Of a stretch of 64,000 bases of DNA, positions 1 to 64,000 are shown piece by piece; the first letter of the stretch is position 1; each line of letters opens with the position of its first letter. The notes under the pieces are model-generated. The model was given only the letters and a program-made list of their open reading frames with translations. It was not told where the DNA came from and did not search any database. The stretch comes from a virus: IMG/VR virus record IMGVR_UViG_3300032093_000042, positions 40,909 through 104,908 of that record. One strand, 5' to 3'. The translations under genes were made by a program, and so were the position numbers.

Positions 1-354
1 GGTAATGAAGGTTATTTTGCAACAAACAAAGATACGATTTCACAAGTTGCTGATAATTTACAAAATATGTTATTAACTATACCAGGAGAACGTAGATTTA
101 ATAACAGTTTTGGTTCTGGACTTTATAATTTACTTTTTCAATCAATTGATAACGACGTTTCTAATGATATCATTTTGGATGTAATTCAACGAGATATTGA
201 TAAGTATTTAAAGGGTATAGCTATATTGAAAGTAGAATTATCTCAACAACAAGTGGAAAATAATGATAAAAATTCAATATTTATAAGTATTACGTTTAGA
301 TATAACAATACTATAGGCACAACACAACTAAATTTGGAAGGTAATAGAATATAA
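1..354 (+). CDS. gp25: Baseplate wedge protein, gp25-like (5' end cut by window)
   Basis: The reading frame is open from the first base, so the gene starts upstream of the window; the ATG at 67 is internal. The visible 117 residues have the gp25/GPW pattern: a YFAT segment, a DNLQNMLLT helix, the signature PGERRFNNSFGSGL, and a C-terminal beta region. In T4, gp25 is a small, lysozyme-fold-like wedge protein that binds gp6 and is shared by most contractile injection systems. It ends one base inside the gp6-like start (stop 352-354, ATG 354-356), which implies translational coupling. Family assignment is firm; only the N-terminus is missing. Confidence 0.9.
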   Translation, partial: GNEGYFATNKDTISQVADNLQNMLLTIPGERRFNNSFGSGLYNLLFQSIDNDVSNDIILDVIQRDIDKYLKGIAILKVELSQQQVENNDKNSIFISITFRYNNTIGTTQLNLEGNRI

Positions 355-2333
355 TGTCAAAATTAATAAATAAAACATTTGATGCTAATACAAAAGATAT
401 AAACTATCTTAATAGAGATTTTGCGTCACTTCGTCAACAGTTAATTGACTTTACAAAACAATATTACCCACAAAGTTATAAAGATTTTAGTGAAAGTTCA
501 CCTGGTCAAATTTTTATAGAACAAGCTGCATATGTCGGAGATGTATTATCTTACTATACAGATCAACAATTCTTTGAAAGTTTTATACAATTCGCACAAG
601 ATCGTAGAAACATCATTAATGGTGCTAAAATGTTGGGTTATAAACCTAAAGTATCCTCTGCGTCGTCTACGGGTGTTGATTTATTTCAACTATTGCCTGC
701 TAAACGAACTGAGAACAACGAATATATTCCTGACGAACGTTATTGTTTAATATTAAAACCATTTACACGATTAACAAGTGTATCGGGTATAGATTTTATT
801 GTTGAAGAAAGTGTAGATTTTAGTCAAGATACAAAATTTTCGCCGCGGGAAATTACTGTATACAATCGTGATAATACAGGAGCGCCTCAGTTTTATTTAA
901 TTAAAAAAACAACCAAAGCATATTCTGGAACGTTAATTGTTAAACAAATTTCCGTTGGCGAACAAACTCCATTTTTTAGTATAAAATTAAACGAAACTAA
1001 TGTTCTTAAAATTGTGAGTGTAACCGACAGTAATAATAATTCTTATTATGAAGTGGAGTATTTAGCTCAAGATACAATTCCTATAGAAATAGATAATGTT
1101 CCTCTTAATAATCAAACACTATCTTCATATAGAAATGAAACGCCGAAAATATTAAAATATTTAAGAACTGAAAAACGTTTTGTTACAACAATCGACGAAA
1201 ATAACCAAACAACAATACAATTCGGTGCTAATACTGAAAATTATGATAACACTATCATAGTACCAAATCCAACTAACATCGGCGTTTCATTATCAAATCT
1301 TAAAAATTTGAATATATCTCTTGACAATACAAATGTATTAAAGGCTAACAGTTATGGTACCTCACCGTCAAATACTACTCTTACTATTAGTTATATTGTT
1401 GGTGGAGGTGTAAATTCAAATGTAAATTCGGGTGAGATAAATAAGATTGTCGCCGTATCATATTTAAATGATGTAACATCTTTAACTGACAGCGAAGTTA
1501 TATTGTTAAATAATATACAAAATTCTTTGAGAGTTAATAACCCAGATTCTTCTTCGGGTGGAGACGATGCTGAAAGTGATGAAGAAATAAGACAAAATTC
1601 TATATTAAACTTTTCTGCACAGAATAGAATGGTTACTGACGACGATTTTATTTTAAGAGTATATGCTTTACCTCCACAATTAGGAAACATAGCAAAAGCT
1701 TATATTGAAAGCAATTTAACAAGAGAAGTTCAATACAACGGATTAATAAACGGAGTAGTAAATACATCAAATAATTCTACATTGGATTTGACACCTTTAA
1801 ATCCGTTAGATAGACGTAAATTTTTACAATCAAATAATCCATTTACAAACAATTTATATATTCTGGGTTACGATGTAAATAAAAATTTAACACAAATTAA
1901 CCCAGCGACATTACAAAATTTGGTTACTTATTTACAAAACTACAAAATACTTACAGATAGAATAAATATAGTAGATGGATATATCATAAATATAGGCGTT
2001 GAATTCAAAATATCTGTATTTAAAGGTTTCAATAAATCAGAAGTGTTAAACGCATGTATACAATCTGTTAAAAACTTTTTTGATATAGACAAATGGAGTT
2101 TTAACCAACCTATAAATTTAAGTCAGATTAATTTTGAAATAATGCAAAACGAAGGTGTACAGTCTGTTGTAGATATAACAGTTAAAAATTTAACTATTGA
2201 TGACGGTAATTATTCTCCCGTCGCATACAATATTACCATCGCTACACAAAACAACATAATTTATCCATCAAAAGATCCATCTATATTTGAAATAAAATAT
2301 CCCGATAGTGATATAAAAGCACTCGTAGTTTAA
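354..2333 (+). CDS. gp6: Baseplate wedge protein, gp6-like (Baseplate J family)
   Basis: This 659-aa protein matches T4 gp6 in length class and N-terminal pattern. A segment reading NYLNRDFASLRQQL is followed by SSPGQIFIEQAAYVGDVLSYY at about residues 45-65, the typical gp6 opening helices. The middle third is beta-rich and Asn-rich. The SDEEIRQN motif near residue 405 is typical of Baseplate J-like proteins. gp6 forms the iris-like ring of the wedge around the hub and contacts gp25 and gp7. The gene overlaps gp25 by one base and is followed by a TAA-T-ATG junction, so it sits in a translationally coupled wedge operon. Confidence 0.88.
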   Translation: MSKLINKTFDANTKDINYLNRDFASLRQQLIDFTKQYYPQSYKDFSESSPGQIFIEQAAYVGDVLSYYTDQQFFESFIQFAQDRRNIINGAKMLGYKPKVSSASSTGVDLFQLLPAKRTENNEYIPDERYCLILKPFTRLTSVSGIDFIVEESVDFSQDTKFSPREITVYNRDNTGAPQFYLIKKTTKAYSGTLIVKQISVGEQTPFFSIKLNETNVLKIVSVTDSNNNSYYEVEYLAQDTIPIEIDNVPLNNQTLSSYRNETPKILKYLRTEKRFVTTIDENNQTTIQFGANTENYDNTIIVPNPTNIGVSLSNLKNLNISLDNTNVLKANSYGTSPSNTTLTISYIVGGGVNSNVNSGEINKIVAVSYLNDVTSLTDSEVILLNNIQNSLRVNNPDSSSGGDDAESDEEIRQNSILNFSAQNRMVTDDDFILRVYALPPQLGNIAKAYIESNLTREVQYNGLINGVVNTSNNSTLDLTPLNPLDRRKFLQSNNPFTNNLYILGYDVNKNLTQINPATLQNLVTYLQNYKILTDRINIVDGYIINIGVEFKISVFKGFNKSEVLNACIQSVKNFFDIDKWSFNQPINLSQINFEIMQNEGVQSVVDITVKNLTIDDGNYSPVAYNITIATQNNIIYPSKDPSIFEIKYPDSDIKALVV

Positions 2334-2334
2334 T

Positions 2335-4227
2335 ATGCATACATTTATTTACTCATCTCAAGACACTTATATAAATAATTCCGAAAAATTTATTAATAAA
2401 AATTTTGGATTGGATGAAGTGTTAGAAATATATGCTTCTAATAAAGGCACAACTACTGTATATACGGATCCAAATTGGCATCCGGCGCCTATCACAGCTT
2501 CATCGTATGGTAATGAGGGTTGGTTAGCATATACTACATCTTCTTTTTGTATATATTCAGGAAGCAAATGGTACGCATTTAGTTTAAATTCATCAATAAT
2601 ACCATTTACATCGTTTATATCTAACTTTAACGGCAGACTTTCAAATGTAACAACCAATCCTAAAAAGGAATTGTACATTACGGGATCGTCGAATTTTGCA
2701 TCGGGTTCTTTTAGCGGCAGTATTTATATAACTAGTTACTCACATTTTACAGGTTCTTGGTCAACCGGTAGTTTTTCGGGTTCAATTTTACAAGGGGCTA
2801 CATTTTCTAATCTAAGATTAGGATCTACAATCTATACTATAAGTCCACTTACATCGTCGTTAAGTGGTACCGGTAGTTACAAAAATTTAAAAGGAGAAAT
2901 ACTCGGTAAATCAAATACAGGTATCCCATGTACTCCTGGATTTTATCAACCAGTAACTAATTTTACATCAGGATCTTTTACCGGTTCTTTTAGTGGATCT
3001 AATTTTAAAGGACTCGTACAAACACTTACATCAAGTAATTTGTATTATGTGGATGTTGTAAATTTTAAAGGTTATTTCAAAGGAATGTATAGTGGTTCTT
3101 TTACAAGACCATCCACAGCTACATATTTGAATTATCCAGAATTTTCCAGAACTCTTATTAAGTTTGACATTAACGATTTAAGTCAATCCATATCTAATAA
3201 CAAAATTAGCGGTTCAAACATTAAATTTACTTTAAACTTAAAATCATGTGGATCTAGAAATTTACCGTTAAATTATAAAATTTATGCTTATCCCGTAAGT
3301 CAGAGTTGGGATAACGGTAACGGTAGATATGCAGACGAGGGATCCCAATTGGGTGTTAGTTGGAATTATAAAAATTACGACGGCAACGGTTTGTGGTATG
3401 GATCCGAATCTACTAACGCTTATCAACAAGTTGATTATTTATTGTCTGCGTCATATTCTAGTGCTAGCTTTGAAAATCAAGGAGGTACTTGGTTTTATAA
3501 AGTACCACCTTCTTATACAAACAAACCTAAATGGATATGTTCTTCAAATACGTATCCGTCATTGGTAAATCAAAGTTTGATTTGTAGTCAATCTTTTAAT
3601 TATGGTCAACAAAGTGACATATCCATGGATATTACACGAATCGTTAGATCGTGGTTGTGTGGTTGTGTACCAAATCAAGGTTTAATATTGATAAGTTCAT
3701 TGGAATTATCTACACCACCTTTACAACAAACCAATGGGTTATTACAATTTTTTAGTAGAGATACAAATACTATTTATTCTCCTTATATTGATGTAGCTTG
3801 GGATAATAGTGTTTATAATACGGGCAGTTTATCGCCTGTTACTGGATCTGTTCAAAATGTAATTACATTGAATTATTTAAAAGATACATATAAGGCGGGT
3901 AGTTTACCAAGAATATTTGTATTTGCTAGAGACAGATATCCATTGAAGAACTTTCAAAAATCATATCAACAAGTATCAATGGTAACTCCTAAATATTTGC
4001 CCACAAGTTCTTACTATATGGTAAAAGATGCTGAATCCGAGGAGGTTTTAATTGGATTTGATGAATATACAAAATTAAGTTGTGATCCAAATCAAGGTAA
4101 TTATTTTGATTTACAAACCACAGGATTGCCTCAAGAACGTTATTTGAAAATATTTATTAAGACAGAATATACGGACGGTATAGTAGACATTACGGACACA
4201 CAAAAGGTATTTAAAATAATAAGATAA
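2335..4227 (+). CDS. Virion structural protein with WLAY module and GSFSGS repeats
   Basis: A 630-aa protein of unknown specific role in the baseplate operon. Residues about 45-85 hold an HPAP...YG..GWLAY...W module that occurs twice more in the gp15-like protein at 51784-53253; related modules are common in phage tail appendages. Residues 110-260 are rich in GSFTGSFSGS-type repeats. Around residues 265-480 a beta domain with SQSWDNGNGRY and GLWYGSES resembles DNRLRE-type structural domains, and the C-terminal 130 residues look like an ordered tail domain. The position between gp6 and the 1498-aa protein suggests a wedge-associated or short-fibre protein. That role is inferred from context only. 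Confidence 0.6.
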   Translation: MHTFIYSSQDTYINNSEKFINKNFGLDEVLEIYASNKGTTTVYTDPNWHPAPITASSYGNEGWLAYTTSSFCIYSGSKWYAFSLNSSIIPFTSFISNFNGRLSNVTTNPKKELYITGSSNFASGSFSGSIYITSYSHFTGSWSTGSFSGSILQGATFSNLRLGSTIYTISPLTSSLSGTGSYKNLKGEILGKSNTGIPCTPGFYQPVTNFTSGSFTGSFSGSNFKGLVQTLTSSNLYYVDVVNFKGYFKGMYSGSFTRPSTATYLNYPEFSRTLIKFDINDLSQSISNNKISGSNIKFTLNLKSCGSRNLPLNYKIYAYPVSQSWDNGNGRYADEGSQLGVSWNYKNYDGNGLWYGSESTNAYQQVDYLLSASYSSASFENQGGTWFYKVPPSYTNKPKWICSSNTYPSLVNQSLICSQSFNYGQQSDISMDITRIVRSWLCGCVPNQGLILISSLELSTPPLQQTNGLLQFFSRDTNTIYSPYIDVAWDNSVYNTGSLSPVTGSVQNVITLNYLKDTYKAGSLPRIFVFARDRYPLKNFQKSYQQVSMVTPKYLPTSSYYMVKDAESEEVLIGFDEYTKLSCDPNQGNYFDLQTTGLPQERYLKIFIKTEYTDGIVDITDTQKVFKIIR

Positions 4228-4228
4228 T

Positions 4229-4705
4229 ATGGCAAACATTCCATTAAATTACGATGTTGCTACCGACGAAGTTTCACAATTTAAAGAATTTGGAACATTT
4301 AATAATAATGTGGATTCGTTTGGAAATATACAATTGGTTTATTTAGTAGCACAATCCGTACAAGCTAATTTAAATTATGTAAAAATTCCACTCAAAAAGT
4401 TTGAGTATAATCAGAATAAAATAATTGACGCAAATACTGTAAGTTTTTCTGAATTAACCACTGTTGTAGGAGAGGAAAAGAGAAATGTAGATGAAATATT
4501 ACAACAATATAATGTACTTTTAGAAGAAAACAGATTGTTAAATCAAACAGTCAATGAACTTGTTGAAAAATATGAAAATAGCGATGATAAATCGGTTATA
4601 AATGCTTTAAAAAATACAATAATAGATTTAAGAATAAAATTAGGTCAGGGAAATGTGCCTTCGGATTTTAGTGACGATTTTCCATTTTTACCTTTAATTT
4701 CATAA
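4229..4705 (+). CDS. Small coiled-coil structural protein
   Basis: A 158-aa protein I do not recognise. Residues 1-75 look globular. Residues about 80-140 form a charged heptad-like stretch (VDEILQQYNVLLEENRLLN and following) predicted to be a coiled coil. The C-terminus is short and acidic (SDDFPFLPLIS). It has TAA-T-ATG junctions on both sides and lies between two large structural genes, so it is probably a virion or baseplate assembly component. A role as a linker or chaperone for the 1498-aa neighbour is possible but not shown. Confidence 0.55.
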   Translation: MANIPLNYDVATDEVSQFKEFGTFNNNVDSFGNIQLVYLVAQSVQANLNYVKIPLKKFEYNQNKIIDANTVSFSELTTVVGEEKRNVDEILQQYNVLLEENRLLNQTVNELVEKYENSDDKSVINALKNTIIDLRIKLGQGNVPSDFSDDFPFLPLIS

Positions 4706-4706
4706 T

Positions 4707-7700
4707 ATGCCTTACGATTATTTAACAATAAACACCAATGATCTTTCGTATGGAATAGTAAGTGCATCTTACTTGCCAGAAAATTTGCAATCTTTATATG
4801 AACAAAAATTAGTAAATGATTCTGCTTTTTTTGGCGATTCAGGCGACGACATCATAGAATTTACAGTTTACAATAACAATCAAGAACCACTTCTATTTAA
4901 TAGAATTGTTCCTAAAGTTACTTATAGTGTTATAAATTCAACATATAAAGACATAAACAATGTTGAACAATCTTATCAAGTTGCAAATCCATTTACAAAT
5001 TATGCTTTAAATAATAACGACCTGTTATTACATACGCAATTTGATTTAAAAATTAACGAACTTAGTCCCGGATTATATTATGTTTTATATAATCCTATAC
5101 GGAATATAGCTGGAAATTCTACAAATAAACTGTTTATAAAAGAAATCTCTCCTAGCAGAACTGAATTGAGATTGTCTTTTGCGTTTAATAGAAATACAAA
5201 TTTAACTTCTAATTTAGACGCTATTAAAATTTCAGCATTTGCTGAGAAAAAGTTTTTGTTTTTACAAATAATCGATCAAATTGTACCGATAATAGATACG
5301 AACCCAATTTTTAATAATTTTAATATTGAACAAAATAATTTTAATTACTATAAAATTACACAATTACTCGGTTTTAAAACAACGGCGGAATTACAATCTT
5401 TTATTAATGATACGTATGTCGGTTATAATAAAATATTAAATCTATCAAACGAAGACGACGTAGTAATTGAAAGTATAAAATTTACAGGTGTGTCTGAACA
5501 ACTTAAGAATTTTGTTTACACATATAATTTGTCCGAATTTACATTTAATGAAATATTGTCTGCATTTGAACTTATTGTTAGAAAAGTGTGCCAAGACGCA
5601 ATTTTACAAAGAACGACTTTATTAAATACAGATTTACAAGAAACATTAAACGTATTTTTAAAAATTATTTATACAGATTGGTTGTTGCCAAAAACAAGCA
5701 ATCTTTTAGAAAAATACACCAATAAATTTTACGATTATTATAAAAACGCTTTAAATTTTGATAATGGAAATTTAGTTAAAATTTTAACACATACGAGTTA
5801 TTTTAACGAAGTTGACGGCGTTGCAAATATTCAAATAAAATTGGATGAACCTTTGCCGCTTGAATATAGTTTAAAAGATACATGTTGGATTTCAAACATT
5901 TCATTATCTCCGTTATACTTTAAAACAAATTTATATACAGCGCCGATATCTAGAAAAGTATTTTTGAACGGTACAAATTTTACGGTTGGAGTACCAAAAG
6001 TAACTCTTGCAAGTGAAACGTTTACGGAAGTGGACGATAATACCGTATTTTCGGCTGAATCTAAATTAAAAACAAAGGTCAATGATTTATTAATCAATTA
6101 TGACGATTTTTCAAATTTCATTAATTTTTCATCTGCCGAATTAAGAACAAAAATTGCAAAAAATAAGATTTTAAAGTATAATTCATATGTTGATTCAGCC
6201 AACAGTATCAAATCCAACGCAAATAACACTTCAAACTCATCTATATCTGCGTCGTATAATCAAGAATTAAAAACTGTAACTGAACAACAGATATCTTTAT
6301 TAAATAGTTTTGATGACTATGAATCATATTTGTTTTATTATACAGGAAGTATAGACGATAAAATTGATTTGGGTATAGAATTTGATAAAGTTAATTATAA
6401 CAGTTTATTTTATCAACTTCCACAATACATAAAAAATCAACAATCATATGAAGATTATGTTAAGTTTACTGCGATGGTAGGTCATTTTTTTGATAATATA
6501 TTGGTTTTTATTAAAAAATTTCCAAAATCATATCCTCTTGATTACAACGATAATAATCATTATCCAAAAAATTATATTGAAGAACTGTTAAATTCGTTTA
6601 ATTGGGACGTAACAAATTTTAAATTTAATACCAGTGATATAAATCAACTTTTATTTAATAATCAAGAAACAACTGGTAGTTTATCGTCATCATACTTTGA
6701 CTATGCAAAATCTATATTTAATAGAATTGCTAATAATTTAAATTACATTTACAAAACCAAAGGTACAGCCACTTCTTTTAATTTAATACGTACTATATTC
6801 GGTATAAATTCAGATTTAATTAATGTAACGGAATATAGTAGTCCTGATGTATTAGCTAATAAAAATGTATTTTATGATTTTGATGACGTTATATACGCTA
6901 CAAAATACGACACAGATCAATATGTAAAATTTAATTTTACAAGTAGTGAGTATACTTACAATTTTAAACAAGACAGTATTAGTGGCAGTTACACAGGAAG
7001 TTATACAGGCGATAATATTTATATAACCCGTTCTTTTATAGAAAATTTTACAGGAGTTTCCACCGTAGAAATGTCTTTTAGGTCCAATAATTGGAAAAAA
7101 TATAATTTTCAACAAAGAATTCCTTTAATTAAAAAAATAAGAAATAAAAATGTAGATTGGCAAATTTATTTAAGTAAAACTAAACAAAAAGAATCTGCCA
7201 AATTAATATTTGAGTTTACTCCTATTGAATCATTAACTACATCCAGTATATCAAGTATAGAATTACCTTATTTGAATGGCGACTTTTATACGTTTATGTT
7301 AAGAAAAGAACCAAATAGTAATATACGATTTGATTCTCTTCAATCAACATCTTCAAATACACAAGTTATAGGTTTTTATGGAAATTATAATGTTACTCAA
7401 TCAATTAACAATGTATATTATCCAAATTCAAACAAATTTACGCCACAAAATTATACATTGGCGGTAAATCAGTATTATGGTAGTTCTTTAAACTTTACCG
7501 ATAGAAAAACCAAGAGCATTTTATATGGACAAGATCAATATTTTTCATCAGGAAGCTATTATGTAGGAAATTATTCATCATCCATTCAATTTTATGGAAA
7601 TATAGATAAAATAAAAATACAAAAATATGCGTTGAACGATTCCGATTTTAATGAACATTCTTATAACTTAAATTCTATTTCTATACCGGATAAATCTCAG

Positions 7701-9203
7701 ACATATGAAAATTTATATTATTTATGGTCGTTTGATACACCTGTAAATTTGTACGGTACAAGTTATGCAATTGTTAACAATCAAAATACACGTTACAACA
7801 ACTATTTTTACGCTTATAATTTTAACAGAAATACAAAAACTAGAGGATATCCACATTGTGATACAATCTCAACTGATATTTTTCCTTATCAGTTTGAAAA
7901 ATTTAATATTAAACAAGCAATAAATTCAAATAAATACGGCCCTAATTATAAAGCAAATGCTAATATTAATAAAATAACACAAGAAATCAATTCAAATTTA
8001 GTACCATACGAATATTCTACATATACAACCGATATATTAGGTAGCGATTCAAATCTCGTAGGATATTATATCTCTCCATATAACTATTTAAACAATAAAA
8101 TTGAAGACTTTTTGGGCAAAGAAGGTATAAGTGATATTATCGGCGATCCTAAATATTTAACTTCTAGAAGTTATCCAGAATTAAAGAACAGACAACTTGA
8201 ATTTTCACAAACAAATCAAAAGTATGTATATCCACAAGAGTTTTATACAACTTATAAATTTTATATTGATTTTTCAATATTTGACTTTGTTAAAAAAATA
8301 AATCCTACACGCAGTGCGTTAAAAACAGGTCTATTATTAGAACCATCAATTTTCGAACGTGTTAAATTTAATTACAAAGACGTTGTATTTAATACAATTG
8401 ATTCAAACGATACAAGTAGTTTATTATATTACAATATAAATACTAGATTTACGTCGTCATTAATAAACACAAATGATACATCAAGTAATACCACAATTGA
8501 TATTAATCTAAATTATCTTCAAACTGACCACAATACCTTTAATTATTCAACGTTTGAAATAAAAGACATCGTCGATAATCGTGATTTTATTTTTGCTAAC
8601 AAAGGAAAGTATGTTTATGTAGATACAACTGGATTTAACATTAGAAATGTTGTTAATTTGCCCACTGAAGATCATTATCAAATGACCAATAATGTTTCAC
8701 ACTCATATATTACATTCACTTCTAGTTATAATTCAGTACAAACTCTAGGATCTGGTTCTGGTTTACCGTTTAATCAAATCACAGGCAGTCGTTCATTAAA
8801 AAATCTTTATAGTGGATCTTTGGGGAGTGGATATTCAAATAGACATTTGAGTAAGTTTGTAAAAGTTGGTACGAGGGTCAAAAAACAAGCTTTGTCTGGC
8901 TCTTTTTATACAAATAATAACGGCGTAACTACTTTAGTAGCTGGAAAAATAAAATACTATTCTTATACAAAAGGTAAAAATGATTATACTACAACTGTAA
9001 ATCGTAAAGGATTGCCTAACGGAAGTTCTCCTATTATTTCAATACCTGGATTTTTAAGCGTTGATATTGAAAGTGATAATTTTCCAATATATGGAACACT
9101 CACCGGATCGGCAGGATCGCCAAATAGTATATTTATACAGTCGCCGTTAACGTGTTCTACGTGTACGAGCGCTAGTTTGAATAATTACATTATGAATTTA
9201 TAA
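4707..9203 (+). CDS. Very large baseplate structural protein, candidate gp7 equivalent
   Basis: A 1498-aa Asn/Tyr/Ser-rich protein with no enzymatic motif. In T4 the gene after 6 is 7, a 1032-aa wedge protein, and this gene's position and size make it the best candidate for that role, but no gp7 signature is recognised. Residues 480-560 are Ser/Asn-rich and coil-like. The region near residue 685 (IYKTKGTATSFNLIRTIFGI) resembles a segment common in large tail proteins. A beta domain around residues 870-1000 looks like a concanavalin-type sugar-binding fold (LYYLWSFD, SGSYYVGNYSSSIQFYG), which is weak evidence. It starts one base after the preceding stop, and 49 bases separate it from the next gene. 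Confidence 0.6.
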   Translation: MPYDYLTINTNDLSYGIVSASYLPENLQSLYEQKLVNDSAFFGDSGDDIIEFTVYNNNQEPLLFNRIVPKVTYSVINSTYKDINNVEQSYQVANPFTNYALNNNDLLLHTQFDLKINELSPGLYYVLYNPIRNIAGNSTNKLFIKEISPSRTELRLSFAFNRNTNLTSNLDAIKISAFAEKKFLFLQIIDQIVPIIDTNPIFNNFNIEQNNFNYYKITQLLGFKTTAELQSFINDTYVGYNKILNLSNEDDVVIESIKFTGVSEQLKNFVYTYNLSEFTFNEILSAFELIVRKVCQDAILQRTTLLNTDLQETLNVFLKIIYTDWLLPKTSNLLEKYTNKFYDYYKNALNFDNGNLVKILTHTSYFNEVDGVANIQIKLDEPLPLEYSLKDTCWISNISLSPLYFKTNLYTAPISRKVFLNGTNFTVGVPKVTLASETFTEVDDNTVFSAESKLKTKVNDLLINYDDFSNFINFSSAELRTKIAKNKILKYNSYVDSANSIKSNANNTSNSSISASYNQELKTVTEQQISLLNSFDDYESYLFYYTGSIDDKIDLGIEFDKVNYNSLFYQLPQYIKNQQSYEDYVKFTAMVGHFFDNILVFIKKFPKSYPLDYNDNNHYPKNYIEELLNSFNWDVTNFKFNTSDINQLLFNNQETTGSLSSSYFDYAKSIFNRIANNLNYIYKTKGTATSFNLIRTIFGINSDLINVTEYSSPDVLANKNVFYDFDDVIYATKYDTDQYVKFNFTSSEYTYNFKQDSISGSYTGSYTGDNIYITRSFIENFTGVSTVEMSFRSNNWKKYNFQQRIPLIKKIRNKNVDWQIYLSKTKQKESAKLIFEFTPIESLTTSSISSIELPYLNGDFYTFMLRKEPNSNIRFDSLQSTSSNTQVIGFYGNYNVTQSINNVYYPNSNKFTPQNYTLAVNQYYGSSLNFTDRKTKSILYGQDQYFSSGSYYVGNYSSSIQFYGNIDKIKIQKYALNDSDFNEHSYNLNSISIPDKSQTYENLYYLWSFDTPVNLYGTSYAIVNNQNTRYNNYFYAYNFNRNTKTRGYPHCDTISTDIFPYQFEKFNIKQAINSNKYGPNYKANANINKITQEINSNLVPYEYSTYTTDILGSDSNLVGYYISPYNYLNNKIEDFLGKEGISDIIGDPKYLTSRSYPELKNRQLEFSQTNQKYVYPQEFYTTYKFYIDFSIFDFVKKINPTRSALKTGLLLEPSIFERVKFNYKDVVFNTIDSNDTSSLLYYNINTRFTSSLINTNDTSSNTTIDINLNYLQTDHNTFNYSTFEIKDIVDNRDFIFANKGKYVYVDTTGFNIRNVVNLPTEDHYQMTNNVSHSYITFTSSYNSVQTLGSGSGLPFNQITGSRSLKNLYSGSLGSGYSNRHLSKFVKVGTRVKKQALSGSFYTNNNGVTTLVAGKIKYYSYTKGKNDYTTTVNRKGLPNGSSPIISIPGFLSVDIESDNFPIYGTLTGSAGSPNSIFIQSPLTCSTCTSASLNNYIMNL

Positions 9204-9252
9204 TACATTTTTTTATTAAAAACTCAAAACGATTGATAATTATTAAATATAT

Positions 9253-9891
9253 ATGGCATATCTAAATAACAACGTTCTCACCGTTAACGCTATTTTAACT
9301 AAAAAAGGTCGTGAAGTGTTGGCAAAGACAGGTGGATTAAATATTACCGCTTTTGCTTTGTCTGACGATGAAATTGATTATACACAATTTAATCCAACAC
9401 ATCCACTAGGCAGTGCTTATTATGACATTGCCATTCGTAATACTCCTATAATGGAACCTATTACGGATGAGTCACAAATGTTGAAGTATAAACTAGTGAC
9501 ATTAAATAACGGCGTTACATCCGTTCCTACAATTACTATAGCACCACCAACAATTTCAATACCTCGTACATATACGTCGGCGATAGATGTAATTCCAAGT
9601 ACTACACCTACATATAACGTAAACTTAGGATATACCGCTATTTTAGCAAATAAGAACGTTGGTACTTTAGTTGTAACCGAAACTAACAATTTAAATAGTA
9701 GTACATCTACTATTCCAACATTTAGTGGCGATTTGTCTTCACAATCGTCACAAGTTGTTATAGGAAATAAGTTTCGTTTTATACCAAACAATTCTTTATC
9801 AACAACAACAACAACAAATATTACAATTATTGGAAATGAAAGTGGCGGTAGTGCATCTATAACCGTTACTGTAAGCGTTCCTACAACCTAA
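9253..9891 (+). CDS. Structural protein with TKKGRE/LSDDEIDY N-terminus
   Basis: A 212-aa protein. Residues 1-50 carry the pattern NAILTKKGREVLAK...NITAFALSDDEIDY, which I associate with small virion proteins of large T4-like phages; no biochemical function is known to me. Residues 95-212 are a Thr/Ser/Val-rich beta region resembling an Ig-like domain. It is immediately upstream of a 369-aa protein, and the pair looks like a cassette repeated at 11040-14450 (see findings). It is probably part of a tail or baseplate appendage. Confidence 0.55.
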   Translation: MAYLNNNVLTVNAILTKKGREVLAKTGGLNITAFALSDDEIDYTQFNPTHPLGSAYYDIAIRNTPIMEPITDESQMLKYKLVTLNNGVTSVPTITIAPPTISIPRTYTSAIDVIPSTTPTYNVNLGYTAILANKNVGTLVVTETNNLNSSTSTIPTFSGDLSSQSSQVVIGNKFRFIPNNSLSTTTTTNITIIGNESGGSASITVTVSVPTT

Positions 9892-9897
9892 TTTATT

Positions 9898-11007
9898 ATG
9901 ATATTTACTCCATTTTCATCAGACGATATCGTAACAGGCAGAATAAACCAAGTATCCTCGGGTATGTTTGGTACCGGCAGTTTAACGGTGGCACAATCAA
10001 CATTTGTAACAGCATCATCTCAAGCAAACGTATTGACTGGATCAAATCCATATGACGTTAAAAACGGACAGTATTATTTGGATGTATATAGCGGCGCCGA
10101 TCAATATTTTTCTATAGCTTACGGAGATTATTATAACTCAGGAAGCAGTCAATTTGACTGGACCGGCAATACTACTCAAGTCTTGACAAATGAAACAAAA
10201 ATTATATACACACAATACAAAAACACTCTTCTACAACCAGGAGATAATTTATTTAGTTTTGCGTCTAGTAGTATAAATACACCAATTGATAGTTCTGCTA
10301 TCTTTGTAGTAAATTTTACAGCCGATAAATTCCAAGATCAAGTAGATCCTGGTCAAATTCAATTAAACTTTAGTGGTGCAAATGGTCAATATAGTTATAT
10401 TGACGACTCTCAAGTTATAAATAAACAACAAAACGTTTATAACTTAATTTCGGGATCAATTATTAATGGAATTCCGACTCCATATACACATGGAGGTACG
10501 GTAACAGCATATTATCAGGGTACAGGTCTATTTTATCCAACGAACGGCGTTGTTATATTGAATGCCGTTGCTCTAGATAAAATTGTAGGCATTACAGATG
10601 CATCTCCACAAATTACAGCAACTGGGCGTCCTAGTAATCAAACGTCAACACAATTTAAGAGTTATTGGAGAGATTGGATACGTAAGTTTTTCTTAAGTTT
10701 ACGTAGATCAAATAAGAATATGGCAGTACGTAAAAGTGAATTTGTACCATCAACGAACTATTTTATAAGAGTTAAAAATAAAGAGTTTAACTACAGCAAC
10801 AATCCTACATTTGTTTCTAACGGAAATGATGGTAAAACTCAAGGTACTATAATTTATCCCGAATTAATAAGTAATCCACGTACCTATGTTACTACAATCG
10901 GATTGTACGATTCTAACAATGAATTATTAGCAGTTGGTAAATTAAGTAAGCCAACGCAAAAATCATTTGATAATGAATTGTTAATCAAGTGTCGTATAGA
11001 TTTTTAA
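9898..11007 (+). CDS. Virion structural protein with conserved C-terminal GLYD...AVGKL domain
   Basis: A 369-aa protein, not assignable to a named family. The first 240 residues are beta-rich, with many Gly/Ser/Thr and a FSGANGQYSYIDDS segment. A basic patch (WRDWIRKFFLSLRRSNKN) lies near residue 265. The last 60 residues contain YVTTIGLYDSNNELLAVGKL followed by a Lys/Pro segment and an IKCRIDF end. Nearly the same C-terminal motif closes the 884-aa protein at 11796-14450, so it is probably a shared attachment or trimerisation domain. The start lies 6 bases after the preceding stop. Confidence 0.55.
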   Translation: MIFTPFSSDDIVTGRINQVSSGMFGTGSLTVAQSTFVTASSQANVLTGSNPYDVKNGQYYLDVYSGADQYFSIAYGDYYNSGSSQFDWTGNTTQVLTNETKIIYTQYKNTLLQPGDNLFSFASSSINTPIDSSAIFVVNFTADKFQDQVDPGQIQLNFSGANGQYSYIDDSQVINKQQNVYNLISGSIINGIPTPYTHGGTVTAYYQGTGLFYPTNGVVILNAVALDKIVGITDASPQITATGRPSNQTSTQFKSYWRDWIRKFFLSLRRSNKNMAVRKSEFVPSTNYFIRVKNKEFNYSNNPTFVSNGNDGKTQGTIIYPELISNPRTYVTTIGLYDSNNELLAVGKLSKPTQKSFDNELLIKCRIDF

Positions 11008-11026
11008 TATAATTTTTAATTTTTCC

Positions 11027-11034
11027 TATTTATA
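11027..11034 (+). promoter_or_regulatory. TATTTATA element, candidate late promoter
   Basis: An exact TATTTATA, 5 nt before the ATG at 11040, in the only intergenic gap between two structural genes. It is one of about eleven such elements 3-6 nt from a start codon in this window (see findings). Confidence 0.45.
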
Positions 11035-11039
11035 TTAGG

Positions 11040-11774
11040 ATGGTTAAATTTTTAAAAAATCAAGATATTCAGGTAACTACATTTGCGATTGCTAAAAATA
11101 AAATAGCTAATACCTTATTTTCCGATTTGTTATTAGCAAGCGATGGCACATATGATTTTCCGTTAATAATACCGGTTGAACAGTGTGTTTATAATTTTAA
11201 CACTTTAGCCACCGGTTCATTTGTTACCGTGGCGAGTTCATCGTGTGATGGTTCCACTATTAATACTAACGGATATTTAGCGTGTTCTCCCAATTTAAAC
11301 GAAAATAATCCAAATATGCAGTTTGGATTCAAACAGTCTGCCGATTCAGTTTTTTATCCAATTGGCACGCCAGAATATAATTCGGTAAATAATCCTATAA
11401 ATTCCGACGGTACATACCAAGTACAAGTATATAATACTATAAAAAATATGTATTATAATACTTACAATAATTCTTATCAGATATTCGGCTTTGATGGATT
11501 TAATAATTCCAACACTAAGTTGCAACTTGACGATAAGTTTATAAGTTATACTTTAAATGTTACACAAAGTGGAGATAGAATTAGACAAAAAAGTGTTGTT
11601 ATTAATAATCAAACAGGAGATATAGTTGCCGATATTAAAGATGACGGTTTAAATAATTTATATTTGTCAGGTTCGTATTTTGTTAATAACTATAATATAT
11701 ATTCAAATACAACCGATACTGTGACTAACACCGGTGAAAGTGGTTTGGGAAGATATTTGATAAACAATAACTAG
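11040..11774 (+). CDS. Structural protein, small partner of the FG-GAP protein
   Basis: A 244-aa protein that I do not recognise. The N-terminus (FLKNQDIQVTTFAIAKNKIA) loosely resembles the start of the 212-aa protein at 9253. The rest is Asn/Ser/Tyr-rich beta sequence with two short Cys-containing stretches (VEQCVYNF, SSSCDGST). It lies just before a large appendage protein, as its counterpart at 9253 does. Probably a virion component; the exact role is unknown. Confidence 0.5.
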   Translation: MVKFLKNQDIQVTTFAIAKNKIANTLFSDLLLASDGTYDFPLIIPVEQCVYNFNTLATGSFVTVASSSCDGSTINTNGYLACSPNLNENNPNMQFGFKQSADSVFYPIGTPEYNSVNNPINSDGTYQVQVYNTIKNMYYNTYNNSYQIFGFDGFNNSNTKLQLDDKFISYTLNVTQSGDRIRQKSVVINNQTGDIVADIKDDGLNNLYLSGSYFVNNYNIYSNTTDTVTNTGESGLGRYLINNN

Positions 11775-11783
11775 TTACAATTA

Positions 11784-11791
11784 TATTTATA
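11784..11791 (+). promoter_or_regulatory. TATTTATA element, candidate late promoter
   Basis: An exact TATTTATA, 4 nt before the ATG at 11796. There is no Shine-Dalgarno sequence between it and the start codon. Confidence 0.5.
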
Positions 11792-11795
11792 GTTA

Positions 11796-14450
11796 ATGGC
11801 GAATTTAGACACAATTTATAATGAAAATTATGGTTCAACCGTAGTAACCAACGGTGATTTTATTGCTATAGGCAATCCACCGTGGAAAAAATACTCACAA
11901 TGTGAGGGATTTTCAAGAATAGGTCAAGTATTTTTAATTAAAAATGATCGGTTTAATTCAAAATATCCTGTTATCAAAACGTATACAAAAAAGTTTTCTA
12001 CTGAAAATGGTTATTTACCTACATATTATACTGAACAGAGTAGTAGTACATCATTTACAGCATCGTTTACAAAAGATGACGGTTACTACAACGATACATC
12101 CACATCATGTAGTTATTTAGTAATTGAAGATGATAATATACACACATATCAGTCAAATTACGGATCTTCAATTGACATGTGTGATTATTTCTTAGCGATA
12201 GGAGATACAGGTGTAACAGCTAGTTTTTATACAGGTTATACATCTTCGTTTGCTTCCGTAGATATTTATGTAATTAATTCTAATTATACATACGACACAT
12301 CTAACGGCATAATGTCTTCGTTTAATGATTGTGACTCGGAATCAAATAGTCAGTTAGACAATAGTCCGGTTTGTGTAATAACTGGATCTATATCCGAACA
12401 TTTCGGTAAAACCGTAAGTATTACTAATAATTATCTAGCGGTTGGTGCACCTAATTACAATTCAGGAAGAGGCTGTGTTTATATATACAAATATGTAGAC
12501 TCAGAATGTATATATCAACTGCAATCTACGGTGTCGTGTAGTTTAACTACATATCCATTACAATATAATTTCGGCAGTTCTATATGCTTAGATAAAGCTA
12601 CAGAAACTACACTGGTAGTAGGTAGTAATCAACTTTCACAATCAAACGTTTATATATTTATATCATCTTCAAATGGTTGGCAACTAAAACAAACGTTAAG
12701 TCAAAATACGAGTTCTAACTATTATAAATTAAACGACGCAAACTTTGATTTTGTTGCGAGTGGCAGTCAGATAAATTCTAGATATGGATATTCGGTATCA
12801 ATACACAAAAATTTACTAGCCGTAGGTGCACCAAATGATTTGATTTATTGGGAATATTCTGGATCAAATGTATTAAGACAACGTGGATCCGTTTATTTGT
12901 ATACCGATGATATTTGTAACAATTCGGAAATAAGTGGTAATTTATTAGTAAACTATACGTTGTTAACGAAAGTATACGGAGACTCATCCACATTTAAAGA
13001 TAATTTATTTGGATTTTCAGTATCCACACATAATAATAAAGTTTTGATCGGATCGCCAAAACCATATTTTCCATTTAGTTCTATTTTTATTTCAAGTTCC
13101 ATAGATTTTTATGATAATACATTCGATCAAACCGATTTCGGAGAATCTACGTATTGTGGCCAAACTTTATTATATTATGTAACTAATTCCAACGTAGTAC
13201 AACTGACTACAACTCCTATTTCAAAGCGAAAAGAATTAGGCAAACCGTACAATGCATTCGGATATTCTGTATCTGTGTCAGACGACAATTTAGTTATAGG
13301 AGCTCCCATACCACTTAACGACGATTTTCATCTACAAAGTTTGATAATAACCGAATCAGGCAGCGCTTCTCAACCACTTTATAAATTAACATCGTCTTAT
13401 CAAAGTGAAGACTGTTATATAACTTCTAGTTTTGTTTTAAATCAACTCGAAGAATGTATTAGTTGTGATTTTGGCGGTCCTATTAGTGGCGCTATTAGTG
13501 GCGCTATTGGTGGTGTATGTGACAATCTGATTATATTTGTTAACGAAGACGGAGATACTCAATACGTATCAAGTCAAATATTCGGCATGTCTTACATCTA
13601 TGACATGAAAGATTTACAAAAAAATCATCACGTTGGTAATGTGTTTTACAATAATAATAAAATTGTTATTAATAATACAGGTAGTATATTAAAGAATTTG
13701 ACACTTGATCCCACCGATTTTAACAATTCATATTTGTATATGGATTATCAAAGTCAAATGTCTCTACATGAAAAACAGTATATATGTACAATTGAACCCG
13801 GCGAATTTAACGTTTCAACAAATCCATCTGCAATAACATCTTCATACTTTGAATATGATATACTGAATAAAAACGTGTTTGATTTTAATAATCTTGATAT
13901 TATAATGAGATATCTAAATTATAGAATTACAAATAATTCTTCGGAGAAATGGTGGTTAAATTTTGTGAGCGGTGATGTAGATGAATCCGTGTTTAATTAT
14001 TACACATCTTCATTTACGAATTACGACGATAATCGTCTAACACAAACAATAAAAGATAAGTTCTGTGACGTCGATTTAGATATTAACAACGATGGTGTTA
14101 CAAATAATCAAGACGCAGAAATATTATGGAAATATTTTATAAATGATTTGACAATAAATAATTATCAGAATTATTTAAATCCACGAGCAAAACGTACAAA
14201 TTATGATAATATTGTTGGATTTTTAAATGAAAAAACGGGAAAATTTAATACAAAACTAATTAAACAAGAATTTTTTAATTTTAATTATAGTTCTTCAATT
14301 GATATAACAGGTTCATATCTAGCCCCATATATTACAACGGTTGGTTTATACAGCGATCAAGGAGAATTGGTCGCGGTTGCTAAATTAGCTCAACCAATTA
14401 AAAATACAAGTGAAATTCCAATTAATATTGTTGTTAAATGGGATACTTAA
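11796..14450 (+). CDS. FG-GAP repeat (beta-propeller) appendage protein with dockerin-like loop
   Basis: An 884-aa protein. Seven FG-GAP-like repeats of the form (F/Y)G.SV......L.(I/V)GAP start near residues 9, 120, 204, 258, 329, 406 and 488. The clearest are FGKTVSITNNYLAVGAPNY and YGYSVSIHKNLLAVGAPND. Seven repeats fit a seven-bladed propeller of the integrin-alpha type. Near residues 760-785 there is a canonical 12-residue calcium loop, DINNDGVTNNQD, with the context of a type I dockerin repeat. The C-terminus repeats the GLYSDQGELVAVAKL motif of the 369-aa protein. Together these features suggest a calcium-stabilised surface-binding appendage. No enzymatic residues were recognised. Confidence 0.7.
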   Translation: MANLDTIYNENYGSTVVTNGDFIAIGNPPWKKYSQCEGFSRIGQVFLIKNDRFNSKYPVIKTYTKKFSTENGYLPTYYTEQSSSTSFTASFTKDDGYYNDTSTSCSYLVIEDDNIHTYQSNYGSSIDMCDYFLAIGDTGVTASFYTGYTSSFASVDIYVINSNYTYDTSNGIMSSFNDCDSESNSQLDNSPVCVITGSISEHFGKTVSITNNYLAVGAPNYNSGRGCVYIYKYVDSECIYQLQSTVSCSLTTYPLQYNFGSSICLDKATETTLVVGSNQLSQSNVYIFISSSNGWQLKQTLSQNTSSNYYKLNDANFDFVASGSQINSRYGYSVSIHKNLLAVGAPNDLIYWEYSGSNVLRQRGSVYLYTDDICNNSEISGNLLVNYTLLTKVYGDSSTFKDNLFGFSVSTHNNKVLIGSPKPYFPFSSIFISSSIDFYDNTFDQTDFGESTYCGQTLLYYVTNSNVVQLTTTPISKRKELGKPYNAFGYSVSVSDDNLVIGAPIPLNDDFHLQSLIITESGSASQPLYKLTSSYQSEDCYITSSFVLNQLEECISCDFGGPISGAISGAIGGVCDNLIIFVNEDGDTQYVSSQIFGMSYIYDMKDLQKNHHVGNVFYNNNKIVINNTGSILKNLTLDPTDFNNSYLYMDYQSQMSLHEKQYICTIEPGEFNVSTNPSAITSSYFEYDILNKNVFDFNNLDIIMRYLNYRITNNSSEKWWLNFVSGDVDESVFNYYTSSFTNYDDNRLTQTIKDKFCDVDLDINNDGVTNNQDAEILWKYFINDLTINNYQNYLNPRAKRTNYDNIVGFLNEKTGKFNTKLIKQEFFNFNYSSSIDITGSYLAPYITTVGLYSDQGELVAVAKLAQPIKNTSEIPINIVVKWDT

Positions 14451-14453
14451 TTA

Positions 14454-14461
14454 TATTTATT
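14454..14461 (+). promoter_or_regulatory. TATTTATT element, candidate late promoter
   Basis: A variant of the late motif (final T instead of A), 20 nt before the ATG at 14482, in a 31-bp AT-rich gap after the FG-GAP gene. Confidence 0.35.
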
Positions 14462-14481
14462 ATATATAACACAATAAAAAT

Positions 14482-14805
14482 ATGGCAACCTCACCTGATA
14501 GTAAAAAAATTAATCGTGAATCATTAAATCAAAGTCTATCCGACAGATACATTAGTGGTCAATCCGCAGGCGGCGCATATCAGCCAGTACAAAAAAACGT
14601 TAAGACAGTTGGGTCCAATGAAATTTCGTTAGGCGGTAGTACTTTTGATACAAACTATACTGTAACCAAGGGTTTTAAAATTAAACAAGGTACACAACAA
14701 ACCGAGTTTAAAGACGCTGTTGATGGTCAACGATCATTACAACAGTCAATATATTTAAAAGGTTTTAATAATAAGAAATATACTAACGGATCTTTTGGTC
14801 GTTAA
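14482..14805 (+). CDS. Small hypothetical protein at end of baseplate operon
   Basis: A 107-aa polar protein (Gln, Ser, Gly, Lys) with no recognised motif or membrane segment. It opens with MATSPDSKKINRESLNQSLS and ends with a basic Gly-rich tail (NNKKYTNGSFGR). It lies between the appendage genes and the DNA-processing cassette, 12 bases before the resolvase gene. Codon use matches its neighbours, so it is likely a real gene, perhaps a minor virion protein. Confidence 0.5.
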   Translation: MATSPDSKKINRESLNQSLSDRYISGQSAGGAYQPVQKNVKTVGSNEISLGGSTFDTNYTVTKGFKIKQGTQQTEFKDAVDGQRSLQQSIYLKGFNNKKYTNGSFGR

Positions 14806-14817
14806 TATATATTCTAA

Positions 14818-15327
14818 ATGGTTATATTAGGATTAGATTCATCGACATCAGTAACAGGTTGGGCTTTCAGTGAAAACGGAAAGATACTGGATGCTGGCTT
14901 TATTGACACAAAAAAATTTGATACGACTAAAGAAAAAACATTTCATGTAATTTCAGAGTTGGAATCAAACAAATATTGTAAATTATTTGAACAAATTAAC
15001 TTGGAAGCTGCTCTAAGCGGGTTCGCCGGCGGTTTTACTAGTCAACAAACGATTATTACACTCGCAAGACACAACGCGGTCTTTGCATACATAATAGAAG
15101 AACACTTTAAAAAGAAAGTAAACCTATTGAGCGTAAATACAATGCGTAAGCAAATATTTGGTAAATGTAGAATCAAAGGAATAAAGTCCAAAGACTTTGT
15201 TAAGCAAGAGTTGGAATCGTTGATACCAGACGTTGTTAACTTTACGGTTAAGAATAAAAAAGGTAATTGGGATGAACGCAACTGTGATATGTATGACGCT
15301 ATCGTAGCCGGCTTATATAAAAATTAA
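14818..15327 (+). CDS. RuvC-like Holliday junction resolvase (RNase H fold)
   Basis: A 169-aa protein with the RuvC-type arrangement of acidic residues: Asp7 in the first strand (LGLDSSTSVTGWA), Glu63 in INLEAA, and Asp157/Asp160 in CDMYDA near the C-terminus. The length fits RuvC-family resolvases. Such enzymes cut four-way DNA junctions. In T4 the equivalent debranching before packaging is done by the unrelated endonuclease VII (gp49), so this could be its functional replacement. It is followed by a primase and an Mre11/Rad50-like fusion, in keeping with a role in recombination-dependent replication. Substrate specificity is inferred. Confidence 0.8.
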   Translation: MVILGLDSSTSVTGWAFSENGKILDAGFIDTKKFDTTKEKTFHVISELESNKYCKLFEQINLEAALSGFAGGFTSQQTIITLARHNAVFAYIIEEHFKKKVNLLSVNTMRKQIFGKCRIKGIKSKDFVKQELESLIPDVVNFTVKNKKGNWDERNCDMYDAIVAGLYKN

Positions 15328-15368
15328 AGTGCTTGATTAAATTTAAATGTTTTGATATACTATAGTAA

Positions 15369-16286
15369 ATGACTAATGGTTCTGTTATAGAAACGCTTTC
15401 AAAACTGTTTAAGCAAAAGCCTCATATACAAAAAGGTGGAGATGAAATATTAGTTTTTTGTCCGAATTGTAAACATCACAAAAGAAAATTAAATATCAAC
15501 ACCACAACCGGTTATTATCAGTGTTGGGTATGTGGCTTTAGTGGTAAAAGTTTTACGTCTTTGTTGAAGAAAGTAAAAGCGCCTGCTGAATTTTATAAGG
15601 TATTGTGTAAGGACAAAGTTAAGATAACTTATACAATTGAAGAAGATAAAAAAGATCTCGTTTTACCTGAAGAATTTAAACCTTTGTGTAAACCCAATAA
15701 AGACTTTGCTTATAAACACGCTTTAAACTATTGTTTACAACGTAATCTTACAATTCATGAAATTGTTAGATACAACATTGGATACTGTTCCGAAGGCAAT
15801 TTTGCTAATAGGGTAATTATTCCATCATATGACAAAGACGGAAAGTTAAACTTTTATTGTGGTAGAGATTTTTGTGGCGGCAAACTCAAATACAGACTGT
15901 GTGATGGTAGTAAAGATATAATTGGCTTTGAATTATTTACAGACTTTAATCAACCTCTCACAATCGTAGAAGGACCGTTTGATGCTTTGTCGGTTAAATA
16001 CAACGTCGTACCTTTATTTGGTAAAACTCTATCAAGAAAATTAAAAATAAAATTGATGGTGAATAAACCACCTAGAGTAAATGTTCTTTTGGATAACGAT
16101 GCTTTATCTTCAAGTATCAAAATCTGTGAGTTTTTAGTAAGTAACAATATAGAAACACACTTGGTATTGTTGGATGGCAAAGATCCAAATGAAATAGGTC
16201 ACAAAAAAACTTGGCAAACCATCAGTAACAGTGTTAGAATGGATGAAAGTCTATTGTACCGATATAAGTTAACAAATAAATTATGA
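15369..16286 (+). CDS. DNA primase, zinc ribbon plus Toprim domain
   Basis: A 305-aa protein. The N-terminal zinc ribbon has C31-x2-C34 and C52-x2-C55 (FCPNC...YQCWVCG). The Toprim domain has EGPFDA with Glu201, then LLDNDA with Asp242 and Asp244, the metal-binding DxD of DnaG-type primases. It lacks the C-terminal helicase-binding region of bacterial DnaG and is close in size to T4 primase gp61. It would make short RNA primers for lagging-strand synthesis. No helicase gene is present in the window. Its last 4 bases overlap the next start (ATGA), indicating coupled translation with the Mre11/Rad50-like fusion. Confidence 0.82.
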   Translation: MTNGSVIETLSKLFKQKPHIQKGGDEILVFCPNCKHHKRKLNINTTTGYYQCWVCGFSGKSFTSLLKKVKAPAEFYKVLCKDKVKITYTIEEDKKDLVLPEEFKPLCKPNKDFAYKHALNYCLQRNLTIHEIVRYNIGYCSEGNFANRVIIPSYDKDGKLNFYCGRDFCGGKLKYRLCDGSKDIIGFELFTDFNQPLTIVEGPFDALSVKYNVVPLFGKTLSRKLKIKLMVNKPPRVNVLLDNDALSSSIKICEFLVSNNIETHLVLLDGKDPNEIGHKKTWQTISNSVRMDESLLYRYKLTNKL

Positions 16287-19200
16287 TTGTATTAAAAAAT
16301 ACAGATGAAAAAATCAATTGCATAGTGCACATTGCAGATATTCATATTCGTCTTACACAAAGACACGATGAATATAAGTCGGTTTTTCAAAAGTTTTATG
16401 CAGCCCTTGATAAAGCAAAAACACTAAATGCATTGTTAGTAATTGCAGGTGACATTTTTCATAATAAATCCGATCTAAGTCCGGAGTGTGTGAAAATTGG
16501 AAGTGAATTTTTAAAGAACTGTGCAGATCGTCTTCCTACAATTCTCATAGCTGGAAATCATGATGCTACATTAGCTAATAAATCTAGATTAGATTGTTTA
16601 ACTCCAATCGTAGACAGTTTAAATCATTCAAATCTTTATTACTTAAAAGCTAGTGATGTATTTAGATATGAAAACATCTTATTTAATAATTTCAGTGTAT
16701 TTGATAGTCCTGAAAAATACGTAAAATTAGACGATGTACCCGCAAAGTATCTGGTTGGTACGGATCATCATATTGCACTATTTCACGGCCCAGTAAATAA
16801 TGCAATTACTGATATTGGATATACCGTGAGCAATCGTGCAATCACAAACGAACTGTTTGATGGACATCATATTGCAATGTTGGGTGATATTCATAAACAT
16901 CAAGTTCTACAAGAATATGATGAAAAGGAAAATAAACCAGTCATTGCATATGCATCAAGCATGATTCAACAAAATCATGGTGAAGAACTTAGAGGACATG
17001 GATTTTTGATGTGGGACTTAAAACGTAAAGTATTTAAACACTACGAGTTATCTAATGACTATGGGTTTTATACAGTTGAAATTAACAAAGGCAAACTAGT
17101 AACGGATATTTCATCAATTCCAAAGAAGGTTACATTAAGAGTAATCTGTAGGGAATCTATACCCTCACAGGTAAAGGAAATCGTAAGTGAAATTAAAGAA
17201 AAATGTACTTTAGTTGAAACTACTTATGTTCGTGGCGATGAACTTTCTAATGATTTGACTTTAAAGTCTGGTCAGATATTTGACATACACAACATTTTTA
17301 ATGTAGATTATCAAAATAAACTTATTGAAGATAATCTCTTAACTAAGAACATAGATAAAGATATCATAGAGAAGGTTAAAGAGTTAAATAAATCTCTAAA
17401 CAAAGAGATATCTAAAGATAAGACACCAAAGAACATTCGATGGAAGCCAAAGATGTTTGAGTTTGATAACATGTTTAGTTATGGTGAGGGTAACATAATT
17501 GATTTCACAAAACTAAAAGGCACTATCGGATTATTTGCACCAAATGCAAGTGGTAAATCAAGCATCATGGATGCACTTGCATTTTGTGTATTTGATAAGT
17601 TTAGTAAAGGGTTCAAAGCATCACATGTTTTAAATACTCAAAAGATGAGCTTTCGTTGTAAATTTAATTTTGAGGTCAACGGTGTTGATTACTTTATTGA
17701 ACGTGATGGTAAATCCGATAAAAAAGGAAATGTTAAAGTTGAGGTTAAGTTCTATAAAATAGAAAACGGTAATGAAGTACCATTAAACGGAGAAGCTCGG
17801 CGAAGTACAAATGATATAATCAGAGATTACGTAGGCACGTATGAAGATTTTATTTTAACGGTTCTTAGTATACAAAATAGTAAGGCCGGATCTTTTATCG
17901 ATCTGGGTCAAACTGAACGTAAAGATTTGTTGTGCCAATTTATGGGATTAACTGTATTTGATCAATTGTATAATTTGGCAAATGATAAGTTTAAAGAAAC
18001 AAATACACTTTTAAAGAATGTAAGCAAAGAACAGTTACTACAAGAATTACAAAATGTATCCAGTAGTATTGATAGTAATAATACAAGTATTACACAATAC
18101 AATTTAGAAGTAAAAGACTTAGAATCTAAAAAAGATGATCATAATAACAAGTTATTAGAACTATCAAATAATGTTATTAAGACATCTTCGTTTGATATTG
18201 ACATTACTAAACTAGAATCCGAAAAGAAATCTTTAGAATCTAATATCAATAGATTTGAAAAAGATATCAATGATAAAAAGACCAAGTTTTCATCTATTGA
18301 AACTGAGTTATATAGTTTATCTTCTTCATTAAAAAGTTGTGAAAATATAGAAACCGATTATGATCAATATAAAATTTATAAAGATGAAGAATCAAAAAAA
18401 TCTTCAGAAATTGATAAGCTTAAAGTAGTAGTTAAAAATAAAATTGATAAACTTAAAAAATTAGAAGAACACAAATATGATCCTAATTGTACGTATTGTA
18501 TAAATAACGTTTTTGTGAAAGATGCTATCAAGACTAAAGAAGAACTGGAACATGATAAAAACAAAGGAAAATTATTGGTAGAAGAATATAATGTTATTAA
18601 ATCTAAGTTAGATTTTTTTGGTGACATTGAATCTCGTTACAAAGAATGTCAACGTGTAAATTCTGAAAAGGTTAGATTAGAAAAATCCAAAGAGATTTTG
18701 TCTACAGCAATACTACGTGATGAAAATTTTAAAATCAGATTACAAAACGATTTGAGTAATGTAATTCATAATATTGAAAATTTTTATAAAAATAAAGATA
18801 TTATTGAAAATAACATCAAGTTAATAACAGAAATTGATGTTGTAAAATCTTCTATCAAAGATTATGAATCTCAGATTAAATCATTGAATAATAAATTGTT
18901 TAATATTTCTACGGAAAAAGGAAGACTTGAGTTGCAGTATAAAAATACTACCGATCAACTTAGCAAAGTTAAAGAGCTTGAAGATTCGTATGAGTCTTAT
19001 AAACTATATACCAATGTTATAAGTCGGGATGGAATTCCGTATGAAATTATTACCAAGACTTTGCCTGAAATTGAAAAAGAAGTTAATAATATTCTTCAAC
19101 AGTTAGTTGAGTTTACAGTAACTATGCAAACAGATGGTAAGAATATTATGACTAATATAGTTTATGACGATAAACGTTGGCCACTTGAAATGGCAAGTGG

Positions 19201-19468
19201 CATGGAGAAGTTTGTAAGTGGATTAGCAATTAGAGTTGCTTTAATTAATATTAGTAATTTGCCTAGACCAAATATTATTTGTATAGACGAAGGATTTGGA
19301 TGTGCTGACAGTGATCATTTGGGTCAAATGGGCGTGTTGTTTAATTATTTAAAACATCAATTTGAGTTCATATGGATAATCAGCCATTTGGACCAAATGC
19401 GTGATATGGTGGATACCAGAGTGGAAATAAAAAAAGAAGGAGGATATAGTAAAGTAGTATGTATTTAA
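16283..19468 (+). CDS. Single-chain Mre11/Rad50-like nuclease-ATPase (gp47-gp46 fusion)
   Basis: A 1061-aa protein. Residues 1-330 are a calcineurin-like nuclease of the Mre11/SbcD/gp47 type, with motifs D19-I-H21, GD57IFH, GNHD (91-94), HGP (168-170) and GDIHKH (201-206). Residues 390-1061 are a Rad50/SbcC/gp46-type ATPase: Walker A APNASGKS at 419-426 (the first Gly is Ala), a long coiled coil, a zinc hook C736-T-Y-C739 at its middle, a signature-like segment, and Walker B IICIDEGFG with D1002/E1003. In T4 these are two proteins that resect DNA ends for recombination-dependent replication; here one reading frame encodes both with no internal stop. It overlaps the primase by 4 bases. Confidence 0.88.
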   Translation: MIVLKNTDEKINCIVHIADIHIRLTQRHDEYKSVFQKFYAALDKAKTLNALLVIAGDIFHNKSDLSPECVKIGSEFLKNCADRLPTILIAGNHDATLANKSRLDCLTPIVDSLNHSNLYYLKASDVFRYENILFNNFSVFDSPEKYVKLDDVPAKYLVGTDHHIALFHGPVNNAITDIGYTVSNRAITNELFDGHHIAMLGDIHKHQVLQEYDEKENKPVIAYASSMIQQNHGEELRGHGFLMWDLKRKVFKHYELSNDYGFYTVEINKGKLVTDISSIPKKVTLRVICRESIPSQVKEIVSEIKEKCTLVETTYVRGDELSNDLTLKSGQIFDIHNIFNVDYQNKLIEDNLLTKNIDKDIIEKVKELNKSLNKEISKDKTPKNIRWKPKMFEFDNMFSYGEGNIIDFTKLKGTIGLFAPNASGKSSIMDALAFCVFDKFSKGFKASHVLNTQKMSFRCKFNFEVNGVDYFIERDGKSDKKGNVKVEVKFYKIENGNEVPLNGEARRSTNDIIRDYVGTYEDFILTVLSIQNSKAGSFIDLGQTERKDLLCQFMGLTVFDQLYNLANDKFKETNTLLKNVSKEQLLQELQNVSSSIDSNNTSITQYNLEVKDLESKKDDHNNKLLELSNNVIKTSSFDIDITKLESEKKSLESNINRFEKDINDKKTKFSSIETELYSLSSSLKSCENIETDYDQYKIYKDEESKKSSEIDKLKVVVKNKIDKLKKLEEHKYDPNCTYCINNVFVKDAIKTKEELEHDKNKGKLLVEEYNVIKSKLDFFGDIESRYKECQRVNSEKVRLEKSKEILSTAILRDENFKIRLQNDLSNVIHNIENFYKNKDIIENNIKLITEIDVVKSSIKDYESQIKSLNNKLFNISTEKGRLELQYKNTTDQLSKVKELEDSYESYKLYTNVISRDGIPYEIITKTLPEIEKEVNNILQQLVEFTVTMQTDGKNIMTNIVYDDKRWPLEMASGMEKFVSGLAIRVALINISNLPRPNIICIDEGFGCADSDHLGQMGVLFNYLKHQFEFIWIISHLDQMRDMVDTRVEIKKEGGYSKVVCI

Positions 19469-19472
19469 TATT

Positions 19473-22112
19473 ATGAAAATTTTGTTTATAACACCTCACT
19501 TATCTACCGGAGGAGCTCCTCAATACCTTTTAAAAAAAATATTAGAATTGATAAATAACCACGAAATTTATTGTATTGAATATTCAAATATTACAGGAGG
19601 AGTTTTGGTTGTTCAAAGATCACAGATAGAACAATTATTGGGTAATAAACTTATAACTCTGACGGATAATAAAACCGAATTGATCGATCATATAAAAAAT
19701 ATAAATCCGGATATAATTCATTTAGAAGAATTGCCCGAATATTTTTGTGACCGAGAAATATCCAAAAAAATATATACCAATGAACGATCATATAAGATCA
19801 TAGAAACCTCACACGACAGTAGTTTTAATATTTCACAAAAACAATTTTTTCCTGATAGTTTCGTTTTTGTTAGTGAGTATCAAAAAAACATGTTTTCACC
19901 GTTATCTATACCATCTTACGTGGTAGAGTATCCTATATCATATAAAGTAAAAACTGATCGTAATAAATCACTTTTAAATCTCGGATTGGATCCTAATAAA
20001 AAACATTTTCTGAATGTTGGGTTGTTTACTTCTAGAAAAAATCAGTCTGAAATTATTGATTATGCCAGAAAATTATTAGATAAAAACGTACAATTTCATT
20101 TTGTCGGTAACCAAGCGGATAATTTTAAAAGCTATTGGGAACCTTTAATGAAAAGTTTTCCTGCAAATTGTAAATGGTGGGGAGAAAGACGAGACGTTGA
20201 TACGTTTTACAACGCTATGGATGTTTTTATTTTTACTTCAAGAGGACACGCTAACGATAAAGAAACAAGTCCTTTAGTTTTAAGAGAAGCAATTGGTTGG
20301 AATATGCCTATATTGATGTATAATCTACCTGTATACTGTGGGATGTACAATAAATATAAAAATATTACGTGGTTAACTAATGATTTGGAAGATAATCTAT
20401 TTTTAATAAAAAATTTCATATCTGATACCGTTATCAATGAGTCTACCGACCCCAAAACAACATTAGATACATCTGTTAAAATTAATAATTTATTCAACGT
20501 TAAGTTTGAAAATTCAAATAAAATTGTTTTTGAATATTTAAGCGATAAAAATATAGAATGTCACGTTGTTATAAAAGATGTTGATTCAAATATTCCTATC
20601 TATAATTTTAAGAATATTTTTTATAAAAATTCGACATTTTGGACCATTCCTATTCCAACACACGTGTTTGATTTTGAAAAAGAAGATACGTTTCGTGGAT
20701 TTTTAATAGAAATATATGATCTAAATAAAAAAATAATAACGTCTACGGAATTGTATATTGATAAAAATAGAAAGAATGATAAATTTAAATTTAATATAAT
20801 AAATCCTTTTGATTTGTTATTTCACAACTATCTAGAAATGTTTGTGAAAAAAAATTATGATTGTTATGGTATAGATAATTTATCTACAGTTATAGATATA
20901 GGTGCAAACTCAGGATTATTTTCTAAACTGTGTTTTGATAAAAACGCAAAACAAATTTTTGCTATAGAGCCAAACATAAATTGTTTATCAAACTTACGTA
21001 GTATTTTTAACGACGAAAACAGAATTACAATTATTAATAAAGCTATCTCTGACTTTGTGGGGACGGTTGATTTGTATACAAACGATGATTGTACTACGTT
21101 AAGTTCTTTATATAAAGAACACGCTAATACTAATACTTGTACTCAAACCGTAGATTGTACTACTTTGGAAAAAATAGTTAATGATTATAACATTAAACAA
21201 ATATCTCTGCTTAAACTAGACGTAGAAGGAGCCGAGTATTCTATATTAGAAAATCTAAACAAAAATATTTATGATATCACCGATTCAATTTTATTGGAAT
21301 ATCATGACAATAAAGACAAACGTGTTAAAAAGCTAGTGGAAATATTAGAATCACATGGATTTAGTATTTTACAAGTTAGAAATCACAGTAAAAATAACGA
21401 AGATATAATTGACAATTATCTAAATATAGATAATGCAACTATATATGCAAAAAAAGAAAATAAAAAAGAGTTACTAGTTACTGATATAGAATTCCTTAAA
21501 AAAGAAATTGCTAATATAAAAGGAATTTGCCATGTAGGATCTCACGTAGGAGCTGAAGTTAAAGAATATGTTAAAAATGATGTAGATACAATGGTTTGGG
21601 TCGAAGCCAATTATTTAATATTAAATAAATTAATTAATAATACGGCTAAGTTTGGTAAAAAACAATATTGGTTACCGTTTACTCTTTATAATAAAGATGA
21701 TATAATTAAAAATTTTAATATATCAAATAACGAAGAAAGTTCTTCCGTTTTAGAGTTAGGAGAAGAACATAAAAAACAATATCCACACATTCACTATAAT
21801 AATAAAATATCGGTATTGACAAAAAGATTTGATACATATGTCAATAGTCAGACTGATTTTAATTGGAATGATATTAATATGTTAGTAGTAGATTGTCAAG
21901 GATCAGATTTACAGGTTTTAGAAGGATTCGGAGATTTACTACACTCACCTTCGTTAAAGATAATAAAAACAGAAGTAAACATAGGTAATATGTATGAAGG
22001 AAATGCTTCGGAAGAAGATATAGTTAAATATTTGTCAAACTTTAATTTTATTAAAAAGTATTGGTTTTACACATATCATCAGTGGGGCGATATTGTTTTT
22101 GTTAAAAATTAA
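19473..22112 (+). CDS. GT4-type glycosyltransferase fused to two FkbM methyltransferase domains
   Basis: An 879-aa protein. Residues 1-320 resemble GT4 (GT-B) glycosyltransferases: FITPHLSTGGAPQYLL at the start, a NVGLFTSRKNQ segment near residue 180, and a SPLVLREA donor-site-like segment near 268. Residues 330-435 are a beta-rich linker. Residues about 470-650 form an FkbM-type SAM methyltransferase (VIDIGANSGLFS, then LKLDVEGAEYSIL). Residues 680-879 form a second methyltransferase-like domain (HVGSHVGAEV, VVDCQGSDLQVLEGF). This suggests a sugar is added and then methylated. It starts 4 bases after the nuclease gene and is followed by two further sugar-transfer genes. The acceptor is unknown: host surface, virion protein or DNA. 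Confidence 0.78.
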   Translation: MKILFITPHLSTGGAPQYLLKKILELINNHEIYCIEYSNITGGVLVVQRSQIEQLLGNKLITLTDNKTELIDHIKNINPDIIHLEELPEYFCDREISKKIYTNERSYKIIETSHDSSFNISQKQFFPDSFVFVSEYQKNMFSPLSIPSYVVEYPISYKVKTDRNKSLLNLGLDPNKKHFLNVGLFTSRKNQSEIIDYARKLLDKNVQFHFVGNQADNFKSYWEPLMKSFPANCKWWGERRDVDTFYNAMDVFIFTSRGHANDKETSPLVLREAIGWNMPILMYNLPVYCGMYNKYKNITWLTNDLEDNLFLIKNFISDTVINESTDPKTTLDTSVKINNLFNVKFENSNKIVFEYLSDKNIECHVVIKDVDSNIPIYNFKNIFYKNSTFWTIPIPTHVFDFEKEDTFRGFLIEIYDLNKKIITSTELYIDKNRKNDKFKFNIINPFDLLFHNYLEMFVKKNYDCYGIDNLSTVIDIGANSGLFSKLCFDKNAKQIFAIEPNINCLSNLRSIFNDENRITIINKAISDFVGTVDLYTNDDCTTLSSLYKEHANTNTCTQTVDCTTLEKIVNDYNIKQISLLKLDVEGAEYSILENLNKNIYDITDSILLEYHDNKDKRVKKLVEILESHGFSILQVRNHSKNNEDIIDNYLNIDNATIYAKKENKKELLVTDIEFLKKEIANIKGICHVGSHVGAEVKEYVKNDVDTMVWVEANYLILNKLINNTAKFGKKQYWLPFTLYNKDDIIKNFNISNNEESSSVLELGEEHKKQYPHIHYNNKISVLTKRFDTYVNSQTDFNWNDINMLVVDCQGSDLQVLEGFGDLLHSPSLKIIKTEVNIGNMYEGNASEEDIVKYLSNFNFIKKYWFYTYHQWGDIVFVKN

Positions 22113-22116
22113 TCAT

Positions 22117-23832
22117 ATGAAATTAAGCGTAATAATACCGTGTTATAAATTTGAAGAGTACATAGAGGAATGTGTAAATTCTGTACTTAATCAACAAGTT
22201 GATTTTGAATATGAAATAATAGTTAGGGATGATGGTTCTAATGATAACACTTACAATATTATTCATAGTAAATTTTCTCATTTAAAAAATTTGAAATTGT
22301 TGGATAACAGTGTTAATTACGGCGTTTCTCACAATCCAATCATTCTTAATAAAGAATGTAAAGGCGAATACGTATTTTATATAGATGGAGACGATTATCT
22401 TACAGATATAAATTATTTTCAAAGAGCCGTTAGTTTTTTAGACAATAATAAACAATATGTAGTCTATTCTTCTGGATGTAAGTATAAACAAAATGATAAA
22501 ATATTTCCAGAAACACACTGGGTTTGTAGTTCTTTAAAGATTGTTAAATTGAAAGATCTGCTTATAACAAATTATATTTGTTTTGGTAGAGTGTATAGAA
22601 GATTAGAAATAAATACAATGGATAAATTTTTGAATTATCCATATCCCGATTGGATTTTTAATTTTGAACTTTTAAAAAACGGCGATGGTTATTGTGATAA
22701 TGATAAATGTGTTGGAATTTATAGGTTTAGAGAGTCGTGTGTATTTAGTACTAAAACCGATGAGGAAAAAAATGTTAATAATGAAATAATAAAAAGAGAA
22801 TTAGAACGTAGATATGTACATCATGTAAATAAAACTATTACTATAATTGATAGTTTTGTTCATAACGATGCTATCAAAAATAAACTAAGTAATACTTTAA
22901 ATTGGATGAAAGAAGATGGACACGAAGTACTCTTAGTTTCTAATACTCTTATAGACATAAACATTATAAACGGAGTTAAATATTATTTATATGATAGTAA
23001 TAATAACCTGTTTAGTGATACCTATACTAATTTACCGTATTTAGATACTTGGAAATTAATTGGTAATATGGAATGTCACGATATATCTTATAGTCTCCAA
23101 AAACACGGTTTATCTGTATTAATAAATTTATTTAATTCTTTAATGTATGCTAAAAATTTGGGCTATACACATTTTCAAAGATTTGAAGTTGACGATTTGT
23201 ACGGACCAAACTCTAGAAAATATATAAAAAATATTCCATTAGAATGTTTTTTTCAAAATAAAAAAGGATTATTTTATTACAATGATAATAATAATCCACC
23301 GGACATATCTTTTCACTATTTCTATTGTGAAATAGACTATTTTTTAAATAAAATTAAAAAAATAACATGTGAATTAGATTATAAAAATTATTTACATGAA
23401 ATTTATAATAATAATGATTTTAAAATAGTAGAAGTTTTTATATACGATTATCTTAAAAAAAATAAAGACGATGAAATTTTAAAAAAATCCGGTGGAGATC
23501 AAATGAAAAATGATTTTAAAGATACCATATGGAATACTGAAACCTCGGTATCTAATTACGACAGTAAATATAGAGGATGTACCACAAGATTGTATAAATA
23601 CAAAGATGAATATATATTACTAACATATAATTATACACCCAACGAAATTAAAAGATTTATAAAAGTAGAATTTACGGATAATACAACTACATATATTAAT
23701 CACACGGTTTCTTGTATACATGCTTGGAATTTTAATAATTTGAGCAAAAATACAAAAAAAATAGATGTTTATCAAAACGATATTTTGTTGTATACTGAAA
23801 AAACAGAAGATGTAAGTAGTTATATAAATTAA
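22117..23832 (+). CDS. GT2-family glycosyltransferase with a second glycosyltransferase-like domain
   Basis: I place the start at the ATG at 22117 (MKLSVIIPCYKFEEY), the family's usual beginning, rather than at a TTG 24 bases upstream that would overlap the previous gene. The protein has 571 residues. Residues 1-220 are a GT2 (GT-A) domain with SVIIPCY, RDDGSNDNT and the metal-binding DGDD. Residues 235-480 form another domain (SLQKHGLSVLINLFNSLMYA..., FQRFEVDDL) that looks like a second transferase, less certainly. The last 80 residues are beta-rich. It is part of a three-gene glycosylation cassette. Confidence 0.75.
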   Translation: MKLSVIIPCYKFEEYIEECVNSVLNQQVDFEYEIIVRDDGSNDNTYNIIHSKFSHLKNLKLLDNSVNYGVSHNPIILNKECKGEYVFYIDGDDYLTDINYFQRAVSFLDNNKQYVVYSSGCKYKQNDKIFPETHWVCSSLKIVKLKDLLITNYICFGRVYRRLEINTMDKFLNYPYPDWIFNFELLKNGDGYCDNDKCVGIYRFRESCVFSTKTDEEKNVNNEIIKRELERRYVHHVNKTITIIDSFVHNDAIKNKLSNTLNWMKEDGHEVLLVSNTLIDINIINGVKYYLYDSNNNLFSDTYTNLPYLDTWKLIGNMECHDISYSLQKHGLSVLINLFNSLMYAKNLGYTHFQRFEVDDLYGPNSRKYIKNIPLECFFQNKKGLFYYNDNNNPPDISFHYFYCEIDYFLNKIKKITCELDYKNYLHEIYNNNDFKIVEVFIYDYLKKNKDDEILKKSGGDQMKNDFKDTIWNTETSVSNYDSKYRGCTTRLYKYKDEYILLTYNYTPNEIKRFIKVEFTDNTTTYINHTVSCIHAWNFNNLSKNTKKIDVYQNDILLYTEKTEDVSSYIN

Positions 23833-23848
23833 AAAATTGATATTTAAA

Positions 23849-25972
23849 ATGAAAATTGTACAAGTACATCCAGGCATTTTACCAATTCCACCAAATGGTT
23901 GGGGGGCGGTTGAAAAAATTATATGGGAATATAAAAAAGCTTTTGAGAAAATGGGTCATGTATGTGACATTTTATATTTAAATGATATAGATCCATCTAA
24001 ATATGATGTAATACACGTACACGTTGCAAATTTAGCAATTATGCTTCGTAATAAAAATATTCCTTATTTTTTTACATGTCACGATCACCACGCTTTTTTG
24101 TATACAAAAGAAAGTAATGTTTTTAAAGAAAATTACGAAGCCGCTAAATATTCTTTGAAGACTTTTGTACCAGCAAAGTATTTGGTTGAATATTTTGATT
24201 TAAAAAACGTTTTATATTTAAGTCACGGTGTAAATAACGAATTTTTTAAACCGTCACAAAATAATTTTAACACACATCGTTTGTTATGTGTTGCTAATAA
24301 CGGTATAGCTCACGATAAATCGTATGATAGAAAAGGATTTTCATATGCTATACATGCAGCTGAGAAATTAAATTTACCTATTACCATAGCAGGTCCAGAA
24401 AATAATAAACATTTTTTTAAAAAATTCAATTCCGACTATGAAAAATTAACTTTAAAATTTAATTTAAACGAACAAGAATTATTAAAAGAGTACCAATCAC
24501 ATTCAATATTTTTACATTTATCAGATTTGGAAGCTGGTCATCCAAATTTAACTTTGTTGGAATCAATTGGGTGTGGATTACCAATAGTAGGAACATACGA
24601 AAAAAATAACGAATTGGAAGGTTTGTATAAAGTTGAAAGAGACGTTGACTGTATTGTTAATGGCATCAATTATGTCATTGCTAATTATGAACAATTTAAA
24701 AATAAATGTTTATTTACATCAAAAATTAAAAGTTGGGATAATATTGTAATGAATTTAATTAACATATATAACAATCAAACGATGGCTACACAATTGGTGG
24801 ACATATACAATAATACAGAAATAACTTATAAGTCTCCAATTAATCCGATTGAAATCAAAAACGAATTTGTTTTTGATTTCAATAATGGACCAAAAGTAGA
24901 AATATTAGGATCAATCACGAAAAAATATAATATAAAAATGAAAGATCTTAATTCAAGTCAAATATTATATGAAACCGATATCACCAATAATATGTGGTGT
25001 GTAGCTAGTAAAAAATATTATATTCCGTGGAGAATTGAAATAAAAGATATAGAAACAAATGAAATTTTTATATACGATCTTAATTTAGAAAATAAAAATG
25101 TTAAAATAATAAACGAGTCTCCTTCACTTGGAGATTATATATCGTGGATTTCTTATATTGATAAATTTCAGAAAACTCATAAGTGTATAGTTGATATATA
25201 CACACCAAATAAAAATATATTTAAAGACTCATATCCAAATTTAAATTTTTATAATTATAATCAAAATTTAAATAGTAATTATTTTGCTACATATAGAATA
25301 GGTTGTTTTGACCCATCCGACAGAAATTTATCACCTAAAGATTATAGAGAACAAAACTTACAAGAAATTTCGGCAAATATTCTTGGTTTTGATTACGTAG
25401 AAATAACTCCTAGTATAATTGTGAACAACACTACACGTAAACTTGATGAAAAATACGTATGTATTTCTACTGCATCAACGTCAGGTTGTAAACATTGGCA
25501 ATATGACGGTGGATGGCAAAAAACTGTAGATTATTTGAATAAAATCGGATATAAAGTAGTTGTCATTCAAAAAGAACCGTTAAATTACATGGATTTAAAA
25601 AATTTATATAATGTGGTTCATCCAAAAACAGAAAATATCAATGATGCGATAAATTGGCTTTATAACTGCGAATTTTTTATAGGATTGAGTTCGGGTATTA
25701 GTTGGCTTGCTTGGGCATTACGTAAACCTGTAATTTTAATAAGCGGATTTACTAAAACTTTCAATGAGTTTTCCACTCCTTATAGATTAATAAACGAGTC
25801 GGTTTGTAACGGTTGTTGGAACAATAGTTTGTACAAATTAGACGGAGGAGATTGGAATTGGTGTCCTGTTAATAAAAATACAAAAGATCACTTTATATGT
25901 ACTAAAACTATAACTCCCGATCAAGTAATTGATACAATCAATAAATTAACGGTTGATAAAAATTTGTTATAA
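23849..25972 (+). CDS. GT4 domain fused to autotransporter-type O-heptosyltransferase (TibC/Aah-like) domain
   Basis: The ATG at 23849 (MKIVQVHPG) is chosen over a TTG 12 bases upstream. The protein has 708 residues. Residues 1-310 are GT4-like, with IPPNGWGAVEKIIWEY, SHGVNNEFF and HPNLTLLESIGCG. Residues about 330-708 follow the BAHT pattern (TibC/Aah autotransporter heptosyltransferases): PSLGDYISWI, GGWQKTVDYL, GYKVVVIQKEP, GLSSGISWLAWALRKPV, then CNGCW and DWNWCP. Cys653, 656, 672 and 684 match the iron-binding cysteine cluster of that family. Known members O-glycosylate Ser in repetitive adhesins using ADP-heptose. Here the acceptor may be a phage structural protein; that is inference. 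Confidence 0.82.
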   Translation: MKIVQVHPGILPIPPNGWGAVEKIIWEYKKAFEKMGHVCDILYLNDIDPSKYDVIHVHVANLAIMLRNKNIPYFFTCHDHHAFLYTKESNVFKENYEAAKYSLKTFVPAKYLVEYFDLKNVLYLSHGVNNEFFKPSQNNFNTHRLLCVANNGIAHDKSYDRKGFSYAIHAAEKLNLPITIAGPENNKHFFKKFNSDYEKLTLKFNLNEQELLKEYQSHSIFLHLSDLEAGHPNLTLLESIGCGLPIVGTYEKNNELEGLYKVERDVDCIVNGINYVIANYEQFKNKCLFTSKIKSWDNIVMNLINIYNNQTMATQLVDIYNNTEITYKSPINPIEIKNEFVFDFNNGPKVEILGSITKKYNIKMKDLNSSQILYETDITNNMWCVASKKYYIPWRIEIKDIETNEIFIYDLNLENKNVKIINESPSLGDYISWISYIDKFQKTHKCIVDIYTPNKNIFKDSYPNLNFYNYNQNLNSNYFATYRIGCFDPSDRNLSPKDYREQNLQEISANILGFDYVEITPSIIVNNTTRKLDEKYVCISTASTSGCKHWQYDGGWQKTVDYLNKIGYKVVVIQKEPLNYMDLKNLYNVVHPKTENINDAINWLYNCEFFIGLSSGISWLAWALRKPVILISGFTKTFNEFSTPYRLINESVCNGCWNNSLYKLDGGDWNWCPVNKNTKDHFICTKTITPDQVIDTINKLTVDKNLL

Positions 25973-26020
25973 AATAAAAAAAGATATAATAAATAGTTTA
26001 ATCTTCCTTTTTTTATTTTA

Positions 26021-26028
26021 TATTTATT
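26021..26028 (+). promoter_or_regulatory. TATTTATT element, candidate late promoter for tail sheath gene
   Basis: The late motif lies 34 nt before the sheath ATG, with a Shine-Dalgarno sequence between them. The longer leader distinguishes it from the 3-6 nt elements. A nearly identical context (ATATTTATT-x-AT-x-AAATA) recurs at 41877 before the scaffold gene. Confidence 0.5.
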
Positions 26029-26046
26029 GATTAAATATAACTTTTG

Positions 26047-26052
26047 AAAGGA
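26047..26052 (+). promoter_or_regulatory. Ribosome binding site of tail sheath gene
   Basis: AAAGGA, 10 nt before the ATG at 26063. It is one of the few clear Shine-Dalgarno sequences in the window and fixes the sheath start. Its presence on a highly expressed gene contrasts with the many SD-less starts. Confidence 0.6.
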
Positions 26053-26062
26053 TATTAACATT

Positions 26063-29000
26063 ATGCCAATACAAGAAGGAGGCACATTTGCCCCAACACA
26101 AAATATAGTAAGTCCAGGCGTTTTTACCAGAGAAAACGATCTGTCGGGTTTAGCACAAGGAGTCGCTAACATCGGTGGTGCTATAGTAGCACCATTTTCT
26201 GACGGGCCCGCATTTTTCCCAGCAACTTTAACAGATGTAGCTACATTAGAAAATCGTTTCGGTGTTGCTGACGGTGTATATTACGGTCCATATACAGCAA
26301 AAGAATATCTACAACAACAAGGCATTGTCACAGTTGTTCGTGTAGGTGGTTTAACTGGTTACTGGCAAAAGAATCCATTACTTGTTTATGCACAACCAGG
26401 TACGTGGAATCGTGGATCAGATGCCGGTGCTATTACAACCGCATCATTCATGTATTTGGACGATACAAATTATACTACCAATATTAATTATCAACAAAGT
26501 AGTTCTGTATTAATATCTTCTGGAAGTAACAATACAGTTGTCGGAAAAAATAATTTTATTGGATTATCCGGTAAAATTACAGTAACCAAAGCCACTACAA
26601 GTGAAATTAGTTTATTTTTATTAAATAATATCAATGGTTTGCCATATTATTCAACACTTTCAAGTTCCTTGGCTACTTCAGCCAGTTTAGGTAAAGTATT
26701 AAAAATCACCACCACTGATTATTATAATGCATTTACCGCTTCTGTACAAAGACGCAATTTTACGGTAGGTAAAACAACTAACTATAGTTTGGCAAATTTT
26801 GATTTCCAAAAATCACGTTTTTCAGGATCTATTTCATCTAGCGCAACTACGTATTCATTGGTATTTGATACAAATACATTTGGTAATATTTCTGGTTCTC
26901 AAAATACTGCTCCTAGATCATCTACTCATCCGTATTACAGTTATTTGACTGCTTCATATACATTAATCGGAAATACCGTTGTATATGGATTAGTTTTTGC
27001 TAAATGTCCATCATCTCAAACTACTAATTTTTCAACGGCTAATTATAATTTGGCTAAGTCTACAGGTAGTTATGAATTCCGCGTTGATAATTCAAGAATA
27101 TCTCTTAGCGGTTCAATCAATGTGAAATTTGGATCCGTAGCAGCTACAAGTTTAGTAAATGCTGGATCGACTGATGGCACAGGAACATTAAGTGGCAGTG
27201 TTTTATACGCTGACCAACAATTAAATATAGGCGGAATCGGTCCTATTTTATTTACCAAGAAAGGCGCTCCATCGAATGCACAATATCCATATTATTATTT
27301 AACTTCAAGTGTACAAGCACAAGATGTAAGTGCAGAAACTGCAATTTCTACAGCGTTCGCTGAAAGTACTGCTACAAGTGTATTATTTAGTAGTTCTTAT
27401 TTTAACGATACTAGTATTGGATATAATAGAGACGTGTTAAATGTTTCTAGTGGAAACGTTCAATTACTAAGCGGTAGTGTTGCTTCTGTTCGTGGATCAG
27501 GAACATGCGTTGCTGGTTTACAGTTAAAAGGTGTAATTAGCGGTAATTATGGTAAATATACAGGAACATTTACGCCAGACGGAACAAATAGTAATGACCC
27601 ATGTAATCCAAATACTTCAGGTCGTCAAAATATGATTTTGGCAGTATTGGCTAACACTCAAAATGCTTCTGCTCAATTTAGCAGTGATTACGAGGTATAT
27701 GGATTCAATAACACTACATTATCACAACTAACTAGTTCAACATTCCCATATAAGAATTTGATCAATCCAAACGAAAACGTTTATAATTTGGCTTTAAGAT
27801 ATAACTTTACAAATCCAAATGGCAGCGTTTCTTCTGGTACATACGGATATTACGATTTCAGTCTAAATGAAAATGATAATAACTATATTAAAGACGTATT
27901 TGGAGTTGATCCAACAGTTGGTAATCCTGATAAACAAATTGCTGGTCAAAAAGTTGAAGCTGCTTACAACTACGTTCTATTTGAAGATAGTATCAAGAAG
28001 TTCGTTGCTGAAAAAACCAGTAATTTGGGTTGGAAATTGCAAGTTGGTACAAATAGTATATCCGGAAGTACAATTGTGGGTGAACCACTTAAATTTGTAG
28101 ATCAATATAGTACAAATTTAAACGCCGGTGATAGTCAATTCAGTATCACCAACGCAACTACTCCTTGGATCTATTCACAGAAGATAGCTCCATTTAAAGG
28201 TAGTGCGGCTGAATCTCCGGAACCAACAAAATTCCAATTATTCAGAGTACATACTTTGAGCGACGGTACATTAAGTAATAAAAAATTTAAGATTGAAATT
28301 AGTAATGTTAAATTAGCAGGTACCGTACCTGGCAGCGATTGGGGCAGTTTCACATTAGCAGTACGTGCTTATAGTGATACCGATAAGAAGCCTAAGTATC
28401 TTGAAATTTTCCAAAATTGTAATTTGGATCCAGAATCAGCAAACTATGTAGCACGTAAAGTAGGCGATAGATATGCTTATATTACCTACGCTGGTAAAAT
28501 CATTCAATTTGGAGATTTTGTTAACTTAAGCAGATATATTAGAATTGAAATGGCCGATACTTCATATCCGGTTAGTTCAGTACCATACGGATTTGAATCA
28601 TATAGTACTCCGATTGATAGTACAGCTAGTATTTATGTTCCTTACATTCAATATAGTAAGGCAAGTATCTATGGTTTAGCTCCAGGTAAATATCCTTCTG
28701 GTACAGTGTTTGGAGGTGTACCACAAACGGACGATGAAATTCAATCTCTATATCCTACATCATCATTTGGTGTCGGTGTAGAAAATAATACACACCAATA
28801 CTTTAATCCACTACCTTACTACGGCAATACAGATTCAAATGGTCTAAATATAGACTTTGATCTAGAAGATAAAGTTTGGGGAACAAGTACTGCTAAATAC
28901 TATGCTCAAGGTACTTCTGCAAGTACAGGTTCTTTATTAGCACCAAGTTTAAGTGGTAGTATTCCAAGTACCTATGACGCCGTTAATGAAAGTACGTATG

Positions 29001-30007
29001 TTAAACTACGTAAGTTCGTTGTTGGTTTCCAAGGTGGATTTGATGGTCAATGGCCAGCAATTCCTATCAACGTAGGTAGTGCTATTACGCCAGGTAATAC
29101 ACAAGGTCTAGACTGTACAAATATCAACAGTCCAGGTAGTATTGCTTATAAACAATGTATTGCTGCTCTAGGTAATGCCGATGAATTTGATATCAACTTG
29201 ATTGTATTACCTGGTATCTTCCGTGAGATGCACAGTTATGTTACCGAATTGGTAATTGATATGTGTGAAACTCGCCAAGATTGTTTCTATATCATGGATA
29301 ATGTGGTGTTCCCAGCAAGCAATCAAACCGTAGGATTGATTGATGCAGCAGTAAATACTGTAGCTACAGTTGATAGTAATTATGTAGGTACTTATTATCC
29401 GTGGGTTAAGATCCTAGATACCAATACCAATAAGATTATTAGTGTACCACCTTCAGTTGTATTACCAGCGGTTTATGCTGCTAATGATAATGCTGCCGCT
29501 GAATGGTACGCTCCAGCCGGTTTAAACCGTGGTGGTATTCCTCAAGCAGTACAAGTACTTGATAGAGTAACACACAGCGAACGTGATACACTCTATGAAG
29601 GTCGTGTAAATCCAATCGCAGCATTCCCTGGCCAGGGTATCTGTGTATGGGGTCAAAAGACTCTTCAAATCGCTCCAAGTGCTTTGGATCGTATCAATGT
29701 ACGTCGTTTGTTGATCAACTTGAAGAAGTTTATCGCGAGCTCAAGCAACTACTTGGTATTCGAACAAAACGTAGCTGCTACACGTAACAGATTCTTGAGT
29801 ATCGTAACTCCATATTTGGAATCTGTACAACAACGTAACGGTATTTACGCATTCCAAGTCAAGATGGATGAAACTAATAATACACCCGATTTGATAGATA
29901 GAAATATTCTATATGGTCAAATCTATATTCAACCAACTCGTACTGCTGAATTTATTATACTCGATTTCAACATACTTCCTACAGGAGGGGCTAGTTTTAA
30001 TGTTTGA
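26063..30007 (+). CDS. gp18: Tail sheath protein, gp18-like, with large central insertion
   Basis: A 1314-aa protein, about twice T4 gp18 (659 aa). The N-terminus has the sheath signature SPGVFTREND (residues 17-26) and an FG....YYGPYTAKEYLQQ segment. The C-terminal 350 residues carry GRVNPIAAFPGQGICVWGQ, RINVRRLLINLKKFI and an IYIQPTRTAEFIILDF end, all typical of contractile sheath subunits. The extra 600 or so residues between about 130 and 800 are Ser/Thr/Gly-rich beta sequence, likely domains exposed on the outside of the tail. The 3' half has more C-ending codons than its neighbours, consistent with high expression. It has its own promoter motif, a strong RBS and a downstream terminator. 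Confidence 0.92.
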   Translation: MPIQEGGTFAPTQNIVSPGVFTRENDLSGLAQGVANIGGAIVAPFSDGPAFFPATLTDVATLENRFGVADGVYYGPYTAKEYLQQQGIVTVVRVGGLTGYWQKNPLLVYAQPGTWNRGSDAGAITTASFMYLDDTNYTTNINYQQSSSVLISSGSNNTVVGKNNFIGLSGKITVTKATTSEISLFLLNNINGLPYYSTLSSSLATSASLGKVLKITTTDYYNAFTASVQRRNFTVGKTTNYSLANFDFQKSRFSGSISSSATTYSLVFDTNTFGNISGSQNTAPRSSTHPYYSYLTASYTLIGNTVVYGLVFAKCPSSQTTNFSTANYNLAKSTGSYEFRVDNSRISLSGSINVKFGSVAATSLVNAGSTDGTGTLSGSVLYADQQLNIGGIGPILFTKKGAPSNAQYPYYYLTSSVQAQDVSAETAISTAFAESTATSVLFSSSYFNDTSIGYNRDVLNVSSGNVQLLSGSVASVRGSGTCVAGLQLKGVISGNYGKYTGTFTPDGTNSNDPCNPNTSGRQNMILAVLANTQNASAQFSSDYEVYGFNNTTLSQLTSSTFPYKNLINPNENVYNLALRYNFTNPNGSVSSGTYGYYDFSLNENDNNYIKDVFGVDPTVGNPDKQIAGQKVEAAYNYVLFEDSIKKFVAEKTSNLGWKLQVGTNSISGSTIVGEPLKFVDQYSTNLNAGDSQFSITNATTPWIYSQKIAPFKGSAAESPEPTKFQLFRVHTLSDGTLSNKKFKIEISNVKLAGTVPGSDWGSFTLAVRAYSDTDKKPKYLEIFQNCNLDPESANYVARKVGDRYAYITYAGKIIQFGDFVNLSRYIRIEMADTSYPVSSVPYGFESYSTPIDSTASIYVPYIQYSKASIYGLAPGKYPSGTVFGGVPQTDDEIQSLYPTSSFGVGVENNTHQYFNPLPYYGNTDSNGLNIDFDLEDKVWGTSTAKYYAQGTSASTGSLLAPSLSGSIPSTYDAVNESTYVKLRKFVVGFQGGFDGQWPAIPINVGSAITPGNTQGLDCTNINSPGSIAYKQCIAALGNADEFDINLIVLPGIFREMHSYVTELVIDMCETRQDCFYIMDNVVFPASNQTVGLIDAAVNTVATVDSNYVGTYYPWVKILDTNTNKIISVPPSVVLPAVYAANDNAAAEWYAPAGLNRGGIPQAVQVLDRVTHSERDTLYEGRVNPIAAFPGQGICVWGQKTLQIAPSALDRINVRRLLINLKKFIASSSNYLVFEQNVAATRNRFLSIVTPYLESVQQRNGIYAFQVKMDETNNTPDLIDRNILYGQIYIQPTRTAEFIILDFNILPTGGASFNV

Positions 30008-30022
30008 TAATAAATAATTCAC

Positions 30023-30057
30023 AAAACCTCGCTTAGAAATAAGCGAGGTTTTTGTTT
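30023..30057 (+). terminator. Rho-independent terminator after tail sheath
   Basis: A perfect inverted repeat (AACCTCGCTT at 30025-30034 against AAGCGAGGTT at 30041-30050, extended by flanking A/T pairs) with a 6-nt loop and a T-rich tail (TTTTTGTTTT). It follows the sheath stop by about 16 bases. The stretch 30008-30332 otherwise holds a promoter-like motif and a small TTG-started ORF. Confidence 0.85.
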
Positions 30058-30080
30058 TAATTTTTTGGTTAGTCGGTTAA

Positions 30081-30088
30081 TATTTATT
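30081..30088 (+). promoter_or_regulatory. TATTTATT element after the sheath terminator
   Basis: The late motif variant, just downstream of the terminator, where a new transcript would be needed. It would serve the small ORF at 30197 and the genes after it. Confidence 0.35.
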
Positions 30089-30183
30089 AAATATCATATT
30101 AACTCTGTATTAATTTATATAAACAAATTGGTATGTCATTTGTAGATAACACTACGTCTGGATATCACTATTTTCATAAAAAC

Positions 30184-30190
30184 AAAGGAG
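30184..30190 (+). promoter_or_regulatory. Strong Shine-Dalgarno before a TTG start
   Basis: AAAGGAG, 6 nt before the TTG at 30197. It is the best SD match in the window and the main reason for accepting the small ORF that follows. Confidence 0.5.
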
Positions 30191-30196
30191 TACCAA

Positions 30197-30316
30197 TTGA
30201 AAGAAAAACTTGAAAAATTTGATATTAATTTAAGTGAATGGCAAAATATGCAAATTAATGGTTATGATAGAATATGGGACTGTGGACATATGAAATTTGA
30301 ATGGAAACGTAATTAA
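30197..30316 (+). CDS. Small protein, 39 aa, TTG start
   Basis: A 39-codon ORF opening KEKLEKFDINLSEW and continuing through NGYDRIWDCGHMKFEW to a basic end (KRN). The WDCG...FEW composition looks like a folded small-protein motif rather than random AT-rich coding. It has no ATG, but AAAGGAG sits at the right distance from the TTG. An overlapping 26-codon ATG ORF (30133-30213) in another frame is less convincing. Function unknown. Confidence 0.4.
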   Translation: MKEKLEKFDINLSEWQNMQINGYDRIWDCGHMKFEWKRN

Positions 30317-30320
30317 TACA

Positions 30321-30328
30321 TATTTATA
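30321..30328 (+). promoter_or_regulatory. TATTTATA element, candidate late promoter
   Basis: An exact TATTTATA ending 4 nt before the ATG at 30333. It supports this ATG over an upstream TTG in the same frame at 30297. Confidence 0.5.
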
Positions 30329-30332
30329 TAAT

Positions 30333-30635
30333 ATGATACGGTTAAAATCTATACTTGCTACGGCCAAACAAGAAAATGACACAAATCATTTAGTTAAAGA
30401 ACAATTGTTAAAAGATTCTTCGTTAATAGATCAAGTGATAAATGACACAAACGTTCTTGTTGTTAACAATTTAAAAACGATAAAAGATATTTTGTCAAAA
30501 GAGCCACTGGATAAAGAAAAGTTAAAAATAGCATTAAATAATTATAAACGTTATTTTAATAGAGATAACGGAGGTACACCTGAAGTTATTAGAGGAATGA
30601 CTTTTCAAAAAGAGTTGGAAAATCTTTTAAAATGA
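30333..30635 (+). CDS. Small hypothetical protein, MIRLKSIL N-terminus
   Basis: A 100-aa, mostly helical, charged protein of unknown function. The ATG at 30333 is used because a TATTTATA motif ends 4 nt upstream; a TTG at 30297 would lie before the motif. The N-terminus MIRLKSILATAKQ resembles the short MI-x-L-x-x-(I/L)-L leaders of neighbouring proteins but lacks their Glu. The stop overlaps the next start by 4 bases (ATGA). Confidence 0.55.
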   Translation: MIRLKSILATAKQENDTNHLVKEQLLKDSSLIDQVINDTNVLVVNNLKTIKDILSKEPLDKEKLKIALNNYKRYFNRDNGGTPEVIRGMTFQKELENLLK

Positions 30636-31417
30636 TTAGTTTAACCGATCTATTGTTAGAAGCCAAACTTCCTCAAAGCGAGCAAGATATGGATCTTTAT
30701 GCTCGTAAATACAAAAAAACAATAGATTATTTACGTACCAAGAACAAAGTACTATTGTTAACTACCAGTAATAGATGGAGTCAACACAAAGACGATGTTC
30801 CAAAGAGTACTCAATTAGCAATTAAAATACAAGAATTATTGGGTAAAGAAAAAGTCACATTGATTGAAGTACCCAGTTTAAATATAGCTCCGTGTGAAGG
30901 CAATGTTAGTAGCAACTTAAAATACGACGGAAATCATTGTGGCGTTGCAAAAGCATTATTAAAAGATAAAGAAAAGAATCCAAGTGGATATCATCGTTGT
31001 TGGGCAAGTCTTAATGAAAAAGGGGATGAACTTTGGAAGATTACCAAAGAACTGTTTGAAAGTGATTGTGTAGTATTTTTTGCTAGTGTTAGATGGGGTC
31101 AAGCTAATGGTTATTATCAAAAACTCATTGAACGTTTAACTTGGATTGAAAACAGACACTCTACTCTTGGAGAAAAGAATGTTGTAAAAGACATTGAAGC
31201 TGGATTTATTGCAGTTGGACAAAATTGGCACGGTAAACAAGTTGTTGAAACTCAAAGAGCAGTATTAGGCGATTATTACCAATTCAAAACATCAGATGTA
31301 TTGTTCTGGAATTGGCAATTTACACAAGATGATACAGACGAAACTAAACGTTCTTATGATAAAGCAGTTAGAGTGTTTGATAAAACATTTTTAAAACCAT
31401 ATGATAAAGCTGAATAA
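30632..31417 (+). CDS. Flavodoxin-like / NAD(P)H-dependent FMN reductase-like protein
   Basis: A 261-aa protein. After a short leader (MISLTDLLLE, then AKLPQSEQD) there is a flavodoxin-fold core: a first strand VLLLTTSNRWS (residues 40-50) in the phosphate-loop position, IEVPSLNIAPCEGNVSS (78-94), and DCVVFFASVRWGQANGYYQKLIERL (145-169), which matches the FMN-binding P-x-RWG-type loop of iron-sulfur flavoproteins and FMN reductases. Members reduce or bind flavins. The role in a phage is unknown. The leader fits an L-x-E gp21 cleavage site (see findings), so the protein might be packaged in the head. Confidence 0.7.
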   Translation: MISLTDLLLEAKLPQSEQDMDLYARKYKKTIDYLRTKNKVLLLTTSNRWSQHKDDVPKSTQLAIKIQELLGKEKVTLIEVPSLNIAPCEGNVSSNLKYDGNHCGVAKALLKDKEKNPSGYHRCWASLNEKGDELWKITKELFESDCVVFFASVRWGQANGYYQKLIERLTWIENRHSTLGEKNVVKDIEAGFIAVGQNWHGKQVVETQRAVLGDYYQFKTSDVLFWNWQFTQDDTDETKRSYDKAVRVFDKTFLKPYDKAE

Positions 31418-32435
31418 TATATTAAACGAAGTAATACAAGAAGGCGGCGCTGGAGGCCATATGGCACATCCATTTGATTTTGTAAATACAGGAGCTAAAT
31501 TAGTGGATGTATTTTCTAAATCTGTAAAGTCATTAAAACAAGGCGCTGGCAGTGTTAAAATAGATGGTGTAAATGCTAGTATTCGTTTGGTAAATGGACA
31601 ATTTGTGATGGATCGTGGTAGCGCAAAACCACTTGATATCAAAGGAATGCGACCAGAAGACTTGCCTAGTCGATTTGAACCAGGCCACGGATTTATAAAT
31701 ATTGGTACCAAAGTAATTAATATTTTTGATGAATCAATTCCTAGTACAAAATCAGAATTAAAAAAATTAGGATTGTTAGATAATCCAAATATATTGTTTA
31801 ATATAGAATATGTAGAAGGACAAACCAATGTTTTGGGTTATGGCGAAATAGGAAACTTTTTAGCTATTCACGGATTGAAAGAAATTAAGCCAAAAACATT
31901 TGGTAAAGATGGAAGTGTTAAATCGAGAGTAGCCAGTGAAATTCCATATGACAAAATAGCGATGCAATCTTATATAAATAAATTAAATAAGATTGCTATG
32001 AAGTATGGATTTAAGGTGCTGGGTAGTGTTGATACTACTTTCAAATCAGAACCAAAACTAGCAAGTGTTTTAACTCAACCAGTTACATTGTATCCAACGG
32101 GTGAAGCTGTAACTAAGTCTTTGAAGGATTGGTTGAAAGGTTTGAAGTTTACAACTCCACTAATTACAAGAGAACAATTTTTGAAAGCGGTTGAAAGTAG
32201 AAATATTAGTCAAAATTTTGCTGGGCAAGATTTAAATAAAGTGGTAAGTGATACAATTGTTTATTTAACTACGATTAAATTAGGCGATGAAATATTAAAA
32301 AATGCTACAAGTGAAATCGGAGATCTAGATAAACATGAAGGTATAGTTGTAAGAGATACCAGTATTAGTTCTAACCCATTTAAAATTACAGGAAGTTTTA
32401 TTATAAAAGGTCTCGGAAGTAAGTTTAAGAAATAA
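31401..32435 (+). CDS. Predicted nucleotidyltransferase of the DNA/RNA ligase fold
   Basis: A 344-aa protein with ligase-superfamily landmarks: K53-I-D-G56 as motif I (SVKIDGVNAS), with IRLVNG as a motif Ia-like segment; FNIEYVEG at 133-140 as motif III; HEGIVVRD at 322-329 as motif IV; and a late IIKG as motif V. No OB-fold is evident. An N-terminal leader MIKLNNILNE is followed by GGAGGHMAHPFD, which looks conserved in T4-like phages. It would form a covalent nucleotidyl-lysine; whether it ligates RNA, DNA or caps something is not known. It overlaps the preceding gene by 17 bases. Confidence 0.65.
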   Translation: MIKLNNILNEVIQEGGAGGHMAHPFDFVNTGAKLVDVFSKSVKSLKQGAGSVKIDGVNASIRLVNGQFVMDRGSAKPLDIKGMRPEDLPSRFEPGHGFINIGTKVINIFDESIPSTKSELKKLGLLDNPNILFNIEYVEGQTNVLGYGEIGNFLAIHGLKEIKPKTFGKDGSVKSRVASEIPYDKIAMQSYINKLNKIAMKYGFKVLGSVDTTFKSEPKLASVLTQPVTLYPTGEAVTKSLKDWLKGLKFTTPLITREQFLKAVESRNISQNFAGQDLNKVVSDTIVYLTTIKLGDEILKNATSEIGDLDKHEGIVVRDTSISSNPFKITGSFIIKGLGSKFKK

Positions 32436-32453
32436 AATAAATACGTATTTGTT

Positions 32454-33095
32454 ATGAAAAAAGCATCAGGTAAAAGTAATCTATCAATTGTAAAAGATTA
32501 CGTCGAAGGCAACCGTCCATTTGTACAGTTTGGTTACGATCCCAATTTAAACAATAATAAACGCAAAGAAGGTGAAGAGTGGGAAGACTCACAAGGTAGA
32601 AAGTGGATTTGGAAAAATGGTGTAAAACGTAGAGTTCCAAAGAAAGCTAAAATTATCAACGAACAACGTTGTAAAGAATGTAATATGGATGTTCGGTGGG
32701 GGAATTATTTAGATGATCGTGTATGGCCAAAAACGGGCATGTGTTACGATTGTTATATTAATTTTCAAACCAATCTGAAATTGATTGGTATGTTTGAAAT
32801 TTACAACGAACTTCAAGATTTGAAGAATGAACGTAGTATTTTAGAAGACTATAAGAAAAAATTTGAAGAAAGCAAAAAATTTTGTGAAGAAAATCAAGGT
32901 AAACCAGTTGAATTTTTAGAAGAAGATGGTTCTTTTGAACGATGGGAAGGTATTCAAGATTATAATAAAATACTAGAAGATTTAAATAAAGATTTGGAGT
33001 TACTCTATAAACGTTTAGAAGAACTAAATGCCAAAATAAAAGAGTACGAAGAACAATATGAGTCAGCAAAATCTCAGAGAAATAATAAAAAGTGA
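32454..33095 (+). CDS. Zinc-ribbon coiled-coil protein, candidate small terminase or packaging factor
   Basis: A 213-aa protein. Residues 40-65 hold a W-rich segment (GRKWIWKNGVKRRVP). Residues 73-100 hold a C73-x2-C76 / C97-x2-C100 zinc ribbon (CKEC...CYDC). Residues 105-213 are a long charged coiled coil. It lies directly upstream of, and overlaps by 38 bases, the large terminase gene, the place of gp16 in T4-like genomes, and gp16 is also helical and oligomeric. No sequence identity to gp16 is claimed; the role is a positional inference. Confidence 0.5.
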   Translation: MKKASGKSNLSIVKDYVEGNRPFVQFGYDPNLNNNKRKEGEEWEDSQGRKWIWKNGVKRRVPKKAKIINEQRCKECNMDVRWGNYLDDRVWPKTGMCYDCYINFQTNLKLIGMFEIYNELQDLKNERSILEDYKKKFEESKKFCEENQGKPVEFLEEDGSFERWEGIQDYNKILEDLNKDLELLYKRLEELNAKIKEYEEQYESAKSQRNNKK

Positions 33096-33903
33096 GTATA
33101 AGAAGTGTATAGAAGATCCTATATACTTCATGAAAAAGTACGTTAAGATTCAACATCCTATAAGAGGAACAGTTGGATTTGAACTATACCCATTTCAAGA
33201 AGAGGCTTTGGAAGAGTTTGTTGATAATCAATTAAACATTGTTCTTAAAAGTCGTCAGATGGGTATTAGTACTCTTACCGCCGCATATAGTTTGTGGTTA
33301 ATGACGTTCCACAATGATAAGAATATTCTTTGTATTAGTATTACTCAAGAAACCGCAAAAGAAATCGTTACCAAAGTAAGATTTGCAAATGATAATCTTC
33401 CAAGTTGGTTGAAAGTTCCTTGTGTAGAAGACAATAGATTATCATTACGATTGAAGAATGGATCTCAAATCAAAGCGGTATCATCTGCCGGTACCGCAGG
33501 TCGTTCATCAGCTCTATCATTACTAATTATTGACGAAGCTGCATTTATCGATGGTATTGAGGAAATTTGGCTGTCTGCTCAATATACATTATCTACCGGT
33601 GGTAGAGCTATTATATTAAGTACTCCCAACGGCGTTGGTAACTTCTTCCATAAAACTTGGGTTGAAGCTGAAGAAGGTAAAAATAACTTCAAGACTATAC
33701 GATTGCCATGGCATTTACATCCAGAAAGAGACCAGACTTGGAGAGATAAACAAACAGAATTGTCGGGTGTGAAAGGAGCCGCACAAGAATGTGATTGTCT
33801 ATGGGGAGACTCTGTTGTTAGAGTTAAAGATAAATTGTCTGGAAAAGAATTTGATATTTCTTTGGAAAAGTTATATTCTGGGGATTTACAATTATATGTA
33901 TAA
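33058..33903 (+). CDS. gp17: Large terminase (gp17-like), N-terminal part fused to N-intein
   Basis: A 281-aa protein. Residues 1-246 are the terminase ATPase: a Q-motif-like YPFQEEA, a deviant Walker A K64-SRQMGIST, Walker B LLIIDE (D159/E160) and coupling motif STP (188-190). At Cys247 the sequence changes to CLWGDSVVRV, a textbook intein block A, and the protein stops 35 residues later. The terminase nuclease half is on a separate gene at 34662-35855, so a functional motor (246 + 283 = 529 residues) requires protein trans-splicing. The terminase cuts and pumps concatemeric DNA into the prohead through the portal, encoded next. Confidence 0.93.
   Translation: MSQQNLREIIKSEYKKCIEDPIYFMKKYVKIQHPIRGTVGFELYPFQEEALEEFVDNQLNIVLKSRQMGISTLTAAYSLWLMTFHNDKNILCISITQETAKEIVTKVRFANDNLPSWLKVPCVEDNRLSLRLKNGSQIKAVSSAGTAGRSSALSLLIIDEAAFIDGIEEIWLSAQYTLSTGGRAIILSTPNGVGNFFHKTWVEAEEGKNNFKTIRLPWHLHPERDQTWRDKQTELSGVKGAAQECDCLWGDSVVRVKDKLSGKEFDISLEKLYSGDLQLYV
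33796..33903 (+). other. N-terminal fragment of atypical split intein (35 aa)
   Basis: It encodes the intein segment from Cys1 (CLWGDSVV) to the stop at 33901-33903. At 35 residues it is far shorter than the roughly 100-residue N-fragments of typical split inteins. It matches the layout of the AceL-TerL intein, a natural split intein from a terminase with a short N-part and a long C-part. Confidence 0.88.
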
Positions 33904-33906
33904 TAC

Positions 33907-34665
33907 ATGAATGTGATTGCGACTCATACGCATATGCCTAAAAATTATGCATCTATAGGATGGAATAAAATCAAACAACAATTAAGTTGTGAAACAGATT
34001 TATATTCAACCGAGGAAACAAAATCCGAATTGTTAAAAAACGATTATTATAAATTTTTATTTGGTCGTGCAAAGAATAGAACTTTGATGAAACAAAATCC
34101 AAAATTATACAAATCTATTCTTTTTCATACGGAGATTCTAGAAAAATCATTTAAACAACAACAAAGTTACAAGGGATGGTATAGTTTTTCGTACCGAATT
34201 CGTTTTATTGTTGAACATAACTACGATTTAATAAAATTGAAATGTCAATGTGGAAAAAAAATAACATGGACTAAATATTGTCGTAGATGTCCTGAATATC
34301 ATAAAACCCAGACCGGTAAATCACACACTCCGGAAACAAAACAAAAAATGAGAGTATCCGCGTTAAAGTATCTATCAGAAACAAAAGGACAAATTATACC
34401 CCGTTATAACAAGAGATCAATACAACTGATAGAGGAATTTGGTAATAAACATGGATATACATTTAGACATGCTGAAAACGGAGGTGAGGTTTTTCTTAAA
34501 GAACTTGGTTATTGGTTGGATGCATATGATGAGAAAAATAACGTCGTGTTGGAAATATATGAAAAAAGACACTATAAAAATGGTAAATTGAAACAACGAG
34601 ATTTCCAACGAGAAAATGAAATTAAAAATTTATTAGGGTGTAAATTGTTCACGATTGACATATGA
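33907..34665 (+). CDS. Free-standing homing endonuclease, Vsr-like, between the split terminase halves
   Basis: A 252-aa protein lying between the two terminase genes: 3 bases after the first stop, with a 4-base overlap (ATGA) with the second start. A zinc-binding region (CQCGKKITWTKYCRRC, residues about 114-130) is followed by a NUMOD3-like segment (GKSHTPETKQKMRVSA). The C-terminal domain has YWLDAYDEKNNVVLEIYEKRH and a QREN helix, resembling the Vsr/PD-(D/E)xK endonuclease family reported inside other phage genes fractured by split inteins. It would cut intein-less terminase alleles and spread the element. Its codon use is AT-rich like the rest. Confidence 0.8.
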   Translation: MNVIATHTHMPKNYASIGWNKIKQQLSCETDLYSTEETKSELLKNDYYKFLFGRAKNRTLMKQNPKLYKSILFHTEILEKSFKQQQSYKGWYSFSYRIRFIVEHNYDLIKLKCQCGKKITWTKYCRRCPEYHKTQTGKSHTPETKQKMRVSALKYLSETKGQIIPRYNKRSIQLIEEFGNKHGYTFRHAENGGEVFLKELGYWLDAYDEKNNVVLEIYEKRHYKNGKLKQRDFQRENEIKNLLGCKLFTIDI

Positions 34666-35003
34666 ATCATTCGAAAATTAAACTAAATACTAGATTTCAG
34701 ATTTTGACTCCGACTGGATATCAGGATTTTTTTGGAATCAGAAAAGTAAAAAAAGATTGTTATTATACCATTTTATTGAGTAACGGAAAAATAATAAAAT
34801 GTTCGGATAATCATTCATTTATTTACAACAACGTCGAGGTTCGATCTCATGATATCAGTATTGGATCAAAAATATCAGGAGTTGATGGTATAGAGGTGGT
34901 TGTTGTATCAATAGAAAAATTTGAAAACACGATTGATTTGTATGATATAGTAAATGTATCAGGTGGTAATATTTTTAATGTAGATGGAATTGTTTCACAT
35001 AAT
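34662..35003 (+). other. C-terminal fragment of atypical split intein (114 aa)
   Basis: It runs from the start ATG to the terminal Asn before Cys+1 (35004). It contains the ILTPTGYQDFFGI segment, the block B His (SDNH), the block F region (DLYDIVNVSGG) and the terminal His-Asn. The order and length match the C-part of AceL-TerL-type inteins; block B is in the C-fragment, unlike in most natural split inteins. Confidence 0.88.
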
Positions 35004-35855
35004 TGTGATTTTTCTACTTCTGGTAATCAAGTTGTTAGTGTAGATGTTCTTGAGTTTTACAAACAAACATATTTAAAAGATCCTATAGAAAAACGTGGTA
35101 ACAATCAAGATTTATGGATCTGGGATTATCCAAATTACAGCAAAAACTACATATTGACGGCGGATTGTGCTAGAGGAGATGGTGGAGATTTTAGTGCATT
35201 TCATGTTATTGACATTGAAACAATGGAACAAGTGGCTGAATACAAAGGTCAACTAACCACTAAAGATTACGGTAATTTATTAGTCAGTGTAGCTACTGAA
35301 TATAATAACGCATTGTTAGTTGTAGAAAATAACAACGTAGGATGGGGAACTCTTCAACAGATTATAGATAGAGACTATCAGAATACGTTTTATAGTGCAA
35401 CCGATCTTACTATTGTAGATGTAGAAAAGTCTTATAGTAATAAATTACACGCGCAAGATAAAAAATTAGTCGCTGGGTTTACAACAACGAGTAAAAATAG
35501 ACCATTAATAGTGAGTAATTTAGAGTTATTTTTTAGACAAAAACAAGTTATAATCAAATCAAAACGGTTATACGAAGAATTGAATGTATTTATTTGGAAC
35601 GGACCGAAAGCCGAAGCGATGAGAGGTTATAACGACGATTTGGTGATGTCTATTGGTATAGGATTATGGGTTCGTGAAACTGCTTTGAGGCTTAGAAACG
35701 ATCAAATTGCATATAATAAAGCTATGATTTCTAAAATATCCAAAGTAACAAGTCCTGTAATATTACCTAGAGAAATTAGCTCTATACCGGATTATCAAAA
35801 GACACTTGAATTTTCCGTTAATGATAAAAAAGAAAGTTTAACTTGGTTATTGTAA
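34662..35855 (+). CDS. gp17: C-intein fused to large terminase nuclease domain (gp17-like, C-terminal part)
   Basis: A 397-aa protein. Residues 1-114 are the C-intein: block B-like IKCSDNHSF near residue 47, and a C-terminal block ending DGIVSHN. The extein resumes at Cys115 (CDFSTSGNQVV), which would join the upstream ...AAQECD to give ECDCDFSTSGN, the expected terminase junction. Residues 160-397 are the RuvC-like packaging nuclease, with acidic residues in LTADCARGDGGDF, LLVVENNN and YNDDLVMS. The start is the ATG overlapping the endonuclease stop. A 23-base gap then leads to the portal gene. Confidence 0.93.
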   Translation: MNHSKIKLNTRFQILTPTGYQDFFGIRKVKKDCYYTILLSNGKIIKCSDNHSFIYNNVEVRSHDISIGSKISGVDGIEVVVVSIEKFENTIDLYDIVNVSGGNIFNVDGIVSHNCDFSTSGNQVVSVDVLEFYKQTYLKDPIEKRGNNQDLWIWDYPNYSKNYILTADCARGDGGDFSAFHVIDIETMEQVAEYKGQLTTKDYGNLLVSVATEYNNALLVVENNNVGWGTLQQIIDRDYQNTFYSATDLTIVDVEKSYSNKLHAQDKKLVAGFTTTSKNRPLIVSNLELFFRQKQVIIKSKRLYEELNVFIWNGPKAEAMRGYNDDLVMSIGIGLWVRETALRLRNDQIAYNKAMISKISKVTSPVILPREISSIPDYQKTLEFSVNDKKESLTWLL

Positions 35856-35856
35856 A

Positions 35857-35864
35857 TACTTATA
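35857..35864 (+). promoter_or_regulatory. TACTTATA element before portal gene
   Basis: A one-base variant of the TATTTATA motif, 14 nt before the portal ATG at 35879. The same variant precedes the gene at 55599. Confidence 0.3.
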
Positions 35865-35878
35865 TAATAGAATAATAT

Positions 35879-37822
35879 ATGGCTGATCAATCATTTCAGG
35901 AATTAAGAAATCGTTCATTGTTTGCACGTTTGAAACGTTTGTTTTCAAACGATGTAATTGTTAGAAACATTGGCGGTAAAAAGTTAAAGGTAGTTGATAC
36001 CGATGAAATTCAATATGCCACGGATCGTAATAGTTTAAGAGATCGTTTTAATAGATTACGTACTACTTCATATAATCAATATACCAGAGATTTCAATCTA
36101 TCATATCAAAGCAGTCGTGTAGAACTATTTCGTGACTATGATACGATGGACATGGATCCAATTCTAGCATCTGCTTTGGATATCTATGCCGATGAATGTA
36201 CCACGCGAGATGAAATGGGGGAAATTTTACAAATTAAATCCAGTAATGATGAAATTAAAAACATACTTCATAACTTATTTTATGATATTCTAAATATTGA
36301 ATTTAATCTATGGAGTTGGACTCGGTGTATGGTTAAATATGGAGATTTTTATCTTCGTTTACATATTAGTCCGGAATACGGTGTATATATGGTTGAACCG
36401 TTAAGCACTTATTATGTCACCCGAGTTGAAAATGCACATTTGCAAAACAAAAATTTTGTAAAATTTCAAGTTAATCTTCCATATGGCAATAAAATGGAAG
36501 ATCTTGAAAATTATCAAATTGCACATTTTAGATTATTAAGTGATAGTAACTTCTTGCCATACGGTAAGAGTATGTTGGAAGGTGCTCGTCGGGTTTGGAA
36601 ACAATTGAGTTTGATGGAAGATGCAATGTTAATTCATCGTATCATGCGTGCTCCTGAAAAACGTATCTTCAAAGTTGATATCGGCAATATTCCTCCAAAT
36701 GAAGTTGACAATCATATGGAACGAATTATGACTCAGATGAAAAAGGTTCCATATGTAGATCAACAAACAGGCGATTACAATTTACGTTTCAATTTACAAA
36801 ACATGGTTGAAGATTTCTTCTTGCCAGTTCGTGGTAGTGATAGTGGTACAAGCATTGATAATTTGCCCGGATTGGAGTGGACAGGTACAGACGATATTGA
36901 ATATCTTCGCAATAAGATGATGGCCGCACTTAAGATTCCAAAAGCATTTTTAGGATACGATGAAAGTTTAAGTGGTAAAGCTACGTTAGCGGCTGAAGAT
37001 ATTCGTTTTGCTAGAACGATTCAACGTATACAGAGAATTATTGTAAGTGAATTAAATAAGATTGCCTTAATTCATTTATACAGTCAAGGATATCGCGATG
37101 AATCACTTGTTGATTTTACGTTAGAGTTGACCAATCCATCTACTATTTTTGAAAAAGAAAAAATAGATGTTTGGAAGAGTAAAGTTGAAGTATCTAAAGA
37201 CATGCAAGAAAATAAGTTTTTTAGCAAAAAGTGGATTTATGAAAACGTGTTTGGTTTAAGTGATCAAAACATGATAGAGTTACAAAAACAATTAGTCGAT
37301 GATGCTAAAGGTACTTATAGATTTAAGCAAATTGAAGACGAAGGTAATGATCCGGCGATTAAGTTTTTGCAATCAAGTGAAGAAAAAACGGATGGAGAAG
37401 GTGGAGGAGATGAACCTCCCTCTGACAGTGGATTACCCACAGGAGATTCCGATATAAATTCAGAACTATCAGGTAATAAAAAAGAAGAACCCCAAAAAGA
37501 ACCAACTAAAGAACCATCTAAAGAACCATCTAAAGAACCAACTGGAGCTGCGGGGTCAACTCCTCCAAAATTGTCCGAAAGAGATCAAAGTGGTAGAAAA
37601 GATGCTCGTAAATATCGGTTTGGAGAGGATCCCTTGGGTACGCTAGAAAATAACAGACGAAGTGATCTATCAGTAACACACAAATATAAAAACAAATCTC
37701 CATTATCATTGGAATCGTTGTCAGGACTTAATGATATGTTAAATACAGTTGATCAAGAAAAACAAATTTTAAGAGAGGGAAACGAAAAATCCTTTATGGA
37801 TGAAAGAAATATAAAAGAATAA
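35879..37822 (+). CDS. gp20: Portal vertex protein, gp20-like
   Basis: A 647-aa protein (T4 gp20 is 524). The first 480 residues follow the T4-type portal pattern: DYDTMDMDPILASALDIYADE, WTRCMVKYGDFYLRL, a long RVWKQLSLMEDAMLIHRIMRAPEKR helix and GYDESLSGKATLAAEDIRFAR. The C-terminal 150 residues are low-complexity, with KEPTKEPSKEPSKEPT near residue 545, then a basic and helical end; this extension is longer than in T4. The portal is the dodecameric ring at one capsid vertex that nucleates head assembly and docks the terminase and then the neck. Confidence 0.93.
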   Translation: MADQSFQELRNRSLFARLKRLFSNDVIVRNIGGKKLKVVDTDEIQYATDRNSLRDRFNRLRTTSYNQYTRDFNLSYQSSRVELFRDYDTMDMDPILASALDIYADECTTRDEMGEILQIKSSNDEIKNILHNLFYDILNIEFNLWSWTRCMVKYGDFYLRLHISPEYGVYMVEPLSTYYVTRVENAHLQNKNFVKFQVNLPYGNKMEDLENYQIAHFRLLSDSNFLPYGKSMLEGARRVWKQLSLMEDAMLIHRIMRAPEKRIFKVDIGNIPPNEVDNHMERIMTQMKKVPYVDQQTGDYNLRFNLQNMVEDFFLPVRGSDSGTSIDNLPGLEWTGTDDIEYLRNKMMAALKIPKAFLGYDESLSGKATLAAEDIRFARTIQRIQRIIVSELNKIALIHLYSQGYRDESLVDFTLELTNPSTIFEKEKIDVWKSKVEVSKDMQENKFFSKKWIYENVFGLSDQNMIELQKQLVDDAKGTYRFKQIEDEGNDPAIKFLQSSEEKTDGEGGGDEPPSDSGLPTGDSDINSELSGNKKEEPQKEPTKEPSKEPSKEPTGAAGSTPPKLSERDQSGRKDARKYRFGEDPLGTLENNRRSDLSVTHKYKNKSPLSLESLSGLNDMLNTVDQEKQILREGNEKSFMDERNIKE

Positions 37823-37855
37823 ATACAAATACTATATATTTAAATAGTTCTTATA

Positions 37856-37863
37856 TATTTATA
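37856..37863 (+). promoter_or_regulatory. TATTTATA element, candidate late promoter
   Basis: An exact motif in the 56-bp gap after the portal gene, 15 nt before the ATG at 37879. Confidence 0.4.
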
Positions 37864-37878
37864 AATAATATTAATATT

Positions 37879-38763
37879 ATGCATAAGAAAGCAAAACATT
37901 CAAAATTTAAGAATGCTGGAATATTGTTTGAACTTCTTACGCGTCAAATTACTGCAGATATTTTGGCGGGTAGAGATGAATCATTTACTAAAAATTTAAT
38001 GTTTAAATACTTTCACGAAAGTAAAGAGCTTGGTAAAGAAGCACAGTTATACAATTTTGTTTTGCATCAAACCAGCAAAGATACCACATCCGCAGATCGT
38101 ATTTTAAATGTTGTTTTACAAACACGTTCAAAATTAGATGAACGTGAATTGAACAAACAAAAATATAACGTAATCAAAGAAATAAAAGAAAAGTACAATA
38201 TTGATGAATTTTTGAAGAACAAGATTCCCAATTATAAATTATACGCTTCTATTTATAAACTATTTGAAAATCAAGTAGAATGTGAAGTTAAGTTTGATAT
38301 AAAAGAGTTAGTCGAGTCCAGAGAATATATCGTTGAAAATTTAACTAAAGAAAAAAAGAATAGTGAAGAAAGTTTGGATGTTTATGGAAGTCAGAGTGCA
38401 GAAGTAAGATTGTTAGCATATAAATTCTTGATTGAAAATTTTAACACTAAGTATAGTAATTTGTTACCTTCACAAAAGAAACTACTTAAAGAATACATTA
38501 CAAATATTAGTAATTCAAGTAAATTTACTAAATTTGTAAATGAAGAGTATAAAAGAATAAGCATTTTATTGAAAGAAAATTTACAAACTGTAAATTCCGA
38601 TGTGGTTAAAATTAAAATAACAGAAGTTGTTAATCAGTTTTCAAATAAAAACGTTGCGGGTGTGGTAAAAGAAAATCAGTTAACTTCATTGTTGAATGCA
38701 TACGAATTAGTTGAAGAACTTGAAAAGTTAAAGAATGAAGGTACATCTAAAAAAGAAAATTAA
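37879..38763 (+). CDS. Conserved head-region protein, helical, function unknown
   Basis: A 294-aa, strongly helical, Lys/Glu-rich protein. The N-terminus (KKAKHSKFKNAGILFELLTRQ) is basic and seems to be shared by proteins beside gp20/gp21 in related large phages. It lies between the portal and the prohead protease, where T4 has the small core proteins gp67 and gp68, so a core or scaffold role is plausible. Its last 29 bases overlap the next gene in another frame. Confidence 0.55.
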   Translation: MHKKAKHSKFKNAGILFELLTRQITADILAGRDESFTKNLMFKYFHESKELGKEAQLYNFVLHQTSKDTTSADRILNVVLQTRSKLDERELNKQKYNVIKEIKEKYNIDEFLKNKIPNYKLYASIYKLFENQVECEVKFDIKELVESREYIVENLTKEKKNSEESLDVYGSQSAEVRLLAYKFLIENFNTKYSNLLPSQKKLLKEYITNISNSSKFTKFVNEEYKRISILLKENLQTVNSDVVKIKITEVVNQFSNKNVAGVVKENQLTSLLNAYELVEELEKLKNEGTSKKEN

Positions 38764-39754
38764 AGAACTTTTACATAAGTTAAAAGTTAAAAACGAAGCT
38801 AGTATGACTGGTACGGCTCCTGTAGCATCGGGTCCTGTTGCGGTAGGAGGAGATGCTGCTAGAACGCCATTTGCATTTTCAAAAAGAGGCACTCGTCCTT
38901 CAACTTATAATCAATTGGGTTATAAATTAGCAAAAAATATTAAAAAGAGTCCAAATTTTAAATTAGAAAATCAAGTTTATAGTCAACCTTCATATACAAC
39001 ACCATCTTTTAATATAGAACCAACCAATACATATTTTGACAAGAATGGATTGGTGCAACACAACGATCCCAACATTGATCCAAATTTAATAGGATATAAA
39101 CAAGGCAATCTGCCTGTAACCGAAGGTTTTAATGGATTGAAATACGAACAAGAAGGACAAAAACCTTTACAACAAAACGTTAAACAGTCTTTACCAACCA
39201 ATTCAGTTCAACCACTCAAACAACAATCTGTTACACCACCCACACAATCGGCTGTTCAACCGTCGGTTAATATTAAAAATTATGATGTTTTACCAGATTT
39301 CACGTCGTTTGATACCAAATTAAAAAGTAGCACAGAATCTTTAAAAAACAATTTACAAAAAACTATTCAAGATAAAATTTTGGGTAAAAAAATAGTGGTA
39401 AGAGCTAGCAAAGGATATAAGCAACCAGAAACAGATTATACAATAAATGTTACAGGTGTAGCAATAGATTACTACTATGATAGATATGTTATTATTATAA
39501 TAGGACGTGAAGAAAATAAACAAAAGGTTGCTAAGTTTTTCATTAAACCCGGATTTTCAATAAAAATATTAGGCACAGCGGAGCTTAAACCTAAAGATAA
39601 ATATCAGGTAGCTAAGTCTCAGGCATTGGTAAGTCCACAACAATCGGCTACACCAACAAATACGGTGACTTCCGATGAAGAAGAAGCTTCAAAAACACCA
39701 GACGAAACTTCTTCTAAGAATCAACAACAATCTCCTACACAAGTAAAAGTATAA
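38735..39754 (+). CDS. Head-region protein with Pro/Gln-rich linker
   Basis: A 339-aa protein. The first 25 residues are very basic and helical (KKKIKELLHKLKVKN), followed by EASMTGTAPVASGP, a composition like the processed N-terminal regions of T4-type core proteins. Residues 130-195 are a Gln/Pro/Thr-rich linker. Residues 205-285 look like a compact beta domain (GKKIVVRASKGY, YDRYVIIIIGREENK). The C-terminal 50 residues are acidic and Gln-rich. The start overlaps the preceding gene by 29 bases and it ends with a TAA-T-ATG junction into the protease gene. Unknown role; probably a prohead component. Confidence 0.5.
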   Translation: MKVHLKKKIKELLHKLKVKNEASMTGTAPVASGPVAVGGDAARTPFAFSKRGTRPSTYNQLGYKLAKNIKKSPNFKLENQVYSQPSYTTPSFNIEPTNTYFDKNGLVQHNDPNIDPNLIGYKQGNLPVTEGFNGLKYEQEGQKPLQQNVKQSLPTNSVQPLKQQSVTPPTQSAVQPSVNIKNYDVLPDFTSFDTKLKSSTESLKNNLQKTIQDKILGKKIVVRASKGYKQPETDYTINVTGVAIDYYYDRYVIIIIGREENKQKVAKFFIKPGFSIKILGTAELKPKDKYQVAKSQALVSPQQSATPTNTVTSDEEEASKTPDETSSKNQQQSPTQVKV

Positions 39755-39755
39755 T

Positions 39756-40361
39756 ATGAAACAAGTATTAATAGACGTATTACCATTTGAGTTTAAAAAA
39801 TCGTCATTGAATGAATCTTATTCAGATGGAAAAATGGTAGTGACAGGCGTTCTTCAACGTGCTGATGCAAAAAATCAAAATGGTAGAGTATATCCATCCG
39901 AAATTTTAAAAAGAGAATCGGAGAAATACATGGACAATTTCGTAAAACAACGTCGTGCCATGGGTGAATTAGACCACCCCGAATCTTCCGTTGTAAATTT
40001 GAAAAACGTTAGTCATAATATTATTGACATGGGATGGGACGGTAAAGATTTGATGGGTACGGTTGAAATTTTACCAACTCCAAGTGGTAATATTTTGAAA
40101 GATCTTCTTAAGGCTGGTATTTTGTTGGGAATTAGTAGCCGGGGACTGGGATCTGTTAAAAAAGATATGAGAGAAAACGCAGATGTTGTACAAGACGATT
40201 TTGATTTAATAGCGTTTGATTTTGTTAGCAATCCAAGTACACAAGGAGCGTTTATGTATCCACAAGGAAAAATAAATGAAAGTGTCGATCAATCAAAAAC
40301 AATTATTAATCCTTATAGTAACGTTGAAAGAATTATCCACAACATTCTATCAGAACTATAA
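39756..40361 (+). CDS. gp21: Prohead core protease, gp21-like
   Basis: A 201-aa protein with the phage prohead protease signatures: MGELDHPE with His74, and LGISSRGLGS with catalytic Ser127 or Ser128, followed by FDLIAFDFVSNPS. The length is near T4 gp21 (212 aa). The enzyme sits in the prohead core and cuts the scaffold, internal proteins and the N-terminus of the capsid protein after L/I-x-E sites before packaging. Likely substrates in this window are gp22, gp23 (L-D-E61 followed by Ala) and possibly several proteins with L-x-E leaders. The gene order 20-x-x-21-x-22-23 is like T4. Confidence 0.9.
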   Translation: MKQVLIDVLPFEFKKSSLNESYSDGKMVVTGVLQRADAKNQNGRVYPSEILKRESEKYMDNFVKQRRAMGELDHPESSVVNLKNVSHNIIDMGWDGKDLMGTVEILPTPSGNILKDLLKAGILLGISSRGLGSVKKDMRENADVVQDDFDLIAFDFVSNPSTQGAFMYPQGKINESVDQSKTIINPYSNVERIIHNILSEL

Positions 40362-40369
40362 TATTTATA
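40362..40369 (+). promoter_or_regulatory. TATTTATA element, candidate late promoter
   Basis: An exact motif beginning one base after the protease stop and ending 4 nt before the ATG at 40374. Confidence 0.5.
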
Positions 40370-40373
40370 AAGT

Positions 40374-40799
40374 ATGAAATTAAAACATTTACTAGAAAAT
40401 TCGACTGAACACGCATATACTCCACTTACCGTATATGAAAAGAAAAATATGGTTGAAACTATCAAGGCTTATAATCAATATCGCAAAGGATTAAAAGCTG
40501 AGGGAGTATATGCTACCGCTCAAAAAATAATGGAGGCCGTTAACTTGGCCGAACGTTATGCTTTAAAAGAATGTGGCGATTGGATGGAAGCTAAGATGGT
40601 GGAACGTGACATGAAAGAAATCAAACGTGATGCCGCTAAAATGTACGAAGAAGCACAAAAAATGAAATCCATTGAAAAACAACTAGAAATGTTGTATGAA
40701 GAAGTTGGTCGTCGTTTGGAAAGATATTTTGAAATTGCGGATATCACTCCGACAACCGACACTAAGTCTTTAACTGATTCATCGGAATTGAATCAATAA
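40374..40799 (+). CDS. Small helical prohead-core-like protein
   Basis: A 141-aa, highly helical protein (KAYNQYRKGLKAEGVYATAQ, then a Lys/Glu-rich coil to about residue 125). The leader MKLKHLLENSTEH contains L-L-E at residues 6-8, matching the L-x-E specificity of gp21-type proteases. It lies between the protease and scaffold genes, so it is likely a core or internal head protein. Its last 38 bases overlap the convergent minus-strand gene. Confidence 0.55.
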   Translation: MKLKHLLENSTEHAYTPLTVYEKKNMVETIKAYNQYRKGLKAEGVYATAQKIMEAVNLAERYALKECGDWMEAKMVERDMKEIKRDAAKMYEEAQKMKSIEKQLEMLYEEVGRRLERYFEIADITPTTDTKSLTDSSELNQ

Positions 40800-41235
40800 A
40801 TTCAATCATTTTATTAAACGTTTCAAAAACGTATTTTCTATTTGTTTCTAATACATAGCCTTCGTCAGTTTTATAGACGAAGGCTTTTGTTTTTTCATTT
40901 TCCATTTTTATTGATGGAATTTCAATTTCACTAAACATTTTGTATTCATCATCAATACGAAAATTCATTTCTCCCAACATATCCAATTCTTTAAAATCCC
41001 ATCCATTTGGGTGGTCAATATCTTCTAGTTTATAAATTTTTACATCTTCTTCAAAATTATCATTATTAATAAAATTAATTAGTTTAGGACTTTTATAATT
41101 GTTATAATTATTATTCATTGAACGCACGTCGGGATTAGAATAAGGGTTTTCTTCTCCGGTTCTTTTAATATTTTTATAAGATTCCTTTTTATTATTTATA
41201 TGTTTATTAAAGTTTGGATTGAAATTGTATGGCAT
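40762..41235 (-). CDS. Minus-strand hypothetical protein (MPYNF start)
   Basis: A 157-aa protein. I use the ATG at 41235 because it follows the upstream minus-strand stop by one base (the same TAA-T-ATG junction as in the main operon), rather than a longer start inside that gene. The N-terminal 50 residues are Asn-rich and disordered; the remainder looks folded (IYKLEDIDHPNGWDFKELD, KAFVYKTDEGYVLETNRKY). Function unknown. It converges on, and overlaps by 38 bases, the plus-strand core-protein gene, and the plus-strand terminator at 40857 lies within it. Confidence 0.5.
   Translation of the reverse strand: MPYNFNPNFNKHINNKKESYKNIKRTGEENPYSNPDVRSMNNNYNNYKSPKLINFINNDNFEEDVKIYKLEDIDHPNGWDFKELDMLGEMNFRIDDEYKMFSEIEIPSIKMENEKTKAFVYKTDEGYVLETNRKYVFETFNKMIEFIDSIPMNQLKT
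40857..40895 (+). terminator. Rho-independent terminator inside antisense gene
   Basis: A ten-base-pair perfect stem (AGCCTTCGTC at 40857-40866 against GACGAAGGCT at 40876-40885), a 9-nt loop and a T-rich tail (TTTGTTTTTT). Its direction fits ending the plus-strand 20-21 operon. It falls within the coding sequence of the minus-strand gene 40762-41235. Confidence 0.7.
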
Positions 41236-41236
41236 A

Positions 41237-41830
41237 TTAAATGGATCCGAAAGTTGTGTTAATTCTATCAATAAAATCAGTAAGAGTTTTTGTTTTTTCA
41301 GAAATGTTACGATCATCAAAACTACTACTTAACAAGTCTAATATTTCTTTTTCCGTTTTGTCAGGAAAAGTTCTTTGAATAAAACAAGCATATTTGTATG
41401 TACCATCATTTTTATCAATTAATTTTTTAAATACAAATTTTTTGTTAGTACCATTACTGCTTACTTCAGTATAAATTTCGTTATTTTGTTTATCTATTTT
41501 AAAAGTTGTTTTTCCAAATCCAGAAAATCCAGTTTGTTTACCCTGAAACATTTCATATTCCTTTTCATCAAACGGTACACCAACTTGTTTTGATAAATGT
41601 TGTTTGAAACTTACTCCCTTTACTCTTTTTACTTTACTTAAACTATATTCATTTTCTTTTATTTGATTTAAAATTTCTTTTAATTTAGTAAAATGTTTAA
41701 CGCTACTGGGTTTAATGGTACGTGCCATTTTACGAACGTTAGAAGATACATCATTGTTATTAACATTACCTTTTTGTATGGCTCTCACCAATTTAAATAG
41801 ATTTGCTTGTTTTTGACTTTTTGCAGGCAT
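41237..41830 (-). CDS. Minus-strand protein with MPAKSQKQANLF N-terminus (DUF3008-like start)
   Basis: A 197-aa protein. The N-terminal 40 residues (MPAKSQKQANLFKLVRAIQK) resemble the short DUF3008-type proteins widespread in phages (MPAKS-x-x-Q...). The C-terminal 120 residues are a mixed alpha/beta region (FQGKQTGFSGFGKTTFKID, KKFVFKKLIDKNDGTYKYA) without a recognised family. It has its own TATTTATT motif 5 nt upstream of the start on the minus strand and a TAA-T-ATG junction into the next minus-strand gene, making a two-gene operon opposite to the head genes. Confidence 0.6.
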   Translation of the reverse strand: MPAKSQKQANLFKLVRAIQKGNVNNNDVSSNVRKMARTIKPSSVKHFTKLKEILNQIKENEYSLSKVKRVKGVSFKQHLSKQVGVPFDEKEYEMFQGKQTGFSGFGKTTFKIDKQNNEIYTEVSSNGTNKKFVFKKLIDKNDGTYKYACFIQRTFPDKTEKEILDLLSSSFDDRNISEKTKTLTDFIDRINTTFGSI

Positions 41831-41835
41831 ATATC

Positions 41836-41843
41836 AATAAATA
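41836..41843 (-). promoter_or_regulatory. TATTTATT element on minus strand
   Basis: On the coding (minus) strand this reads TATTTATT, 5 nt before the ATG at 41830. It shows that the element follows the direction of the gene. Confidence 0.5.
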
Positions 41844-41877
41844 TAAACTTTTTTATTATATTTTGATTTTTATTATA

Positions 41878-41885
41878 TATTTATT
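41878..41885 (+). promoter_or_regulatory. TATTTATT element, candidate late promoter for scaffold-capsid genes
   Basis: The motif lies about 99 nt before the scaffold ATG at 41985. The leader has a small hairpin (ACATCA...TGATGT at 41893-41910) and an AAAGG Shine-Dalgarno sequence at 41968-41972. With the sheath gene this is one of two highly expressed genes with a long leader. Confidence 0.45.
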
Positions 41886-41984
41886 AATCAAATACATCAT
41901 TCTTTGATGTGACTTAAATTTATCTTCTTTGGAGTTCTTAATAACTTCACAAACACATAACAATAAGAAAGGCAGTAATATAAT

Positions 41985-43094
41985 ATGAGCGATCTATTAA
42001 AAGAAAGTATCGCGGATGCTAAAGCTGTACGTGAAACGGCACTAGCAAACGCAAAAAGTTTTCTCGAAGAAAACTTTGCAGCAAGCGTAAAAGAAATGTT
42101 TGCTGAAAAACTAAAGGAAGAAATGGCTGAAGACGATTCCGCCGAAGAAACCGAAGGAGATAAAATTGAAGAAAAATTGGGATCTTCAGGTATCGGCAAA
42201 GATGATAGCAATCTTGCTTCTAAACAACATCCCACAAAACCTTCTACTGTAGCAAATAAAAACACAACTCCCGCCGGTAAACAAGAATTTGATGTAAAAT
42301 TGGAAGAATCTTCAACAGAAGATGGCGCCGAAGTTACAAGTGAAGAGTTGGATGAAATTCTAGCAGAATTAGAAAGCGAAGTTTCTGAAAATACAGAAGG
42401 TGCTTCAGACGTAGCAGAAGTTGACGATTCTTGTGAAATGGACGAAGAAATCAGTTTGGATGAACTTCTAGCTGAATTAGAAGGTGAAGAAGCCGCGCCA
42501 GCTCCTGCTCCAGCAGCTGCAGCTCCAACACCAGCTCCAGCAGATCCTACAGCAGTTCAAGTGCCGGCAGCTCCAGTAGCACCTGCCGCTCCTGAAGATC
42601 AAACTCAGATGCCAGGTCAAGTACCCTCTCCTGTAGCTGAAGGCGACGTTACAGCCGACGAAATGGCAGAAGCACTAATTGCAATTAACGAAGAAAACGA
42701 AACTCTTAAGAAACAGTTGGGTGAAGCACTGAATACCGTAAAATATATGAAGGGTGTTCTAGCCGAAACCAATTTATTGAATGCTAAGTTGCTTTATACC
42801 AATAAACTATTTAAAGGTAAAGGTTTAACCGAAGATCAAAAGCTTAAGATCATTAACACTTTCGACTTGACCAAGAATATTCGTGAAGTCAAGTTGGCAT
42901 ATACAGTTTTGGCCGAATCACTTAATTCCGGTGCATCAGTTGTCAAGAAAAAGACTAATACAACTGCTCAAACTATCACCGAAGGTTTGGCAAGCAAACC
43001 AGTATCATCAACAAAGCCTGATTCTACCATTGTAGAACCTCAAGCCGATGTGATGACTTCAAGATTCCAAAAACTCGCAGGAATCAAGAAGTAA
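41985..43094 (+). CDS. gp22: Prohead core scaffold protein, gp22-like
   Basis: A 369-aa acidic, helical protein. Residues 1-50 form a helix (KAVRETALANAKSFLEENFA). Residues 50-160 are strongly acidic. Residues 165-215 are a Pro/Ala-rich linker (APAPAPAAAAPTPAPADP). Residues 220-290 are a coiled coil typical of gp22 (AINEENETLKKQLGEAL, LLYTNKLFKGKGL), and the C-terminus MTSRFQKLAGIKK is a usual ending for this family. Scaffold shapes the prohead and is degraded by the gp21 protease. It is directly upstream of the capsid gene, as in T4, and has a clear SD with a 12-nt spacer. Confidence 0.88.
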   Translation: MSDLLKESIADAKAVRETALANAKSFLEENFAASVKEMFAEKLKEEMAEDDSAEETEGDKIEEKLGSSGIGKDDSNLASKQHPTKPSTVANKNTTPAGKQEFDVKLEESSTEDGAEVTSEELDEILAELESEVSENTEGASDVAEVDDSCEMDEEISLDELLAELEGEEAAPAPAPAAAAPTPAPADPTAVQVPAAPVAPAAPEDQTQMPGQVPSPVAEGDVTADEMAEALIAINEENETLKKQLGEALNTVKYMKGVLAETNLLNAKLLYTNKLFKGKGLTEDQKLKIINTFDLTKNIREVKLAYTVLAESLNSGASVVKKKTNTTAQTITEGLASKPVSSTKPDSTIVEPQADVMTSRFQKLAGIKK

Positions 43095-43147
43095 AATTAG
43101 TTTGCGAGTAAAAACCTAACAGTAATTAATATAGAAAGAAACAAAAT

Positions 43148-44974
43148 ATGAGTATGGATGTAAAGAGTCTATTGACAAATAATATGAATCCACAAGCCAA
43201 ATTGATGGCTGAAACCCGTGGATTACAAAACAAATGGGAAAAGACAGGCCTACTAGAAGGTTGTGCTGGTGTTGAAAAGGCACACATGTCTATCCTCTTG
43301 GAAAACCAAGCAAAACAATTGCTTGACGAAGCAACCACCACTGGTACTTCTACCAGTTCTGAACAATGGGCTGGCGTAGCTCTTCCATTGGTTCGTCGTG
43401 TGTTCGCTGAGATCGCTGCGAAGGAATTCGTAAGCGTTCAACCAATGAACCTACCATCAGGTCTAATTTTCTATTTAGACTTCAAGTATGGTACAACCGC
43501 TCCTGGTACCGACTTACGTAATTTGAATAACGGTAGTGCTAAAACCACACGTGCCGGTAAACAATTGAACGATAGTTTGTTCGGTGGTACAGGTAAGAAA
43601 TTGGGTTCTACCGACGACGCTGTTCGTGGTTTATATGGTCAAGGCGCATATGCTTATTCAGTTCGTCCAGTAAGTAGCTCTGCTATTACACTAACAAAAG
43701 TAGCAGGTACTACATCCACTGGTAATACAATTCAAACAGCTTCTTGGAATGACGTGCAATTTGCTAGCGAATTGAGTTCGTCCGTAGTAGCTAAGAAATT
43801 GTTCAAGGTAATCTTGAATCATGACGACAATACTTCCGGTATTGCTGCTAATGGATATGTATATAATGCAGATTTAAACGCAGCTCGTTCATTCAATTTA
43901 ATCTCAGGATCAACTACACCAACTACCTTACAAAGTAGTGGTCTCGTATTGAATACATACACTAAGGCAATCAATACAGGCAGTTTGGGAGATCCATTCT
44001 ATCAAACCGTATATATCGTATCAGCATCTAACAGTGCATTTGGCGGTGCGTCAAGCAAGGTTAAATTGATCTATAGTCTACAACCTACCGACAACCTACG
44101 TGGTGATTTTGAAGCTGGCAAGACTGCCGGTGAAGGATCCGGTACGGCCGGTAACGTTGCTACACAAAGCATTGATACCGATATCAGTATCCCAGAAGTT
44201 AACTTGGTACTAAACAGCGAACCTATCGTTGCTAAAACTCGTAAACTAAAGGCAGTCTGGACCCCAGAATTGGCTCAAGACTTGAATGCTTACCACTCTA
44301 TCGATGCAGAAGCAGAACTTACTGCTCTATTGAGTGAATATGTAAGTATGGAAATTGATCTTGAAATCCTAGATATGTTGAACGAATCCGTTCAAGGTAT
44401 CACAACCGAAGCTTGGTCCGCCCAAATCGGCGTTGAGTTCAGCAAGTCAATCAACGCAACAACCGGTGAAGCAGTCTTCACACGTAATGCAAACAGTTCA
44501 CCAAACCGTACTGCTTACGTAAAGAGCACCTGGTTCCAAACTCTTGGTAACAAGATTCAAAAGGTGTCTAACACAATCCAAAAATTGACCCTCCGTGGTG
44601 GTGCTAACTTCTTGGTCGTAAGTCCAGACGTAGCAACAATCTTGGAATCAATCCCAGGATATGTTGTAAACACTGACGGCGATCAAGCTAAGTTCGCAAT
44701 GGGCGTAAGCCGTGTTGGTAGCTTCGCAAGTCGCTTCCAAGTTTACAAGAACCCATACATGACCGATAACGTAGTATTGGTTGGTTTCCGCGGAAACAAC
44801 TTCCTAGAAACCGGTGCTGTATATGCTCCTTATATCCCACTAATCCAAACTCCATTGGTCTATGATCCAGTGAACTTCACACCACGTAGAGGCGTAATGA
44901 CCCGCTACGCTAAGAAGGTAGTGCGCCCAGAGTTCTATGGAAAAGTATTAATCGGTGATCTCGATACCGTATAA
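43148..44974 (+). CDS. gp23: Major capsid protein, gp23-like
   Basis: A 608-aa protein with the T4-type capsid N-terminus: MLLENQ-like SILLENQAKQLLDEA, then QWAGVALPLVRRVFAEIAAKEFVSVQPM and SGLIFYLDFKYGT. The C-terminal half has IDLEILDMLNES, NFLVVSPDVATILESI and a Pro-rich end. An L-D-E site at residues 59-61 followed by Ala is the likely gp21 cleavage point, near the position in T4 (Glu65). Codons are richer in C and G at third positions than in the neighbouring genes, as expected for the most abundant virion protein. A terminator follows 29 bases after the stop. Confidence 0.95.
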   Translation: MSMDVKSLLTNNMNPQAKLMAETRGLQNKWEKTGLLEGCAGVEKAHMSILLENQAKQLLDEATTTGTSTSSEQWAGVALPLVRRVFAEIAAKEFVSVQPMNLPSGLIFYLDFKYGTTAPGTDLRNLNNGSAKTTRAGKQLNDSLFGGTGKKLGSTDDAVRGLYGQGAYAYSVRPVSSSAITLTKVAGTTSTGNTIQTASWNDVQFASELSSSVVAKKLFKVILNHDDNTSGIAANGYVYNADLNAARSFNLISGSTTPTTLQSSGLVLNTYTKAINTGSLGDPFYQTVYIVSASNSAFGGASSKVKLIYSLQPTDNLRGDFEAGKTAGEGSGTAGNVATQSIDTDISIPEVNLVLNSEPIVAKTRKLKAVWTPELAQDLNAYHSIDAEAELTALLSEYVSMEIDLEILDMLNESVQGITTEAWSAQIGVEFSKSINATTGEAVFTRNANSSPNRTAYVKSTWFQTLGNKIQKVSNTIQKLTLRGGANFLVVSPDVATILESIPGYVVNTDGDQAKFAMGVSRVGSFASRFQVYKNPYMTDNVVLVGFRGNNFLETGAVYAPYIPLIQTPLVYDPVNFTPRRGVMTRYAKKVVRPEFYGKVLIGDLDTV

Positions 44975-45003
44975 TACTTAGTAGAAATAAAATAACTCAA
45001 AAA

Positions 45004-45027
45004 CCCCAACGAAAGTTGGGGTTTTTT
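45004..45027. terminator. Bidirectional terminator between capsid and Mom-like genes
   Basis: A perfect stem CCCCAAC (45004-45010) / GTTGGGG (45015-45021) with a GAAA tetraloop and a T6 tail on the plus strand. The opposite strand also has a T-run, so it can end both the capsid transcript and the convergent Mom-like gene, whose stop touches it. Confidence 0.85.
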
Positions 45028-45799
45028 ATTCAAAAAATTGGTTATTATTTTGTACAATTATTTCTTGAACTTCTTCTTTGAATGAAGCATTTTTGGGGTA
45101 ATCAAGAACTTTATGTTTTAGTGATTTGACAAGTTTCTTGTTCTCTATTTTGTTGCTAATAAATTTGATATAACGATACTTGCCACTTTCACGTTTACGC
45201 CAAAATGTTCTACCTATACGTTCTTTAAGTTTATCTACACTGTGTGTTTTCCACTTAGCATATACACTTCTACTGTGTATCCATTTATAATTTGGAGGTC
45301 CATCTAAACTAACACTATAGTTGGGCATTAGTGCTACATCAACATAATTGTCTCCTTGAAAAAGAAAGCCCGTAGCTTGGTATATTGTACCTTTATGTCC
45401 TACTTCACTATCAGCATAACTTAAAATACATTTTATGTGGGGGTGTTCTTTATTGAGTAATCTAAAACTTTCAGCTATACAATAACTTTCTATATTCTTG
45501 CCGTAACCGTCTGCAATCCACAGTCTTGTTAATTCTAACACATTATTGTTAACAAGTAGTGGTGATATACTGGTACTGGCGTTTCTACCCACGGCATTTC
45601 CATATACCAATACACCTATTAATCTTTCGTTAAATCCACCAAAGAATGTACTCTCAATATATTCTTTGTAATAAACTCCATAAGCTACTGTACATAGACT
45701 CCATTTGTGAGTATAATGATTCTTTTCAATAAGTGTTTTTGCAACATTCTTATTGATGCTTTTGAGGTAAATTAATGTGGGATCAAAATACTCGGACAT
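45026..45799 (-). CDS. Mom-like DNA-modification protein (GNAT fold)
   Basis: A 257-aa protein on the opposite strand to its neighbours. It follows the pattern of phage Mu Mom-type proteins: IEKNHYTHKW near residue 24, GVLVYGNAVGR (62-72), VLELTRLWIADGYGKNIES (87-105), ILSYADSEVGHKGTIYQATGF (125-145). Mom converts adenine in phage DNA to a modified form (methylcarbamoyl-adenine in Mu) that resists restriction. The family is recognised by pattern only, and whether this protein makes the same base is not known. It has a sigma70-like promoter instead of the late motif, suggesting expression at another time. Confidence 0.75.
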   Translation of the reverse strand: MSEYFDPTLIYLKSINKNVAKTLIEKNHYTHKWSLCTVAYGVYYKEYIESTFFGGFNERLIGVLVYGNAVGRNASTSISPLLVNNNVLELTRLWIADGYGKNIESYCIAESFRLLNKEHPHIKCILSYADSEVGHKGTIYQATGFLFQGDNYVDVALMPNYSVSLDGPPNYKWIHSRSVYAKWKTHSVDKLKERIGRTFWRKRESGKYRYIKFISNKIENKKLVKSLKHKVLDYPKNASFKEEVQEIIVQNNNQFFE

Positions 45800-45805
45800 A
45801 AAACA

Positions 45806-45833
45806 AGTATATCATATGTTTGTCAAAATACAA
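45806..45833 (-). promoter_or_regulatory. Possible sigma70-type promoter of Mom-like gene
   Basis: On the minus strand TTGTAT (45833-45828) and TATACT (45811-45806) are spaced by 16 nt, with the start codon 6 nt after the -10. The -35 match is weak. No TATTTATA motif is present for this gene. Confidence 0.3.
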
Positions 45834-45852
45834 GTTTTTATATTATGTTTGA

Positions 45853-45860
45853 TATTTATA
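45853..45860 (+). promoter_or_regulatory. TATTTATA element, candidate late promoter
   Basis: An exact motif, 4 nt before the ATG at 45865, the first plus-strand gene after the capsid terminator. Confidence 0.55.
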
Positions 45861-45864
45861 TTAT

Positions 45865-46788
45865 ATGAAAATTTTTATTTTATCAGTTTTATCTCTTAGT
45901 GTATTAACCAGCTGTAAAACGCCGAATGTAGATAAAATACAAAAAACAAAAGACGCTTTGACCGAAACCAGAGTAGAAAAGGCTAAAAATAACGATGAAA
46001 AATTGCAAGTTGTTTCTACACTTGCGGCGGGTACAGATTATTCTTTGAAAGCTGTAACAAATCCGCCTGTACAAGTTAAAACTGCTTTAGACTATAATAG
46101 TAGAATATTAAGTATTGCGGGCAATCCAAATGTTGATGAACTAAACAAGATGAAACAAATTACGGATTTGTTGAACAGTGAAATTGAAAAAGAAAAAGAA
46201 AAGGGTGGTAAATTATTAAAAGAAAAAGATGTATTAATACAAGATTTACAAAATAAACAAAAAGAAATACACGATAGATACGAAGCTCAAATAAAAGGAC
46301 TTGAAATACAAGCTTCTCAGGTTGCTAAAAAAGCTGATGCTTTACAAATAACCGTTGATGAGGTGAACAGTTGGATGGGATTAGGTGGAGTAATGTATGG
46401 ATTAAAAAGATTTGTAACTATAGGTGTTACAGGAATATTAATATTTTTAGTGTGTTTTATGGTTTTAAGATTTTTGGCAGCGACGAATCCTATTGCAGGT
46501 GCAATATTTTCAATAGTCGAACATATAGTTGGCATGTTCATTAATATTTTAAAAGGACTTGCTCCGAAAGCTTTGCAATTTAGTAATCATATTGAATTGC
46601 CTATCTTTAATAAGTACAAAGATACTTTGGATACGGTTGTGGATACACTTGAAAATTTAAAAACCATTCAAAAAAGAGCTAATGTTCAAGTAACATTAAA
46701 CGATGTGTTTGTTGAATTAGATAAAAATTTAGATTCACAAGAAAAGATTTTAGTAGGAGAATTAAAATCAATTAATAAATATGGATAA
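45865..46788 (+). CDS. Lipoprotein with coiled coil and membrane segments
   Basis: A 307-aa protein. Residues 1-17 are a lipoprotein signal peptide with lipobox L-T-S-C17. Residues about 90-165 are a charged coiled coil. Residues 183-206 (VTIGVTGILIFLVCFMVLRF) are a clear transmembrane helix, followed by a second hydrophobic segment (210-230) and a helical C-terminus. A lipid anchor, a periplasmic-length coil and an inner-membrane span recall spanin-type lysis proteins or envelope-acting superinfection factors, but no family is recognised. It is transcribed from its own late-type motif between head and neck genes. Confidence 0.6.
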   Translation: MKIFILSVLSLSVLTSCKTPNVDKIQKTKDALTETRVEKAKNNDEKLQVVSTLAAGTDYSLKAVTNPPVQVKTALDYNSRILSIAGNPNVDELNKMKQITDLLNSEIEKEKEKGGKLLKEKDVLIQDLQNKQKEIHDRYEAQIKGLEIQASQVAKKADALQITVDEVNSWMGLGGVMYGLKRFVTIGVTGILIFLVCFMVLRFLAATNPIAGAIFSIVEHIVGMFINILKGLAPKALQFSNHIELPIFNKYKDTLDTVVDTLENLKTIQKRANVQVTLNDVFVELDKNLDSQEKILVGELKSINKYG

Positions 46789-46796
46789 TATTTATA
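46789..46796 (+). promoter_or_regulatory. TATTTATA element, candidate late promoter
   Basis: An exact motif overlapping the end of the lipoprotein stop region, 3 nt before the ATG at 46800. Confidence 0.5.
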
Positions 46797-46799
46797 ACT

Positions 46800-47402
46800 A
46801 TGATCAAATTTAACGATTTAATGGATAATGAAGAGTTGTGTGGCATGACTCTTGCACAAGACGCAGTTGTTAGTGATAATTTAAAATATCATCTTGAAAA
46901 ACAAATACCATTAAGTGAAAATATTTTTAGAACTTATAGCGATAGTTATTTTGAGTTGTTGGAAGAAGTTCGTAGTTTATATCTCAACAACCAAATTGAA
47001 TTATGTGATCCAGACGCTGAATTGGTGGAAAGTGATCTTGGTAAAAAAGAACTCTTCGAAGGTAGAGAAGTTTATTTGGATGCACCTATTGAAGTAGATG
47101 AAGACATTTTGATGGAAGCTAAACATCGGGGTAGAAATGTCACTCTTAATAGACCAATTAGAACTCCAGGCGGACCAAAGAAGTATGCTGTGTATGTAAA
47201 ATCAAAAAGTGGCAAAATTAAAAAAGTAACATTTGGAGATCCTAATTTGAGAGTCAGAGGTCGTAGTAAAGCTCGCCGTAAGAGTTTTGCTGCTAGACAT
47301 AAATGTGCACAAAAGAAAGATAGAACGACTGCTGGATATTGGAGTTGTCGTAGTCATCGTATTCGTAGTTTAGGCAATAAAGGCAGAGGCAAGTACTGGT
47401 AA
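46800..47402 (+). CDS. Conserved phage protein with basic Cys-containing C-terminus
   Basis: A 200-aa protein. The N-terminal 100 residues are acidic and helical. The C-terminal 85 residues are very basic and look conserved in T4-like phages: GGPKKYAVYVKSKSGKIKKV, FGDPNLRVRGRSKARRKSF, then HKC...TAGYWSC and a RGKYW end. The Lys/Arg-rich pattern with paired cysteines suggests nucleic-acid binding. It ends with a one-base overlap (TAATG) with the next gene. I do not know a function for this family. Confidence 0.55.
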   Translation: MIKFNDLMDNEELCGMTLAQDAVVSDNLKYHLEKQIPLSENIFRTYSDSYFELLEEVRSLYLNNQIELCDPDAELVESDLGKKELFEGREVYLDAPIEVDEDILMEAKHRGRNVTLNRPIRTPGGPKKYAVYVKSKSGKIKKVTFGDPNLRVRGRSKARRKSFAARHKCAQKKDRTTAGYWSCRSHRIRSLGNKGRGKYW

Positions 47403-47668
47403 TGAATCTGCCGTTCACAGAAAAGTTGTTGGGTAATAATCAGTATATAAGAGAATTTGATGCTGATGTAGATACTCATGAATTAGAATGGCATATAGAT
47501 CGTGAAGATAGAACAATAGAAGTTATAGAAAATGTGGATTGGCAAGTTCAATTAGATAATAATCTACCACAATTACTTAGAGAAACAATATTTATACCTA
47601 AAGAAACATATCACCGTGTAATAAAAGGTAACGGTAATTTAAAAGTAAAAATAACAAAACACATATGA
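47402..47668 (+). CDS. Small conserved phage protein (cupin-like pattern)
   Basis: An 88-aa protein with DTHELEWHIDREDRTIEVIE in the middle and IFIPKETYHRVIKGNGNLKV near the end. The His/Glu spacing and the short beta strands recall a small cupin-like barrel. It is recognised as a conserved small protein of T4-like marine and freshwater phages rather than by a known activity. It is translationally coupled on both sides (1-base and 4-base overlaps). Confidence 0.55.
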   Translation: MNLPFTEKLLGNNQYIREFDADVDTHELEWHIDREDRTIEVIENVDWQVQLDNNLPQLLRETIFIPKETYHRVIKGNGNLKVKITKHI

Positions 47669-48975
47669 AACTTATAGATTTATTAAACGAAGTAAAAATG
47701 TATAAAAGTTTGGGTTTGACTGCTGACGGTATTATCCCACTAGATACGTTTGTATGTGAATGTAAAAATTGCGTAAATCAATCTCTATATGAAGCTATAA
47801 ATGATGCCGATAACAATTTGAATATATATTTGACCGAAGCGAACAAAAAGGAGCCTATTAGTTATGAGCTGGCCGAATTAATGAAGAATATTATCCGTGA
47901 CACTCGAGGAAGACTAAAACTATTGAGTGTATTAAGCGATCCAAAAACACTGAAGTCTTTCTTGGATGACAAAGGATATTTGACTGCAATTTTATATTTG
48001 GCTCCATCTGATTCATCGGGTCATGAAGTGTGTCCAAAGAAAAGTCCAGAATGTAACGCTGGTTGTTTGAATTTTGCTGGTAACCCTGCATATCTAAAAG
48101 CAAAATTAGCAGCAAGAACTAGAAAAACTCGTTGGTTGTTTGGTGATAAATTGACATCTGATGAGATGAAAAATATTCCTACAGATCCAAAAATTATAGA
48201 TAGATTTTATGGCAAAGGTAGACCCGGACCAGAAGGCAAGCGTGGTAGAATATTGAACCCAATGCGCCCTGAAGACTTCATCGAAAGATTGCAAATTGAA
48301 ATGGAGTTTTTGAAAAAAGTGGCTGATAAATACAATTTAAAGTTGGCAGTTAGATTAAACGGCACGAGCGATATTGATTTTCATAAAAAATTGGAAAGTT
48401 GGAAATTTGCAAATCCAGATGTTAAATTTTATGACTATACAGCTGTGTTTAAATGGGCAATGCAAAGTCTCGAAGATCCTTCAAACCCACATATGACTTT
48501 TTCAAGAAAAGAAACTTTACAAAATAATATAGAATGTGAAAAATATTTGAAGTCAGGCGGTAATATTTCTGCAATATTTGATGAATTACCAGAATATTAT
48601 CGTGGTTATAAAGTAATTGATGCAGATAGAACCGATTTAAGATTTTTAGACGATGTTGATCGTCCGATTGATCCCGATACAGGTAAACCCGTGGGTGTAA
48701 TCGCCGGATTAAAGATGAAGGGATTTAGGTTAAAGGACGCATTTGCATTGGGTATAATACAAAATAAGGGACCGGAAGATACATTTGTAATAAGAACCAA
48801 GGAATTGAGGGAAAGATTTGGAGATAAGTATTTTACACAAAAAATCTATTGGGGTGATCGTGCGCCAACAGAGCCAAACAATATTACTGCTAAACAGATC
48901 TATAAAGATAAAATCAAGAATTATTTAAATAAAATTTTAAGTAAATTGAAAGGTGCCGCCGATAAAACGAATTAA
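47665..48975 (+). CDS. GP88-family phage protein with L-x-E leader
   Basis: A 436-aa protein. Residues 1-9 (MKLIDLLNE) look like a cleavable leader. The core matches the GP88 family known from mycobacteriophages and other phages: a cysteine cluster CPKKSPECNAGC (123-134), RLNGTSDIDF (230-239), FYDYTAVFKW (255-264), and a later DLRFLDDVDRPID/VIAGLKMKG segment. An additional Cys group (C31, C33, C36) precedes it. The arrangement suggests a metal- or cluster-binding enzyme, but the family has no established activity that I know of. It overlaps the preceding gene by 4 bases. Confidence 0.65.
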   Translation: MKLIDLLNEVKMYKSLGLTADGIIPLDTFVCECKNCVNQSLYEAINDADNNLNIYLTEANKKEPISYELAELMKNIIRDTRGRLKLLSVLSDPKTLKSFLDDKGYLTAILYLAPSDSSGHEVCPKKSPECNAGCLNFAGNPAYLKAKLAARTRKTRWLFGDKLTSDEMKNIPTDPKIIDRFYGKGRPGPEGKRGRILNPMRPEDFIERLQIEMEFLKKVADKYNLKLAVRLNGTSDIDFHKKLESWKFANPDVKFYDYTAVFKWAMQSLEDPSNPHMTFSRKETLQNNIECEKYLKSGGNISAIFDELPEYYRGYKVIDADRTDLRFLDDVDRPIDPDTGKPVGVIAGLKMKGFRLKDAFALGIIQNKGPEDTFVIRTKELRERFGDKYFTQKIYWGDRAPTEPNNITAKQIYKDKIKNYLNKILSKLKGAADKTN

Positions 48976-49028
48976 AAATATGATATGTAAATTAACAAAT
49001 TATAAACTGTATATTTTTGTTGTTTAGA

Positions 49029-49036
49029 TATTTATA
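49029..49036 (+). promoter_or_regulatory. TATTTATA element, candidate late promoter
   Basis: An exact motif in a 65-bp gap, 4 nt before the neck-gene ATG at 49041. Confidence 0.55.
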
Positions 49037-49040
49037 ATTA

Positions 49041-50327
49041 ATGAGTGCTAATTTGGACCAAGACAGAGTGAGGTGGCCTGGGAGTGGAAGTGCTGTTAAT
49101 AGCGGCAGTGTTCCATTCGGCTATTATCTAGACGAAACCTGTACATCAGGCGAGACTACATTTGAAAATGATTGTAGTAGCAGCGCGATGTGGGCAGCAA
49201 AACGTCTTGGATACCCGATTGTTGACATAGAAATGATTGATGTCAATTTTTATGCTTGTTTTGAAGAAGCTACGTTAGAATATAATCGTGTAATTAATGA
49301 ATTTAATATCGTAAATAACTTAGTATCATTACAAGGTTTACCACAAAGTAAGTACGATAATTTAACCGGGTTGGCAATGAAAAGTACAGGGTTGCCTTAT
49401 GTTGTACAACTAAGCAAACAATATGGCGCAGAAGCATTGGTCGGTGGAGAATATGAAGTAAAAAGAAATTATATTAGTATTACAGGCAGTAGCAATCCGG
49501 CTAATACAAATCAAGTCTATGACTTAAATGCTTTAATAGGCGAAAATATAGAACATCTTACTGGATCTAGAATAGAAGTGAAAAGAGTGTTTCATTACAG
49601 ACCACCAGCTATAGCACGTATTTATGATCCATTTAGTATGACAGGTATGAGCTACAGCAACGTACTTACCGAAATGGGATTTAGCGCATATAGTCCAGCA
49701 ACACAATTCTTAATGACTCCTATATTTGAGGATTTGGAACGTGTACAAGCAATTGAATTCAACGATATGGTTAGAAAAAGTGCTTATAGCTTTGAAATAT
49801 TAGGAAACAACAAATTAAGAATATTTCCTATACCAACCGACAGTTTTAAAATTTATATAGATTATATCGTTGAAAGTGAACGTGATATAACAAACTTTTA
49901 CAGCGGATCTCGTTACGAATATATTAGTGATCCAAGCGATGTGCCTTACGAAAATTGTACTTACTGCAAAATTAATCAGCCTGGCAAACAATGGATTAAA
50001 AAATATTTTCTAGCTTTATGTAAAGAAACACTCGGTCGTATTCTTCAAAAATATAGTACCGTTCCAATTCCGGGTGGTGAAGTTACATTAGACGGTGCCG
50101 AATTAAGATCCGAAGCTAAAGAAGAAAAAGACACTTTGCTTGAAAAATTAAGAGATATGTTGGAAAAAACCTTGAGGGTTACACAATTGGAAAACAAGGG
50201 CAAAGAAGGTGAAGAAATGCAAAAGATGTTAGCTAGAGTACCACTACACATTTATATAGGGGTTTGGGCGTTTTTATTAATATATATTAATATATGGACA
50301 AACATCAATGTGGTATCTGCGGTTTAA
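49041..50327 (+). CDS. gp13: Neck protein, gp13-like, with aberrant C-terminal extension
   Basis: A 428-aa protein. It shows the neck-protein pattern of T4-like phages: AAKRLGYPIVDIEMIDVNFYACFEEA (about 55-80), a FHYRPPAIARIYDPF segment, and WIKKYFLALCKETLGRIL followed by IPGGEVTLDGAELR and a long helix. The family usually ends near a VP-x-x-IY-x-G motif, here VPLHIYIG ending at Gly407. The 21 residues after it (starting VWAFLLIYINIW) are hydrophobic and run into the start of the downstream endonuclease gene, as if an insertion had removed the native stop. gp13 and gp14 seal the filled head and dock the tail. Confidence 0.75.
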   Translation: MSANLDQDRVRWPGSGSAVNSGSVPFGYYLDETCTSGETTFENDCSSSAMWAAKRLGYPIVDIEMIDVNFYACFEEATLEYNRVINEFNIVNNLVSLQGLPQSKYDNLTGLAMKSTGLPYVVQLSKQYGAEALVGGEYEVKRNYISITGSSNPANTNQVYDLNALIGENIEHLTGSRIEVKRVFHYRPPAIARIYDPFSMTGMSYSNVLTEMGFSAYSPATQFLMTPIFEDLERVQAIEFNDMVRKSAYSFEILGNNKLRIFPIPTDSFKIYIDYIVESERDITNFYSGSRYEYISDPSDVPYENCTYCKINQPGKQWIKKYFLALCKETLGRILQKYSTVPIPGGEVTLDGAELRSEAKEEKDTLLEKLRDMLEKTLRVTQLENKGKEGEEMQKMLARVPLHIYIGVWAFLLIYINIWTNINVVSAV

Positions 50328-51188
50328 AATATAAAAGTACACGATCTTTATCAATTCATATAAAATCTTCACATAAAATATCAACTGAAGAATATTATAT
50401 AAAATATATTAATATAAATAAAAGTGAATGTAGTTATTGTAAATCTAAAACAAGATTTGTGTCTCTAGGAGATGGGTATTCAAAATACTGTGGTATTAAA
50501 TGTTCAAAAGTACATTATTATAGTGATGTAAATAATAGGATTTTTGTATCGGAGAAAACAAAGATTGCTATGAAAAATCCTATCGTTAAAGAAAAAATGT
50601 CTAAGTTTTTTTTGAAAAAAAAAATCAAAGGAAACTTTAGAAAAAATGAGCATATCCAGTAAAAAAAGATTTGAAGATGAAAATTTTAAAAAAAAGATAT
50701 ATACCAAAGAAAGAAATGAAAAAATATCAATAGCAAAAAAGAAATATTGGGATACACATCCGGAAGAGAAAAAACGTGTGGGTCAAATATGGAAAACGTT
50801 GAAAGAAGAAGACGAATCCAGGTGGAGGGAAAATTTATTAAGAGCATCTAGGTTAGGATTTAAAAAAATTTTTTCTCCATCAGGAAACACATCGTTGGAG
50901 GAAAAATTATATAAACAACTAGAGTTAGAAAATATAAAATATATACCACAATATGTTATAGATTATAAAGTATTTGACGCGTATTTACCTGATTATAATC
51001 TAGTAATTGAGGTAGATGGTATGTTTTGGCATCCAAAATCGTTGGACGAGTGTAAATATAAATTTCAAAAAACATCATATTTTAATGATTTAGAAAAAGA
51101 AAATTTATTAAAACAAAAAGATATAAAATTAATACGAATACGAGAAAATGAATTTCCAGAATCAATCATTAACGTTATAAATAAATAA
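50294..51188 (+). pseudogene. Frameshifted homing endonuclease (zinc finger plus Vsr-like nuclease) after gp13
   Basis: Two overlapping frames encode one protein. 50294-50662 (122 aa) has a C2H2-like finger (CGICGLKYKSTRSLSIHIK) and a second Cys cluster. 50646-51188 (180 aa) has NUMOD-like repeats (SKKRFEDENFKKKI) and a nuclease domain with YKVFDAYLPDYNLVIEVDG and FWHP, of the Vsr/DUF559 PD-(D/E)xK type. Skipping one base in the T8-G-A10 tract (50606-50624) joins them as ...KSKETLEKMSISSKKRFED, which restores a NUMOD3-like motif. So this is a decayed gene, a slippage-dependent gene or a homopolymer sequencing error. It overlaps the gp13 end by 34 bases. Confidence 0.7.
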
Positions 51189-51196
51189 TATTTATA

Positions 51197-51204
51197 TATT
51201 TATA
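51197..51204 (+). promoter_or_regulatory. Tandem TATTTATA elements, candidate late promoter
   Basis: Two overlapping-phase copies, at 51189-51196 and 51197-51204. The second ends 6 nt before the gp14-like ATG at 51211. They would restore transcription downstream of the endonuclease insertion. Confidence 0.5.
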
Positions 51205-51210
51205 TATTAT

Positions 51211-51780
51211 ATGGCAGCCCCAGTAACACCACAATATCCAAAACAAAATCCAACCTTTCCCCAATATTGGACAAATGGTAGAAAAGATATTGGTATATAT
51301 AATCCCAATTATTCGCCAGGAAGATATTTTTCTCCCAGAGACATTAATATGTTGAGTTCGGTTAATGCCGAATTGTTGGGTGATATTATTGAAAACGTAG
51401 TACAAGTGTTTAAGATCGCTACATATGAAACTGTTATCAACATATACGGCGAAAGTAGTAGTGAAAAAGGTAAAGTATTTTATCCGGGCATTAATATGAC
51501 TGCTTTAATTCAACGTGAAGATTTAAATGCAGAAAATCAACAATTTGGTCCTGACAGAAAACAGGATATTGTTTATAGATTTAGAGAACGTGATTGTATA
51601 GTTACTAACTTTTTCCCTGAAATCGGTGATTTAGTTCTTTACAATGAACGTTATTATGAAATAGATAACGTTGTACAAGAACAATTTTTAGGTGGACATC
51701 CAGATAAATCATGGAGTTTGATAGTAAATACACACTATACTAGAATAAGCAAATTGAATTTGGTAGAAAGACAAACTTAA
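51211..51780 (+). CDS. gp14: Neck / head completion protein, gp14-like
   Basis: A 189-aa protein. After a Pro-rich start, residues 45-75 read AELLGDIIENVVQVFKIATYETVINIYGESS, and later FRERDCIVTNFFPEIGDLVLYNERYYEIDNV. The IYGES motif and the order between gp13-like and gp15-like genes fit gp14 of T4-like phages (T4: 256 aa). gp14 joins gp13 to form the collar onto which the tail docks. The next gene starts 3 bases after its stop. Confidence 0.68.
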   Translation: MAAPVTPQYPKQNPTFPQYWTNGRKDIGIYNPNYSPGRYFSPRDINMLSSVNAELLGDIIENVVQVFKIATYETVINIYGESSSEKGKVFYPGINMTALIQREDLNAENQQFGPDRKQDIVYRFRERDCIVTNFFPEIGDLVLYNERYYEIDNVVQEQFLGGHPDKSWSLIVNTHYTRISKLNLVERQT

Positions 51781-51783
51781 TTT

Positions 51784-53253
51784 ATGCCTTGGGGACCAAA
51801 TAACATTAATGACAGTAATAATTCACCAAATCCCATTGAAAATAATAAAAATCAATCGGATGTAAAAAAGAATTATAATCGTGCATATGCAGTACGACGT
51901 GATACCGATAAAGAAAAAAATGTTACAATTACGTTATTGGATATAGATACGGCTATTATTACAACATTAGAAAGTCAATTAAAATTGCAGGTAAACGATA
52001 ATGGTGAAACAATAAAAGTACCTGTAATATATGGTAATCCGGAAAGATGGGTTGCTATGAAAAAAGATGGTGGTATACGAGATAATCAAGGTAAAATTTT
52101 GTTACCAGCGATGATGATTCGTAGAAAGAGTGTTGAAAATAATAAAGAGTTAGCCACGTTTAATCGTTATTTGACGTATCAAACAATAATGAATTATTCG
52201 GAAAAAAATAAATACGACAGATTTGATCTGATGAATAAGGATCTGTTTCCGAGTAAGCCAACTAAACAAATACTTAACGTTTCTTTACCTGTACATATAA
52301 ATGTTACATATGAATGTATTATATGGACGGATTATGTTGATCAAAACAATAAATTACTGGAACAAATAAATTATGCAGCAAAAGATTATTGGGGTGATCG
52401 TGAAAGATATAAGTTCAGAGCTAGAATAGATAATTATACTATAGATCAAGAAGTTAATGACGGCGAAGATCGTAATATTAAAACTACGTTTGATTTAAAT
52501 GTAAATGCTTACCTTTTAAACGAAAATTTTACAACAAGTATGAGTGGTATCAAAAATACCACATCAAAGATTTTTACAGTAAGAAAAATAAGATTACAAG
52601 AAAATGCTGTTTCTTCTGCATCCGAAATGGATGATATTGTACATAACACGGATACTACAAATGTAAAAGATAAACCGTTTGACTATGTTGATATAACAGG
52701 TCAAGGTACAATGGAATTGCAACAAAATGATATTAAAAATAATACGGGGTATAACAAAATTGAACCCGGAAAAATTATTAAAACATTTTTTCACCCAGCT
52801 CCAAAGTCTTCAACAGATTATGGTGAAAATGGTTGGTTAGCTTATGATTCACAATACATTTATGTTTATCAATATCCATTGGGATGGTTAAAAAGAGAAA
52901 TATCAACATTTGATTATGATTATAGCAGTCAAACTTATATAAGCGGATATGACTGTAATGGCAATCCTATTTATACCACGACAAATAGAAGACCCATAAA
53001 TACCGCGTTTAGAATATTTCAAAGATTTCCAGATAAATTTTATCATCAAGTACCTTATCAATCAAGTGATTATGGTCAAGATGGATGGATAAGTTATGAC
53101 GGTAGTTATTTTTATATTTATAGTCAAGGACAATGGCGACGTGTACCAATAAATGTATTTTCTCCTGTTACGGCTGATAATACATATTTGAGACCAGACG
53201 GCATTTCTTTTTATATAAGACCAGATGGAGTATCTATTTATTTAAGACCATAA
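51784..53253 (+). CDS. gp15: Tail completion / sheath stabiliser, gp15-like, with appended repeat modules
   Basis: A 489-aa protein, longer than T4 gp15 (272). Residues 35-260 fit gp15: ITTLESQLKLQVNDNGETIKVPVIYGNPERW, LPAMMIRRKS, VHINVTYECIIWTDYVDQNN and YTIDQEVNDGEDRNIKTTF. The C-terminal 150 residues are an addition: two copies of the YG-x-x-GW(L/I)(A/S)YD...Y.Y module (near 355 and 440) and a short RPDGIS-type repeat ending YLRP. The module also occurs in the 630-aa protein at 2335. gp15 caps the tail and joins it to the head. The added modules may be surface-exposed binding domains. Confidence 0.7.
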   Translation: MPWGPNNINDSNNSPNPIENNKNQSDVKKNYNRAYAVRRDTDKEKNVTITLLDIDTAIITTLESQLKLQVNDNGETIKVPVIYGNPERWVAMKKDGGIRDNQGKILLPAMMIRRKSVENNKELATFNRYLTYQTIMNYSEKNKYDRFDLMNKDLFPSKPTKQILNVSLPVHINVTYECIIWTDYVDQNNKLLEQINYAAKDYWGDRERYKFRARIDNYTIDQEVNDGEDRNIKTTFDLNVNAYLLNENFTTSMSGIKNTTSKIFTVRKIRLQENAVSSASEMDDIVHNTDTTNVKDKPFDYVDITGQGTMELQQNDIKNNTGYNKIEPGKIIKTFFHPAPKSSTDYGENGWLAYDSQYIYVYQYPLGWLKREISTFDYDYSSQTYISGYDCNGNPIYTTTNRRPINTAFRIFQRFPDKFYHQVPYQSSDYGQDGWISYDGSYFYIYSQGQWRRVPINVFSPVTADNTYLRPDGISFYIRPDGVSIYLRP

Positions 53254-53257
53254 TTAT

Positions 53258-55540
53258 ATGCCAAATTTAACAGTATCAAACGTAATTGACACATTTATGC
53301 AATCTGCTACTCAAGCAGATGCTCGTACAGCTTTAGGTATATCCAGTATAGTAGGTAGTTCCGGTTCTGCTGGATCAAGCGGCAATTCAGGTACAAATGG
53401 AAGTAGTGGAAGTTCAGGCACAACGGGTACAAGTGGTAGTTCTGGATCAAGTGGTACATCAGGTAATAGTGGTACACACGGTACAAGTGGTGAAAATGGA
53501 AGTAGTGGTACAAGTGGTACCAGCGGCGTCAGTGGTATTTCAGGCGGTGCAATTTTATATTTTAATACGTCTGTACCACAATCTCCATACAAAGAAATTT
53601 CTATAACGCCTACCGGTAACATTGAAATAACTTCTAGTATCTTTATTGCTAGTGGTAGTACGTCAATATTAGAATCATATCAAACTCCTGTTGGATATCC
53701 AAATGTAACCAGTATTCCGGCCGGTATTTGGTCAATGTTTTTACACACGTCAAAACTAAACGCTTCGTCATCATTTGAAATATCAACAGACGTTTATGCT
53801 AGATCAGGTAGTTCAGAGGTTTATTTGTTTTCTACAGATCCAGTAGATGTTACGTCGGTTTTGGTGCCTAGTATGGTTATAACCGATGTATATGAGTCGG
53901 GATATAGTCTGTCCACACAAGATAGAATTGTAGTAAAGATTATAGCTAAAAATAAAAATGTCTTTACAGACAAAATAACTTTTTATACCGAAGGACAGTT
54001 ACATTATTCATATTCACAAACTACACTCGGTTCCGTTAGTGGTACAAGTGGTAGTAGCGGTACAAGCGGCATTAATGGTAGCAGTGGTACAGGTGGTAGT
54101 AGTGGTAGTAGCGGTACAACCGGTAGTAGTGGATCATCTGGTAGTAGTGGTAGTAGCGGTACAAGTGGTACAACAGGTACAAGTGGTAGCAGCGGTACAA
54201 GTGGCAGCAGTGGTACGTCAGGTACAAGTGGCACAACCGGCAGTAGTGGTAGTAGCGGTACAACCGGCAGTAGTGGTACAAGTGGAATTAGTGGCAGTAG
54301 TGGCAGTAGTGGCAGTAGTGGCAGTAGTGGCAGTAGTGGTACCAGTGGTGTAGGAGGTAGCAGTGGTACAAGCGGCATTAGTGGTAGCAGTGGCACAAGT
54401 GGCACAGTTGGAAGTAGTGGTAGTAGCGGTACAAGTGGAAGTAGTGGCAGCAGTGGTAGCAGTGGTGTAGGAGGTAGCAGCGGTAGTAGTGGTTTAAATG
54501 GAAGTAGTGGTACAAGCGGTACTACCGGTAGCAGTGGTACAAGCGGTAGTAGCGGTAGCAGTGGCATTGGTAGTAGTGGCAGTGCTGGTTCAGCTGGTAC
54601 AGGTGGTAGTAGTGGTACCAGTTTTGGTACGAGTGGTAGTAGCGGCAGTAGTGGTACAGGAATAAGCGGATCTGCCGGATCCGCTGGTACGGGTGGTAGT
54701 AGTGGTACCAGTTTTGGTACGAGTGGTAGTAGTGGAACTGACGGCACAAGCGGTAGTAGTGGAACTACCGGTACAAGTGGAAGTAGTGGAACTACCGGTA
54801 CAAGCGGTAGTAGCGGTACAAGTGGAATTGGTGGTAGTAGTGGTACAAGTGGTAGCAGTGGAACTACCGGTACAAGTGGTAGCAGTGGAACCACCGGTAC
54901 AAGTGGTAGCAGCGGTAGTAGTGGTACAAGCGGAATTAGTGGCAGTAGTGGTACAAGCGGAATTAGTGGCAGTAGTGGCAGTAGTGGCAGTAGTGGTACC
55001 AGTGGTGTAGGAGGTAGCAGTGGTACAAGCGGCATTAGTGGTAGCAGTGGCACAAGTGGCACGGTTGGTAGTAGTGGCACAAGCGGAGTCGGCGTTCCAT
55101 CAGGCGGCACTACCAATCAAGTATTAGCAAAAGCAAGCAATGCCGATTACGATACTACATGGGTAAATCAAACCGGTGGCGGCGGCGGTAGCAGTGGTAG
55201 TAGTGGTAGTAGTGGTAGTAGTGTAAGTGTATCAGGTACTTTAAATAGAGTAATTAAATTTACAAGTTCAAGTACTATTGGGGATACGACAGCTCCATTA
55301 AGCGAATTTTCTGGAAGCATAGGTATAGGTGTTATTACGTCGTCAAATATATCTAATAAATTACACGTTTCTTCTTCAAGTAATCCGGTAAGACTGGAAG
55401 GATTGGTTTCTTCTTCAAATGATACTAGATTTATGTCTGTAAACGCAACCGGCGTTATAAGATTTAGAAATATTACTATAGGTACCGCTTCACCTACAGG
55501 CGGGTATGACGGCGATATATACTTACAATATACCCCATAA
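53258..55540 (+). CDS. Collagen-like GSS/GTS repeat tail-fibre protein
   Basis: A 760-aa protein. Residues 1-30 are a short attachment-like head (VSNVIDTFMQSATQADARTAL). Residues 33-97 are a first Gly-x-y block, 98-260 a beta domain, 262-612 a long (G-S-S/G-T-S/G-T-T) block and 613-640 a linker with GGTTNQVLAKASNADYDTTW, a common phage fibre module. A second short Gly/Ser run precedes a beta C-terminal domain. Every third residue is Gly with almost no proline, so the fold may be collagen-like or polyglycine II. It is presumably a trimeric fibre. The reverse-strand reading frames over the repeats are artefacts. Confidence 0.75.
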   Translation: MPNLTVSNVIDTFMQSATQADARTALGISSIVGSSGSAGSSGNSGTNGSSGSSGTTGTSGSSGSSGTSGNSGTHGTSGENGSSGTSGTSGVSGISGGAILYFNTSVPQSPYKEISITPTGNIEITSSIFIASGSTSILESYQTPVGYPNVTSIPAGIWSMFLHTSKLNASSSFEISTDVYARSGSSEVYLFSTDPVDVTSVLVPSMVITDVYESGYSLSTQDRIVVKIIAKNKNVFTDKITFYTEGQLHYSYSQTTLGSVSGTSGSSGTSGINGSSGTGGSSGSSGTTGSSGSSGSSGSSGTSGTTGTSGSSGTSGSSGTSGTSGTTGSSGSSGTTGSSGTSGISGSSGSSGSSGSSGSSGTSGVGGSSGTSGISGSSGTSGTVGSSGSSGTSGSSGSSGSSGVGGSSGSSGLNGSSGTSGTTGSSGTSGSSGSSGIGSSGSAGSAGTGGSSGTSFGTSGSSGSSGTGISGSAGSAGTGGSSGTSFGTSGSSGTDGTSGSSGTTGTSGSSGTTGTSGSSGTSGIGGSSGTSGSSGTTGTSGSSGTTGTSGSSGSSGTSGISGSSGTSGISGSSGSSGSSGTSGVGGSSGTSGISGSSGTSGTVGSSGTSGVGVPSGGTTNQVLAKASNADYDTTWVNQTGGGGGSSGSSGSSGSSVSVSGTLNRVIKFTSSSTIGDTTAPLSEFSGSIGIGVITSSNISNKLHVSSSSNPVRLEGLVSSSNDTRFMSVNATGVIRFRNITIGTASPTGGYDGDIYLQYTP
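54041..55090 (+). repeat. Glycine-triplet coding repeat, block in first fibre
   Basis: About 350 codons built from GGT-AGT-AGT, GGT-ACA-AGT and close variants. Two units contain an AGTTTTGGTAC step (Phe codons at 54623 and 54713, 90 bp apart) that breaks the triplet phase. Long identical stretches are shared with the repeat at 61362-63581. Confidence 0.85.
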
Positions 55541-55576
55541 AAATAAAATAAAAATAAAAAACATATAAAATAAAGA

Positions 55577-55584
55577 TACTTATA
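55577..55584 (+). promoter_or_regulatory. TACTTATA element
   Basis: A one-base variant of the late motif, 14 nt before the ATG at 55599, in a 58-bp AT-rich gap. It has the same variant and spacing as the element before the portal gene. Confidence 0.3.
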
Positions 55585-55598
55585 TTATATAATATTTT

Positions 55599-58445
55599 AT
55601 GCCTACAATTGCAAGTAATACATTAAGTTTACAAACAGATATTCCTACATGGGAGTGGACACGGTTTGCGCCTGCCGTAAGTTCAGCGATCAGTTCAACT
55701 TGTGCAGCCGACAACGGTGATTTTAATCAAGCTGAATATGGTAGATACATTTACTATTTAATCAGTGCCACACAATTTTTTAGGTATGATACATGGACAG
55801 ATATGTATCAACAATTGTCGTCACCTCCGATTGCACCTGCAACATTTAGTTCAATGAAATTTTCAGGTGGGTTGGGCCCCGAAGGCATTACAATTGCAGC
55901 TACATCAAATTCTATAACAGTTGCTGCTGTAACAATGCAAAGTATGGTCGGTTATGATATTGTTATCGTATCTGGCACGGGTGCTGGTCAACGCCGTACA
56001 ATTACCGCCGTGGCGGATCCGATTGCTATTGATACCGGAGTTGTAACTGCTGTTAGCAACACCATCGGTTCGCTAAACATTACCGATAGTACTAAATCTT
56101 GGAGTGGAAATATTCATGCTAATTATTCATTGCGTATAACAGGTAACACGGGTGTTAGCCAAATTCGTCGTATATTGTCAAATACAGCGACCGTTATAAC
56201 GATGGGCGATACGACTCAGGCGAATAAATATTGGAATAATCCTGCTGTTTTTTCTCCGGCTATCGTTGCAACGGCAGGTTCTCAAGCGGTGTATGCAATT
56301 GAATCTCAAACATTAACCGTTGACAGTGCTTGGTCCGTTACACCGGACAGTACATCTGTTTATCGTATACAGTCTGGTATGGTAGGTTTAGTTAGTAGTG
56401 CAGCTGCTACACCATTTCATACCGTTCAAGCGTATGATATACTTACTGATATTTGGTACGTATTACCAGCATATACAAACATGTTTGCAGCGGTTGGTAC
56501 AGATTGTACGATTGAAAGAACAACGGAAAATTCGTCTATTTGGTATAGAGGTAAAGCTAGTTCCGGCACAACAACTACTCTTGTAGATAATACTCTAGGT
56601 GTTAGTATGGCTGCGTGGTCAACAAATCAATGGTTAAATTATTGGGTCTATATTTATTCTGGAACAGGCGAAGGACAGATTCGTCAAATTGTAAGTAATA
56701 CATCAAATACATTAACGTGGTCAAGTGCAGGTACCGCGCCCGATAGTACGAGTAGATATTTTATCATAGGATTTGACGCTGGCATAGCTACGTCAGGTGC
56801 ATCAACTTCTATCACGGACAGTACGAAATCTTGGTCCGTTAATCGTTGGACAAATTATGTAGTACGTATTATGTCCGGTACAGGCGCTGGACAAGTTCGT
56901 CCTATTGCTAGCAATACATCCACAGCAATTACAATAATTGGTTCGTGGGATACAAATCCTGACAATACATCCGTATATACAATACAAGGAGATCCCGGTA
57001 AAGTATATATACAATTAGGCGGTATAGCCGGCATGTTGATTCATAATTTAGATTCAATGGTTGAAAGTTGGGGTCGTCAACAAGATTTTGGAATAGCAAG
57101 AAATGCTTCTGCTACGGTTGCTGGTAATTTACCAATTGCTATATCAACGTTAGCTAATGCTACAACTACAGCTACCGTGACAACTGCACATCCTCATCAA
57201 TTTAGAATTGGTGATCTTGTAACTGTTAGAGGTGCAACCGACTCTAACTTCAACGTAACAAATGTTGTGATTGCTACTGTACCTACCGCAACTTCATTCA
57301 CATACACGATGGCCGGTACACCAGCGGTTACTACAATCGTTGGTTCACAAAGCACAACAACGTTAACTGACGCAACAAAGAATTGGACCACAAATCAATG
57401 GGCTGGATTTACAGTTTATTTAAATACAGCCGCTGTTACCGCTGCTTCTGGTCTATCGACTGGTCAAGGTGTACGTATAGCAAGTAATACAGCAACAACA
57501 TTAACATTTGTTGGTGTTGGTAATGCTCCTATAAACGGAGTATCTCGTTATAGTATTTGTGCGTCTTCTGCAATTGGTGCGGCAGATAGTGGTGTCGCGA
57601 CAGGAACGCAAAGCACAACAACATTACAAGATACGACAAAAGTGGGTTCATTTACTGTAAATAATACTCTAAATAGTACAACAATCACGGTTACGGCTGT
57701 TGCATCTGGTCAATTGTTTGTCGGTCACGCTGTATCGGGTACAGGTATTCCTACTGGCACAGTAATTATTTCATTTGGAACGGGTACCGGTGGTGCTGGA
57801 ACATACACTATTAGTCAAGCGTGTACAAGTACAAATACAGGTATAACTATGACTTCTGGATGGGTAGTAAACGGATATGCGGGTAAACGTGTTCGTATTC
57901 TTACTTCCGTAGGTGCTGGTCCACAAGAACTTGCAATCACTAGCAATACTAATAATACATTAACATTTTCTACTGCCACCGCGCCCACAAATGGTGTTAG
58001 TGGATATGTAATATTAGAATCTACTGTAAAAAGCACTGGTACAAGTATGAATTGGGCTTTCGGTACGAGTGATTCAAATATACGCGGTAGATATGCGTAT
58101 ATTGTTCGTGGAGGTGGTGTTATTGGATTTGATCGATGGGATTTAACCACCGATAGATTTAATTTAATGTTTACGTCACCCGCAACAGAAACATTAACGA
58201 CCGGAACTATGACAGCATACGATGGTATGGATCGTATATTCTTCCATAAGGACGCTACACAACGTGTATATTCATTGGATGTTGTAACAGGAAAAATTAA
58301 TGGTGGTGGTATGTTCCCATACGTCGCGCCGACCGCTGTACTGGGAAATCGTATGGAGATATTTACTACCAAAGATGGATTAAAGTATATGTGGTTAAAT
58401 CGTTCTTCATTTCAAGAATGTTTTAGATGTTTAATATTTTGGTAA
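55599..58445 (+). CDS. Large appendage protein with repeated SNT beta modules
   Basis: A 948-aa protein of unknown function. At least six modules follow the pattern D-x-TKSW...N-x-W...SGTGAGQ-x-R-x-I-x-SNT...P-x-x-TS-x-Y-x-I; examples are SGTGEGQIRQIVSNTSNTL and SGTGAGQVRPIASNTSTAI. A GTGIPTGTVIISFGTGTGG segment near residue 715 is a common phage-fibre motif. The C-terminus forms a propeller-like region (MTAYDGMDRIFFHKDATQR). The same modules appear in the 535-aa protein at 58964, so both may be parts of one appendage. A host-binding or scaffolding role is likely but unproven. Confidence 0.6.
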   Translation: MPTIASNTLSLQTDIPTWEWTRFAPAVSSAISSTCAADNGDFNQAEYGRYIYYLISATQFFRYDTWTDMYQQLSSPPIAPATFSSMKFSGGLGPEGITIAATSNSITVAAVTMQSMVGYDIVIVSGTGAGQRRTITAVADPIAIDTGVVTAVSNTIGSLNITDSTKSWSGNIHANYSLRITGNTGVSQIRRILSNTATVITMGDTTQANKYWNNPAVFSPAIVATAGSQAVYAIESQTLTVDSAWSVTPDSTSVYRIQSGMVGLVSSAAATPFHTVQAYDILTDIWYVLPAYTNMFAAVGTDCTIERTTENSSIWYRGKASSGTTTTLVDNTLGVSMAAWSTNQWLNYWVYIYSGTGEGQIRQIVSNTSNTLTWSSAGTAPDSTSRYFIIGFDAGIATSGASTSITDSTKSWSVNRWTNYVVRIMSGTGAGQVRPIASNTSTAITIIGSWDTNPDNTSVYTIQGDPGKVYIQLGGIAGMLIHNLDSMVESWGRQQDFGIARNASATVAGNLPIAISTLANATTTATVTTAHPHQFRIGDLVTVRGATDSNFNVTNVVIATVPTATSFTYTMAGTPAVTTIVGSQSTTTLTDATKNWTTNQWAGFTVYLNTAAVTAASGLSTGQGVRIASNTATTLTFVGVGNAPINGVSRYSICASSAIGAADSGVATGTQSTTTLQDTTKVGSFTVNNTLNSTTITVTAVASGQLFVGHAVSGTGIPTGTVIISFGTGTGGAGTYTISQACTSTNTGITMTSGWVVNGYAGKRVRILTSVGAGPQELAITSNTNNTLTFSTATAPTNGVSGYVILESTVKSTGTSMNWAFGTSDSNIRGRYAYIVRGGGVIGFDRWDLTTDRFNLMFTSPATETLTTGTMTAYDGMDRIFFHKDATQRVYSLDVVTGKINGGGMFPYVAPTAVLGNRMEIFTTKDGLKYMWLNRSSFQECFRCLIFW

Positions 58446-58473
58446 AATAAAATAGAAATATATAGATTAATAA

Positions 58474-58481
58474 TATTTATA
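58474..58481 (+). promoter_or_regulatory. TATTTATA element, candidate late promoter
   Basis: An exact motif, 4 nt before the ATG at 58486. Confidence 0.55.
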
Positions 58482-58485
58482 TTAT

Positions 58486-58944
58486 ATGGCAGATAACGTA
58501 GGATATACACCGGGTGTAGGAGCAACAGTAGCCGCTGACGATATTGGAGGCATACTTTATCAACGCATCAAACCAACGTTTGGTGGCGACGGCGTAGCAA
58601 TCGATGTTAGTGTTGATAATCCGTATCCTGTTGTTTCCAATCGTAACGATTCACTTTTAGCGTTGATGCAACGGTTAGTAAAGGTGAATGAATCAAGTCA
58701 AGTTGTTGATTCAGCACAACGTCAACGTATCACAATTGATTCTATAACCGCTGGCGTCGCGCTTCCAACAGTTACCACAGTTACCACAGTTACCACAGTT
58801 ACCACAGTTACCACAGTCACTACAGTCACTACAGTATCATCGATTACAAATATAGCAGGTATTGGTACTGATCAAGCACAATTATTAACAAGAGGATCTA
58901 ACACATCTGCTTGGTATGATATAGTAAGAAGTAGAATAACATAA
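58486..58944 (+). CDS. Small structural protein with TVT tandem repeat
   Basis: A 152-aa protein. Residues 1-90 look folded (VGYTPGVGATVAADDIGG, YQRIKPTFGGDGVAIDV); the early part resembles small phage fibre-associated proteins. Residues 95-115 are a Thr-Val-Thr tandem array coded by a 9-nt repeat. The end (LLTRGSNTSAWYDIVRSRIT) is polar. It lies between two large appendage genes that share modules, so it probably belongs to the same structure. Confidence 0.5.
   Translation: MADNVGYTPGVGATVAADDIGGILYQRIKPTFGGDGVAIDVSVDNPYPVVSNRNDSLLALMQRLVKVNESSQVVDSAQRQRITIDSITAGVALPTVTTVTTVTTVTTVTTVTTVTTVSSITNIAGIGTDQAQLLTRGSNTSAWYDIVRSRIT
58768..58830 (+). repeat. 9-bp tandem repeat coding Thr-Val-Thr
   Basis: Five exact copies of ACAGTTACC followed by two ACAGTCACT copies, in frame within the 152-aa gene. 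The copy number could vary between isolates without breaking the frame. Confidence 0.85.
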
Positions 58945-58963
58945 ATATTAAATTTTTTTATAC

Positions 58964-60571
58964 ATGGCAAATACATTTAAAAAAGTAATAGATCGTTTAA
59001 TGTGGATACAAGTTCCGTCCGCACCGAATGCACATGCGGCTGCAACGTCAATGACAAGTGATCTCAGAAATGATACGTCACGTAATCCATTTGCATATCA
59101 ATTAGTATCTAATACTGTATTGAATAGACAAAATATAATTACAAAAGGTTGGTCACTTGTAGTGTCGCCTGCTTTAGCAGGTACGTTTGGCGCTGGTTCT
59201 GCTATGACATTCGCCCCCAGCTTCGGTGCTGTAGGCACAATCGCGGCTGGTGCTACAACTACATCAGTAATATTATCAACAGCACTCGCAACCGCTGTAG
59301 GAACAAATATGTTAGCAAATCGTGGTGGTAGTGGTGATTACGGTTTTAAAATAAGAATTATAGGATTTGGTTCGGGAAAAACCGAAGAAAGATATATTGT
59401 AGCAAATACATCCGGTACCACACCTACAATTAACGTAGATTCTCCTTTTACGTTTACACCTGCTTCAGGTGACAGATATGAAATTTTGGGAGGTCGTGTA
59501 TTTATGTTGGGAGCCGGTACAACTGCTTCCAATATTTGGAGAAGTTTTGAAGTAGCTACAAATACTTTATCTACAGGTTTAAGTACAACCGGATTACCTG
59601 CTACAATTGCAACTGATAGTGATTTTGTTACTTTAGACGAACAATATGTGCCTTATACGTTGATACCCGGTGAAGGAATGATAGTTGGATCAGGTACGTA
59701 TAATAGCGGCAGTTTAAACTGTTTAACAGCTACAGCAACTGGTGCAAGTAGTTTAACAGGTCAATCATCTGGAGGAGACGCTGTAGTTGCAATTAATGAA
59801 TATCGTAATTTTCAAATAAGAATTGTTGAAGATACTGGTACTCCTGCCGCGGTGGGTCAACGTAGAATTATAGCATCGCATACAGCGGGGACGAGTCCTG
59901 TATATACACTTGGTACGGCTTGGTCTACACAACCATCTAGTACAGCTAAATATGTAATTGAACTACCAAATTTAATTTTATTAAGAAGTTCAGGTACCAC
60001 CACCGTTTACACGTGGAATTATACAGATGCATCTATAAACAACGGTACAAATACTATAGCTTCAAATGCTTGGTCTACAACTTATTTTGGAGTGGCACCG
60101 GCAGTAAATGCAAGTGGTGGCGTTTGGTCTCCTAGTTTTGGAATTGTCCCAGACGTTGCTAGAAATGCAAGACACAGTTTTTGTTATTTCTTTAGAGGCG
60201 GCGCTACTACTTTAGACCTACTTGATATAGCCGGTGGTACTACAGGCAATTGGACCGGTAACATAACATATGATGGAGGCGTTGCATTAACCGTAGGCAC
60301 ATGTGGTGCTTATGCTCCCTTTGGAAGTGAAGGTAGAATGTTTTACATGAATATATATACAGCATCCGCTGTTAATCAAATTTTTAGATTCGACGTTCAA
60401 AATCGTGTATTGAGTCCATATGTGCCGACGGATTATTTACAGGCAGGTACAGCAGCTGTAGGTAAACGTTTAGCCGCATATTGTGCTATAGATGGATCCG
60501 ATAAATACGATGTTATATTGTTACAATCACATTTAACAGCTGTTAATAATGAATTAATTGTTTTAGTATAA
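58964..60571 (+). CDS. Appendage protein related to the 948-aa SNT-module protein
   Basis: A 535-aa protein. The N-terminus (MANTFKKVIDRLMWIQVPSAP) is followed by a small-residue-rich region. Modules near residues 125-170 (GSGKTEERYIVANTSGTTP) and 270-320 (VGQRRIIASHTAGTSP...SSTAKYVIE) match the repeats of the 948-aa protein. The last 150 residues resemble that protein's C-terminal region (FRGGATTLDLLDIAGGTTGN, EGRMFYMNIYTASAVNQIFRFD). This suggests duplication and divergence of one appendage gene. No enzymatic motif was seen. Confidence 0.6.
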   Translation: MANTFKKVIDRLMWIQVPSAPNAHAAATSMTSDLRNDTSRNPFAYQLVSNTVLNRQNIITKGWSLVVSPALAGTFGAGSAMTFAPSFGAVGTIAAGATTTSVILSTALATAVGTNMLANRGGSGDYGFKIRIIGFGSGKTEERYIVANTSGTTPTINVDSPFTFTPASGDRYEILGGRVFMLGAGTTASNIWRSFEVATNTLSTGLSTTGLPATIATDSDFVTLDEQYVPYTLIPGEGMIVGSGTYNSGSLNCLTATATGASSLTGQSSGGDAVVAINEYRNFQIRIVEDTGTPAAVGQRRIIASHTAGTSPVYTLGTAWSTQPSSTAKYVIELPNLILLRSSGTTTVYTWNYTDASINNGTNTIASNAWSTTYFGVAPAVNASGGVWSPSFGIVPDVARNARHSFCYFFRGGATTLDLLDIAGGTTGNWTGNITYDGGVALTVGTCGAYAPFGSEGRMFYMNIYTASAVNQIFRFDVQNRVLSPYVPTDYLQAGTAAVGKRLAAYCAIDGSDKYDVILLQSHLTAVNNELIVLV

Positions 60572-60588
60572 AATTTCTAAAACTAACT

Positions 60589-60750
60589 ATGACTATTAAC
60601 GACTTAATAAATTTTTGTAACACTCGTTTAGAGTTTCTAAAAGCTTTAAAAATATCATATATTCAATTAGGAGATTATGATATGATAAATAAAATTGAGG
60701 CTCAAATATTGGAAACCGAAAATACATTAAATCAATTAAGAAATTCTTAA
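60589..60750 (+). CDS. Small helical protein, 53 aa
   Basis: A 53-codon ORF starting ATG 17 bases after the preceding stop: TINDLINFCNTRLEFLKALK, then a second amphipathic helix (INKIEAQILETENTLNQLRN). The two-helix, leucine-rich pattern looks like a real small protein, perhaps a chaperone or assembly factor for the neighbouring fibre genes. No family was recognised. Confidence 0.5.
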   Translation: MTINDLINFCNTRLEFLKALKISYIQLGDYDMINKIEAQILETENTLNQLRNS

Positions 60751-60764
60751 TTTTCTGAAATATT

Positions 60765-60923
60765 ATGTTATTAACAATTTTATCCAATCAAGGAGCGGCT
60801 CCACCACAGAAGTTTTGGGTAAAAGTAGCGGGCGTTTGGAAGCTGGCTACAGCTTATATAAAAATAAGCGGGGTGTGGAAAGTAACTACTCCGTTTGTTA
60901 AAGTATCAGGTGCTTGGAAATAA
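60765..60923 (+). CDS. Small protein with three W-K repeat units, 52 aa
   Basis: A 52-codon ORF. The sequence is made of three copies of a (V/I)K(V/I)(A/S)G-x-WK unit: VKVAGVWK, IKISGVWK, VKVSGAWK, spaced by 12-14 residues. Such K-(V/I)-x-G-x-W-K repeats are common in phage tail and fibre tips. It starts 14 bases after the preceding small gene. Confidence 0.55.
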   Translation: MLLTILSNQGAAPPQKFWVKVAGVWKLATAYIKISGVWKVTTPFVKVSGAWK

Positions 60924-60965
60924 TATTATAAAAAATTGTTATTATATATAACTAAATTAGTTTTA

Positions 60966-60973
60966 TATTTATA
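60966..60973 (+). promoter_or_regulatory. TATTTATA element, candidate late promoter
   Basis: An exact motif, 4 nt before the ATG at 60978 of the giant fibre gene. Confidence 0.55.
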
Positions 60974-60977
60974 ACAA

Positions 60978-63900
60978 ATGGCAAGTTGTAATCATAATAT
61001 TTGTCCTCCAAATGCGTGTACTTTAACTAACGCAATAAAGGATTATAAAAAAGCTAGATCAGGCATAAATGATGCTAGCTTAAAACCTTTTCTTAAAATA
61101 ATAGAATCTTTACAGGCTGAAATTGCTTGTGGTGGAGGAGGTGGTGGTAATTGTGATTCGGGTATATATAAAGAGTTTTCTACTCCGTCTACTATTTGGA
61201 ATTTTGATCATAATCTATCCTCAGCAATTGTAATAATACAAGTATATGACAACGATTTTAATCAATTAATTCCTACTACAATAGAACTTGTTAACAGTAA
61301 TTTAGCTTTAATAAAATTTAGTACTAATGTCTCGGGATATGCCATAGCTGTAAAAGCATGTGGTAATGGTAGTAGTGGCACAAGTGGACAGACATATGGT
61401 ACTAGTGGTAGTAGCGGTAGTATTGGTACCAGTGGCACCGGCGGTAGTAGTGGTACATCAGGTACAGTTGGTAGTAGTGGATCTACTGGATCAGCGGGTA
61501 CTGCTGGTACCGGAGGAAGTAGTGGTACCAGTTTTGGTACAAGTGGTACAAGCGGAAGTAGTGGTATAATTGGTAGCAGTGGCAGTAGCGGCACGAGCGG
61601 TACAAGTGGAACTACAGGTACAAGTGGAAGTAGTGGCACAACCGGTACAAGTGGTAGTAGTGGAACTACCGGCACAAGCGGTACAAGCGGAAGTAGTGGT
61701 ATAATTGGCAGTAGTGGTAGTAGCGGTACCACAGGTAGTAGTGGTACAAGTGGTAGCAGTGGAACTACCGGCACAAGTGGTAGTAGTGGAACTACAGGTA
61801 CAAGTGGTAGCAGTGGAACTACAGGTACAAGTGGTAGCAGTGGTATAATTGGAAGCAGCGGTTCTTCTGGATCTACAGGATCCGCCGGTACAGGAGGTAG
61901 TAGTGGCACTAGTTTCGGTACAAGTGGTAGTAGTGGAACTACAGGTACAAGTGGCAGTTGTGGTAGCAGCGGAACTACCGGTACAAGTGGTAGCAGTGGT
62001 ATAAGTGGTAGTAGTGGTAGCAACGGAACTACCGGTAGTAGCGGTAGCAGCGGATCTGCGGGTAGTAGTGGTACCAGTGGTACTAGTGGTAGTAGTGGTA
62101 CCAGTGGTACGAGTGGTAGTAGCGGTAGTAGTGGATCATCCGGTACGAGTGGTAGTAGCGGTAGCAGTGGTAGTAGCGGCAGCGGTGGTAGTAGCGGTAG
62201 CACAGGATCCGCTGGTACAGGAGGCAGTAGTGGTACCAGTTTCGGTACAAGTGGTAGTAGTGGTATAACAGGCAGCAGTGGAACTACCGGCACAAGTGGT
62301 AGTAGCGGCACAACCGGCACAAGTGGTAGTAGTGGATCATCTGGTACGAGTGGTAGTAGTGGATCATCCGGTACGAGTGGTAGTAGTGGATCATCCGGTA
62401 CGAGTGGTAGTAGCGGAACTACCGGCACAAGTGGTTCTTCTGGTACAAGCGGTAGCAATGGTACGGCAGGTACAAGTGGTATAAACGGAAGTAGTGGTTC
62501 TTCCGGTACAAGTGGAAGTAGCGGAACTACAGGTACAAGTGGAAGTAGCGGAACTACAGGTACGAGCGGTAGTAGCGGAACTACAGGTACGAGCGGTAGT
62601 AGTGGTTCTTCCGGTACAAGTGGTAGCAATGGCACATCAGGTACTAGTGGTAGTAGTGGTAGTAGTGGAACTACCGGCACAAGTGGTAGTAGTGGAACTA
62701 CAGGTACAAGTGGTAGTAGCGGAACTGCCGGTACTAGTGGTAGTAGCGGAACTGCCGGTACTGCCGGTACTAGTGGTAGCAGCGGAACTACCGGTACAAG
62801 TGGAAGTAGCGGAACTACCGGTACAAGTGGAAGTAGCGGAACTACAGGTACAAGTGGAAGTAGTGGATCATCTGGTACGAGTGGTAGTAGTGGATCATCT
62901 GGTACGAGTGGTAGTAATGGTACATCAGGTACAAGTGGAAGTAGTGGAACTACCGGTACAAGTGGAAGTAGTGGAACTACCGGTACAAGTGGAAGTAGTG
63001 GAACTACCGGTACAAGTGGATCATCCGGTACGAGTGGTAGTAGTGGAACTGCCGGTACAAGTGGTAGTAGTGGTAGTAGTGGTAGTAGTGGTAGTAGTGG
63101 ATCAAGTGGATCTAGTGGTAGTAGCGGCACAACTGGTACAAGTGGTAGCAGTGGTTCAACCGGTTCAAGAGGCAGTAGCGGATCAAGTGGTAGCAGCGGA
63201 ACTACCGGCACAAGTGGTAGTAGCGGAACTACCGGCACAAGTGGTAGTAGCGGAACTACCGGCACAAGTGGTAGTAGTGGTACAAGCGGATCAAGTGGTA
63301 GTAGCGGCACAACTGGCACAAGTGGTAGTAGTGGTACAAGCGGATCAAGTGGTAGTAGCGGCACAAGTGGTAGCAGTGGTTCAACCGGTTCAAGAGGCAG
63401 CAGCGGCACAACCGGTACAAGTGGTAGTAGTGGAAGTAGTGGCACAACCGGTACAAGTGGTAGTAGCGGTAGCAGTGGTAGCAGTGGTAGCAGTGGTAGC
63501 AGTGGCACAAGTGGCACAAGTGGCACAAGTGGCACAAGTGGCACAAGTGGCACAAGTGGCACAAGTGGCAGTAGCGGTAGTCGGGGACAATTCGGCGGTG
63601 ATACCATGTTTTTAGTAGGTAAACAGTATTTACCAGGAACCCCAGTACCAACATCCGGATCAATATTGTTTTATAATGATAATTTTGGTACTAATGTATC
63701 CATATATGTTTCTAGATACGATAAATTTGGAGCCGATTATAAAAAATGGCTTGATACAATAGGCACTATAACCGGTTCTATAAAAGCAGGGGTTAAAGTA
63801 ACAGATCTTGATACAGAAAATTCATTTGCACATTATTTAATTAGATCATCGTCGTATACCACTGTAGGAGGATATTATACTTTTAACGTAACAATTAACA

Positions 63901-64000
63901 CATTAGGCCCTTCCGTAGGAAATTTTCCTTTTCAATCAGCGTTTACATTAGCTTTAGCTGGAAATGCAGGCAGTAGTGGATCATCTGGTACGAGTGGTAC
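60978..64000 (+). CDS. Giant GSS/GTS-repeat fibre protein (3' end cut by window)
   Basis: At least 1007 residues, open to the right edge. Residues 1-128 are an N-terminal domain with Cys pairs (NHNICPPNACTL), a helical segment, a poly-Gly hinge and a beta domain (YKEFSTPSTIWNFDHNL). Residues 129-868 are 740 residues of Gly-Ser-Ser/Gly-Thr-Ser/Gly-Thr-Thr triplets with rare Ala, Asn, Ile, Arg and one Cys. A beta domain follows (MFLVGKQYLPGTPVPTSG...), after which a new Gly-triplet block begins at about 63968. The ATG at 60978 has the late motif 4 nt upstream. It is likely a very long, trimeric tail fibre. Confidence 0.75.
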   Translation, partial: MASCNHNICPPNACTLTNAIKDYKKARSGINDASLKPFLKIIESLQAEIACGGGGGGNCDSGIYKEFSTPSTIWNFDHNLSSAIVIIQVYDNDFNQLIPTTIELVNSNLALIKFSTNVSGYAIAVKACGNGSSGTSGQTYGTSGSSGSIGTSGTGGSSGTSGTVGSSGSTGSAGTAGTGGSSGTSFGTSGTSGSSGIIGSSGSSGTSGTSGTTGTSGSSGTTGTSGSSGTTGTSGTSGSSGIIGSSGSSGTTGSSGTSGSSGTTGTSGSSGTTGTSGSSGTTGTSGSSGIIGSSGSSGSTGSAGTGGSSGTSFGTSGSSGTTGTSGSCGSSGTTGTSGSSGISGSSGSNGTTGSSGSSGSAGSSGTSGTSGSSGTSGTSGSSGSSGSSGTSGSSGSSGSSGSGGSSGSTGSAGTGGSSGTSFGTSGSSGITGSSGTTGTSGSSGTTGTSGSSGSSGTSGSSGSSGTSGSSGSSGTSGSSGTTGTSGSSGTSGSNGTAGTSGINGSSGSSGTSGSSGTTGTSGSSGTTGTSGSSGTTGTSGSSGSSGTSGSNGTSGTSGSSGSSGTTGTSGSSGTTGTSGSSGTAGTSGSSGTAGTAGTSGSSGTTGTSGSSGTTGTSGSSGTTGTSGSSGSSGTSGSSGSSGTSGSNGTSGTSGSSGTTGTSGSSGTTGTSGSSGTTGTSGSSGTSGSSGTAGTSGSSGSSGSSGSSGSSGSSGSSGTTGTSGSSGSTGSRGSSGSSGSSGTTGTSGSSGTTGTSGSSGTTGTSGSSGTSGSSGSSGTTGTSGSSGTSGSSGSSGTSGSSGSTGSRGSSGTTGTSGSSGSSGTTGTSGSSGSSGSSGSSGSSGTSGTSGTSGTSGTSGTSGTSGSSGSRGQFGGDTMFLVGKQYLPGTPVPTSGSILFYNDNFGTNVSIYVSRYDKFGADYKKWLDTIGTITGSIKAGVKVTDLDTENSFAHYLIRSSSYTTVGGYYTFNVTINTLGPSVGNFPFQSAFTLALAGNAGSSGSSGTSG
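61362..63581 (+). repeat. 2.2-kb glycine-triplet coding repeat in giant fibre gene
   Basis: 740 codons of near-uniform Gly-x-y repeats. The final part holds seven consecutive GGC-ACA-AGT codon triplets. Phe-containing interruptions occur at 61533, 61914 and 62241, each after an AGTGGSSGTS-type unit. DNA identity to block 54041-55090 makes recombination between the two genes likely. Confidence 0.85.

What the first reader, a model, noticed from the sequence alone, without database searches (positions are those of the whole stretch)
33796..35003. Terminase gene fractured by an atypical split intein with an endonuclease gene between the halves
Seen: the terminase ATPase half ends in an intein block A (CLWGDSVV) 35 residues before its stop. 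The nuclease half begins with a 114-residue C-intein ending HN before Cys+1, and a Vsr-like endonuclease ORF lies between them with a 4-base overlap. Joining the exteins gives ECDCDFSTSGN, a proper terminase junction. Known: AceL-TerL is an atypical natural split intein from a terminase, with a short N-part and long C-part, and Vsr-like endonucleases occur in genes fractured by split inteins. Inference: this is a new member with a somewhat longer N-part, and DNA packaging here depends on trans-splicing.
Basis: partly seen in the sequence, partly recalled or inferred. Interest (0 to 1): 0.85.

Follow-up and report, generated by a model that had tools for sequence, protein, structure and literature searches.

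The report
Mobile split intein in phage terminase
A phage's DNA-packaging enzyme is made as two halves that should be stitched together by a split intein, with a DNA-cutting gene between the halves that has helped this package jump between related phages and that carries, just before its own start, a conserved copy of the very site it is expected to cut.

Summary
IntC matches the solved consensus atypical intein CatC (E 4e-18). The endonuclease is EDxHD/Vsr-like: the fold search finds I-Bth0305I, and E194/D205/H222/D232 are invariant in 41 relatives. The kind is known (fractured genes, atypical TerL split inteins; Aeromonas phage PX29 is already annotated this way). New here: (1) 63 related contigs lack the insert and have a continuous TerL, except L046, where only the C-extein is held; carriers are scattered among them (AU p 7e-46). 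Near-identical inserts sit in diverged exteins (4-fold sites 99% against 45-65%), so the split cassette has moved recently. (2) About 40 distinct TerL inserts carry this endonuclease family, nearly all as three ORFs; several lost it yet stay split. (3) In 22 endonuclease clusters a 15-nt copy of the insertion site lies just before the endonuclease start, in all three frames, and nowhere else in the inserts. I read this as a candidate autoregulatory operator, as for I-TevI, but a fossil of endonuclease capture is not excluded. Splicing and cleavage are inferred, not shown.

The parts
33058..33795 (+). TerL N-extein (ATPase half, 246 aa, ends QECD)
   Evidence: Pfam Terminase_6N 1.3e-12, phrog_5989 3.1e-41; continuous in intein-less relatives
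33796..33903 (+). IntN, 35 aa (Cys1, block A CLWGDS) with stop 33901-33903
   Evidence: 77-80% identical to the closest relatives' IntN, whose stop is 4 codons earlier
33895..33902 (+). TATGTATA, one mismatch from the TATTTATA box found exactly 12 nt before 6 of 46 ORFs of the window; candidate promoter or gene-start box of the endonuclease
   Evidence: in about half of the 25 lineages listed it starts 10 or 11 nt upstream of the site copy with 0-1 mismatch, in several more with 2
33906..33920 (+). copy of the TerL intein insertion site (CATGAATGTGATTGC; the wider 33905-33924 matches a composite of the population's sites at 19/20)
   Evidence: >=13/15 in 33 of 49 distinct inserts at this place; no 15-mer reaching 12/15 in 52,361 other insert positions
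33907..34665 (+). EDxHD/Vsr-like homing endonuclease ORF (252 aa; homologous start more likely at 33934)
   Evidence: dN/dS 0.08-0.18
34456..34662 (+). nuclease core of the endonuclease (invariant E194, D205, E216, H222, D232)
   Evidence: 41-sequence alignment; Foldseek 3r3p I-Bth0305I prob 1.00, E 0.022
34662..35003 (+). IntC, 114 aa (block B KCSDNH, block F LYDIVNV, block G GIVSHN)
   Evidence: CatC 6dsl E 3.9e-18; Pfam Intein_splicing 1e-4, below its cut-off
35004..35855 (+). TerL C-extein (nuclease half, 283 aa, Cys+1)
   Evidence: T4 gp17 chains E ~1e-9, phrog_24361 1.5e-13

Best explanation
This is a three-gene mobile element inside the large-terminase gene. TerL-N-IntN and IntC-TerL-C are translated separately, associate and trans-splice (Cys1, Asn114/Cys+1 chemistry) into a 529-residue terminase. 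The EDxHD endonuclease in between is expected to cut intein-less terL alleles at QECD|CDF; repair from a carrier then copies IntN-endonuclease-IntC into the cut gene. After spread the endonuclease can be lost while the gene stays split and dependent on splicing. A 15-nt copy of the cut site just upstream of the endonuclease start probably acts as a binding site through which the endonuclease limits its own expression (about even odds). Shown: anatomy, empty alleles, recent horizontal movement among close relatives, purifying selection, endonuclease loss, conserved site copy. Inferred: splicing, cleavage at this site, the operator role.
For: IntC matches consensus atypical intein CatC. Both halves are TerL. 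63 relatives lack the insert; of these 62 have N- and C-extein continuous and one (L046) is held for the C-extein only. Carriers are not a clade among close exteins: AU p 7e-46, at least 7 changes; L011 and L012 (carriers) group with empty L074/L080, and L016 is sister of empty L027. L005 and L011 inserts share 73/74 four-fold sites in the endonuclease and 35/36 in IntC, but exteins only 54/83 and 32/71. Endonuclease dN/dS 0.08-0.18. Fold and invariant residues of EDxHD enzymes. About 40 distinct inserts, nearly all three ORFs. Endonuclease lost but gene still split in L007, L125 and L131 (remnants), and absent in L017 and L111. Site copy in 22 clusters, all three frames, none elsewhere.
Against: No splicing or cleavage data. 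The window's subfamily has Tyr at position 218, where 37 of 41 relatives have Asp, although the equally Tyr-bearing L005/L011/L016 cassettes moved recently. The window's own insert is no more similar to other inserts than its exteins are, so the window itself gives no sign of a recent jump. A site copy inside the element could be self-cleaved. Foldseek E-values are weak (0.022).
Confidence: 0.87

Rival explanations
1. The site copy upstream of the endonuclease is a fossil of how the endonuclease was captured (a broken terL end joined to a free-standing endonuclease gene) and has no present function.
For: The copy spans exactly the cut junction; free-standing relatives of the nuclease sit beside intact terL (L205, L206, L202), as collaborative homing would predict (PMC3984707). 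Endonuclease-less L017, L111 and L125 lack it.
Against: Carriers' endonucleases are down to 43% identical, yet the 15 nt stand out sharply from flanks with little conservation, in three different frames. A neutral fossil should have decayed. The selection of >=13/15 matches inflates column conservation but not the contrast with 0 of 52,361 other positions.
Confidence: 0.3
2. The element is a relic: the split intein is kept because it cannot be lost, and the endonuclease in this phage no longer works.
For: Tyr218 instead of Asp in the window's subfamily; endonuclease-less split alleles exist.
Against: dN/dS 0.08-0.09 between the window and its relatives; Tyr218 cassettes moved recently; E194, D205, E216, H222, D232 all present.
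Confidence: 0.09
3. A group I intron, frameshift or assembly chimera split the gene, and the flanking peptides are not an intein.
For: Other phages do have introns in terL (PMC12363816; PMC10448857).
Against: No Rfam hit in the window; both intein halves conserved across diverged phages; five identical contigs; reading frames intact.
Confidence: 0.01
4. The conserved element before the endonuclease is an RNA hairpin controlling translation rather than a protein-binding DNA site.
For: Folding is better than shuffles in some lineages (L157 z -3.9, L173 z -3.2). T4 I-TevI has such a hairpin (PMC2988022).
Against: z is near 0 for the window (0.09), L005, L090 and L158, while the site copy is present in all of them.
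Confidence: 0.1

Closest known systems
Fractured genes with split inteins and the EDxHD endonuclease family (Dassa et al. 2009, cited in PMC10448857; I-Bth0305I, PDB 3r3p)
   Same: Split-intein halves in two ORFs of an essential phage gene with an endonuclease gene between them; nuclease core resembles I-Bth0305I.
   Different: Host gene and copy of the homing site ahead of the endonuclease; the paper itself was not held, so a detailed comparison could not be made.
Atypically split TerL inteins (AceL-TerL, GOS-TerL; consensus CatC, PDB 6dsl)
   Same: Very short IntN and long IntC, in TerL; IntC 3.9e-18 to CatC.
   Different: IntN 35 aa rather than about 25 (AceL length from my own knowledge); an EDxHD endonuclease gene lies between the halves.
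Aeromonas phage PX29 genes 17A/17B (GU396103) and similar isolates (Serratia 92A1, Providencia PSTRCR_127, Vibrio K469, VP-1, Va1, EniLVp02)
   Same: TerL split by an atypical split intein; PX29 is annotated with N-intein, GIY-YIG endonuclease and C-intein.
   Different: Where an endonuclease is present it looks GIY-YIG (Vsr-like in Va1), often fused to IntN or IntC; it is absent in EniLVp02 (by eye except PX29). No site copy found in the six tested (VP-1 not tested).
T4 I-TevI and its operator
   Same: A sequence resembling the homing site lies just upstream of the endonuclease gene, near a promoter-like box (PMC2988022).
   Different: I-TevI is a GIY-YIG enzyme in a group I intron; here it is a split intein with an EDxHD enzyme, and binding is untested.
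AceL NrdHF fractured gene
   Same: Split intein with an intervening endonuclease gene in an essential phage gene (PMC7891396).
   Different: Class 3 intein, typical split site, GIY-YIG enzyme, nrd gene.

Membership tests
Atypical (short IntN) split inteins | IntN under ~40 aa and IntC over ~100 aa in separate ORFs | tested here: met
   35 and 114 aa; 30-45 aa IntN in relatives with a separate IntN
Atypical (short IntN) split inteins | Sequence similarity to characterised members | tested here: met
   IntC to CatC 6dsl E 3.9e-18; IntN alone gave no meaningful hit
Atypical (short IntN) split inteins | Class 1 splice residues Cys1, block B His, HN, Cys+1 | tested here: met
   present in the window and its close relatives
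Atypical (short IntN) split inteins | Trans-splicing activity | not testable with these tools
   needs co-expression
EDxHD / Vsr-like homing endonucleases | Conserved E-D-x-H-D residues | tested here: met
   E194, D205, H222, D232 invariant in 41 sequences; mapping onto the named motif is by order, not by superposition
EDxHD / Vsr-like homing endonucleases | Nuclease fold like I-Bth0305I / Vsr | tested here: met
   AF2 pLDDT 86; 3r3p_A prob 1.00, TMt 0.52, E 0.022; 1vsr prob 0.57; DUF559 and MTES_1575 hits in some members. No sequence hit to 3r3p
Homing endonuclease (function) | Cuts the insert-free allele at the insertion site | not testable with these tools
   indirect only: recent horizontal movement of the cassette among close relatives
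Fractured gene | Two gene parts separated by a free ORF, each with one intein half; uninterrupted homologues exist | tested here: met
I-TevI-like autorepressing endonuclease | Homing-site-like sequence before the endonuclease ORF | tested here: met
I-TevI-like autorepressing endonuclease | Overlap with a promoter | tested here: inconclusive
   TATTTATA-like box starting 10-11 nt upstream in many lineages; weaker in relatives' other genes
I-TevI-like autorepressing endonuclease | Endonuclease binds and represses there | not testable with these tools
   needs binding and reporter assays

The most novel reading that the evidence does not exclude
The endonuclease of this split-intein element regulates itself through a conserved decoy of its own cut site placed at its start, the same logic as T4 I-TevI but evolved in an unrelated enzyme family and in inteins rather than introns; in one clade the decoy has become a dyad around a TATTTAT(A)-like sequence.
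Probability: 0.5. Interest if true: 0.72.

Novelty: new variant of a known kind. Interest (0 to 1): 0.6.

Why it matters
Split inteins are widely used protein-ligation tools, but how natural ones spread and persist is little documented. This locus gives empty, full and endonuclease-less alleles of one split intein in related phages, including a near-isogenic full/empty pair, so homing of a split intein becomes directly testable. It also predicts where the endonuclease cuts and a DNA site through which it may restrain itself. The set of about 40 distinct natural inserts, most with 30-45 aa N-parts, is a practical source of short-IntN ligation tools.

Tried and rejected
RNA introns: no Rfam match in the window. 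A second, continuous terL or a second intein in the same record: none (the record may be partial). Sequence search of the endonuclease against PDB, even as profiles: no meaningful hit; a shallow five-sequence model was poor, and only the 41-sequence model was usable. RNA hairpin as the shared feature: rejected as general. Refreshing of the site copy from the phage's own terL by gene conversion: own-versus-other match at third-codon positions 2.70 vs 2.78, permutation p 0.74. A first, stricter scan with each phage's own 80-base site was only marginal for the window alone (4 of 100 shuffles as good); the signal rests on the cross-lineage comparison. Site copy in the fractured terL of six isolates: not found. 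Key papers on fractured genes and I-Bth0305I were not held.

Full report
OBSERVATION. The window shows three ORFs on the + strand: 33058-33903 (281 aa), 33907-34665 (252 aa) and 34662-35855 (397 aa). The first is a TerL ATPase half ending QECD, followed by a 35-aa IntN (CLWGDSVV...LQLYV) and a stop. The third begins with a 114-aa IntC ending GIVSHN and continues from Cys+1 with the TerL nuclease half. TerL identity: Terminase_6N 1.3e-12, phrog_5989 3e-41, gp17 nuclease chains ~1e-9. IntC matches chain B of 6dsl, the consensus engineered intein CatC, at 3.9e-18 over residues 6-116. The joined extein is 246 + 283 = 529 aa. The identical locus occurs in five IMG/VR contigs (L001-L004, L008), so it is not an assembly accident. 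The window's virus record of 104,908 bases holds one TerL N-half, one IntC and one such endonuclease; it may be incomplete.

EMPTY SITES AND MOBILITY. Of the 80 best related viral contigs, 17 carry the intein and 63 have no insert match; in 62 of these N- and C-extein are joined without a gap, and in one (L046) only the C-extein is held. The joint in the empties examined is CAAGAATGYGAY|TGYGAYTTY, i.e. QECD|CDF. On a tree of close exteins the carriers are scattered among empties: holding them together is rejected (AU p 7e-46), at least seven changes are needed, L011/L012 group with empty L074 and L080 (SH-aLRT 97), and L016 is sister of empty L027 (94). L011 and L074 exteins are 97-100% identical in every 60-base block compared, one with and one without the 1.2 kb insert. 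In contrast, L005 and L011 carry inserts that share 73 of 74 four-fold degenerate sites in the endonuclease and 35 of 36 in IntC, although their exteins share only 54 of 83 and 32 of 71. This is what recent transfer of the whole split cassette between diverged phages would leave. The window's own cassette shows no such excess over its exteins, so for the window itself mobility is inferred from close relatives.

THE ENDONUCLEASE. A 41-sequence alignment has invariant E194, D205, E216, E219, H222 and D232; residue 218 is Asp in 37 and Tyr in 4, including the window. An AlphaFold2 model from this alignment (pLDDT 86) finds the I-Bth0305I catalytic domain as its best plausible match (3r3p_A, probability 1.00, TM 0.52 by target, E 0.022; rank 2, behind a mitoribosomal protein of unrelated fold) and Vsr further down. 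Some members hit DUF559 and MTES_1575 nuclease models. I file it as EDxHD/Vsr-like on these grounds. dN/dS is 0.08-0.18 in the eight pairs where it could be computed, so the protein is kept for function. The homologous start is at M10 (33934), judged from the conserved N-terminal ...NYVK.GW motif.

DISTRIBUTION. A wider scan gave about 40 distinct TerL inserts with this endonuclease family in viral contigs. Nearly all have three ORFs; L179 and L180 have the endonuclease fused in frame to IntN, and L181 and L184 have a broken endonuclease frame. Inserts without it remain split: L007 keeps both ends of the endonuclease gene and L131 about its last 50 codons; L125 has IntN and IntC identical to L090 with only the endonuclease tail left, a clear deletion; L017 and L111 have none. 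So splitting outlasts the endonuclease, as the homing cycle predicts (PMC7765530). Shorter relatives of the nuclease domain are free-standing, some beside intact terL (L202, L205, L206), a plausible source under collaborative homing (PMC3984707).

THE SITE COPY. Between IntN and the endonuclease the window has ACATGAATGTGATTGCGACT (33905-33924), one mismatch in 20 from the composite empty site, with no other match within 3 mismatches in 64 kb and none in 100 shuffles. In 49 distinct inserts, the pattern CARGARTGYGAYTGY (the site, degenerate at third positions) is met at 13 or more of 15 positions in 33 inserts, all at insert positions 88-126, while the best score among 52,361 positions outside the 85-131 stretch was 11. 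Carriers fall into 22 clusters at 80% endonuclease identity, with identity down to 43% between carriers. The copy lies in all three frames relative to IntN, and in many lineages just before the endonuclease Met, usually 0-28 nt; in L090, L158 and L161 the only Met found overlaps it, and in five lineages no Met was found. In 27 distinct contexts the conserved block is the 15 nt itself, with little information in the flanks (column values are inflated by selecting matches). Bases at third positions do not follow the phage's own terL (p 0.74), so conversion does not seem to refresh it. Endonuclease-less inserts other than L007 lack it, the two fused inserts lack it, and so do several endonuclease-bearing outliers such as L156, L166, L182, L183, L192 and L193. 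A TATTTATA-like box, found exactly 12 nt before 6 of the window's 46 ORFs, starts 10-11 nt upstream of the copy in many lineages: 0-1 mismatch in about half of the 25 listed, 2 in several more, and 3-4 in three. In another clade an inverted half-copy follows downstream, matching 10-12 of 12 in nine inserts. The layout resembles the operator of T4 I-TevI, which is similar to its homing site and overlaps its promoter (PMC2988022). I therefore give even odds to autoregulation, with a capture fossil next.

KNOWN AND NEW. Fractured genes with split inteins, atypical TerL split inteins and EDxHD enzymes are known, and PX29 17A/17B is annotated as such a terminase. I could not read the founding papers. 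New to my knowledge are the allele series that shows recent movement of a split-intein cassette, the breadth of this TerL family, and the conserved homing-site copy. Splicing, cutting and repression are untested.

Noticed in passing
L017:6234-10034: The portal gene of this contig appears to hold two continuous inteins (CVGPDTII...VICGN|T and CLAKNSYV...GIVVHN|S).
   Followed up: no
L115:1334-3550 (Vibrio phage VP-1): The TerL N-half carries a further continuous intein in the Walker A loop (SGK|CVDHDTMIN...SHN|TTV) besides the split one.
   Followed up: no
L119:2757-4832 (SRB7757): TerL with a continuous mini-intein at a different site, near the Walker B acidic motif (DE|CVTGDT...SHN|CAF).
   Followed up: no
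L113, L116, L117 versus window and L122: By eye, the split intein sits one codon earlier (QEH|C) in PX29, 92A1 and PSTRCR_127 than in the window and EniLVp02 (QECD|C, QEHN|C), hinting at two neighbouring insertion points.
   Followed up: partly
L205:2683-3354, L206, L202:1477-2061: Free-standing EDxHD-like endonucleases beside intact, intein-free terL; possible collaborative-homing partners.
   Followed up: partly
window, 12 nt upstream of several ORFs, e.g. 11784, 40362, 45853, 49029: TATTTATA occurs exactly 12 nt before 6 of 46 ORF starts; with up to one mismatch 7 at one distance against at most 5 in 200 shuffles. It may be a promoter or gene-start box of this phage.
   Followed up: partly
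L118:2364-4649 (Vibrio phage Va1): A Vsr-like endonuclease fused in frame to IntC of a split TerL, an alternative arrangement of the same parts.
   Followed up: no
L120:3710-4357 (LR756508), L121 (Lak-A2): Relatives of the nuclease domain in very large phages, apparently outside terL; ORF neighbours not identified.
   Followed up: partly
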